NCBI GenBank assembly: GCA_016182655.1
Contig: JACPGB010000046.1
Coordinates: forward strand, 1-35,690
DNA length: 35,690 bases
Direction of reading: 5' to 3'
From: Deltaproteobacteria bacterium
GTDB taxonomy: Bacteria; Desulfobacterota; GWC2-55-46
The notes beneath the pieces were generated by a model that had not been told where the DNA came from, did no database searches, and saw only the letters and a program-made list of their open reading frames with translations. Below, in pieces: positions 1 to 35,690 of this stretch; position 1 is the stretch's first letter; the number at the start of each line of letters is the position of its first letter. The position numbers and the translations under genes are program-made.

Positions 1-1
1 G

Positions 2-1030
2 AGGGAGGCTCTCAAAGAGGGCTTCATTGCCCGGGGTGCGAGGGTGCGGAGCCGCCTTAAAGAGGACGCCGTGGCGGCGCTCAGGTCTTTTAACGGCCAG
101 AAGCTCATGAAGATACTATTCAGGAACCAGGCGTTCTCCGTGATGTCCAGGAGCGGCGGCTGGAAGCCCGGCGAGAGAAAGGACTCCGAGGAGATCGCCC
201 TTCCGGAGACGATAGGCTCGTTCGAGAGCTCCCGCTGGGAGAAGGGCGAGACAGGCCCGCCCATAATAATCGCGAACGGGTTCGCCAACGGCAGGTACGA
301 CGCGGGGAACGAAGTCGTCTGGATGACGGCCGTAAAGGACTCTCCTTCTCCGGTGAACATCGGAGACGTCGAGAGCTTCCTCCGGAGGTCCCAGATACTC
401 AAGGAGAACTTCAGGACGACGAGGATAGTCCGCTGGTTCGTCGGCAGGGACGGCTTTACCGCCGAGGCGCAAAAGAGGCTCGAAGGGGAAGGGGTCCATT
501 CGAGCGATTCCGTCCAGCTGAACCTCATAAGGGAATCCCTCGAGGACGCCTCCGCCTCCGAAAGGCTCAAACGCGAAGACAAGATACTCCCGATGAAGGA
601 GTTCGAGGTGATACTGCCCTCCTCGACAAAGGCCGAGCTCGTGGCGGCCAAGGCGGTCGAGGAGATAGGCACCGAGATGGGGTTCGGCGACAACGCCATA
701 GGCCAGATAAAGGCCGCGCTCGTCGAGGCCTGCATCAACGCCTTCGAGCACAGCAAGGTGAAGGCCGGAAAGGTCTTCCTCCGGTTCGTAGCCGGAGGCG
801 ACAGGCTCACCATCCACGTACAGAACGGGGGCGTCGACTTCGACTCCTCAGCCCCGGCGGCCTCCGGCGCGAGCGCCGAGACAGACCTGCCGAGGAAGCG
901 CGGCTGGGGGATCGAGCTCATGAAGGGGCTCATGGACGAGGTCAGGTTCGAGCGGATCCGCGGGGGCGCGAAGATAGTCCTCGTAAAATATCTCATCAAA
1001 AAAGGAGAGACAGGTGGCAGGGAGGCATAA
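2..1030 (+). CDS. RsbW/SpoIIAB-like serine kinase (anti-sigma type), 5'-truncated by window edge
   Basis: The C-terminal third is a GHKL ATPase of the anti-sigma-factor kinase kind, with an N-box (EACINAFEHS) followed by the RGWGIELMKGLMD stretch. Members of this family bind a sigma factor or other partner and phosphorylate a STAS-domain antagonist. The next gene encodes such an antagonist and overlaps this one by 17 bases, so the two probably form a partner-switching pair. The frame is open to the left edge (in-frame codons from base 2), so the GTG at 44 is only an internal candidate start and the true N-terminus is outside the window. The part before the ATPase (roughly bases 250-560) contains RWFVGRDGFT and DSVQLNLI, which recalls restriction-endonuclease-like folds; this is an impression only. 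The ATPase call is secure, but the target is unknown. Confidence 0.85.
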   Translation, partial: REALKEGFIARGARVRSRLKEDAVAALRSFNGQKLMKILFRNQAFSVMSRSGGWKPGERKDSEEIALPETIGSFESSRWEKGETGPPIIIANGFANGRYDAGNEVVWMTAVKDSPSPVNIGDVESFLRRSQILKENFRTTRIVRWFVGRDGFTAEAQKRLEGEGVHSSDSVQLNLIRESLEDASASERLKREDKILPMKEFEVILPSSTKAELVAAKAVEEIGTEMGFGDNAIGQIKAALVEACINAFEHSKVKAGKVFLRFVAGGDRLTIHVQNGGVDFDSSAPAASGASAETDLPRKRGWGIELMKGLMDEVRFERIRGGAKIVLVKYLIKKGETGGREA

Positions 1031-1373
1031 GCACAGGGAGACGGGCACGAGCGTCGTCATATACGCGGACAACTACATAAACGACATCGAAGGCGAAAAA
1101 CTCGAGGAGATGTGCGACGCATTCCTTGAGAAGGGTTTCAAAAAGATAGTCATAGATTTTTCCGGCACGGACCTCGTCAATTCCATCGGCGTATCCATCC
1201 TCATAGGCATAATCGAAAAGATAAAGGGCAAGGGCGCGGTGGTATTCTCGGGCCTTAAGGACGTAAACTTTCAGATATTCCACATAGTGGGTCTCACAAG
1301 GCACATACGGGTCTATAATAACGAGGAAGACGCGCTTAAAGAAGGCGCGTGCGCTGACGGGGCTTCCCTGTAG
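1014..1373 (+). CDS. STAS-domain anti-sigma factor antagonist (SpoIIAA/RsbV-like)
   Basis: This 119-residue protein has the STAS layout: alternating strands and helices, and the motif DFSGTDLVNSIGVS. The serine in DLVNSIG sits where SpoIIAA and RsbV are phosphorylated by their kinase partners. The GTG start at 1014 follows AAAGGAGA and lies inside the 3' end of the upstream kinase gene, so the pair is translationally coupled. In known systems the unphosphorylated antagonist sequesters the kinase and frees its client. No sigma factor gene is visible here; the client may lie upstream of the window or be unlinked. The protein ends with a short acidic tail. Confidence 0.88.
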   Translation: MAGRHKHRETGTSVVIYADNYINDIEGEKLEEMCDAFLEKGFKKIVIDFSGTDLVNSIGVSILIGIIEKIKGKGAVVFSGLKDVNFQIFHIVGLTRHIRVYNNEEDALKEGACADGASL

Positions 1374-1448
1374 CAGGCGCAGAGGTCCACGGCGCGGAAT
1401 TGCGGCGTGGGCGCGCCGCGCTTCGCGGCGATTCTTACGGAGGTCTGG

Positions 1449-2675
1449 ATGTCAGGAGTCGATTTAAGCCTCGAGAGGCTTCTATTCAATTTAAATACGC
1501 TCGCGGAGCTCGGCGAGGAGATAACCTCGCCCAAGGACTTTACGAGGGTCGTAAAGTCCTCGCTCTACATGGTGATGGGGACCTTCTCCGCGTCAAAAGG
1601 CATAGTCTTCCAGTACGACCAGAGCGACGGCCTTTTTACGCAGATAGCCTCGAAGGGGCTTCTCGATGTCAGGGGCGCGGGGCTCAAAATCAGCAAGGAC
1701 GCCGCAACGGCGATAATAAGGAACAACAAGCCCATTGATCTTAAGTCCGCCGACCCGGTAATCGCCCATCTCGGGCCGGGCAGAGAGTTTCTGGAGAGGC
1801 TCGGGGCGCGGGTGCTCGCCTTCCTCATAGTAAAGGACGAGCTCCTCGGGCTGATCGCCATGTCGGACAAGTTCTCGGGCGAGGACTATACCCTTTACGA
1901 CTACCAGCTTTTGTCCGTCATGGCCCAGCACATATCGTTCAGCCTCCACAGCCACACGCTCCTTATGAGGCTCATGTACAGGTACAACGAGAACAAGGGG
2001 CTCTACGAAAATTTAAGGCGTATCTACTACGACACCATCCACGCATTCGCCGCGGCCATAGACGCCAAGGACGCATACACCAAGGGCCACTCACACAGGG
2101 TCTCTTCTTACTCGGCGGCCGTGGCCAGAGAGATGGGCTGGACCGCCGACGATATAGAAGGCATAAGGATATCGGGGCTACTCCACGACATAGGGAAAAT
2201 AGCGGTCGACAAATCGATCATAAACAAGGCAAGCCCGCTTACCAGCAACGAGTGCAAGGAGCTCAACTCCCACCCGGTCATCGGATACGAGATACTCTCC
2301 AGGATAAAGTTCCCCTGGAAGGGCATACCCATGATGACGAGGAACCACCACGAGAAGGTCGATGGAAGCGGATACCCGGACAGGCTCAAGAAGAACGACA
2401 TCCCACTGGGGGCGAGGATAATGGCGCTCGTGGACGCCTTCGACGCCATGACTACCGACAGGCCCTACAGGCCGCGTCTGTCCTTTAAAGAGGCGATAGA
2501 CGAGGTCAAGGACCACTACAACAGGCAGTTCGACCCGGAGGTCGTCCGTCCCTTCATCTCGGTCATAAGGAAAGAGGTCCTCGCGGAGGTCGAAAACCCG
2601 ACGATAGTGCCTCTCATGCACGAGCACCTCGACCCGGTGACGCTCTCCAGGATACTCGACGGATTTCCGCGTTAG
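1449..2675 (+). CDS. GAF / HD-GYP domain cyclic-di-GMP phosphodiesterase
   Basis: The protein has 408 residues. An N-terminal GAF-like sensor region (about 20-175) is followed by an HD-GYP domain (about 195-370). The HD pair is H246-D247 in LLHDIGKIAV; a HHEKVDGSGYP block follows with GYP at 308-310. HD-GYP enzymes hydrolyse cyclic di-GMP, and the metal-ligand positions look intact. I choose the ATG at 1449 because it follows ACGGAGG at good spacing; the GTG at 1407 would add 14 residues from a low-complexity GC stretch. It lies 75 bases after the STAS gene in the same direction, which suggests that partner switching and c-di-GMP turnover are linked here. No signal peptide or membrane segment is seen. 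Confidence 0.9.
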   Translation: MSGVDLSLERLLFNLNTLAELGEEITSPKDFTRVVKSSLYMVMGTFSASKGIVFQYDQSDGLFTQIASKGLLDVRGAGLKISKDAATAIIRNNKPIDLKSADPVIAHLGPGREFLERLGARVLAFLIVKDELLGLIAMSDKFSGEDYTLYDYQLLSVMAQHISFSLHSHTLLMRLMYRYNENKGLYENLRRIYYDTIHAFAAAIDAKDAYTKGHSHRVSSYSAAVAREMGWTADDIEGIRISGLLHDIGKIAVDKSIINKASPLTSNECKELNSHPVIGYEILSRIKFPWKGIPMMTRNHHEKVDGSGYPDRLKKNDIPLGARIMALVDAFDAMTTDRPYRPRLSFKEAIDEVKDHYNRQFDPEVVRPFISVIRKEVLAEVENPTIVPLMHEHLDPVTLSRILDGFPR

Positions 2676-2725
2676 GCCCGGCTTTCGGTCCGGAGTATAA
2701 GCTGTTAGTTTTCGTTGTTTTTTGC

Positions 2726-2790
2726 TATAATACCTATAGAGGTCAGGCGCATTTCCCGGGGGAAATGAATGCTTGACCTCTTTTTTGTTT
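2726..2790 (+). terminator. TATAAT box followed directly by a hairpin and T-run
   Basis: A hairpin spans 2739-2780: GAGGTCAG pairs with CTTGACCTC-side bases, then an internal loop, then CATTTCCC pairs with GGGAAATG. TTTTTT follows at 2781-2786, giving a good intrinsic terminator for the GAF/HD-GYP transcript. A perfect TATAAT lies at 2726-2731, placed so that a transcript starting from it would begin at the first base of the stem. No good -35 is visible 17 bases upstream. Confidence 0.65.
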
Positions 2791-2844
2791 GACTGTAAAA
2801 TATCCGAGCCTTGTACATAGCTTGCAACAGGTCTTTTTCAGGCG

Positions 2845-2871
2845 AAAAGCGCCCCGTGACAGGGCTTTTTT
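2845..2871 (+). other. Second small hairpin with T-run in the recJ leader
   Basis: AAAAGC at 2845-2850 and the following CC pair with GGGCTTTT (2862-2869) around a short loop, with one bulge; the 3' arm runs into T residues. It could be a weak terminator or attenuator ahead of recJ. The gap between the first terminator and recJ has no convincing coding sequence. Confidence 0.35.
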
Positions 2872-2911
2872 CCACTCGCAGGGGTCTTTCAAACGCAGGG
2901 CTGGACGGATA

Positions 2912-4627
2912 ATGAAGAAGCGTTGGAAGGTAAACCCGGCCAATATAGAGCTACAGGAGGTCCTCGGTAAGGAGCTTGACATATTGCCCCTTACCGCGCA
3001 GCTGTTGATAAACAGGGGCCTTGTCGAACCTGACAAGGCCTCTTCTTTTTTGAGGCCAGAGCTCAAGGACCTCCACGACCCGTTCCTCATGAAGGACATG
3101 GGAAAGGCCGTCGAGCGGATATTGAAGGCCCTGGAAGGGCGTGAAAAAATTGCCGTATACGGCGATTACGACGTAGACGGCACGACATCGACCGCGCTCC
3201 TCTACCTCTTTTTGAAAGAGATAGGGGCGGAAGTTCAGTGCTACATACCTGGCAGGAAGACCGAAGGCTACGGATTGAATTCCCCGGCCCTCGGCAAGCT
3301 CAAGGAGGGCGGGGCCTCCCTCGTCATAACCGTCGACTGCGGGGTATCGAACCACGAGGAGCTCGCGTTTGCGCGCTCCATAGGGCTCGACTGCATAGTA
3401 TCCGACCACCACGAGCTTGAAAAGGGCGCGCCCGAGGGAGCGTTCGCGGTCCTTAACCCCAAGCAGAAGGGGTGCGAGTTTCCCTTCAAGTTTCTCGCGG
3501 GCGTGGGTGTCGCTTTCAATCTCGCAATCGCCCTTAGGGCGCGTCTCCGTGAGACCGGCTGGTTTGCGAGGAAAGAGGAGCCGAACCTCAAGCGCTACCT
3601 CGACCTCGTGGCCATCGGCACCATAGCCGACCTCGTCCCTTTAATGGATGAGAACAGAGTACTCGTTAGCTACGGCCTTAAGGAGCTCTCAGGCGGGGCA
3701 AGATTGGGCTTGAAGGCCCTCATCGACGCCTCCGGGGTCAAGCCCGGAAGGGTCGACGCAGACTCGGTCGCATTCCAGCTCGCGCCGAGGATAAACGCCG
3801 CCGGAAGGCTCGGGTCCGCCATGACGGCCTTGCGGCTCCTCATAACGGACGACGCAAAAGAGGCGGCCTCGCTCGCAGGAGACCTCAACAGGGAGAACTC
3901 CCTCAGGCAACGGATAGAGGAGGAAACGCTCCTTGAGGCGCTCGGCCTCATGACGGACGGCCCCGGCATAGTCCTTGCCAAGGAGAATTGGAACCCGGGC
4001 GTCATAGGAATAGTAGCCTCCCGGCTCGCCGACAGGTTCGGAAAGCCCGCCGTGATGATAGCCCTCGAAGGCGAGGTCGGCAAGGGCTCGGCGAGGGGCG
4101 TGAAGGCCTTCAACATGCTCGAGGGGCTTAAATCCTGCTCGGGGCTTCTTCAAAAATACGGCGGGCACAAGGCCGCGGCAGGCTTGACGATCGCCCGCGA
4201 AAACATCGACAGGTTCCGGGAAGAGTTCCAGGCCTGCATAAGCGAAAAATTGAGCGAGGACGACTTGACGCCCGAGATAGTCCTCGACGCGGTAATAAAG
4301 TTCGACGAGCTCGATTCCCGGCTCCTTTCCGAAATAGAAAGGCTCGCGCCCTTCGGCGCGTCGAACCGCGAGCCGCTTTTGGCCGTCACCGACGCCGAGA
4401 TACTGGCGACCGAGATCGTCGGCACCCGGCACTTGAGGTTAAAGGTCTCCCGGAAGGGGCTCTCTGCATTGAGCGCCATAGGCTTCGGGCTCGCACCCCT
4501 TCACCCCATAAAGGGCGGGGGCTTCGGCATAGCCTTCTCCCCCTATATGGACGAATGGCAGGGGATGAGGAACCTGAAACTCCGCGTCAAGGACGTCCAG
4601 GCCGAGTGCGTAAAATTCTTGACATAA
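2912..4627 (+). CDS. recJ: Single-stranded-DNA-specific exonuclease RecJ
   Basis: RecJ degrades single-stranded DNA 5' to 3' in recombination and mismatch repair. The 571-residue length matches the family. DHH-superfamily motifs are in order: GDYDVDG at about 84-90, the signature SDHHE at about 164-168, and later NAAGRLG and the DHHA1-type YGGHKAAAGLT. I start at the ATG at 2912 because the protein then begins with the usual basic RecJ opening; the frame stays open upstream to 2789, but that extension lies in the hairpin leader and does not look like protein. No clear ribosome-binding site is visible beyond ACGGAT. A lytic transglycosylase gene follows after 52 AT-rich bases. Confidence 0.95.
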   Translation: MKKRWKVNPANIELQEVLGKELDILPLTAQLLINRGLVEPDKASSFLRPELKDLHDPFLMKDMGKAVERILKALEGREKIAVYGDYDVDGTTSTALLYLFLKEIGAEVQCYIPGRKTEGYGLNSPALGKLKEGGASLVITVDCGVSNHEELAFARSIGLDCIVSDHHELEKGAPEGAFAVLNPKQKGCEFPFKFLAGVGVAFNLAIALRARLRETGWFARKEEPNLKRYLDLVAIGTIADLVPLMDENRVLVSYGLKELSGGARLGLKALIDASGVKPGRVDADSVAFQLAPRINAAGRLGSAMTALRLLITDDAKEAASLAGDLNRENSLRQRIEEETLLEALGLMTDGPGIVLAKENWNPGVIGIVASRLADRFGKPAVMIALEGEVGKGSARGVKAFNMLEGLKSCSGLLQKYGGHKAAAGLTIARENIDRFREEFQACISEKLSEDDLTPEIVLDAVIKFDELDSRLLSEIERLAPFGASNREPLLAVTDAEILATEIVGTRHLRLKVSRKGLSALSAIGFGLAPLHPIKGGGFGIAFSPYMDEWQGMRNLKLRVKDVQAECVKFLT

Positions 4628-4679
4628 GCCTCAAAAAAAAATATATTTACATGTTGCGAAATTAGGGAGTATCCTCTTG

Positions 4680-5297
4680 ATGTTGCTGGGAAAATTCAAA
4701 AGACTGGGTTTTGGGAAGACGCTCATGGCGTTCTCCGTGGCCTTCATCGCGGAGGCGTTCGTCTACCCGTCCGTAAGGGACGCGGAGTTGTGGTATGCGA
4801 GGCCGGAGAAGACCCTGACCTATGTCCGCGACGTCCTCAAGGAGAGCAGGACGGGTCTCGGCTCCCTCGAAGAGCTGAAGCTCGCCGACGTCATCTTCTT
4901 CGAGTCCGTCTCCCACAAGATGGACCCGCTCTTCGTCCTCGCGCTCATAAAGACCGAATCGACCTTTTATAACTGGTCGAGGTCCATGAACGGCGCGGTC
5001 GGGCTCATGCAGATAAAGCCCGCGACCGGCGAGGAGCTCGCCGAAGAGCTCGACCTTAAATGGAAGGGGGAGGAGACCCTCCTGAACCCATATCTCAACG
5101 TGAAGATGGGCGTCCATTATTTTTCGAACCTCATGGAGAGGTACGACGACGACGCGGAAGTGACGCTTGCGGCCTACAACGTCGGCCCCGGCATAGTCAC
5201 CTCGAGGCACAAGCTTAACGAGGGCTGGGGGCAGGAGTTCGTCGGCAGGGTGTTGGGTAACTACAAGGACCTCAAAGAAAGGGCGGAATACTACTAA
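4680..5297 (+). CDS. Lytic transglycosylase, family 1 (SLT domain), exported or membrane-anchored
   Basis: This 205-residue protein has an N-terminal hydrophobic segment (about 10-28), probably a signal peptide or anchor, then an SLT domain. The catalytic glutamate is E93 in LIKTESTFY; the supporting motifs GAVGLMQIKPATG, NPYLNVKMGVHYF and TLAAYNVGPG are all in order. Enzymes of this family cleave peptidoglycan to 1,6-anhydro-muropeptides in the periplasm. A TTG at 4677 directly precedes the ATG at 4680; both sit behind GGGAG and either could be used. The next gene starts three bases after the stop codon, so transcription may continue into the polyamine genes. Confidence 0.9.
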   Translation: MLLGKFKRLGFGKTLMAFSVAFIAEAFVYPSVRDAELWYARPEKTLTYVRDVLKESRTGLGSLEELKLADVIFFESVSHKMDPLFVLALIKTESTFYNWSRSMNGAVGLMQIKPATGEELAEELDLKWKGEETLLNPYLNVKMGVHYFSNLMERYDDDAEVTLAAYNVGPGIVTSRHKLNEGWGQEFVGRVLGNYKDLKERAEYY

Positions 5298-5300
5298 AAA

Positions 5301-6335
5301 ATGGCAGACAGGAAAAAGTATCTTAAAAAGACGGTAAAACCGGTCGAGATAAAGGCCGGTGCAAATGTGGAAGACCTCGTAAGGCGGATGGGTGACACGG
5401 CCTTCCAGGGCCGCAATCTATCGACCGCCGTGGACATATGGGAGGAGATGCTTAAGACCCGCACCACCATATTTTTCGGCCTCGCGGGCGCGATGGTCCC
5501 GGCGGGCATGAGAGAGGTCCTCGTATTTCTTCTCAAGAACAGGTATATCGACTGCCTCGTATCCACGGGCGCGAACCTCTTCCATGACATACACGAGACA
5601 CTCGGCAGATACCACTGGCAGGGCAGCCACCAGATGAGCGATACGGACCTTAAGGACGTCGGCATCGACCGCATCTACGACGTCTTCGCGGTCGAGGAGG
5701 AGTTCAATATCGCGGACAGGTACATATATGAGTTCGCCGAAAGGCTCGAGGCACGCCCCTATACCACGCGCGAGTTCCTCTCCCTCATGGGCAAGGACTT
5801 ATCCAAGAAGGGCAAGGCCGAGGGCATAGTGACGGCCGCGTACAAGGCGGGCGTGCCCATCTACTGCCCGGCGGTGGCCGACTCCTCCATCGGCATATCA
5901 TTGGCCCTCAAGAACGGCCCCGACCACCTCATATTCGACCTTATCGGCGACGTCAAGGAGACCGCCGAGCTGGCCGCGCGCGCAAAGGCGACCGGCGTCA
6001 TCTATGTCGGGGGCGGCACGCCGAAGAACTTCATACAGCAGACCGAGGTAACCGCGACCCTCCAGTGCAAGGACGTCGAGGGGCACAAGTACGCGATACA
6101 GGTCACCGCCGACGCCCCCCACTGGGGAGGCCTCTCCGGATGCACCTTTGAGGAAGCCCAGTCCTGGGGCAAGATCGCCAAGAAATCCAGCCACACGACC
6201 GTGAACTCGGATGCGACTATCGCGCTCCCGATGATAGTGACGGCGCTTGCCACCCGCATGAAGAAATATAAGCGCGCGCTCCCGAACATGGACCTCAAAT
6301 CCTCCAACAAGGTTTCGAAAAGGATATGGGAATGA
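5301..6335 (+). CDS. Deoxyhypusine synthase family protein (probable bacterial polyamine synthase)
   Basis: This 344-residue protein belongs to the deoxyhypusine synthase family. The SWGKI motif, which carries the active-site lysine in the eukaryotic enzyme, is present with the lysine at residue 291. Other family blocks include GLAGAMVPAG, STGANLFHDIHETLG and IYVGGGTPKNF. Bacteria have no eIF5A, so bacterial members cannot do the eukaryotic reaction; some are known to make homospermidine from putrescine. An arginine decarboxylase gene follows, which supports a polyamine role, but the exact amine substrate cannot be read from sequence. It starts three bases after the transglycosylase stop, with only a weak ribosome-binding site (AAGAAAGGG) upstream. 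Confidence 0.85.
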   Translation: MADRKKYLKKTVKPVEIKAGANVEDLVRRMGDTAFQGRNLSTAVDIWEEMLKTRTTIFFGLAGAMVPAGMREVLVFLLKNRYIDCLVSTGANLFHDIHETLGRYHWQGSHQMSDTDLKDVGIDRIYDVFAVEEEFNIADRYIYEFAERLEARPYTTREFLSLMGKDLSKKGKAEGIVTAAYKAGVPIYCPAVADSSIGISLALKNGPDHLIFDLIGDVKETAELAARAKATGVIYVGGGTPKNFIQQTEVTATLQCKDVEGHKYAIQVTADAPHWGGLSGCTFEEAQSWGKIAKKSSHTTVNSDATIALPMIVTALATRMKKYKRALPNMDLKSSNKVSKRIWE

Positions 6336-6336
6336 G

Positions 6337-6441
6337 CGCCGCGCAAGGGCTCCCTTGCCGCGCGTCACGCATGCATCAAGATCTAAATGAACGGAAGGCG
6401 CAAGACGAGATGGGCATAAGGAGGAGGCGGATCTACCTCCT
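6337..6441 (+). other. Two hairpins in the gap before the arginine decarboxylase gene
   Basis: CGCGCAAGGG pairs with CCTTGCCGCG (6340-6364, one bulge), just after the upstream stop. AGGAGG pairs with CCTCCT at 6422-6441 around an 8-base loop. Neither is followed by a T-run. I cannot match the 185-base gap to any riboswitch class I know. A Shine-Dalgarno-like AGGAGG buried in a stem 80 bases before the start is noteworthy but may be chance. Confidence 0.3.
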
Positions 6442-6520
6442 GGGACTCAAGCTTTAGACGCCTTTGGCAACGGAATCGTCTCAAGGCTTCCATCCATAAC
6501 GCAAATCGGGGGTAATTGAA

Positions 6521-7066
6521 ATGTTCGTTCCTAAAAGGGTATTCTTCACCAAAGGCGTCGGCACTCACAAAGAAGAGCTTACTTCCTTCGAGCTCGCGCT
6601 TCGCGACGCCGGCATAGAAAAGTTCAACCTCGTGCAGGTCTCAAGCATATTCCCGCCCGGGGCAAAGGTCGTGCCCAAGTCGGTCGGGATAAAGAAGCTC
6701 TCGCCCGGCCAGGTGGTATTCTGCGTGATGAGCAAACTTTCAAGCAACGAGCCGAGAAGGCTCATGGCCGCTTCCGTCGGCTGCGCCATACCGACCGACA
6801 GGAAACTCTACGGCTACCTGAGCGAACACCACGCCTACGGCCAGACGGACGCCCTGGCCGGCGACTACTCCGAAGACCTCGCCGCCGCCATGCTTGCCTC
6901 CACTCTCGGCATCGAGTTGGATGAGAACCTCGGTTGGGACGAGAAAAAAGAGATCTACCGCATAAGCGACAAGATAGTAAAGACGACCAATATCACGCAG
7001 TCAGCGATTGTGAAGGGCGACGGCAAATTCACGACAGTCGTCGCCGCGGCGGTCCTTATCCTTTAA
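6521..7066 (+). CDS. pdaD: Pyruvoyl-dependent arginine decarboxylase
   Basis: This 181-residue protein matches the PvlArgDC family in length and motifs. The proenzyme self-cleaves between two serines to form the pyruvoyl cofactor; VSSIFPPG places the cut between S41 and S42. The conserved acid near SEHHAYGQ is E102. The product is agmatine plus CO2. With the deoxyhypusine-synthase-like gene upstream, this suggests a route from arginine to a polyamine; the step from agmatine to putrescine, if used, is not encoded in the window. The ATG at 6521 is preceded by a GGGGG stretch. A three-hairpin element starts only a few bases after the stop. Confidence 0.92.
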
Positions 7067-7071
7067 CGGAC

Positions 7072-7312
7072 TCTGGGGGGAACTTTTTATAAAAAGTTGC
7101 GCTCGGCGCGCGGGCCGGTTTCAATCGGAGCCTTTAAGGCAAGCCAATTAACAGCCGATTGATCCGGATTCGCCAGTCCGGCGAGGACCCCCGGACCCCC
7201 TTCAAAAATTTTCAGTTCCCTGAAGGCCCCCAGAAAAACTATGGGGGCCTTCAGGGAAAAGACCGAAAGTTTAAGAGAGAGTTTGGGGGGACCTTTTCAA
7301 AAGGTTCTCTCA
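7072..7312 (+). repeat. Three-hairpin 3' element, copy 1 (interrupted)
   Basis: Directly after the decarboxylase stop are: hairpin A (7073-7098, AACTTTTT/AAAAAGTT with the G-run still attached); hairpin B (7216-7258, a perfect 17-base stem closing on AAGGCCCCC/GGGGGCCTT); and hairpin C (about 7285-7310, ACCTTTT/AAAAGGT). A second copy follows the CoA-activase gene at 23828-23985. In copy 1 the C-run that should complete hairpin A is displaced to 7188 by an 89-base insert. The likely role is a transcription-termination or mRNA-end module, though no copy has a classical T-run after stem B. Confidence 0.7.
7099..7187. repeat. 89-bp repeat inserted into hairpin A of the 3' element
   Basis: One end is GCGCTCGGCGCGCGG and the other is GTCCGGCGAGGA. 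The same ends, in inverted orientation, bound the repeat units behind truA (27197-27361). Comparing the host element with its uninterrupted copy at 23828 shows that these 89 bases replace nothing and sit exactly between AAAGTT and CCCCC. No target duplication is evident. The interior contains the inverted repeat AATCGG...CCGATT. Confidence 0.65.
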
Positions 7313-7352
7313 GATTGGCTCGCTGAAAGATTCTGAAACCACGGTATTTGTT

Positions 7353-7475
7353 CAGGCTGCTCAAAAAGCTCCAGATGCGAGGCGTCGAGGAGCAAGGCGC
7401 GAGGCGTACTCTGTTGTACGCCGCAGTGACGAGCGACGAAGAGAACGAAGCAGATGGAGCTTTTTCAGCAACCTG
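7353..7475. repeat. 123-bp imperfect palindromic element
   Basis: The left end CAGGCTGCTCAAAAAGCTCC mirrors the right end GGAGCTTTTTCAGCAACCTG with two mismatches, and the centre contains GTACTCTGTTGTAC. It encodes nothing plausible, although the frame of the following gene happens to read through it. From memory, similar palindromes are common between genes in delta-proteobacterial genomes. The best reading is a miniature, non-autonomous repeat. Confidence 0.7.
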
Positions 7476-7497
7476 CGGTGAAAGTTCCTATTCCCCT

Positions 7498-8511
7498 ATG
7501 AGAGTCGGCCTAACCTACAATCTGAAGAGAGAGCTTAAGGGCGACGAGGGTCTTCCGGAGGACTTCTACGCCGAGTGCGACGACCTCGACACCGTCGAGG
7601 CCGTGCGTGACGCCATCCTTGAGAGGCACGAGGAGGTCGTCATGATAGAGGCCGACGAGGACGCCTACGAGAAGCTCCGTAAAGAGAAGCCCGCTATCGT
7701 CTTCAACATGGCCGAGGGTGTGTGGGGGGATTCGCGGGAATCCCACATGCCCGCGATCATGGAGATGCTCCGCATCCCCTACACCGGCTCGGGCCCGCTC
7801 TCGCTCGCGCTTTGCCTCAACAAGGCCCGCGCCAAGGAGATACTCTCCCATTACGGCATACCCACCGCGCGGTTCGTCGTAGCAAACGACGCGGAGACGG
7901 ACTTCGGTAAATATCTCAATTTTCCAATGATAGTAAAGCCCCTTCTTGAAGGCTCGTCCAAGGGCATAAAGAACGATTCCATCGTCAACAACCCCGAAGA
8001 GCTCAAGACAAAGGTCTCGTCAGTCCTTGCCGAGTACCGACAACCCGCGCTCGTGGAGGAGTTCCTGACGGGCCGCGAGTTCACAGTCGCGCTCATTGGA
8101 AACGGCGATAAGCTCAAGACCCTCCCTATAGTCGAGATAAACTATTCGTCGCTCCCAGAGGGCGTGAACCACATCTACTCGTATGAGGCCAAGTGGATAC
8201 TCGACAGGCCTGAAAATCCGCTCGACATATTCAACTGCCCGGCGGACTTGACCCCGCGCCTTAAGAAGGCGATAGACAACGTCGCGATGGACGCCTTCCG
8301 CGCGCTCGATGTAAGGGACTGGTGCAGGATAGACATAAGGCTCGACGGCTCCGGCATGCCTCACATAATAGAGCTCAATCCGCTGCCCGGCATACTCATG
8401 GACCCGAACTGCAACTCGTGCTTCCCAAAGGCCGCGAGGGCCGCGGGACTGAGCTTCGGCGGCCTCGTCAACTCCGTCATAGACGCCGCCCGCGGGAGGT
8501 ATGATCTATGA
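7498..8511 (+). CDS. D-alanine-D-alanine-ligase-like ATP-grasp enzyme, first of a pair
   Basis: This 337-residue protein has the Ddl-type ATP-grasp order: N-terminal domain ending in FNMAEGVWGDSRESHMPA, then PYTGSGPLSLALCLNKA, the central lysine block FPMIVKPLLEGSSKGI, and the metal-binding IIELNPLPGI near the C-terminus. ATP-grasp ligases of this type join a carboxylate to an amine through an acyl-phosphate. It is not a standard wall ligase: the N-terminus is divergent, no mur/fts genes are nearby, and a paralogue follows immediately, overlapping by ATGA. I chose the ATG at 7498 because the open frame upstream passes through a palindromic repeat. No strong ribosome-binding site is visible. 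The substrate is unknown. Confidence 0.85.
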   Translation: MRVGLTYNLKRELKGDEGLPEDFYAECDDLDTVEAVRDAILERHEEVVMIEADEDAYEKLRKEKPAIVFNMAEGVWGDSRESHMPAIMEMLRIPYTGSGPLSLALCLNKARAKEILSHYGIPTARFVVANDAETDFGKYLNFPMIVKPLLEGSSKGIKNDSIVNNPEELKTKVSSVLAEYRQPALVEEFLTGREFTVALIGNGDKLKTLPIVEINYSSLPEGVNHIYSYEAKWILDRPENPLDIFNCPADLTPRLKKAIDNVAMDAFRALDVRDWCRIDIRLDGSGMPHIIELNPLPGILMDPNCNSCFPKAARAAGLSFGGLVNSVIDAARGRYDL

Positions 8512-9575
8512 GCCTCCGGAAGATAAAGGTAATATACAACGACGACGGCGGGGACAAGTACCTCTTCGACGGCAAGGAGATAAAACTCGACAGCGTCTCC
8601 GGCACGGCCGGTGACGTGGCGAGAGCCCTTTCGTCCAACGGGTTCTCGACCGACCTTATCGCCCTTAAGACGGCGGATAGCGGCAGGCTCGGTGACTTCA
8701 TCAAGAAGGTCACGGCCGACGACGCGATGGTATTCAACCTCTGCGAAGGCGCGTTCGGCAAGAGCGCCTTCGAGATGCACATAGCCGCGCTCCTCGAACT
8801 CTACGGCGTGAAATACACCGGGAGCGGCCCCCTTACGCTTGGGCTTTCGCTGAATAAAGGCCTCACCAAGGACATACTCTCCAGCAGGGACATCCCGACC
8901 CCCGAGTACTGCGTCATGAACGAGCCGCCTTCAAGGCTCAAGAGGAGCCTCAAGTTCCCCTTGATAGTCAAGCCGCTGAAAGAGGACGCCTCCATCGGCA
9001 TAGACTCGGGCGCGGTCGTCAAGACCATGAAGGAACTTAAAAAGAGGGTCGAGTACATCATAACGAAGTTCGTCCAGCCCGCGATCGTCGAAGAGTTTGT
9101 CGAAGGCAGGGAGTTCAACATCGCGGTCATCGGGAACGGGAACTCGATGCGGGCCCTGCCCCCATCGGAGATAGAGTTCGTCGATTTTCCCGACGGCATA
9201 CCGAAGATATGCTGTTACGAGGCGAAGTGGGTGACGGAGAGCCCGCTTTACAAGAAGACCGTCCCGTCGTGCCCGGCAAACATCCCTGAGGGCCTCAAGG
9301 ACGAGCTCCAGGCCGTGGCATTGAGTGCCTACGAGACGATGGGTTGCAGGGACTACGCGAGGGTCGACATGAGGGTCGGGGAGGACGGGAACCTGAAGGT
9401 CCTCGAGGTCAACCCGAACCCGGACATATCAAGTGACGCAGGGCTCGCGAGGGCCGCGCGCGCCGTCGGGCTCGACTACGCCGCGCTCATCCTGAATATC
9501 GTCGGCAACGCCGCCGAGCGCTACGGGCTATCGGGCTTCATTGCAAAGGAAACGAGTTGCGCCCAGCCTCTTTAA
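8508..9575 (+). CDS. D-alanine-D-alanine-ligase-like ATP-grasp enzyme, second of a pair
   Basis: This 355-residue paralogue of the preceding protein has FNLCEGAFGKSAFEMHIAAL, KYTGSGPLTLGLSLNK, FPLIVKPLKEDASIGI and VLEVNPNPDI in the same order. The ATGA overlap with the upstream gene means the two are translated together and are probably made in fixed ratio. Two non-identical ligases side by side could form a heteromer or add two residues in succession. Both keep the C-terminal E-x-N metal-ligand pattern, so both look active. The start is the overlapping ATG. The function is inferred only as amide or peptide-bond formation. Confidence 0.85.
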   Translation: MSLRKIKVIYNDDGGDKYLFDGKEIKLDSVSGTAGDVARALSSNGFSTDLIALKTADSGRLGDFIKKVTADDAMVFNLCEGAFGKSAFEMHIAALLELYGVKYTGSGPLTLGLSLNKGLTKDILSSRDIPTPEYCVMNEPPSRLKRSLKFPLIVKPLKEDASIGIDSGAVVKTMKELKKRVEYIITKFVQPAIVEEFVEGREFNIAVIGNGNSMRALPPSEIEFVDFPDGIPKICCYEAKWVTESPLYKKTVPSCPANIPEGLKDELQAVALSAYETMGCRDYARVDMRVGEDGNLKVLEVNPNPDISSDAGLARAARAVGLDYAALILNIVGNAAERYGLSGFIAKETSCAQPL

Positions 9576-10057
9576 TGGAAGGTGTAGATGTCAGGAAAGC
9601 GGCCGTCCAGGACAGGGAGGCGCTGGTCTCCATCATAGAGGCGACCGGAAACCTCACAAGGGAGGAGAAGGATTGCGCCCTTGAACTTCTTGATATATAC
9701 TTGGGCGATCCCCTGCAGAAGGACTATTTTTTCATCGTCGCCGCCACAAATTCCGACAAGCCCGCCGGATACGCATGTTACGGAAAGACGCCGCTTACGG
9801 ACGCGGTTTTCGACCTCTACTGGATACTCGTGGATAACGGGAGCCAGGGACGCGGGCTTGGGAGTCTCCTCCTTGGGCACGTGGAGCGTCTCATAAAAAA
9901 CGAGGGGGCGCGCCTCCTCGTCGCCGAGACGTCGAGCCTCCCGGCCTACGGACCGGCGAGGGAGTTCTACCTGAAGCGCGGTTTTACCGTTGAATCCAGG
10001 ATAAAGGACTTCTACAAGCCGGGCGATGACCTTATCACGTACGTCAAAAGATATTAA
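9575..10057 (+). CDS. GNAT-family N-acetyltransferase
   Basis: The protein has 160 residues and a GNAT fold; the acetyl-CoA pyrophosphate loop is QGRGLGSLLL. The ATG at 9575 shares one base with the stop of the upstream ligase (TAATG), so it is part of the same operon. A TTG at 9557 would extend it into the ligase gene and is less likely. GNAT enzymes acetylate amines, including amino acids and polyamines; ATP-grasp/GNAT pairs occur in clusters that make small peptides or modify proteins. The acceptor here is unknown. The C-terminal half has the usual YGPAREFYLKRGF acceptor-side motif. Confidence 0.85.
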   Translation: MEGVDVRKAAVQDREALVSIIEATGNLTREEKDCALELLDIYLGDPLQKDYFFIVAATNSDKPAGYACYGKTPLTDAVFDLYWILVDNGSQGRGLGSLLLGHVERLIKNEGARLLVAETSSLPAYGPAREFYLKRGFTVESRIKDFYKPGDDLITYVKRY

Positions 10058-10073
10058 GAAGAGAGGGCATCAA

Positions 10074-10691
10074 TTGGAGCTGGAGAGCATAAGGAAGATA
10101 TATGCCGGGTACTCGGGCGTCTATGACGCTCTTTTCAAGAGGTTTTTCTACCCGAGGATACAGTACGCCGTCAAGTACATGGACATAAGGCCCGGCGACA
10201 GGATACTCGACGTCGGCGTAGGCACCGGGCTCTCCCTCTGCGAGTACCCGCGCCACTGCAAGGTCGTGGGCATCGACCTCTCTCCAGAGATGCTTAAACT
10301 GGCCAAGGAGAAGATCAGGCAGAACAGGCTCGAGAACATCAGGGTTTTGAGCATGGACGCGATGAGGACGGCCTTCAAGGACGACTCCTTCGACAAGGTC
10401 TTCATCTCCCATGTGGTCAGCGTCGTCCCGGACCCGTACAAGCTCATGAGCGAGGTCAAAAGGGTCTGCAAGAAAGGCGGCCAGGTCGTCATAGTCAACC
10501 ACTTCAAATCCAAGAATAAGCTCATCGAGACGGTCGAGAAGATCATAAACCCGGTCTGCAAGAAGATAGGGTGGAGGTCGGACCTCTGCCTGAACGAGTT
10601 CATCAGCCGCTCGGGCCTGCAGGTAAAGAGGAAGTACACGCTTAAAAAGATCGACTTCTGGCATATTCTCTTCGCCACGAACGAAAAGTAG
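10074..10691 (+). CDS. SAM-dependent methyltransferase resembling phosphatidylethanolamine N-methyltransferase PmtA
   Basis: This 205-residue class I methyltransferase has motif I ILDVGVGTGLSL, then GIDLSPEML and the stretch SHVVSVVPDP. The opening IYAGYSGVYDALF and the SVVPDP block are typical of the Rhodobacter-type PmtA, which methylates phosphatidylethanolamine towards phosphatidylcholine at the membrane surface. I start at the TTG at 10074, seven bases after AGAGAGGG; an ATG at 10026 would overlap the GNAT gene by 32 bases. It could instead methylate the product of the ligase/GNAT operon it belongs to; sequence alone does not decide this. Confidence 0.78.
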   Translation: MELESIRKIYAGYSGVYDALFKRFFYPRIQYAVKYMDIRPGDRILDVGVGTGLSLCEYPRHCKVVGIDLSPEMLKLAKEKIRQNRLENIRVLSMDAMRTAFKDDSFDKVFISHVVSVVPDPYKLMSEVKRVCKKGGQVVIVNHFKSKNKLIETVEKIINPVCKKIGWRSDLCLNEFISRSGLQVKRKYTLKKIDFWHILFATNEK

Positions 10692-10738
10692 ACTGCCCGG
10701 CGCTTTGAGCGCGGACGGCCGAACCCCTGAAGGCCAAA

Positions 10739-11209
10739 TTGCACCCCGAAAAAGAAATCCTCCCCGGCCTCAAGATCCGGCCCATGGTCGCCGGGGACCT
10801 CGAAGAGCTGATCGTGATCGAGAGGGCGTCCTTCCCGAACCCGTGGTCGTGCGGCCAGTTCGAAAGCGAGCTCAAGAACCCCGTTTCGGTCGCGCTTGTC
10901 GCGAGGGCGCCTTATGAGGGGGGCGAGACTCTCGCAGGCTACATCATCTATTGGACGGTCCACGGCGAGGCCCATATACTGAACATCGCGGTTAATCCGC
11001 TTCTACGTAGAAAAGGTGTCGCGACCTTCCTTCTGCGGGAGGCGTTCGCGCGCATGAGACGGAACCTCGTCTTCGAGGTCTTTCTGGAGGTGAGAAAATC
11101 GAACGCCGCGGCGCGAGACCTTTACAGGAGGTTCGGCTTCAGGGAGGCCTTCGAGAGGAGGAACTACTACGGAGATGAGGATGCGATAGTGATGACGCTG
11201 GTGTTTTGA
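10739..11209 (+). CDS. rimI: Ribosomal protein S18-alanine N-acetyltransferase RimI-like
   Basis: This 156-residue GNAT protein has RimI-type features: IRPMVAGDLEELIVIERASFPNPWS near the start in two blocks, NIAVNPLLRRKGVATFLL as the acetyl-CoA loop region, and ARDLYRRFGFREAFERRNYY near the end. RimI acetylates the N-terminal alanine of ribosomal protein S18. The proposed start is the TTG at 10739 behind CTGAAGG; an internal ATG at 10783 would lose the first strand. It lies 47 bases after the methyltransferase gene in the same direction, so it may be the last gene of that operon, although rimI more usually sits beside tsaB/tsaE. The stop overlaps the -35 of the next promoter. Confidence 0.85.
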   Translation: MHPEKEILPGLKIRPMVAGDLEELIVIERASFPNPWSCGQFESELKNPVSVALVARAPYEGGETLAGYIIYWTVHGEAHILNIAVNPLLRRKGVATFLLREAFARMRRNLVFEVFLEVRKSNAAARDLYRRFGFREAFERRNYYGDEDAIVMTLVF

Positions 11210-11234
11210 GGTTTCAGTCCTCGAATGATATAAT
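11206..11234 (+). promoter_or_regulatory. Sigma-70-type promoter upstream of pyrK
   Basis: TTGAGG at 11206-11211, a 17-base spacer, then a perfect TATAAT at 11229-11234. The -10 lies inside the small palindrome GATATAATATC. The transcript would have a leader of about 170 bases containing an inverted repeat pair. Confidence 0.55.
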
Positions 11235-11293
11235 ATCATCTCCTTCCTAAGACGGTAGGGGATAAGGCGAGGGTGATACAGTCTACTGGCAGG

Positions 11294-11381
11294 CCTTCCC
11301 CCTTTTTTAAAGGGGGACTGAGGGGGATTATGAATAATAAAGATAAATTTCCCCGCCCCTCTTTAGAAAAGAGGGGGAGTC
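11294..11381. repeat. Inverted pair of C-run/G-run hairpin repeats in the pyrK leader
   Basis: The first hairpin, CCCCCTTTTTTAAAGGGGG, carries the tail ACTGAGGGGGATT. The second, CCCCTCTTTAGAAAAGAGGGG, is preceded by AAATTTCCCCG, in opposite orientation. The two are related copies facing each other, a common form of intergenic repeat. They would fold in the pyrK mRNA leader. Confidence 0.6.
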
Positions 11382-11414
11382 ACAGAAATACTCAGGGGTA
11401 AAAGGCTTATATAA

Positions 11415-12212
11415 ATGCAGGAACAGACAGTCGAAATACTCTACAACGAGCCCGTCTCGTCGAGGTACTTTAGATTAGGACTCAAGTGGAAGACCCCGGC
11501 GATAGCGCCGGGCCACTTCGTGATGCTCCGCGTCTCCGACGGCCTCGACCCGCTCCTCCGCCGCCCCTTCGGGGTATACAAGGTCCTGGGCGGAAAGGGG
11601 AAGGACAGGCTCAAGGGCGACGGCATCGAGCTCATCTACCAGGTAGTTGGAAAGGGGACCGGGATACTCTCGGGTAAGACTAGGGGCGAGATACTCTCGG
11701 TGCTCGGCCCGCTCGGAAACGGATTCCCCGCGCCTCATCCGTCCGCCGATGTCGTAATGATAGCCGGCGGCATGGGCATCGTACCGCTCTATCTCTTCGC
11801 ATCCACCATAAAAAGGGGCTCGCTCCTCTTCGGCGCGCGCTCTAAAGTTGAGACGCTTGTCGCAAAGGACTTCAAGGCGCTCGGGCTGAAAATAAAGTTC
11901 GCAACCGAGGACGGGTCCCTCGGCCACAAGGGTTATGTTACCGACCTCCTCCGCGGCGTCATAACCCCGGCTACAACCGTCTACGCCTGCGGTCCCGCGC
12001 CGATGCTAAAGAAGGCCGCGGAGATATGCGCAAAGGAAGGGGCGAGGTGCTTCGTTTCCCTTGAGCGCGCTATGGCGTGCGGCATAGGCGTATGCCTCGG
12101 GTGCGCGGTAAAGGCGTCCTCGCACAACGAGAAAGAGAATAAAAATTATATTATGGTCTGCTCGGACGGGCCTGTATTCGATAGCGCCCTCATAGACTGG
12201 GACCGCATCTGA
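11415..12212 (+). CDS. pyrK: Dihydroorotate dehydrogenase electron-transfer subunit PyrK
   Basis: PyrK carries FAD and a [2Fe-2S] cluster and passes electrons from PyrD type 1B to NAD. The 265-residue sequence shows the ferredoxin-reductase layout: FAD-binding RRPFGVYKV, the nucleotide-binding start [14 protein letters not shown], and the cluster cysteines C222, C227, C230 and C249 (spacing 4, 2 and 18). The stop overlaps the start of pyrD by one base, so the two subunits are translationally coupled. The ATG at 11415 follows AGGGGTAAAAGG. It belongs to pyrimidine synthesis, cytosolic. Confidence 0.95.
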
Positions 12213-13138
12213 TGAAGAAGACGAAAGAAAACCCGCTCGCCATAGTCGTCGCTGGCATAAAACTTAAGAACCCCGTGATGACCGCCTCCGGCACCTTCGG
12301 TTACGGGAGCGAGTTCGTGCCGTATACCGACCTCTCAAAGCTCGGCGGCATCGTCGTAAAGGGCCTCTCTTTGAAGCCCAGGCAGGGCAACCCTTCCCCT
12401 CGCATCGTCGAGACCCCGTGCGGGATGCTGAACGCCATAGGCCTTCAGAATGTCGGGGTAGAGGCGTTCATCGATGAGAAGCTCCCGAAGCTCAAGGGTG
12501 TGGACACTGCGGTCGTCGCGAATATCTTCGGCGAGACTCTCGATGAGTACATAGAAGTAGCCAAGAGGCTCGACGACGCGGAGGGTGTCTCCGGCATAGA
12601 GATAAACATCTCCTGCCCCAATGTGAAGAAGGGCGGCATAGTCTTCGGCACAGACCCGCTTGAGGCGGCAAAGGTCGTCTCCGCCGTTAAAAAGGCTACG
12701 AGGCTCCCAATCATCACCAAGCTCTCTCCTAATGTGACGGATATAAAATTGATGGCAAAGGCCGTGGAGGACGCGGGTACTGACGCGGTCTCGCTCATAA
12801 ATACGCTTACCGGCATGGTCATCGACATAGAAAAGAGGCGACCGGTCCTCGCAACGACGACGGGCGGGCTCTCGGGCCCGGCGATAAGGCCCGTGGCGGT
12901 CAGGATGGTCTGGCAGGTGAGCCAGGCCGTCAGCGTGCCTATAATAGGCATGGGCGGCATCATGACGGCAAAGGACGCCCTCGAATTCATCATAGCCGGG
13001 GCCTCCGCCGTCCAGGTCGGCACCGCCAACTTCGTAGACCCGGATTCAGCCGCGAAGGTGGCCGAGGGGATAGCCGGGTATGTAGCGAGGCACGGGACGA
13101 CGGTCAAGGAGCTCGTCGGGTCTCTTACGACTGGATAG
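12212..13138 (+). CDS. pyrD: Dihydroorotate dehydrogenase, class 1B catalytic subunit
   Basis: It oxidises dihydroorotate to orotate with FMN. The 308-residue protein has the class 1 N-terminal block [13 protein letters not shown], the catalytic cysteine C135 in [12 protein letters not shown], and the FMN-phosphate region IIGMGGI and [11 protein letters not shown] cysteine base together with an adjacent PyrK defines class 1B (NAD-linked), which can work without oxygen or quinone. The start codon overlaps the pyrK stop. A strong intrinsic terminator follows 23 bases after the stop, closing the operon. Confidence 0.96.
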
Positions 13139-13161
13139 CCGACAAAAACAAAATGGTTGAG

Positions 13162-13190
13162 AATCCCCTCCTCCGGAGGGGATTTTTTTT
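13162..13190 (+). terminator. Intrinsic terminator after pyrD
   Basis: A near-perfect stem AATCCCCTCC / GGAGGGGATT is followed by eight T residues, then GTTTAA. The same stem type and the same TTTTTTGTTTAA tail occur after asd. Confidence 0.9.
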
Positions 13191-13243
13191 GTTTAACCGG
13201 CCGCAAAAAAATGCGAGAGGATGAATGAGGATTGTTCCTGTCT

Positions 13244-13274
13244 TAATTTTCCCCTAATCTCCGTAGAGTATAAT
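13244..13274 (+). promoter_or_regulatory. Promoter with 15-base upstream element, site C of a shared set
   Basis: TAATTTTCCCCTAAT (13244-13258), exactly ten bases, then TATAAT (13269-13274) followed by GG. The same arrangement precedes two of the 27-residue peptide genes at 31 kb: 13 of 15 element bases match one of them and 12 of 15 the other. No TTGACA-like -35 is present; the element occupies the -35 region. The CTAAT units repeat about every 11 bases at the 31-kb sites, a spacing used by OmpR/PhoB-family activators. Confidence 0.6.
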
Positions 13275-13337
13275 GGTAATCAGAAAAGGCAGTAAAGGCA
13301 ATGGTGCCGGACGGACGCAAGAGAAGGAGGAAAGAAC

Positions 13338-13457
13338 ATGGACAAAGAGATAAAGATAGCGGAGAGGATTTATGTCGCGGTGGTTGCGGTGCTCTCCACA
13401 GGCATGCTCGTAGGCGCGGCGTTCCTGAGCAATATCCCGCAGAGCTTCTACGCCTAA
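13338..13457 (+). CDS. 39-residue predicted single-pass membrane peptide
   Basis: The ATG at 13338 follows a strong ribosome-binding site (AAGGAGG, spacing 7). The peptide begins with the charged MDKEIKIAER, has one hydrophobic helix (about residues 11-30, rich in Val, Ala, Leu and Gly), and ends SNIPQSFYA. It has its own promoter with the shared 15-base element and its own strong terminator, so it is a complete monocistronic unit of about 225 bases between pyrD and mrp. I recognise no family. The layout (short charged head, one helix, tiny tail) resembles the 27-29-residue peptides at 31 kb, but the sequences are not clearly homologous. Its role is unknown; stress-induced membrane peptides or accessory subunits of membrane complexes are possible analogues. 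Confidence 0.75.
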   Translation: MDKEIKIAERIYVAVVAVLSTGMLVGAAFLSNIPQSFYA

Positions 13458-13471
13458 GCGGGAAAATCGAA

Positions 13472-13507
13472 AAAAAGGGCCGGAGGGGTTTTCCTCCGGC
13501 CCTTTTT
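13472..13507 (+). terminator. Strong intrinsic terminator after the 39-residue peptide gene
   Basis: AAAAAGGGCCGGAGG pairs perfectly with CCTCCGGCCCTTTTT around a GGTTTT-type loop. The A and T runs on the two sides make it bidirectional, so it could also end the minus-strand mrp transcript. Confidence 0.92.
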
Positions 13508-13541
13508 GAATTTCAGTGTCTGCGGCGTTTTGCGACTTTAT

Positions 13542-13570
13542 GAGATTGCTTCGCTTCGCTCGCAATGACA
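13542..13570. repeat. Short form of the TGTCATTGCGAG repeat
   Basis: GAGATTGCTTCG...CTCGCAATGACA is the minimal palindromic half of the element seen in full at 28823-28979. It lies just past the mrp stop codon. Confidence 0.55.
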
Positions 13571-13580
13571 GTGTGAGTGG

Positions 13581-14642
13581 TCAGCAGAGGTCGAGCACGC
13601 TTATCCTGCTTGCGACCGACTCTGCTATTTTTACGAATGCGACCGCGTGCGTTGAGGCCGGGTCGGCGTCGACTATGGGCCTCCCCGCGTCCCCGCCCGC
13701 CCTTATCTCGATGTCTATCGGGATCTTGCCGAGGAACGGCACCTGATACCTCTCGCTCGTCTTCTCGCCGCCGCCGTGGCTGAATATCTCGGTCGTCTCG
13801 TTGCAGTGCGGGCAGACGAAAAAGCTCATGTTCTCGATGATGCCGAGCACGGGCACCTTTACTTCATGGAACATCTTTATCGCGCGCCGGGCGTCTATTA
13901 GAGCGACATCCTGCGGGGTCGTGACGATAACCGCGCCCGTAAGCGGGATCGTCTGCACGAGCGTCAACTGAACATCGCCGGTGCCGGGCGGAAGGTCTAT
14001 TACGAGGTAGTCGAGCTCCCCCCACTCAACACCCATGAGGAACTGCTTCACCAACTGCATGATTAGCGGCCCTCTCCATATGAGCGGGGTCTCCTCATCG
14101 AGCATGAAACCGACGGAGACGAGCTTCACCCCGTACTTTTCAAGGGGAATAAGTTTTTCCTCAGGGGTCGCCAGAAGGGGCTCGTGTATGCCGAACATCG
14201 TCGGGATGGACGGCCCGTAGATGTCGGTGTCCAAAAGACCGACCTTTGCGCCGGATTTGGCGAGCGAGAGCGCAAGGTTCACGGCGACGGTCGATTTGCC
14301 GACGCCTCCCTTGCCGCTTGCTACGGCTATCGTGTTCTTGACGCCGGGTATGGGGGCCTTGTCAGGGAGCTTCTTTGCCTGCGGCACTTCCGCGCCCGTC
14401 GTAAGGATAACATCCGTCACGCCGGGTATGGCCTTGACGGCGTTTATGGAGTTCGCCTCGAGCTCTTTCTTTAAAGGGCAGGCCATGGTGGTGAGCATCA
14501 GGTTGAACTTCACGACCGTGCCCTCGATCCTGACATCCCGTATCATGTTGAGAGTGACGAGGTCCTTGCCGAGCTCGGGGTCCATTACTGTCCTAAGCGC
14601 GTCCAAAACGCGCGCCTCGGTTATCTCGATTGTCTTGGTCAC
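13581..14642 (-). CDS. mrp: Mrp/ApbC/NBP35-type iron-sulfur cluster carrier ATPase
   Basis: This 353-residue protein has an N-terminal MIP18/DUF59 domain (about 1-80) and a ParA/MinD-like ATPase domain with the deviant P-loop SGKGGVGKST at 109-118. CPHC, near residue 260, supplies the cysteines that bridge a [4Fe-4S] cluster between two subunits. Mrp proteins assemble or transfer Fe-S clusters in the cytosol. Translation starts at a GTG at 14642 behind a strong GAGGAGG. It is downstream of DUF542, DUF1858, ferredoxin and Nfu genes on the same strand, so this whole block looks devoted to Fe-S cluster supply or repair. Confidence 0.94.
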   Translation of the reverse strand: MTKTIEITEARVLDALRTVMDPELGKDLVTLNMIRDVRIEGTVVKFNLMLTTMACPLKKELEANSINAVKAIPGVTDVILTTGAEVPQAKKLPDKAPIPGVKNTIAVASGKGGVGKSTVAVNLALSLAKSGAKVGLLDTDIYGPSIPTMFGIHEPLLATPEEKLIPLEKYGVKLVSVGFMLDEETPLIWRGPLIMQLVKQFLMGVEWGELDYLVIDLPPGTGDVQLTLVQTIPLTGAVIVTTPQDVALIDARRAIKMFHEVKVPVLGIIENMSFFVCPHCNETTEIFSHGGGEKTSERYQVPFLGKIPIDIEIRAGGDAGRPIVDADPASTHAVAFVKIAESVASRISVLDLC

Positions 14643-14716
14643 CTTGACCTCCTCTGGAAAAAACTTCTCAAGGCCTCAAGCTGAGGCCTGAAGACCCTTT
14701 TGAGATTTGACCGTCC

Positions 14717-14905
14717 CTACTGCCCCGCCGCCGTATTGAGCGCGGCCATGAGATCGTCAAGGGGCGCGCCGTCGCGGTTTGCCGCGGCCTCTATTGAGAC
14801 CGCGCCGCCGCAACACGAGTCTATCTTGAACTGCGTGAATACGCCTATGGTCTTGGGGTACGCCTTTATGCAGTCGTTTACGACCATCTCTTTTGATATC
14901 GCCAT
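14717..14905 (-). CDS. DUF542-domain protein (ScdA/Ric N-terminal-like)
   Basis: This 62-residue protein matches the small DUF542 domain found at the N-terminus of ScdA/RIC/YtfE di-iron proteins, which repair Fe-S clusters after nitric oxide or peroxide damage. The conserved cysteine pair is in IDSCCGGA. It stands alone, without the hemerythrin-like domain. The ATG at 14905 follows AAAGGATAAAAAA. Its gene starts four bases after the DUF1858 gene stops, so the two are cotranscribed. A role in cluster repair is inferred from the family and neighbours. Confidence 0.85.
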   Translation of the reverse strand: MAISKEMVVNDCIKAYPKTIGVFTQFKIDSCCGGAVSIEAAANRDGAPLDDLMAALNTAAGQ

Positions 14906-14909
14906 TTTT

Positions 14910-15131
14910 TTATCCTTTTGTCTTTTTCTCGGTTACGGCCTCGTTCAATTCCCTTACGACTGCTTCGACGTCGACGTTGTGCATCATCGCGCCGAAGGCG
15001 ATGTCTTCATTATTCGACCCCGGGCACGTGAAGCAACCCTTGCCGAAGTGCTTCTTGAAAACGGGTTCGGTCGCGGGGTACTTGCCGATGACCTCGCCTA
15101 TGATCATGTCCTTGTCGATGGGGCCGCTCAT
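14910..15131 (-). CDS. DUF1858-domain protein
   Basis: The protein has 73 residues. The DUF1858 pattern is visible: DMIIGEVIGKYPATEPVF followed by GKGCFTCPGS with the two conserved cysteines. DUF1858 proteins are often encoded beside DUF542 and hybrid-cluster proteins and are predicted, not proven, to work in nitrosative-stress or Fe-S biology. The gene starts four bases after the short oxidase-like gene ends. The C-terminus is lysine-rich. The start is the ATG at 15131; the ribosome-binding site is only AAGAAA. Confidence 0.85.
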   Translation of the reverse strand: MSGPIDKDMIIGEVIGKYPATEPVFKKHFGKGCFTCPGSNNEDIAFGAMMHNVDVEAVVRELNEAVTEKKTKG

Positions 15132-15135
15132 GTCG

Positions 15136-15570
15136 TTATTTCTTCGCGGGGGCCGGGGGCGCGGCGGGCTTCGCCGGGGCCGGGGCCGGTTTTATCGTGA
15201 GCATCATGTTAAGGAAGAAGAAGACCACTGAGACAGCTTCTATGACCGAGAACGCCAGAAGGACCATCGGTTCGCCGCTTGATGTGCGCACCCACCAGCC
15301 GACGGCCATGCCGATGAGGCCTATGTTCGAGAGCCACAACTGCCAGTACGAGAGCTTGTCGCTCCAGAGCGGCTTGCCGCTGAACCTCGGGAGTATGTGG
15401 TAGCCGACGCCGTATATCATCATCGACATCCAGCCCAGGAGGTTAAAGTGGACGTGTATCGGCATCCAGGGGTAGACGGGGCCGGCTACACTCATATGTA
15501 GCCCGAGCAGTATCGCGAGCAGGAAGTAAGTCATCGCGAATCTGATGAACCAGACTGTAATGGTGCTCAT
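15136..15570 (-). CDS. Short heme-copper-oxidase-like (cbb3/NOR subunit I-related) membrane protein
   Basis: This 144-residue protein has four predicted membrane helices. The second carries IHVHFNLLGWM and YGVGYHILPRF, which resembles the heme-ligand H-x-H helix of heme-copper oxidase subunit I; another histidine lies in the first helix (GLHMSV). The protein is far too short for a complete oxidase and ends in an Ala/Pro/Lys tail. It could bind heme b on its own or be an accessory subunit for the 465-residue homologue encoded divergently at 16441. The ATG at 15570 has GGAGGAAC upstream. It is first in a tight run with DUF1858 and DUF542. No related protein of proven function comes to mind. Confidence 0.7.
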   Translation of the reverse strand: MSTITVWFIRFAMTYFLLAILLGLHMSVAGPVYPWMPIHVHFNLLGWMSMMIYGVGYHILPRFSGKPLWSDKLSYWQLWLSNIGLIGMAVGWWVRTSSGEPMVLLAFSVIEAVSVVFFFLNMMLTIKPAPAPAKPAAPPAPAKK

Positions 15571-15707
15571 TAAAAGTTCCTCCGGTTATTTGTTATCATT
15601 TTATAAGGGGAAGGGGGTTTCATGCCCTTTCAGGCGTAAGCTTAAGGCGGTTTTACTTGCGGACTGGTCTTGCGCTCCGTATGAATCGGCCACGCCGTTT
15701 TAAGGAT

Positions 15708-15905
<198 letters not shown>

Positions 15906-16013
15906 TTATCCCCGGGGGCCGTTGGGGGACCCTGACTAAAGCCCGCAGGATACACTTCTATCGTTCAGGGTGGCGACAGCCGCCCTGTAAACAATAACTT
16001 GATGAAAGCCTTG

Positions 16014-16241
16014 TTATATCGAAAGGACCTGCTTTACTTCAGGCACCCGTTCTTTTATAGCCCTTTCAACGCCCATGGCGAGCGTTATCTGGGCAGAGGG
16101 ACAACCTGAGCAAGCGCCCTGGAGCTGGACCCTGACGATGCCTTCGGCCTCGTTTATATCGACGAGTTCGACGTCACCGCCGTCCGCCTGAAGGGCGGGT
16201 CTTATGCCGTTTAGGGCCTCTTCTATTCTTTCCCTGAGCAT
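16014..16241 (-). CDS. NifU C-terminal-domain (Nfu-type) Fe-S scaffold
   Basis: This 75-residue single-domain Nfu has RPALQADGGDVELVDI and the cluster cysteines C44 and C47 in GACSGCPSA. Nfu proteins carry a [4Fe-4S] cluster between two subunits and deliver it to target enzymes. I start at 16241 because GGAGG lies seven bases ahead; the frame stays open upstream for 29 more codons, but these cover the promoter. A good promoter reads into it. Its place at the head of a block with ferredoxin, DUF542, DUF1858 and Mrp fits Fe-S cluster assembly. Confidence 0.93.
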   Translation of the reverse strand: MLRERIEEALNGIRPALQADGGDVELVDINEAEGIVRVQLQGACSGCPSAQITLAMGVERAIKERVPEVKQVLSI

Positions 16242-16275
16242 TTCATTGCCTCCGTAATATATTGGAAAACAATAT

Positions 16276-16304
16276 ATTATATAATGAGTATAAAGTCCTT
16301 TCAA
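16276..16304 (-). promoter_or_regulatory. Sigma-70 promoter for nfu
   Basis: On the minus strand, TTGAAA (16304-16299), a 17-base spacer, then TATAAT (16281-16276). The predicted start of transcription is near 16269, leaving a leader of about 28 bases before the nfu ATG. Confidence 0.75.
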
Positions 16305-16338
16305 GAGATAATAAATGATTTCTGTCATGTTATCCTTG

Positions 16339-16371
16339 CCCGGTTTGGGTTATCTATGTAACAACCCGGGG
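16339..16371. promoter_or_regulatory. Inverted repeat between divergent nfu and oxidase-like genes
   Basis: GGGTT (16347-16351) and AACCC (16363-16367) enclose GTTA-N6-TAAC (16349-16362). The dyad lies between the divergent transcripts, about 40 bases upstream of the nfu -35 and 70 bases before the oxidase-like start. It could be an operator for a dimeric regulator. It does not match FNR, NsrR or NorR consensus sites that I know. Confidence 0.3.
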
Positions 16372-16440
16372 CGAAAATGACCGCGTCAAACCCGGTAGCC
16401 TTGTGAAAGGCGGTCTTTTCTGGTAGATTCCCTTTTAACC

Positions 16441-17838
16441 ATGGATTTAAGCATGACTACAGACAAAGCGACGGGCTCTCTCGTATACGGCTGGCTGATA
16501 CTCTCGGTATTCTCTCTCGTATTCGCCGGGATATTCGCGCTCATGGTGGCCCTCGCCCGGACGCCCGTTATAGAGGACATGTTGCCGCTCGGCCGCGACT
16601 ATATATATGTAGCGCTCGTGGGTCACGTGGTCCTCGCCGTAGTCATCTGGTTCCTCGCCTTCGAGGGCTTCCTCTGGATGTACACGACGACGGTGAGGCT
16701 CGGGAGGAAAACCGCGAGCGTTCCCCTCGGCTGGGCCTCGCTCGCCCTCGCCGGAACGGGCATGGCCCTCATTGTGGCCGCCTCGCTCTTCGGTCTCGGA
16801 ACCGCCGAGCTCGCCAACTATGTCCCGGTCCTTTTGTCCCCGGTCTTCTACGTGGGGCTCATACTCTTTGCCGTTGGGGTCGCCCTTAACCTCATAAACA
16901 CGTTCCTTACCGCCCTTGCGGCGCGCATGGAGGGCGTCGAGCTCCCGATTATCACCATAGGCATGCTCTCTGCCGGGGCCGCGGTCTTTGTGGCGTTCGT
17001 ATGCTTCGCCTTATCGGCTTACTTCCAGTTATATACCGGGAAGATCTTCCTTGATTTTGAGAGGCTCTTCTGGGGCGGCGGCCACATACTCCAGTTCGCC
17101 AACACCATCTCGATGGTCACGGTTTGGCTGTATCTCGCCTCCCTTACATTCCGGAACGAGCCCATAGGCAAGGGGTTCTCCAAGCTCCTCTACGCCTTCT
17201 ACCTCGTCTTCATAATACCGGCCCCGTTCATATTTTTCATGTACGACACCTCCTCGCTGGCGTACAAGGAGAGCTTCACGACCCTCATGAGGTGGGGGCT
17301 CGGGCCCTCGACGACCATATTCATGCTCGCGATACTCGCGACCTTCTCCACGGGCAAGAGGCCCTGGAAGGAGCCGGGGTTCTCGTCCCTCGTCCTCTCC
17401 ATCGCCATATTCTTCCTCGGCGGCCTCATAGCGCTCAACATTAGCGGGGTCAACACCAAGATACCCGCCCATTACCACTGCGTCATCGGGGCCGTCACCA
17501 TAGCCTTCATGGGTCTTTTCTATGAGCTCATGCCGAGGCTCGGGCGCGCCGTCCACTCCCCGAGGCTCGCCATGATCCAGCCGTACCTTTACTCGGCGGG
17601 CATCGTCCTCTTCGCCCTCGGCCTCTATATGGCCGGGGCGCACGGGGTCGCGAGAAAGACCTACGGGAGCGAGCAGAACCTGAATAACATCTGGAAGCTC
17701 CTCGGCATGTCGATAATGGGCGTCGGCGGGCTCGTGGCCATAGCCGGAGGCATAACATTCGTCTGGAACGCCCTTTTTACGCTCTTCGGCAGGGAAAAGG
17801 CGGCGATAGCCGCTGGAAATACCCAGCCCGTTGCCTGA
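16441..17838 (+). CDS. Heme-copper oxidase subunit I-like membrane protein lacking the CuB histidine pair
   Basis: This 465-residue protein has about 12 predicted membrane helices and belongs to the cytochrome oxidase / NO reductase subunit I superfamily. H62 (LVGHVVL) and the helix-X pair H344/H346 (IPAHYHCV) correspond to the heme ligands, and H215 (WGGGHILQF) corresponds to the first CuB ligand. There is no histidine at all between 215 and 344, so the HH pair that completes CuB is missing. It may therefore be a heme-only electron-transfer protein or a modified oxidase/NO-handling enzyme. ctaB (heme O synthesis) and a cytochrome c follow. The start is the ATG at 16441; the ribosome-binding site is poor, and an ATG four codons on is possible. 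Confidence 0.8.
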   Translation: MDLSMTTDKATGSLVYGWLILSVFSLVFAGIFALMVALARTPVIEDMLPLGRDYIYVALVGHVVLAVVIWFLAFEGFLWMYTTTVRLGRKTASVPLGWASLALAGTGMALIVAASLFGLGTAELANYVPVLLSPVFYVGLILFAVGVALNLINTFLTALAARMEGVELPIITIGMLSAGAAVFVAFVCFALSAYFQLYTGKIFLDFERLFWGGGHILQFANTISMVTVWLYLASLTFRNEPIGKGFSKLLYAFYLVFIIPAPFIFFMYDTSSLAYKESFTTLMRWGLGPSTTIFMLAILATFSTGKRPWKEPGFSSLVLSIAIFFLGGLIALNISGVNTKIPAHYHCVIGAVTIAFMGLFYELMPRLGRAVHSPRLAMIQPYLYSAGIVLFALGLYMAGAHGVARKTYGSEQNLNNIWKLLGMSIMGVGGLVAIAGGITFVWNALFTLFGREKAAIAAGNTQPVA

Positions 17839-17945
17839 AAACAGTTTTATAGATATACTTTACGAAAATCCATTATTCGATATTGGCGGCCGGGGCGATC
17901 GATGCCCTTTGCGCGTTCAATAAGCCCTGAGGGAGTCCTGACTTT

Positions 17946-18812
17946 ATGTGGATAAGAAGCTATCTGCCTCTTTTCAAGCTACGGATCTGCAGTCTTATCA
18001 CGTTCAGCGCCATTGTCGGGCTCATAGCCGCCGAGTCGTTCTCCGCGGGCAAGATGGCATTTCTCATCATAGCGACGATGCTTGCATCCGCATCCGCGTC
18101 CGCCTTCAATCACTATTTTGACAGCGACATAGACTCCTTGATGAAGAGGACGAAAAGGCGCCCACTGCCTTCGGGCGCGGTCGTCTCAGGGAGGACGGTC
18201 CTTCTCCTGGCAACGGCCTTGTTCCTCCTCTCCCTCTTCGTCACATTCAACACCCTGAACGGGATGGTGGCCCTCCACCTCGCGCTCGGGGCGTTTGTTT
18301 ATGCTATAATATACACGGTATGGCTCAAGAGGCGCTCCTGGATGAACATCATAATAGGCGGGCTCGCGGGAAGTTTCGCGGTGCTTGCGGGTGGGGCCTC
18401 CGTAAATCCGGGCTTTTGCCTGCCGCCCGTGCTCCTCGCCGTCGTGATGTTCTTCTGGACGCCGTCGCACTTCTGGTCGTTCGCGATCTATCATAAGGAA
18501 GAGTATGAAAAGGCCGGGGTCCCGATGCTCCCGGTCGTCGTAGGCGACGGCAGGACCGCCCTTTACATACTCATAAATACCGTCCTCCTTGTTGCGTCGT
18601 CCATTATCCCGTTCCTCATGGGCTACAACGGCTGGATATATCTTGCGGCCGCGGTCTCGGTCGGCGCGTATTTCATCTTCTGGAACATAAGGCTATTTCG
18701 TAACCCGTCCAAGGATCTCGCCTGGAAGAATTTTAAAATATCCATGATGTACCTCGGGGTGCTTTTTACCGCTGTAATAGCGGATGTGGTCTTGAAACCT
18801 CTTGGATTTTAA
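17946..18812 (+). CDS. ctaB: Protoheme IX farnesyltransferase (heme O synthase)
   Basis: This 288-residue UbiA-superfamily prenyltransferase has about eight membrane helices. The prenyl-diphosphate-binding motif is NHYFDSDIDSLMKRT, followed by RRPLPSG, and WTPSHFWSFAI is the typical CtaB block later in the chain. It converts heme B to heme O for terminal oxidases. The ATG at 17946 is preceded by GAGGGAG. It lies 107 bases after the oxidase-like gene in the same direction. Its presence implies an oxidase using heme O or A somewhere in the cell, perhaps the neighbour. Confidence 0.94.
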   Translation: MWIRSYLPLFKLRICSLITFSAIVGLIAAESFSAGKMAFLIIATMLASASASAFNHYFDSDIDSLMKRTKRRPLPSGAVVSGRTVLLLATALFLLSLFVTFNTLNGMVALHLALGAFVYAIIYTVWLKRRSWMNIIIGGLAGSFAVLAGGASVNPGFCLPPVLLAVVMFFWTPSHFWSFAIYHKEEYEKAGVPMLPVVVGDGRTALYILINTVLLVASSIIPFLMGYNGWIYLAAAVSVGAYFIFWNIRLFRNPSKDLAWKNFKISMMYLGVLFTAVIADVVLKPLGF

Positions 18813-18849
18813 GAGGAATTTTAGTCTTTCATGTTTTTCTTAAAAAAAC

Positions 18850-18878
18850 TTGACAAGGTTCTTTTTTGATTGTAATCT
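18850..18878 (+). promoter_or_regulatory. Sigma-70 promoter for the cytochrome c gene
   Basis: A perfect TTGACA (18850-18855), a 17-base spacer ending in TG (extended -10), then TAATCT (18873-18878). The leader is about 33 bases. This is one of the strongest promoters in the window. Confidence 0.8.
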
Positions 18879-18917
18879 CTGAGTTCAAATTCTTTTACTA
18901 AAAAGGAGGATTTACAA

Positions 18918-19247
18918 ATGAAGAGATTGATAGGTTTTGGCATACTTGCTTTGGGCGTGGCCTTCTCGGGCTCGGCACTCGCGGCTGACGGCGCGGCCAT
19001 CTTCAAGGCGAAGTGCGCGGCCTGCCACGGCGCTGAAGGCCAGGGCACCGCGATGGCGCCTGCCTTCAAGGGCAACGCGTTCATCAAGGAGAGCAAGGAA
19101 GATGCCATCTCCGCTGTCATCACCGCCGGCCGTGACGGCGCCGCGAAGAAGTACAAGCAGTTCGCTATCGGCATGCCGAAGCAGAGCCTTGCCGGCGACG
19201 ACCTCCATGCCGTCATCGCGCACCTCAAGTCCCTCGCCGCGAAGTAA
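18918..19247 (+). CDS. Small periplasmic cytochrome c, class I
   Basis: The protein has 109 residues. A signal peptide (about 1-22, cut after ALA) is followed by one heme-binding CAACH (C33, C36, H37); the methionine in AIGMPKQS is the likely axial ligand. It is a single-heme electron carrier in the periplasm, plausibly serving a terminal oxidase. It has AAGGAGG ahead of the ATG, its own strong promoter and its own terminator, so it is expressed as a single-gene unit, probably at a high level. It is not translationally linked to ctaB, 105 bases upstream. Confidence 0.94.
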   Translation: MKRLIGFGILALGVAFSGSALAADGAAIFKAKCAACHGAEGQGTAMAPAFKGNAFIKESKEDAISAVITAGRDGAAKKYKQFAIGMPKQSLAGDDLHAVIAHLKSLAAK

Positions 19248-19278
19248 TAAGCTTCAAGGCACATTTATTATTAAGGTT

Positions 19279-19310
19279 GGGCCCGGAAGAGATTCCGGGC
19301 CTTTCTGTTT
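19279..19310 (+). terminator. Intrinsic terminator after the cytochrome c gene
   Basis: GGCCCGGAA pairs with TTCCGGGCC around GAGA, followed by TTTCTGTTTT. Confidence 0.9.
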
Positions 19311-19433
19311 TCAGGGGTCTGCGTTTCGCGCCCCTGCTGGTATTTTTCAGGGCGCCGCGCCCGCAGGTTACAAAAATGCCGAAAAACAGGCCGAAATACG
19401 CTATTTTTTCCGGCCCCGTACACAAAGACATTA

Positions 19434-19462
19434 TTGACAAGGTCGGCGAAATAGCTGATAAT
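19434..19462 (+). promoter_or_regulatory. Sigma-70 promoter for the CoA-activase gene
   Basis: A perfect TTGACA (19434-19439), a 17-base spacer, then GATAAT (19457-19462). The transcript would start near 19469, giving a leader of about 155 bases with its own folds. The stretch 19311-19433 shows nothing else. Confidence 0.75.
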
Positions 19463-19541
19463 AGGACCCGTTTTTCGACATTCTTTTCAAAACCCCTTTC
19501 CAAGATTCTTTTGATACATCGCAAGCTATTTCGGCTGGCGC

Positions 19542-19587
19542 GCCGGGGGCGAACGCACCCCGGCAATGCGACCATTGTTGCTTTTTT
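19542..19587 (+). promoter_or_regulatory. Possible attenuator in the CoA-activase leader
   Basis: Hairpin 1 is GCCGGGG (19542-19548) with CCCCGGC (19558-19564). Hairpin 2 is GCAATG (19563-19568) with CATTG (19573-19577), followed by TTTTTT at 19582-19587. The two share bases at 19563-19564, so they compete. Hairpin 2 with its T-run could end transcription 37 bases before the start codon. The stems are short, so this is tentative. Confidence 0.35.
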
Positions 19588-19623
19588 CATTTTTCAGTCT
19601 ATGCTTAAATCCGGAGGTGCAAG

Positions 19624-22600
19624 TTGGCTGGCAGAAAGGTCTTCGTAGGGATAGATATCGGCTCGGTGAGCGCCAATACGGTGGTGCTCGATGAACATAG
19701 GAACCTGCTTGAAGAGCATTATACGCGCACAAAGGGGGAGCCGCTCGAGACCTCCTACGCGGTATTGAGCGATATAATAAAGCGCTACGGTCAGAGCTCC
19801 ATAGAGCTCGTCGCGGCGACCGGCTCCGGCGGAAAGCTCATAGCGCCGCTCCTCGGAGCGGGTTTTACGAACGAGGTCATCGCGCAGGCCAGGGCCACTG
19901 AGGTCTTCCACCCCGAGGCGAGGACCGTGATCGAGATGGGCGGCCAGGACGCGAAGCTCATATTCCTCGCGCCGGACGGGAACTCCGAAAAACTCAGGAT
20001 CGCCGACTTCCAGATGAACTCTGTCTGCGCCGCGGGCACGGGGTCGTTCCTCGACCAGCAGGCGTACAGGCTGGGCCTTACGATCGAGGAGTTCGGCCAT
20101 CTGGCGCTCAAAAGCGAGCACCCGCCCCGCGTCGCCGGACGTTGCTCGGTCTTCGCCAAGAGCGACATGATACACCTCCAGCAGATAGCGACCCCTGACT
20201 ACGACATAGTGGCGGGCCTCTGCTATGCGGTCGCGAGGAACTTCAAGGCCACGATAGGCAAGGGCAAGGACTTCGTAGCCCCTGTCGCGTTCCAGGGCGG
20301 TGTCGCCGCGAACCTCGGCGTCAGAAAGGCCTTCAAGGACGTCCTCGAACTCGACGACAAGGACTACATCATCCCGGCGCACTTCGCCTCGATGGGCGCC
20401 ATAGGCGCCGTCTACACCTGCATAGAGCTTGGGAAGGGCATCGGCAAGTTCAAGGGCGTGGACGAGCTCCACGCCTACATAAACTCCGGAAGGAAGAACG
20501 ACAGGGCACTTGAGAAGCTCACACGCCCGGAAAACCACCCCTCGCAGAGAAAGTCCAGTGTCGGCTATCCTCTCGACAAGGAAAAGAAGGTAGACGCCTA
20601 CCTCGGAATAGACGTCGGCTCCACCTCCACTAACGTCATCCTTATAGATAAAGACCTCAAGCTCGTGACCAAACGATATCTCGCGACAGCCGGACGCCCG
20701 CTCGAGGCCGTGAGAAAAGGCCTGAGCGAAGTAGCCGAAGAGTGCGGCGACGCAGTCACGGTCATCGGCGTCGGCACTACCGGCTCGGGCAGATACCTCT
20801 CCGGCGACTTCATCGGAGCCGACATCGTAAGGAACGAGATAACCGCGCAGGCTATCGCCGCCGCGGTCATAGACCCCGGGGTCGACACCATATTCGAGAT
20901 AGGCGGGCAGGACTCCAAGTACATCGCGCTTAAGGACGGCGTCGTCGTAGACTTCGAGATGAACAAGGTCTGCGCCGCAGGGACGGGCTCTTTCCTCGAA
21001 GAGCAGGCCGAGAGGCTCGGCATAAGCATAAAGGGCGAGTTCAGCGAGCTTGCGCTCGGTTGCTCGTCTCCGCCTCCGATGGGCGAGCGTTGCACGGTCT
21101 TCATAGAGTCCGACATGGTCCACTTTCAGCAGAGGGGCGTTGAAAAAGACGGCCTCGTCGCCGGCCTCTCGTACTCCATCGTCCAGAACTATCTCAACAG
21201 GGTCGTCGGCGACAGGCGCATAGGCAACAGGATATTCTTCCAGGGCGGCACGGCCGCAAACCTGGGCGTCGTAGCGGCCTTCGAAAAGGTCACGGGAAAG
21301 CCGATAACCGTGCCTGAGCACCACGATGTCACAGGCGCCATAGGCGCGGCGATACTCGCTTCCCGCGAGATGGAGCCCGGCGCAAAGACCCGCTTCAAGG
21401 GCTTTGATCTCAGCAAGAAGAAGTACGAACTGCAGTCCTTCGAGTGCCGCGACTGCTCGAACGTATGCGAGGTCCGTAAGGTCGTGATGGAGGGCGAGGC
21501 CCCGCTCTATTACGGCGGCAGGTGCGAAAAGTACGACGTCAAGAGGGAGGACAACAAGAACGCCCATCTCCCGGACCTCTTCAAGGAGCGCGAGAAGATC
21601 CTCTTCGGCACCTACACAGGCAAGGCCGCCGGAAAGGACGCTCCCGTCATAGGCATGCCGAGGATGCTCTACGTCTACGAGATGTTCCCGTTCTGGAAGG
21701 CCTTCTTCGATCAGTTGGGGTTCAGGCTCCAGCTCTCCTCGCCCACGAACAAGGACATAATCAAGAACGGCCTTGAGAAGGTCGTCACCGAGACCTGTTT
21801 CCCGATAAAGGTCGCTCACGGCCATTTGAACGAGCTCATCGCAAAGGGAGTGAAGAAGATATTCCTCCCCTCGATAATAAACCTGAAACCCGCCAGACCC
21901 GGCCAGAACTTCACGGTGCTCTGCCCCTATGTGCAGTCCATCCCGTACCTTACCCGCTCCGCCTTCGACTACAAGGCGCTCGGGGTCGAGGTGCTCTCTC
22001 CCATAGTCCACTTCAACCAGAGGGAGGCCGGGCTCAAGAAGGAATTCCACGAGATAGGCAGGCTCCTCGGCAAGGACAAGGCGAGTGTGGAGAAGGCCTT
22101 GAAAGTCGCGATGGACTCATGGGACGAGTTCGGGCGTAAGCTCCGCGAGCGCGGCAAAGAGGTCATTGCGAATCTTAAGAAAGAAGACACGGCACTCGTC
22201 ATCGTCGGGAGGGCCTACAACACGACCGACTCCGGCATAAACCTCGAGCTCCCGCAGAAGCTCCGCGAGATGGGCACGGTCGCCATACCCTACGACATGC
22301 TCCCGGTCGACGACGCCATAGACGAGGTGCTCGCCGAGGACATGTACTGGAAGAGCGGTCAGAGGATACTCGCGGTCGCCAAGCTCATAAGGAACGACGA
22401 TCGCCTCTTCTCGGTCTACATCACGAACTTCGGCTGCGGCCCGGATTCCCTCATCACGCACTTCTACAAGGAAGCCGCCGCCGGGAAACCCTTCCTCCAG
22501 CTCGAGATAGACGAGCACTCGGCGGACGCGGGCGCCATAACCCGGTGCGAGGCCTTCCTCGACTCCATAAAGAACATCAAGGGCAAGATCAAGATAGAGG

Positions 22601-23823
22601 CCAACGACAAGGGCGTCCTCAAGAGGACTAACATCAAGAAGAAGATATACCTCCCGTACATGGCCGACGGCGCGTACGCCATAGCCGCGGCGTTCCAGTC
22701 CGCCGGAATAGACGCCGAGGTCATGGACATGCCGGACGAAGAGTCCCTAAAGTGGGGGAGGCGCTACACCTCCGGGCGCGAGTGCTACCCCTGCATCATA
22801 ACGACCGGCGACATGGTCAAGAAGATAAAGGAGAAAGACTTCGACCGCGAGGGGTCCGCCTTCTTCATGCCCTCGGGCAACGGCCCATGCAGGTTCGGCC
22901 AATACAACCGCTACCAGAGGCTCATATTGGACGAGCTCGACTTCAAGGACGTACCGGTCTTCGCCCCGGACCAGGACGGCAACTTCTACAAGGAGCTCGG
23001 AGCCGTCGGCGGCAACTTCGACAGGCTCGCGTGGTGGGGCATCGTCGCAATCGACCTCCTGTACAAGCGCCTCCTCGAGACCCGCCCCTACGAGAAGAAC
23101 ACCGGAGAGTCCGACAAGGCCTACTGGGACAGCGTTTGGGCCGTATGCGACGCCGTAAAGAACAAGAGATTCCCGGAAAAAGAGCTAAAGACCGCAAAGG
23201 CCGCCTTCAAGAATGTCCCGGTGAACGCGCCGACCGGGAAGCCGGTCATAGGCGTCGTCGGCGAGATATACGTCAGAAGCAACCGCTTCAGCAACGAGAA
23301 CCTCGTCGGCAAGCTCGAGGCGCTCGGCGCGGAGGTCCGCATGCCGACCATCTCCGAGTGGATCTACTACACCAACTTCTGCGCCAAGAGGAAGAACTGG
23401 GACAGGAGGAGCTACGGCGACTACTTCCGCACCCTCACGAGCGACTTCTTCCAGCACAAGGACGAGAAGAAGATGGAGAACATCCTTAACGGCGACCTCC
23501 GGAGCGGACACGAGCCCCGCGTCGAGGAGATCGTTAAAAAGGCCGAGGGCTACATACACGACTCGTTCGAGGGCGAGGCAGTCTTGAGCGTCGGCAAGGC
23601 CCTCGACTACATCGGCAAAGGGGCCCACGGCCTCGTGAACGCCATGCCCTTTACCTGCATGCCCGGCACAATCGTCAACGCGGTCCTGAAGAGGCTCCGC
23701 GAGGAGAACAGGAACATCCCCTACCTCAACATGGTCTACGAGGGGATAGAAGACTCCAACTCCATGACCCGCATGGAGGCGTTCGTCCACCAGGCCCGCG
23801 AATTCATGCAGAGAAAGTCATAA
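19624..23823 (+). CDS. Fused acyl-CoA dehydratase activase (BadF/HgdC-type, two ASKHA domains plus DUF2229)
   Basis: This 1,399-residue protein has two ASKHA ATPase domains of the 2-hydroxyglutaryl-CoA dehydratase / benzoyl-CoA reductase activator type (about 6-265 and 325-590). Each starts with GIDIGSVSANT or GIDVGSTSTN and contains the cysteine loop VCAAGTGSF (near 135 and 450) that holds a [4Fe-4S] cluster between subunits. A DUF2229 region (about 670-900) and a C-terminal reductase-like region (about 1000-1390) follow, with several further cysteines. Activators of this family couple ATP hydrolysis to low-potential electron transfer. This giant fusion is widespread in anaerobes, but its substrate is unknown. 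The start is TTG at 19624 behind CCGGAGG. A three-hairpin element follows the stop. Confidence 0.9.
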   Translation: MAGRKVFVGIDIGSVSANTVVLDEHRNLLEEHYTRTKGEPLETSYAVLSDIIKRYGQSSIELVAATGSGGKLIAPLLGAGFTNEVIAQARATEVFHPEARTVIEMGGQDAKLIFLAPDGNSEKLRIADFQMNSVCAAGTGSFLDQQAYRLGLTIEEFGHLALKSEHPPRVAGRCSVFAKSDMIHLQQIATPDYDIVAGLCYAVARNFKATIGKGKDFVAPVAFQGGVAANLGVRKAFKDVLELDDKDYIIPAHFASMGAIGAVYTCIELGKGIGKFKGVDELHAYINSGRKNDRALEKLTRPENHPSQRKSSVGYPLDKEKKVDAYLGIDVGSTSTNVILIDKDLKLVTKRYLATAGRPLEAVRKGLSEVAEECGDAVTVIGVGTTGSGRYLSGDFIGADIVRNEITAQAIAAAVIDPGVDTIFEIGGQDSKYIALKDGVVVDFEMNKVCAAGTGSFLEEQAERLGISIKGEFSELALGCSSPPPMGERCTVFIESDMVHFQQRGVEKDGLVAGLSYSIVQNYLNRVVGDRRIGNRIFFQGGTAANLGVVAAFEKVTGKPITVPEHHDVTGAIGAAILASREMEPGAKTRFKGFDLSKKKYELQSFECRDCSNVCEVRKVVMEGEAPLYYGGRCEKYDVKREDNKNAHLPDLFKEREKILFGTYTGKAAGKDAPVIGMPRMLYVYEMFPFWKAFFDQLGFRLQLSSPTNKDIIKNGLEKVVTETCFPIKVAHGHLNELIAKGVKKIFLPSIINLKPARPGQNFTVLCPYVQSIPYLTRSAFDYKALGVEVLSPIVHFNQREAGLKKEFHEIGRLLGKDKASVEKALKVAMDSWDEFGRKLRERGKEVIANLKKEDTALVIVGRAYNTTDSGINLELPQKLREMGTVAIPYDMLPVDDAIDEVLAEDMYWKSGQRILAVAKLIRNDDRLFSVYITNFGCGPDSLITHFYKEAAAGKPFLQLEIDEHSADAGAITRCEAFLDSIKNIKGKIKIEANDKGVLKRTNIKKKIYLPYMADGAYAIAAAFQSAGIDAEVMDMPDEESLKWGRRYTSGRECYPCIITTGDMVKKIKEKDFDREGSAFFMPSGNGPCRFGQYNRYQRLILDELDFKDVPVFAPDQDGNFYKELGAVGGNFDRLAWWGIVAIDLLYKRLLETRPYEKNTGESDKAYWDSVWAVCDAVKNKRFPEKELKTAKAAFKNVPVNAPTGKPVIGVVGEIYVRSNRFSNENLVGKLEALGAEVRMPTISEWIYYTNFCAKRKNWDRRSYGDYFRTLTSDFFQHKDEKKMENILNGDLRSGHEPRVEEIVKKAEGYIHDSFEGEAVLSVGKALDYIGKGAHGLVNAMPFTCMPGTIVNAVLKRLREENRNIPYLNMVYEGIEDSNSMTRMEAFVHQAREFMQRKS

Positions 23824-23827
23824 AACT

Positions 23828-23985
23828 ATCTGGGGGAAACTTTCTGTAGAAAGTTTCCCCCAGACCCCCTTCAAAGACTTTTAGTTCCGGAAAGGCCCCC
23901 TGAAAAAAATGGGGGCCTTTCCGGAAGAACTAAAAATTTTTAAGCTAGTTCCGGGAGAATTTTTTACAAAAGTCTCACCAGATAT
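23828..23985 (+). repeat. Three-hairpin 3' element, copy 2 (intact)
   Basis: Five bases after the activase stop: hairpin A, a perfect 15-base stem (23830-23844 with 23849-23863); hairpin B, a perfect 16-base stem (23885-23900 with 23911-23926); then a weaker GGGAGAATTTTTTAC...GTCTCACC region matching hairpin C of copy 1. Stem B differs from copy 1 at three adjacent pairs (CTG versus GGA), all compensated on the other arm. This shows that the fold, not the letters, is kept. Confidence 0.75.
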
Positions 23986-24024
23986 TTTCATGCCCTCCTC
24001 AGAAGTCAAAAATAACAGGCCACA

Positions 24025-25137
24025 ATGGAAGCTTCCTTAGTCGTCCTTTTAGCCCTCTTTCTCCTCGCCTTTCTTGGCATTGGCGTAGCCATCTGGATAG
24101 CACTGCGCAGAGGCCGTAACAACAACGACCTTCAGGTATTGCTCGCCCAGCAGGACGGACTCCGCGCAGAGCTTCAGAACTCACTTCAATCCACCACCAG
24201 GCTCGTCACGAGCCAGTTGAACGCGATAACCACGCAGGTCAACGAACAGCTCGCGCGCGTATCAAACCAGCTCGACTCCTCGACCGGCCAGATGTCCGCG
24301 CGCATGGACAACGCGGCCCGCGCCGTAAGCGATGTAAGGCAAGGGTTGGGCGAATTGTCGAAAGCGGCCGAGCGGATATTCGATGTGGGCCGCGATATCG
24401 CGTCCCTTCAGGAGATACTGAAGGCCCCGAAGCTCCGTGGCGGGCTCGGCGAGCTTTTTTTAGGCGACATCTTGAGCCAGTGCATCCCCGGAAGCTATTA
24501 CGAGCTACAGTACTCGTTCAAGACAGGCTCGCGCGTCGACGCGATCGTAAAGCTCAAGGACGGGCTCGTCCCCATAGACGCCAAGTTCCCGCTCGAGAAC
24601 TTCAGGAAGACGCTCGAAGGCACTGAGGAGGCAAGGGCTTCGGCCAAAAAGAGGTTCGTAACGGATTGCAAGAGGCACATAGACGCAATAGCCTCCTCAT
24701 ATATACTGCCTGATGAAGGCACGCTCTCATTCGCCCTCATGTACATCCCGGCGGAGAACGTCTATTACGAGACGATAATCAGGGACGAGACAGGCGAAGA
24801 GAACCGCCTCCTCGGGTACGCCTTCTCCAAGAGGGTAATACCGGTGTCGCCGAACAGCTTCTACGCCTATCTCCAGACCGTGCTCCTGGGGTTACGCGGC
24901 ATGGAGACCACAAAAGAGGCGCTCGCGCTCGTTGCTCAGATAGAGGGGTTGAAGGGGGATTTCGAGAAGTTTACGGCAGAGTTCGACACACTCGGCAGGC
25001 ACATCACGAACTCCAAGGCCAAGTACGACGAGGCCGCGAGACGCGCCGAGAGATTCAGCGACCGTCTCTCCTCTCTTAACACCCCTGCCGAGGCCCTCCC
25101 ACCGCCAGCCATAGCCGCCTCCGCAAAGACCGATTGA
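24025..25137 (+). CDS. rmuC: DNA recombination protein RmuC homologue
   Basis: The protein has 370 residues. An N-terminal membrane anchor (about 4-26) is followed by a coiled-coil region (to about 125) and the RmuC domain (about 130-330), with LRGGLGELFLGDILSQ, VDAIVKLKDGLVPIDAKFP and the downstream SPNSFYAYLQTV block. RmuC limits inversions at short inverted repeats and has a predicted nuclease fold. This is interesting in a genome so rich in palindromic repeats, but it is a common gene. The ATG at 24025 lacks a clear ribosome-binding site. It lies 200 bases after the activase gene, beyond a hairpin element. Confidence 0.93.
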   Translation: MEASLVVLLALFLLAFLGIGVAIWIALRRGRNNNDLQVLLAQQDGLRAELQNSLQSTTRLVTSQLNAITTQVNEQLARVSNQLDSSTGQMSARMDNAARAVSDVRQGLGELSKAAERIFDVGRDIASLQEILKAPKLRGGLGELFLGDILSQCIPGSYYELQYSFKTGSRVDAIVKLKDGLVPIDAKFPLENFRKTLEGTEEARASAKKRFVTDCKRHIDAIASSYILPDEGTLSFALMYIPAENVYYETIIRDETGEENRLLGYAFSKRVIPVSPNSFYAYLQTVLLGLRGMETTKEALALVAQIEGLKGDFEKFTAEFDTLGRHITNSKAKYDEAARRAERFSDRLSSLNTPAEALPPPAIAASAKTD

Positions 25138-25163
25138 CTTAACTTCGCCTTTTGCATTATTAT
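25134..25163 (+). promoter_or_regulatory. Promoter for asd
   Basis: TTGACT (25134-25139, overlapping the rmuC stop), an 18-base spacer, then TATTAT (25158-25163). The leader is about 42 bases. Confidence 0.6.
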
Positions 25164-25212
25164 AAAAGTTACTGAAGATGTTGAACAATATTTCCAGAAA
25201 AGGGACACGACC

Positions 25213-26235
25213 GTGAAGAAGAAGGCTTACAACATAGCTATAGCCGGGGCCACCGGGGTCGTCGGCAAGGAATTCGTCAAGATCCTCGAAGAGAGGAAGT
25301 TCCCGGTGGGCGAGATAAGGCTCCTCGCCTCCGAAAGGAGCGCGGGATCCAGGATAGAGTTCAAGGGCGTTGACGAGCCTGTCCGGCTCCTCGACGAAGA
25401 GACCTTCGAGGGTATTGACATCGGACTCTTTTCACCGGGCGCAAGCGTGAGCGCGGTATACGCCCCAAAGGCCGCCAAGGCCGGTTGCATCGTCGTCGAC
25501 AACACGAGCCAGTTCCGCATGGACCCTGACGTCCCGCTCGTCGTCCCGGAGGTCAACCCCAAGGCGATCGCCGAGTACAAAAAGAAAAACATCATCGCAA
25601 ACCCCAACTGCTCGACCATCCAGATGGTCGTGGCGTTGAAGCCCTTGCACGACAAGTACAGGATAAAGAGGATAGTGGTCTCGACCTATCAGTCGGTCTC
25701 GGGCGCGGGCAAGGAAGCGATGGAGGAACTCTCCGACCAGGTAAGAAAGCTCTTTAACATGCAGGAGCCCGAGTCAAAGGTCTTCCCGTACAGGATCGCA
25801 TTCAACTGCCTCCCGCAGATAGATTCGTTCCTCGATAACGGCTACACCAAGGAAGAGATGAAGATGGTGAACGAGACGAGGAAGATATTCGGCGACGATT
25901 CCATAATGGTAACGGCGACGACCGTCCGCGTCCCGGTATTCGTAAGCCACTCGGAGTCCGTCAACATCGAGACAGAGAAGCCCTGTACCCCTGAGGAGGC
26001 GAAAAAGATCCTCTCAAAGGCCCCGGGCGTAACTGTCGTAGACGACCCGAAAAACGGGCTCTACCCCATGCCTGTAGACGCCGCGAATGAGGACGATGTA
26101 TTCGTCGGGCGCATAAGGAAGGACGAGTCTATCGCGAACGGCCTTAATCTGTGGATAGTCTCGGACAACCTCAGAAAGGGCGCGGCCCTGAACGCGGTTC
26201 AGATAGCCGAGGTCCTCATAAAGGACTACATTTAA
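25213..26235 (+). CDS. asd: Aspartate-semialdehyde dehydrogenase
   Basis: This 340-residue enzyme reduces aspartyl phosphate to aspartate semialdehyde for lysine, threonine, methionine and diaminopimelate. The NADP-binding start is AIAGATGVVGKEF, and the catalytic cysteine is C133 in NPNCSTIQ. TYQSVSGAGKEAMEEL is the usual block after it. The length is normal. The start is GTG at 25213 behind AAAAGGGA. It has its own promoter and a strong terminator, so it is a single-gene unit. There is nothing unusual in it. Confidence 0.96.
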   Translation: MKKKAYNIAIAGATGVVGKEFVKILEERKFPVGEIRLLASERSAGSRIEFKGVDEPVRLLDEETFEGIDIGLFSPGASVSAVYAPKAAKAGCIVVDNTSQFRMDPDVPLVVPEVNPKAIAEYKKKNIIANPNCSTIQMVVALKPLHDKYRIKRIVVSTYQSVSGAGKEAMEELSDQVRKLFNMQEPESKVFPYRIAFNCLPQIDSFLDNGYTKEEMKMVNETRKIFGDDSIMVTATTVRVPVFVSHSESVNIETEKPCTPEEAKKILSKAPGVTVVDDPKNGLYPMPVDAANEDDVFVGRIRKDESIANGLNLWIVSDNLRKGAALNAVQIAEVLIKDYI

Positions 26236-26250
26236 CCATTTCGGTAATTT

Positions 26251-26286
26251 GAAATCCCCTCCCTTCGGGGAGGGGATTTTTTGTTT
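26251..26286 (+). terminator. Intrinsic terminator after asd
   Basis: AAATCCCCTCCC pairs perfectly with GGGAGGGGATTT around a TTCG tetraloop, followed by a T-run and GTTTAA. Confidence 0.92.
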
Positions 26287-26316
26287 AAGGCATTGGACGC
26301 GGGATTGGAAATTTAA

Positions 26317-26427
26317 CGATAGGCGGGACTTTCCAGTCCCGCCTTATAAATTCCATGTGGTTTTTCCTCCCTTTGGACGAGAAGAGCCGGGAAAGATACA
26401 GGCGGGGTTGGAAAACCCCGCCTATCG
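26317..26427. repeat. Pair of inverted REP-like palindromes between asd and truA
   Basis: The left copy (26317-26347) reads CGATAGGCGGGACTTTCC then AGTCCCGCC. The right copy (26399-26427), in opposite orientation, reads CGATAGGCGGGGTTTTCC then AACCCCGCC. Stem changes are matched on both arms (GACT/AGTC versus GGTT/AACC). Head-to-head palindromes of this kind are typical of REP/BIME units spread by REP-associated transposases. Confidence 0.75.
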
Positions 26428-26440
26428 GATTTTTAATGAC

Positions 26441-27178
26441 ATGCGCAATATAAGGCTCCTCATAGAATACGAAGGTACCAACTACTCCGGCTGGCAGGCG
26501 CAGAAGGGGCACCCTACCATACAGGGCGAGCTCATGAAGGCCGTAAAGGCCTTGACCGGTGAGGACTCGGAGGTCAGGGGCGCGTCCCGGACAGACGCCG
26601 GGGTACATGCATGGGGGCAGGTCGCGTGCTTCAATACCGAGTCCGTTATCACCCCTTACGGCATCTTGCAGGGGCTGAACGCCTTTCTCCCCAAGGACAT
26701 CGTTATAAAAGAGGCGGTGGACGAGGACTTGTCCTTCGACCCCCGGAGGCATTCGAAGTCCAAGACCTATATCTACAGGATAATCAACCGGAAGTACCCC
26801 TCGGCGATAATGAGGAACTTCTCCTGGTTCGTGTTCAAGCCTCTCGAGGTCGTCCATATGAGACAGGCCTCTTTCCACATGCTCGGAGAGAAGGACTTTT
26901 CGTCCTTCAGGGCCGCGAACTCGGATGCCGCGCACTCTATGCGCGAGGTCACTTCCGTCGAGATAGAGGAGAAGGGCGACGGCCTCATCGAGATAGAGGT
27001 CCGGGGCACGGCGTTCCTGAGGCACATGGTTCGGATAATGACCGGGACGCTCGTGGCCGTCGGCAAGGGGAAGATCGCGCCGGATGAGGTCAAGCGCATC
27101 ATCGCGGCCAAGGACAGGACGGCCGCGCCCATGACAGCGCCGCCGCAAGGGCTGTTTTTGAAGAAGGTCGACTATTAA
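26441..27178 (+). CDS. truA: tRNA pseudouridine(38-40) synthase TruA
   Basis: This 245-residue protein opens with MRNIRLLIEYEGTNYSGWQ and has the catalytic aspartate D52 in ASRTDAGVHAWGQV; GTAFLRHMVRIMTGTLV is the usual C-terminal block. TruA makes pseudouridine in the anticodon arm of tRNAs. I choose the ATG at 26441; the frame is open upstream to 26249, but that part covers a terminator and REP-like palindromes. No strong ribosome-binding site is seen, and the right REP hairpin ends 14 bases before the start, so the palindrome may affect translation. Confidence 0.95.
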   Translation: MRNIRLLIEYEGTNYSGWQAQKGHPTIQGELMKAVKALTGEDSEVRGASRTDAGVHAWGQVACFNTESVITPYGILQGLNAFLPKDIVIKEAVDEDLSFDPRRHSKSKTYIYRIINRKYPSAIMRNFSWFVFKPLEVVHMRQASFHMLGEKDFSSFRAANSDAAHSMREVTSVEIEEKGDGLIEIEVRGTAFLRHMVRIMTGTLVAVGKGKIAPDEVKRIIAAKDRTAAPMTAPPQGLFLKKVDY

Positions 27179-27196
27179 AGGCAGGTTGGCCTAATG

Positions 27197-27263
27197 CGCG
27201 TATTGGAACCCGGGGGCTGGTTTATCAGGGAGGTCTGATTTGGATTTGCCGCGCGCCGAGCGC
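27197..27263. repeat. Repeat unit 1 behind truA (truncated copy)
   Basis: This is a 67-base partial copy ending GCGCGCCGAGCGC, joined head-to-tail to the longer unit 2. It shares the GGGCTGGTTTA core and a small central fold (ATCAG...CTGAT), but lacks the GTCCTCGCCGGAC end. Confidence 0.55.
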
Positions 27264-27361
27264 AGTCCTCGCCGGACGGGCAGAGCGCATATCGGAACGG
27301 CGCGGGCTGGTTTACCCGGGAGGCCCGATTCGAAATTGGCCGCGCGCCGCGCGCCGAGCGC
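27264..27361. repeat. Repeat unit 2 behind truA (full copy)
   Basis: This 98-base unit is bounded by AGTCCTCGCCGGAC and GCGCGCCGAGCGC. Both ends recur, inverted, in the 89-base insert at 7099-7187. The interior differs, but keeps a short fold (CGGGAGGCCCG here). The unit ends about ten bases before a possible ubiV promoter. Confidence 0.6.
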
Positions 27362-27370
27362 AAAATAGAC

Positions 27371-27399
27371 TTGTTTTTCGCCTCCCCCTATAGCATACT
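27371..27399 (+). promoter_or_regulatory. Possible promoter for the ubiV operon
   Basis: TTGTTT (27371-27376), a 17-base spacer, then CATACT (27394-27399). TATACT at 27401 is an alternative -10 without a matching -35. Confidence 0.35.
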
Positions 27400-27450
27400 T
27401 TATACTTGCAAAAAGCCTGAAAAACCCGGTATTTCAACCAGGAAAGGCCC

Positions 27451-28365
27451 ATGGAGAGGATGGAGCTCACGCTCGGCCCCATATTGTTCGATTGGAAGAG
27501 AGACGAGGTCTTGAGGTTCTACGACGAGGCCGCTGACTTTCCAGTCGACCGCGTCTATGTCGGCGAGGTCGTCTGCACGAAGAAGCTCGGGCTTTCTCTC
27601 GACGATGTAGAATCCATCATAAAGAAGCTTGAGTCCGCAGGCAAGAAGGTGACGCTCTCATCCCTCGCCGTCGTCTCGAATGAAACCGAGCTCGCATTCA
27701 CCCGGAGGCTCGCTGTACTCCACAATTCAATTGAGGCCAACGACATCTCGGTCCTGAACATGGCGGACTCTTCCGTTAAAGAGGTCTTCGCGGGCCCGCA
27801 CATCACTTCATATAACGCGCCGTCGATAGAGTTCCTCAAATCCGTCGGTGTAAAGCGCGTGACATTCCCGGTTGAATTGTCGCGCGAGTCAATGGCCTAC
27901 GCGATAAAGGAGACGAACATATACAGCGAGGCCTTCGCGCACGGCAAGGTCCCGCTCGCATTCTCGTGGCGGTGCTATACTTCGAGGGCGTATGGTCTCT
28001 CAAAGACCGAGTGCAGGCACCACTGCGCCAAATACCCGGACGGCATGGAATTGAAGACCGTAGACGGGGGGCCGGTATTCACCGTAAACGGGACCTCCCT
28101 TTTAAGCGCTGATATATACTCGCTCGTAGAGTTCGTCGAGGACTTGAATGAGATAGGAATAAAGGCCCTGCGTGTCTCTCCACAGAAGGAAGGGACGCGC
28201 AAGATCGCCGAGGTCTTCAGAAAACGGATAGAGGGGCGCTTAAGCCCTGACGAGGGGCTTGCCGAGTTAAAGACGCTTGGAGGCAGGTTCTGCAACGGAT
28301 GGTACTCGGGCTCGGCTGGCAAGGACTATATCGAAAGGGCCAGCGAGTTGAGCAAGACACTCTAA
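27451..28365 (+). CDS. ubiV: UbiV-like U32-family protein for O2-independent ubiquinone synthesis
   Basis: This 304-residue protein is close to E. coli UbiV: it opens with LTLGPILFDW and has GEVVCTKK and KYPDG. Four cysteines, C42, C175, C188 and C192, match the spacing of the UbiV [4Fe-4S] ligands (13 and 4 between the last three). UbiV works with UbiU to hydroxylate the quinone ring without oxygen. No UbiU gene is in the window. The next gene starts 12 bases on, and ubiB, ubiE and an SCP2 protein follow, which supports the assignment. It could in principle be another U32 hydroxylase acting on a different ring. The ATG at 27451 has AGGAAAGG upstream. Confidence 0.85.
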   Translation: MERMELTLGPILFDWKRDEVLRFYDEAADFPVDRVYVGEVVCTKKLGLSLDDVESIIKKLESAGKKVTLSSLAVVSNETELAFTRRLAVLHNSIEANDISVLNMADSSVKEVFAGPHITSYNAPSIEFLKSVGVKRVTFPVELSRESMAYAIKETNIYSEAFAHGKVPLAFSWRCYTSRAYGLSKTECRHHCAKYPDGMELKTVDGGPVFTVNGTSLLSADIYSLVEFVEDLNEIGIKALRVSPQKEGTRKIAEVFRKRIEGRLSPDEGLAELKTLGGRFCNGWYSGSAGKDYIERASELSKTL

Positions 28366-28376
28366 GGAGGCAAGCT

Positions 28377-28793
28377 ATGGCTGATATTCTTGATAAGGCT
28401 ATACTGATAGGCATGGGCCTTGAGAAAAAGGCCAGAGAGATGCTCGACGAGCTCCAGAAAGCGGGCAAGCAGACGACGGACGAGCGCGCCGGCGCGAAAC
28501 CCGAAGCCCCCGGAGAGCCTTCGGCAGAGGGCCTCCCCCCGAGGCAGGCCGTGGAGAACAAGCTCGTGGAAGACGGTGTGGTGGCATTGAAGGAGTTCCT
28601 CTCCTTTGTAAAGGCAGGCAAGGAGAAGCTTGAAAAGGAAGTATCCTCGTCGTCCGGCAAGGTCTTCGAGAAGCTCAACGTCGCCTCGCAGGACGACATC
28701 GATATAGTAAAAGAGATGGCGAGGATCGCGAGGGAGAAGGTAGACAAGCTCGAGAAAAGGGTAGAGGAGCTCGAAGCGAGGCTACCGAAGTAA
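28377..28793 (+). CDS. UbiK/BMFP- or phasin-like coiled-coil protein
   Basis: This 138-residue protein is mostly charged. A middle Ala/Pro/Glu linker (about 35-60) precedes a helical half, and the C-terminus (KLNVASQDDIDIVKEMARI then a heptad-like stretch to LEARLPK) closely resembles the end of UbiK/BMFP accessory proteins, which assist ubiquinone synthesis by binding the SCP2 protein UbiJ. It has AAGGAGG before the ATG at 28377 and follows ubiV by 12 bases. Phasin-like helices look similar, so the UbiK role rests partly on context: ubiB and an SCP2-domain gene lie downstream. Confidence 0.7.
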   Translation: MADILDKAILIGMGLEKKAREMLDELQKAGKQTTDERAGAKPEAPGEPSAEGLPPRQAVENKLVEDGVVALKEFLSFVKAGKEKLEKEVSSSSGKVFEKLNVASQDDIDIVKEMARIAREKVDKLEKRVEELEARLPK

Positions 28794-28822
28794 TCCGGCA
28801 TCTATACTGATTTAAGAAAATC

Positions 28823-28979
28823 TGTCATTGCGAGTGAAACGAAGCAATCCAATCTTTTGGTAATCAATTGTCTGGAGATTGCTTCGTCGCTCAAGGCCTG
28901 ATCGGCTCCTTTGGACTTTTCCGGGCGGAGGCGCTTGGTACTGATTTGCCGGTTCGCGGGACCGCTCCTCGCAATGACA
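28823..28979. repeat. Palindrome-ended repeat with TGTCATTGCGAG termini
   Basis: This 157-base element starts TGTCATTGCGAG and ends CTCGCAATGACA, with internal GAAGCAATCC and GATTGCTTCGTCGCT blocks. A minimal form is at 13542-13570. From memory this type is spread through many bacterial genomes. It splits the quinone block between the UbiK-like gene and ubiB. Confidence 0.65.
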
Positions 28980-28987
28980 TCCTTTAC

Positions 28988-29027
28988 CTCCCCTCCCTTG
29001 ACGGGAGAGGATAGAGGGGAGGGTGAA
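28988..29027. repeat. CCCTCCC...GGGAGGG hairpin repeat, copy 1
   Basis: CCCCTCCCTTGACGGGAG is followed by AGGATAGAGGGGAGGGTG. A near-identical copy lies at 35499-35538. Alternative pairings of one C-rich arm with two G-rich arms are possible. Confidence 0.55.
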
Positions 29028-29103
29028 GTCTTTTTCCGTCCTTACTCCTCATACAAGGGGATGTGGTCTGATTACCGGAAACCAAGGTCCAAACACACTT
29101 TAA

Positions 29104-30765
29104 ATGGCCAACACCACCCTCAAGAACATCCGCCGCATAAACGAGATTGCGGTAACTCTCATCAGGTACGGCTTCGGCGGGCTCGTCTCCGAGCTCCACC
29201 TATTTCCGCGCGCGCTCGCGCAGATCGAGCGCATATTCGTATCCAAGAAAAAGACCGAGGGGCTCACTGTCCCGGAGCGGATACGGATGGTCCTCGAGGA
29301 ACTCGGCCCCACATACATAAAGCTCGGCCAGATAGCCTCCACACGGGCAGACTTACTGCCTGCCGAATGGGTCGAGGAGTTCAAGAAACTCCAGGACATG
29401 GTGACACCCATCCCGTTCGAGGATGTTAAGGCGGTGATAGAATCATCGCTTAAGGCCCCGCTATCCGCCAAGTTCAGCTCGTTCAGCCAGACCCCGGTCG
29501 CCTCGGCCTCCATCGCGCAGGTCCATTACGCGGAGCTTCAGGACGGCACCAAGGTCGCGGTAAAGGTAAAGCGCCCCGGCATAGACCGCATAATAGAATC
29601 CGACATGTCGGTCATGAATACGATTGCGGGGCTTTTGGACAAGTATGTCCCGGCCTCCCGGAGGTACCGCCCGAAAGAGGTCGTCGCCGAGTTCGAGCGC
29701 GTCATAAAGAACGAGCAGGATCTATCGATTGAGGGCGTCAACGCCAACCGTTTCTATAATCTCTTCAAGGGCGACCCGACGATACAGATACCGCTCGTCT
29801 ACTGGGACTATACGACCCCTGAAGTGCTTACGATGGAGCGCATCTACGGCACCCCGATAGACGAGGTCGAAGCGTTAAGGGCAAAGGGGCTCGACGTCAG
29901 GCCGATAGCCATACGCGGCATAGAGATATTCTTCAAGCAGGTATTCGAGTTCGGCGTGTTCCACGCCGACCTCCACCCCGGCAACATCTTCGTCCGCGAC
30001 GACGGGGTGATCATATATCTGGACTTCGGCATCGTGGGGAGGCTCGACAGGGACTTGAGAAAGTACCTCGCCTCCATGCTCTTCCACCTGGTGAGAGGCG
30101 ACTACACGAGGATGGCCGCCGTCCACAGGGAGATGGGGCTTATCGGTGACGACGTAAGCCTTGCCGAGTTCGAGGAAGCGCTTCGGGACATATCCGAGCC
30201 TATATTCGGGAGGACGCTCGAGGATATCGACATCCCCGGCCTCCTTATGAAGCTCATCCAGACGGCCCGCAAATTCAGCATGACTTTGCAGCCGAACCTT
30301 CTCCTCCTTCAGAAATCGATGGTCATCATCGAGGGCGTCGGCAGGCAGTTATATCCGGATGTGAACATGTGGGAGGTCGCGAAACCCCTCATATACAAGT
30401 GGATGGCGAAGGAGAAGTTCTCACCGAAGCAGATCCTGGAGAGGGGGAGGGAAGGCATCGAGGAGCTTGCCGGAGCGGCGCTGGAGATACCTCTTCAGGC
30501 GCATACGCTCTTAAGAAGGGCGCTACGCGAGGAGCTAAGGATCGGTTTCGTCCACCACAGGCTCGAGAACGTCACCGAGGAGCTCAAAAACACGGGCAAG
30601 AGGATCGGCGGCGGCATCATCGTCGCCTCGCTCGTCATCGGGGGCTCGATGGTAGCGGTATATTCAGGGGCAGAAGCGACGCGCTTTCTGGGCTTGCCGG
30701 TCTTAAGCGACATAGGCTTTGCCCTCGCCGTAATATTCGGCTACAGGCTATTTTCGGAGAGATAG
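29104..30765 (+). CDS. ubiB: UbiB/ABC1/AarF-family atypical kinase
   Basis: The protein has 553 residues. The family's KxGQ motif is in YIKLGQIASTRADLLP, the alanine-rich loop is VASASIAQVH, and the catalytic and metal motifs are HADLHPGNIF and YLDFGIVG. Two hydrophobic segments at the C-terminus (about 500-520 and 530-548) anchor it to the membrane. UbiB is needed for ubiquinone synthesis, probably as an ATPase that extracts lipid intermediates. No strong ribosome-binding site precedes the ATG at 29104. The CGGC gene starts directly after the stop codon. Confidence 0.94.
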   Translation: MANTTLKNIRRINEIAVTLIRYGFGGLVSELHLFPRALAQIERIFVSKKKTEGLTVPERIRMVLEELGPTYIKLGQIASTRADLLPAEWVEEFKKLQDMVTPIPFEDVKAVIESSLKAPLSAKFSSFSQTPVASASIAQVHYAELQDGTKVAVKVKRPGIDRIIESDMSVMNTIAGLLDKYVPASRRYRPKEVVAEFERVIKNEQDLSIEGVNANRFYNLFKGDPTIQIPLVYWDYTTPEVLTMERIYGTPIDEVEALRAKGLDVRPIAIRGIEIFFKQVFEFGVFHADLHPGNIFVRDDGVIIYLDFGIVGRLDRDLRKYLASMLFHLVRGDYTRMAAVHREMGLIGDDVSLAEFEEALRDISEPIFGRTLEDIDIPGLLMKLIQTARKFSMTLQPNLLLLQKSMVIIEGVGRQLYPDVNMWEVAKPLIYKWMAKEKFSPKQILERGREGIEELAGAALEIPLQAHTLLRRALREELRIGFVHHRLENVTEELKNTGKRIGGGIIVASLVIGGSMVAVYSGAEATRFLGLPVLSDIGFALAVIFGYRLFSER

Positions 30766-31200
30766 ATGGAAAGCGGAAAAATAAAGATAATAGGTGTCAT
30801 CCAGTGCGACTTCGCGCGCGAGAGGTGCAGCGGCTTCGGGTGCGTGAACTCGTTCACGGAGAGGATCGACGCCTTCGCGAGGTACAAGGACGACGAAAAG
30901 ATAATGCTCGTCCCTTTCAACTGCGGCGGGTGCCCGGGCAGACGCATAAGCAGGGTCGCCTCGAACCTCATAAAGAGGGCGAAGAAAAAGGCCGAGGTCG
31001 AAAAGGACGAGATAGTAATACACCTTGCCTCATGCATCGTGACCGACAACGGCCACTACCCGCCGTGCCCGCACATAGACTACATCGAAAAGATATTGAA
31101 GAGAAAAGGCCTTAAGGTGAAGAGGGGGAGTTACAAGTCAAGGACCGCTACAAGGCGGCGGGAAGAAGGTTTATATGAGTCTTTCGATTGGGACGAGTAA
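30766..31200 (+). CDS. CGGC-domain protein
   Basis: This 144-residue protein has the signature NCGGCPGRR and other conserved cysteines: QCDFARERCSGFGC near the start, and ASCIVTDNGHYPPCPH. The CGGC domain is predicted to bind metal or an Fe-S cluster; I know of no firm function. Its ATG follows the ubiB stop without a gap, so the two are cotranscribed and presumably related in function; involvement in anaerobic quinone chemistry is only a guess. An inverted repeat follows the stop at 31201. Confidence 0.85.
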   Translation: MESGKIKIIGVIQCDFARERCSGFGCVNSFTERIDAFARYKDDEKIMLVPFNCGGCPGRRISRVASNLIKRAKKKAEVEKDEIVIHLASCIVTDNGHYPPCPHIDYIEKILKRKGLKVKRGSYKSRTATRRREEGLYESFDWDE

Positions 31201-31226
31201 GGCGCCCTTGTTAAATCCGGGCGCCT
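31201..31226. terminator. Hairpin between convergent CGGC and micropeptide genes
   Basis: GGCGCCC (31201-31207) pairs with GGGCGCC (31220-31226) around an AT-containing loop. It lies between convergent transcripts and overlaps the last codons of the 29-residue peptide gene. There is no T-run on either strand, so it would be a weak terminator. Confidence 0.4.
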
Positions 31227-31314
31227 ACGCGATGAGGTTAAGGGCGCTTACGGCTACGATTACGGCGATTACGGCTACACTTGCGGCTATCTCGAATACG
31301 GTCTTGTTTTTCAT
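31225..31314 (-). CDS. 29-residue membrane micropeptide, paralogue 3
   Basis: Thirty codons run from the ATG at 31314 to the TAG at 31227-31225, behind AGGAGAAGAAAGAA. The product starts MKNKTVFEIAAS and continues as an almost purely Val/Ala/Ile helix ending VAVSALNLIA. It shares the F-E, A-S and VAVSA-[IL]-N positions with the two 27-residue peptides upstream on the same strand. It lies 26 bases downstream of the second of these and has no promoter of its own, so the two probably form a bicistronic unit. It is far below usual annotation limits. A single membrane-spanning helix is predicted; the function is unknown. Confidence 0.75.
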   Translation of the reverse strand: MKNKTVFEIAASVAVIAVIVAVSALNLIA

Positions 31315-31340
31315 TTCTTTCTTCTCCTGCTCGTTGACTG

Positions 31341-31424
31341 TTAGATAACGAAGTTGATGGCGCTTACGGCTACGAGGGTCACTATCACGGCGAGGCTCGC
31401 TACGGTTTCGAATATCCTTGTCAT
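31341..31424 (-). CDS. 27-residue membrane micropeptide, paralogue 2
   Basis: Twenty-eight codons run from the ATG at 31424, behind AAGGAGAAAACAAA. The product starts MTRIFETVASLAVIV and ends VAVSAINFVI. It differs from paralogue 1 at six of 84 bases; four are synonymous, which suggests selection on the peptide. It has a three-residue basic head and one hydrophobic helix long enough to span the membrane. Its upstream region (15-base element, ten bases, TATAAT, about 39-base leader) is also shared with paralogue 1, so gene and promoter were duplicated together. The function is unknown; the shape resembles small stress-linked membrane proteins and type I toxin peptides. Confidence 0.8.
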   Translation of the reverse strand: MTRIFETVASLAVIVTLVAVSAINFVI

Positions 31425-31469
31425 TTTGTTTTCTCCTTGTGTTTGGTTTGTGTTGCGTCTTATGGCTCT

Positions 31470-31500
31470 ATTATACTGAACAAGTATTAGAGGATTATTA
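31470..31500 (-). promoter_or_regulatory. Promoter with 15-base upstream element, site B (paralogues 2 and 3)
   Basis: On the minus strand, TAATAATCCTCTAAT (31500-31486), ten bases, then TATAAT (31475-31470). It is the same layout as at 31657 and 13244. CTAAT occurs twice, 11 bases apart. Confidence 0.65.
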
Positions 31501-31503
31501 GGC

Positions 31504-31521
31504 CGGGCCCTCATGGGCCCC
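31504..31521. terminator. Palindromic hairpin between micropeptide genes 1 and 2
   Basis: GGGCCC, TCAT, GGGCCC forms a strong short hairpin just past the stop of paralogue 1 on the minus strand. There is no T-run, so termination would be partial. Confidence 0.4.
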
Positions 31522-31526
31522 GAAAC

Positions 31527-31610
31527 TTACATCACGAAGTTGATGGCGCTTACGGCTACGAGGGTCACTATCACGGTAAGGCTGGCTACGGTTTCGAATA
31601 TCCTGGTCAT
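31527..31610 (-). CDS. 27-residue membrane micropeptide, paralogue 1
   Basis: Twenty-eight codons run from the ATG at 31610, with AAAGGAGAAAACAAA before it. The product starts MTRIFETVASLTVIV and ends VAVSAINFVM, nearly identical to paralogue 2 (Ala-12 to Thr, last Ile to Met). It is predicted to be one membrane helix with a positive N-terminus, so the C-terminus would face out under the positive-inside rule. It has its own promoter with the shared element. It sits inside the quinone gene block on the opposite strand, between the CGGC gene and ubiE, but the regulatory match to the 39-residue peptide gene points to a separate regulon. Confidence 0.8.
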   Translation of the reverse strand: MTRIFETVASLTVIVTLVAVSAINFVM

Positions 31611-31656
31611 TTTGTTTTCTCCTTTGTTTTTGGTTTGTGTTGCATCTTATGGTTCC

Positions 31657-31687
31657 ATTATACTCAAACAAAATTAGAGGAATATTA
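31657..31687 (-). promoter_or_regulatory. Promoter with 15-base upstream element, site A (paralogue 1)
   Basis: On the minus strand, TAATATTCCTCTAAT (31687-31673), ten bases, then TATAAT (31662-31657) followed by GG. The leader to the ATG is about 40 bases. Thirteen of 15 element bases match the site at 13244. Confidence 0.65.
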
Positions 31688-31784
31688 GACCGGGACTTAA
31701 GCTGTCTGAAATAATTGCATAGGGTAGAAATTAAGCAAAATCAACAGTTTAGGCTTGTCGCCCCGTTCGGGGCCGGAGGCGGAA

Positions 31785-32531
31785 ATGTCCGAGAAGACGA
31801 CCCACTTCGGGAATAAAATAGTCCCGGAGGAGAAAAAAGAGGCTCTCGTGAGGGAGGTCTTTGACTCTGTCGCAGGCAAATACGACCTCATGAACGACCT
31901 CATGTCCATGGGGACGCACAGGATCTGGAAGAGGCTCGTTGCGGCGGAGACCGGGTTAAAGCCGGGCGAGTCCGCCATAGATGTCGCCGGAGGCACGGCC
32001 GATATCTCGCTCCTCATGGCCGAGAGGGTGGGCGAGGCCGGGTCGATCGTCGTATTCGACATAAACCACGAGATGCTGAAAGTCGGGCAGGAGAAGTGCA
32101 TCGACCGGGGTTATCTCAAGAACATCAGGTTTGTCCAGGGGAACGCAGAGGAGATAGCCTTCGAGGACAATACCTTCCACTGCGCGACAGTCGGCTTCGG
32201 CATAAGGAATGTCACGCACCTCGACAGGGCGTTTGCAGAGATGGCGCGCGTCGTGAAACCCGGCGGCAAGGTCATCTGCCTCGAGTTCTCGCACCCCGAG
32301 AGCAAGCTCTTCAGCAAGCTCTACGACATGTATTCGTTCTCGTTCCTCCCGGCGGTCGGCGAGTTCATTACCGGCAACAGGTCCGCATACGAGTACCTAC
32401 CGGAGTCCATCAGGAAGTTCCCCCCGCAGGAGGAGTTGAAGAAGATAATGGAGGGTGTCGGGCTCTATAAGGTAAAGTATAATAACCTCTTTAACGGCAT
32501 CGCCGCGGTGCACGTGGGCGTGAAGGTGTAA
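31785..32531 (+). CDS. ubiE: Demethylmenaquinone/2-methoxy-6-polyprenyl-benzoquinol methyltransferase UbiE
   Basis: This 248-residue methyltransferase has VFDSVAGKYDLMNDLMS and GTHRIWKR near the start, motif I AIDVAGGTADIS, and the UbiE blocks GFGIRNVTHLDRA and EFSHPESKLF; SYEYLP-like and FPPQEELKKIM stretches follow. UbiE C-methylates both ubiquinone and menaquinone precursors. The ATG at 31785 follows GGAGGCGG; an upstream in-frame ATG at 31755 would include a GC hairpin and is less likely. The SCP2 gene starts three bases after the stop, so the two are coupled. Confidence 0.95.
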   Translation: MSEKTTHFGNKIVPEEKKEALVREVFDSVAGKYDLMNDLMSMGTHRIWKRLVAAETGLKPGESAIDVAGGTADISLLMAERVGEAGSIVVFDINHEMLKVGQEKCIDRGYLKNIRFVQGNAEEIAFEDNTFHCATVGFGIRNVTHLDRAFAEMARVVKPGGKVICLEFSHPESKLFSKLYDMYSFSFLPAVGEFITGNRSAYEYLPESIRKFPPQEELKKIMEGVGLYKVKYNNLFNGIAAVHVGVKV

Positions 32532-32533
32532 GG

Positions 32534-32956
32534 ATGGAAAAGGAAGAGCTGAAAGACAGGATAAGGGAGAAGCTCGTAAAGTCGATGTCGCTTCCGCTTA
32601 AGGCCATCCCGCTATGGATGGAGGCGATAGGCGTCGGCGTCTTCATCGCGCAGATTGTGGACGCGCACCCGAACTTCAAGGAGCGGCTCGGGGAGGTCGA
32701 CGACAAGGTATTCATGTTCGAGGCCAGCGACATTGGCAAAAAGTTCTTCCTCCATATAAAGGACAAGGAAGTAAAGGTCGTCCCGCACATGCTCCGGCCA
32801 CCGGATGTGGAGATGAAGGGGGAGGTAAAGGTGCTGGTCGATGTGCTGACCGGCAAGGAAGACCCGGACACGGTCTTCTTCTCGCGCAAATTGGAGATAA
32901 GCGGAGACACGGCTGTGGCCATACACTTCAAGAATATACTGGCGGGGTTGGGGTAG
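32534..32956 (+). CDS. ubiT: SCP2-domain protein, UbiT-like lipid-binding quinone factor
   Basis: This 140-residue protein has a sterol-carrier-protein-2 fold; the pattern DPDTVFFSRKLEISGDTAVA is typical of UbiT/UbiJ. UbiT replaces UbiJ as the lipid-binding organiser of the O2-independent ubiquinone pathway and acts with UbiU and UbiV. Linkage to ubiV, a UbiK-like gene, ubiB and ubiE supports UbiT rather than a general lipid carrier. It begins three bases after ubiE with an in-frame ATG. The base composition changes sharply ten bases after its stop, marking the edge of a probably acquired segment. Confidence 0.8.
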   Translation: MEKEELKDRIREKLVKSMSLPLKAIPLWMEAIGVGVFIAQIVDAHPNFKERLGEVDDKVFMFEASDIGKKFFLHIKDKEVKVVPHMLRPPDVEMKGEVKVLVDVLTGKEDPDTVFFSRKLEISGDTAVAIHFKNILAGLG

Positions 32957-32966
32957 GGGGAAAATC

Positions 32967-35261
32967 GTGACAATTAAAATTGAAAAAGCAAAGTACAGAA
33001 ATTTTAGTGTAGCATTTGAACAGATGTGTAGCTTCGTGGCGATATCTGAAACTCAAAGCCCGAGTGAAACTTTAAAGAATTTGATTTTACAGTGTTTTAT
33101 TGTTTTGCCAGATGAAAAATTTGAAACTGCTATCAAGTTAAAAGAAACAATTAATTCTCTTTTTGGTCTATATATTGCTGAAAATAATATTCAAAAATGC
33201 ATTGAACAATTGATTAAAGAGAAAGCAATTACAAGACCCGCAGGAACTAATTGGACACTTACTCCTGATATTAAGGGCCTACTGCAAAAGCGCACAGACG
33301 CAGCCAACACACTAGAAAACAAAGTAAAACAACAGTGGTTTGATGAGATTTCAAAAAAAATCCCTAACATCCCTACTGAACAGGCGTGGAGTGTTCTACG
33401 TAAATATTTAGCAAAAGCATTTCGCCGTCATGGTATTCAAACAGCTGCGCTTTTGGATCCTTCTGTAGATGTTGCTCCTGAATATTCAGAAAGCCTTTCT
33501 TCGTTACTAAATGAAACAGTTAAAGATCATTTGTCACACGAATTGCATATTGATGCAAAGAGAGCCATTTCTGGTTTTCTAGCAAATATTTGTAATTACC
33601 CTGAAAGAGCAGAATACATTAGCCAATTAGGAGATGGCGCATTTAATTATTTTTCTTTGACCGTTGCACCAGATGTGGCCGAAAACTTCAGAAAAAAATT
33701 GAATTCTCTTACTCTTTTTTTTGATACGAATGTCTTAATTGGAATATTAAATTTGCATGTTCATCCTCATGTGGAAGTATCCAATCAACTTTTGACTGCA
33801 ATAAGAAAACATAAATTCCCTTTTACCTTACGCTATCATCAGGCAACAGAAGCAGAAATATTATCTACTATTGAGTGGTACGCCTCAAAATTACGTGCGC
33901 GCACATGGTCTACCACAATAAGCAGGGCTGCTATTAAATCTCCTTATTTGTCTGGTATTGAATTAAAATATCATCAGAAAAACGCTGAGAAAGGAATGGA
34001 CGTCGAATCTTTTCTTAAGCCCTACAAACATATTGATATACTTTTAAAAGAAAAGGACATTTTAATTCATAGGACAAAAGAAGATAGAATGTACGAACGT
34101 GCAACTTTATTGAATGAATATATAGATTTTATAAAGAAAAAGGGCATGGATAAACTCTATACAGTTATTGATCATGACGCAACGGTTCTAGATACGGTAC
34201 ATCAACTAAGGTCAAATGTCGCATCATCATTAGAAGCTGGCGCATTATTTATAACATCAGATTATAATTTGTATTTATTTGATTGGGAAAATAGTAGAAG
34301 ACGAGGGCTTCAGCCTTGCACTGTATTGCCGAATCATTTATTTCAGATTCTTAGACCTTTTATTCCTTCAGATAGAAATTTTGAGCGTTCTTTTGCTGAA
34401 ACTTTTTCATTACCGGAATTTAGAACAATAGGTAGCGGTGCTTCTCAAGCTTGCTCCAAGATGTTGAGTATTCTTGCCTCTCTCAAGGATTTACCCGAAG
34501 ATACCGCCGCCAGACTGCTTTCAAATGATTTATTAATAAATAATCTTCGCCTTGCTAAAAATGACAAAAATTTTGAAGAGATAGTGGAATCAGCGCTTGC
34601 TGGAGAAAACGCCTTGCTTTTGGAAGAGAAAGTAGCTCTTGCAAAACAGCTTGAATTGGAAAGAGAAGAAAAAGAGGCTGAAAAGAAGAAGTTAGATGAC
34701 CAATTAAGAAAAAATGAGGCGCATTTATATGAAGCACAACAAAGTCTAATTAAAAAGGAAGAAGAAATAAAAATTATTGAGAGCGAGGTGTCTAAGGAAA
34801 AAGAGCGCTTAAGCGAGGATGTTGAGCATGAAAGACGCGCCAGAGAAAGAGTCGAAAAACAAAATAAAGTATATATTTGTCTATTTGCTACTTTAGTACC
34901 CATAATACTTATTTTAGCCTTTGAATTCGGGATATATTGGTTTGAATGGAATTGGTTAATACATCATCCTAATTCATATGGACTCCAAGGTGCCGTGGAT
35001 TTATGTATTTTTTTAATGACATTTGGGTTTTTCTTTAAGAAAAATCGTAAGTACTTTTGGGGTGGTTCCTTATTACCCGTTATTCTTATTATATTGCAGT
35101 TATTAGGAGGACCTAGCTCGCTAAATCAATCAACACCCCAGAAACAAGAAAAAATTCTTCAAAAAGAAAAATCTTTAAAGAATAAAACAAAAATAACAGA
35201 TAGTAAGAATGAGAATGTTTTCGCGGGTTCAGGTTTGCAACCTGAACCCGTTAATTCGTAA
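32967..35261 (+). CDS. AT-rich gene: PIN-like nuclease domain, coiled coil and membrane helices
   Basis: This 764-residue protein is of no family I recognise. Residues 1-240 look helical. A PIN-like region follows (about 245-440): LTLFFDTNVLIGIL with D253, acids in EAEIL (295, 297), D402/D404 in VIDHDATVLDTV, and D432 in LFITSDYNLYLF, the order of acids seen in PIN ribonucleases. Residues about 545-632 are a Glu/Lys-rich coiled coil, then two or three membrane segments (about 634-720) and a short Lys-rich tail. Base composition and codons (TTA, AAA, ATT) are unlike every neighbour, so horizontal transfer is likely. The GTG at 32967 follows a G-run. The last residues are encoded by a palindromic repeat. 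A defence or toxin role is plausible but unproven. Confidence 0.75.
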   Translation: MTIKIEKAKYRNFSVAFEQMCSFVAISETQSPSETLKNLILQCFIVLPDEKFETAIKLKETINSLFGLYIAENNIQKCIEQLIKEKAITRPAGTNWTLTPDIKGLLQKRTDAANTLENKVKQQWFDEISKKIPNIPTEQAWSVLRKYLAKAFRRHGIQTAALLDPSVDVAPEYSESLSSLLNETVKDHLSHELHIDAKRAISGFLANICNYPERAEYISQLGDGAFNYFSLTVAPDVAENFRKKLNSLTLFFDTNVLIGILNLHVHPHVEVSNQLLTAIRKHKFPFTLRYHQATEAEILSTIEWYASKLRARTWSTTISRAAIKSPYLSGIELKYHQKNAEKGMDVESFLKPYKHIDILLKEKDILIHRTKEDRMYERATLLNEYIDFIKKKGMDKLYTVIDHDATVLDTVHQLRSNVASSLEAGALFITSDYNLYLFDWENSRRRGLQPCTVLPNHLFQILRPFIPSDRNFERSFAETFSLPEFRTIGSGASQACSKMLSILASLKDLPEDTAARLLSNDLLINNLRLAKNDKNFEEIVESALAGENALLLEEKVALAKQLELEREEKEAEKKKLDDQLRKNEAHLYEAQQSLIKKEEEIKIIESEVSKEKERLSEDVEHERRARERVEKQNKVYICLFATLVPIILILAFEFGIYWFEWNWLIHHPNSYGLQGAVDLCIFLMTFGFFFKKNRKYFWGGSLLPVILIILQLLGGPSSLNQSTPQKQEKILQKEKSLKNKTKITDSKNENVFAGSGLQPEPVNS
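35224..35250. repeat. Perfect palindrome at the 3' end of the AT-rich gene
   Basis: CGGGTTCAGGTT, TGC, AACCTGAACCCG is a perfect 12-base stem with a three-base loop. It encodes the SGLQPEP part of the C-terminus of the preceding protein and marks the return to GC-rich sequence. Confidence 0.75.
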
Positions 35262-35498
35262 CCCGAATAGCGCCTGTAACGGCCATTCAAGTTTTTCGCC
35301 AAAAGCCCTTTTGCGCACTCCGCGCGCTTTCGGCGATGGCTCCGAGCGCTTTCTTCCTCCCCTTCCTCGTTCGCTCGCATCCCCTGAGCGCGCTTCGCGC
35401 GTCTATCCTCCCCCGGCTCGCTCACCCCTGCCTCCCTGAGGCGCTCTCCGCCATGCGCCCGTGTGTTAGAAAAACAGAACAAAAACTCGTCTCTTAAC
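35262..35498. other. GC-rich stretch without recognisable genes
   Basis: No open frame with a start, ribosome-binding site and protein-like composition is visible on either strand. It holds several short GC palindromes (for example GCGCGCTTCGCGCG, near 35390) and pyrimidine-rich runs, and reads like eroded repeat sequence between the acquired gene and the putative insertion-sequence end. Confidence 0.4.
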
Positions 35499-35538
35499 TT
35501 CCCCTCCCTTGATGGGAGGGGACAAAGGGGAGGGTGAA
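35499..35538. repeat. CCCTCCC...GGGAGGG hairpin repeat, copy 2
   Basis: CCCCTCCCTTGATGGGAG is followed by GGGACAAAGGGGAGGGTG. It matches the copy at 28988-29027 almost base for base. Confidence 0.55.
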
Positions 35539-35569
35539 AAACTCCCCCTCACTGTGCAACATGCACATG

Positions 35570-35612
35570 GGTTACATTTTAACCTATGGACATAGGTTAC
35601 ATTTTGGTTAAC
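35570..35612. mobile_element. Possible insertion-sequence end with repeated GGTTACATTTT and a palindrome
   Basis: GGTTACATTTT occurs at 35570-35580 and again at 35596-35606, separated by the palindrome AACCTATG-GA-CATAGGTT (35581-35598). It is followed at once by the end of a minus-strand reading frame open to the window edge. Clustered short repeats of this sort are typical of transposon ends. The other end is outside the window. Confidence 0.35.
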
Positions 35613-35690
35613 TTAGGCCTGACTCCCCCAAGCCTCAGGTCGAGAATTCCGACCGGATGGAAGCCGAAACGGATTTCGTGTTTTCCGTCC
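35613..35690 (-). CDS. Possible C-terminal end of a transposase/integrase, cut by the window edge
   Basis: Twenty-five codons run open from the right edge (35690) to a TAA at 35615-35613, reading GRKTRNPFRLPSGR... to ...WGSQA. The stretch is basic, like many transposase tails, and stops immediately before the repeated GGTTACATTTT block. It is too short to assign; it may be a chance open frame. Confidence 0.25.
   Translation of the reverse strand, partial: GRKTRNPFRLPSGRNSRPEAWGSQA

Follow-up and report, generated by a model that had tools for sequence, protein, structure and literature searches.

Single micropeptides are known in two-component regulons, and the regulatory membrane peptides credited to most known two-component systems number one or a few. 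Regulators of the OmpR family bind tandem half-sites head to tail. Among the closest described peptides, PmrR is a membrane peptide under PmrA control and inhibits LpxT (PMC8129183), MgrB, with 47 amino acids, is regulated by PhoP and inhibits PhoQ (PMC2789325), and KdpF, with 30 amino acids, is regulated by KdpDE (PMC3618439). The DNA target of one such regulator, PmrA of K. pneumoniae, has been defined as CTTAAT-N5-CCTAAG (PMC3973317). A regulon in which micropeptides are the commonest product, fall into many groups and form tandem arrays was not found in the open-licence literature searched.

An unannotated 39-codon frame between pyrD and mrp in a 35,690-nucleotide stretch of DNA from Deltaproteobacteria bacterium (the whole stretch is hereafter called the window) invites comparison with each of these systems. 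As with PmrR, the product is a tiny membrane peptide and the predicted regulator belongs to the OmpR family and would read CTTAAT-type direct repeats; unlike PmrR, to which it has no recognised homology, it is one of many peptides per system, no equivalog of PmrA is present and no lipid A genes were seen among the targets of the box. With MgrB it shares the character of a small inner-membrane peptide from a two-component regulon, whereas MgrB is a single peptide and there is no sequence family match. KdpF, to which there is no sequence homology either, is likewise a single-helix peptide under an OmpR-family system, but it is co-transcribed with the complex that it is thought to stabilise, whereas the units described here stand alone or in arrays.

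The gene for the 39-amino acid peptide (MDKEIKIAERIYVAVVAVLSTGMLVGAAFLSNIPQSFYA, referred to below as type A) occupies positions 13338..13457 of the forward strand, an assignment supported by the frame, its homologues, the AlphaFold model and the dN/dS values, and is convergent with mrp. The frame, the Shine-Dalgarno sequence AAGGAGG (13324..13330, forward strand, 7 nt 5' of the ATG) and the -10 element TATAAT (13269..13274, forward strand) are all present as described in the original prediction; a GG follows the -10 element here and in the majority of sister promoters (consensus GTATAATGGA), and the position of the element agrees with the transcription start near 13281 that had been predicted from the sequence. 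The pyrD terminator, invoked as an insulator of the unit, was located at 13159..13187 (forward strand). The proposed promoter needs one correction: the usual -35 element is missing, with a direct-repeat box of the activator type in place of any consensus -35, and a sigma-70 scan did not list this promoter. Similarly, the 15-bp hairpin terminator claimed for the unit does exist (13472..13507, no strand assigned, common to the convergent mrp) but is not specific to it. The genome G003 belongs to the same genus, and its pyrD and mrp are syntenic and 84% and 87% identical to those of this genome. There the peptide is absent from the pyrD-mrp junction, the gap being filled by another frame of ~74 amino acids that is lipoprotein-like, and yet the hairpin is kept at 90% between the two genes. 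Because it is conserved without the peptide, the hairpin is better read as a terminator belonging to the convergent junction, and the absence of the peptide from this position in G003 implies that the unit comes and goes at the pyrD-mrp locus.

Conservation of the frame, proposed as a check of the gene, thus fails between pyrD and mrp of G003 but is met elsewhere in the family. A search of 59 related genomes revealed homologues with 49-60% identity in other genera of the same GTDB family, the best being 56% identical across all 39 residues (E 6e-10); G022 and G015 carry two or three type A copies in tandem. For four homologues the named records are MAGs carrying the label Deltaproteobacteria bacterium; three of these MAGs belong to a groundwater series. 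Type A genes have dN of 0.15-0.41 against dS of 0.9-2.9, a ratio of ~0.1-0.2, with changes favouring third positions, although dS is saturated for distant pairs. The single hydrophobic helix noticed at the outset is reproduced by AlphaFold (residues 3-31, mean pLDDT 84.5), and with a maximum 17-residue hydropathy of 2.25 the peptide qualifies as a product of <50 amino acids with one transmembrane helix. The lack of recognised relatives was also borne out, no profile in Pfam or NCBIfam matching the peptide; representative sister peptides, when scanned, gave no Pfam or NCBIfam match either, apart from one sub-threshold chance match. With the frame conserved outside this strain, subject to purifying selection and preceded by a conserved promoter, the view that annotation had missed a real gene is virtually certain to be correct. 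Profile searches also uncovered a sister group, type B (WKDKEFRHADEVYIAVV), with a 30-residue core that can be aligned to type A (hhalign probability 98). Type B peptides were considered as members of the regulon described below and rejected, since the copies read, although homologous to type A, have no box. Two tandem type B peptides without a TAAT box lie near a predicted membrane sensor-like gene (G000:C13:39073-39472, L061), and type B peptides are found in another family of the class too.

The box upstream of the 39-codon gene, CTTAAT-TTTCC-CCTAAT (13242..13258, forward strand), consists of half-sites at 13242-13247 and 13253-13258 with an 11-bp period, which is the putative site of a response regulator and has the same 5 bp gap between half-sites as the PmrA box. 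It has the form TTAAT-N6-CTAAT at a fixed spacing to the -10 element, and all box-bearing type A copies contain two such TAAT elements 11 bp apart at a constant distance from the -10, except that one copy has TAAC as its first element; the logo of the peptide promoters reads TCTAATaaTCCttTAATCT...GTATAATGGA. Matches to the pattern TAAYN7TAAYN10TANNAT number 11 in this genome vs 0 in the reversed control, and 3-12 vs 0-1 in the control in six relatives. The TANAAT form of the pattern gives ~110 matches vs 3 in the control across 30 genomes of the family, and a strict form hardly occurs in the rest of the phylum, with matches among 247 genomes in two of this family and two outside it. The 39-codon gene thereby satisfies the direct-repeat definition of the box on comparative evidence alone, and we hold its membership of the regulon with high confidence. 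The looser pattern also matches PhoB-type sites (TAACA repeats), so that some mixing is possible. These sites define a Pho-type regulon of their own, in which TAACA direct repeats precede phoB (G000:C26:22000-29000, which is L085; also L176 and L115), and both G002 and G006 encode a short Cys-rich protein (MECPYLE...) between a Pho-type box and a porin O/P-like gene.

A Shine-Dalgarno sequence, an ATG and a hydrophobic frame of 22-45 amino acids follow within 100 nt in 46 of 82 TAAT/TAAT sites (56%), vs 18 of 970 other -10-like sites at the same loci (1.9%; Fisher p = 6e-43). The remaining ~44% have no recognised micropeptide, and some of them drive larger genes. This genome contains at least 11 box-driven peptides: three at 31225-31610 and another three on C50, two on C16, and single ones at 13338, on C47 and on C51. 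The unit that had been called stand-alone is so at 13338-13457 but is one member of a large co-regulated set. The second group in the window is an array on the reverse strand (31225-31687) of unannotated peptides, flanked by a CGGC-domain gene and ubiE and syntenic in G003. It comprises a promoter of the same type, identified by its match to the box pattern (31657..31687), a 27-amino acid membrane peptide (MTRIFETVASLTVIVTLVAVSAINFVM, 31527..31610) supported by synteny in G003, a third promoter matching the pattern (31470..31500), a further 27-amino acid membrane peptide (MTRIFETVASLAVIVTLVAVSAINFVI, 31341..31424) and, in tandem downstream of it, a 29-amino acid membrane peptide (MKNKTVFEIAASVAVIAVIVAVSALNLIA, 31225..31314). 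By sequence, the box-driven peptides form several groups, and in many an acidic residue directly precedes the helix (FE, VYD); changes between paralogues and orthologues are mostly silent, with dN/dS often 0.05-0.2. A crude scan detected terminators 3' of 14 of 51 peptides vs 24 of 300 random positions, so that having its own terminator does not strongly mark such a unit in general. Further targets of the box include genes for CcdA, a PPIase-like protein, lipoproteins and, in several genera, a TlpA-like thioredoxin. By comparison across genomes, the 39-codon gene, the box, the regulon and the presence of the box before the operon of the proposed regulator (see below) are all well supported, and the commonest product of the regulon is predicted to be single-helix membrane micropeptides. 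A soluble family of 55-65 amino acids (M...KM...E..TF(E/D)(D/E)...), one member of which was scanned without a Pfam match, also occurs repeatedly behind TAAT/TAAT or TAAC/TAAT boxes (L124, L188, L190, L192, L199 and L253).

Only four OmpR-family regulators are encoded in this genome, and one of them (G000:C57) forms an operon with a histidine kinase and cytochrome b561. It is assigned to the OmpR/PhoB family by its receiver (103.6 bits) and Trans_reg_C (86.4 bits) domains, both above the cut-off. Its orthologues (76% identity or more) occur in 21 of 30 family genomes, and each of these 21 has a TAAT-N7-TAAT box directly 5' of the operon, accompanied in most cases by a -10-like element; a second box often precedes a HAD-like gene downstream. 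TAAT/TAAT sites are found in 21/21 genomes with an orthologue and are missing from 5/9 without one (p = 9e-4), in a test that counts related genomes as independent. The five genomes lacking both all belong to genus g6, a further member of which, G029, has both. Boxes without an identified orthologue occur in G003, G011, G016 and G022; the G022 and G016 assemblies are incomplete or fragmented, and in G003, which has boxes and peptides, none was found even at contig ends. The regulator scores 188.6 bits against the PmrA model NF007928, far under the curated cut-off of 330, and its best model is the CzcR/SilR/CopR model TIGR01387 (261.1 bits, just under the cut-off of 279.2), followed by that of the peroxide regulator HprR; the kinase scores 266.3 bits against TIGR01386 (cut-off 292.6). 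A CpxR-like envelope regulator had no specific support, the nearest NCBIfam model being of the CopR/CusR type. Control of the box regulon by the C57 regulator, inferred without binding or expression data, is likely. Envelope redox or metal stress is suggested as the signal, without being shown, by the proximity to the heavy-metal/peroxide class of kinases and regulators and by the thioredoxin, CcdA and cytochrome b561 genes that the regulon contains or adjoins.

The 11-bp repeat had prompted the reading that the gene belongs to phosphate starvation (PhoB) and not to a separate regulon, given that PhoB sites of the same genome share both this period and the 15-nt distance to the -10 element and that in G006 a porin O/P-like gene follows one of the type A copies. 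This reading was dropped as very unlikely because the boxes differ, Pho sites having TAACA with TAGAAT and peptide sites TAATC with TATAATGG, and so do the phylogenetic distributions, genus g6 retaining the PhoB site without any TAAT/TAAT sites or C57 regulator. That the frame is functionless and merely marks a leader peptide or non-coding RNA is scarcely credible: the transcript unit is short and a terminator closely follows the frame, but no sense gene lies downstream of it and conservation extends to the codon level in other genera.

Known type I toxins are of comparable size and have one helix and tandem copies, which the peptide shares with them. Nonetheless, a small hydrophobic toxin under an antisense RNA is highly improbable here, as a consensus scan revealed no antisense promoter-like site either across the frame or 3' of it, the window has no Rfam match, and the sense promoter is strong and regulated with an exposed strong ribosome site. 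The micropeptides could instead be bulk components of a membrane-stress response, interchangeable helices that alter the bilayer without specific partners. The number of box-driven peptides in one genome, in several families sharing little sequence, together with tandem copies, locus turnover and strong ribosome sites, is in keeping with this possibility, which we nevertheless consider unlikely. Their residues are under purifying selection and polar motifs are conserved at the membrane edge (DRExKIAN..Y; FE or VYD before the helix), which suggests specific contacts; action through specific partners, not shown and argued by analogy, is accordingly somewhat favoured.

We therefore consider it probable that the 39-codon frame is a regulon gene encoding a box-controlled membrane peptide that contacts a membrane protein partner, the last element resting on analogy only. 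In this scheme, the phosphorylated OmpR-family regulator would recruit polymerase to the weak promoter, a step for which DNA binding is inferred from the nearly identical box bound by PmrA of the same family. Translation of the peptide (expression being likewise inferred) would then start from the strong ribosome site of a short leader. The peptide is predicted to insert in the inner membrane in an orientation that places the charged N-terminus (MDKEIKIAER) inside and the SFYA tail outside, and might contact a membrane protein as PmrR does LpxT and MgrB does PhoQ.

As a single two-component system apparently activates the box, the whole micropeptide battery seems to be under one sensor; in sequence types it amounts to dozens across the family, none matched by Pfam or NCBIfam. 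That this two-component system of an uncultured bacterial family has tandem, fast-diversifying micropeptides of two to four dozen amino acids as its commonest output, and that these jointly provide an undescribed kind of envelope response, can be proposed only tentatively. The promoter box offers a route to genes too short for gene callers, and the role of stress-induced membrane micropeptides becomes testable as a set. Near the 39-codon gene, the window also contains a short interspersed repeat (13540-13572, GAGATTGCTTCGCTTCGCTCGCAATGACA) with dozens of copies in this genome and its relatives.
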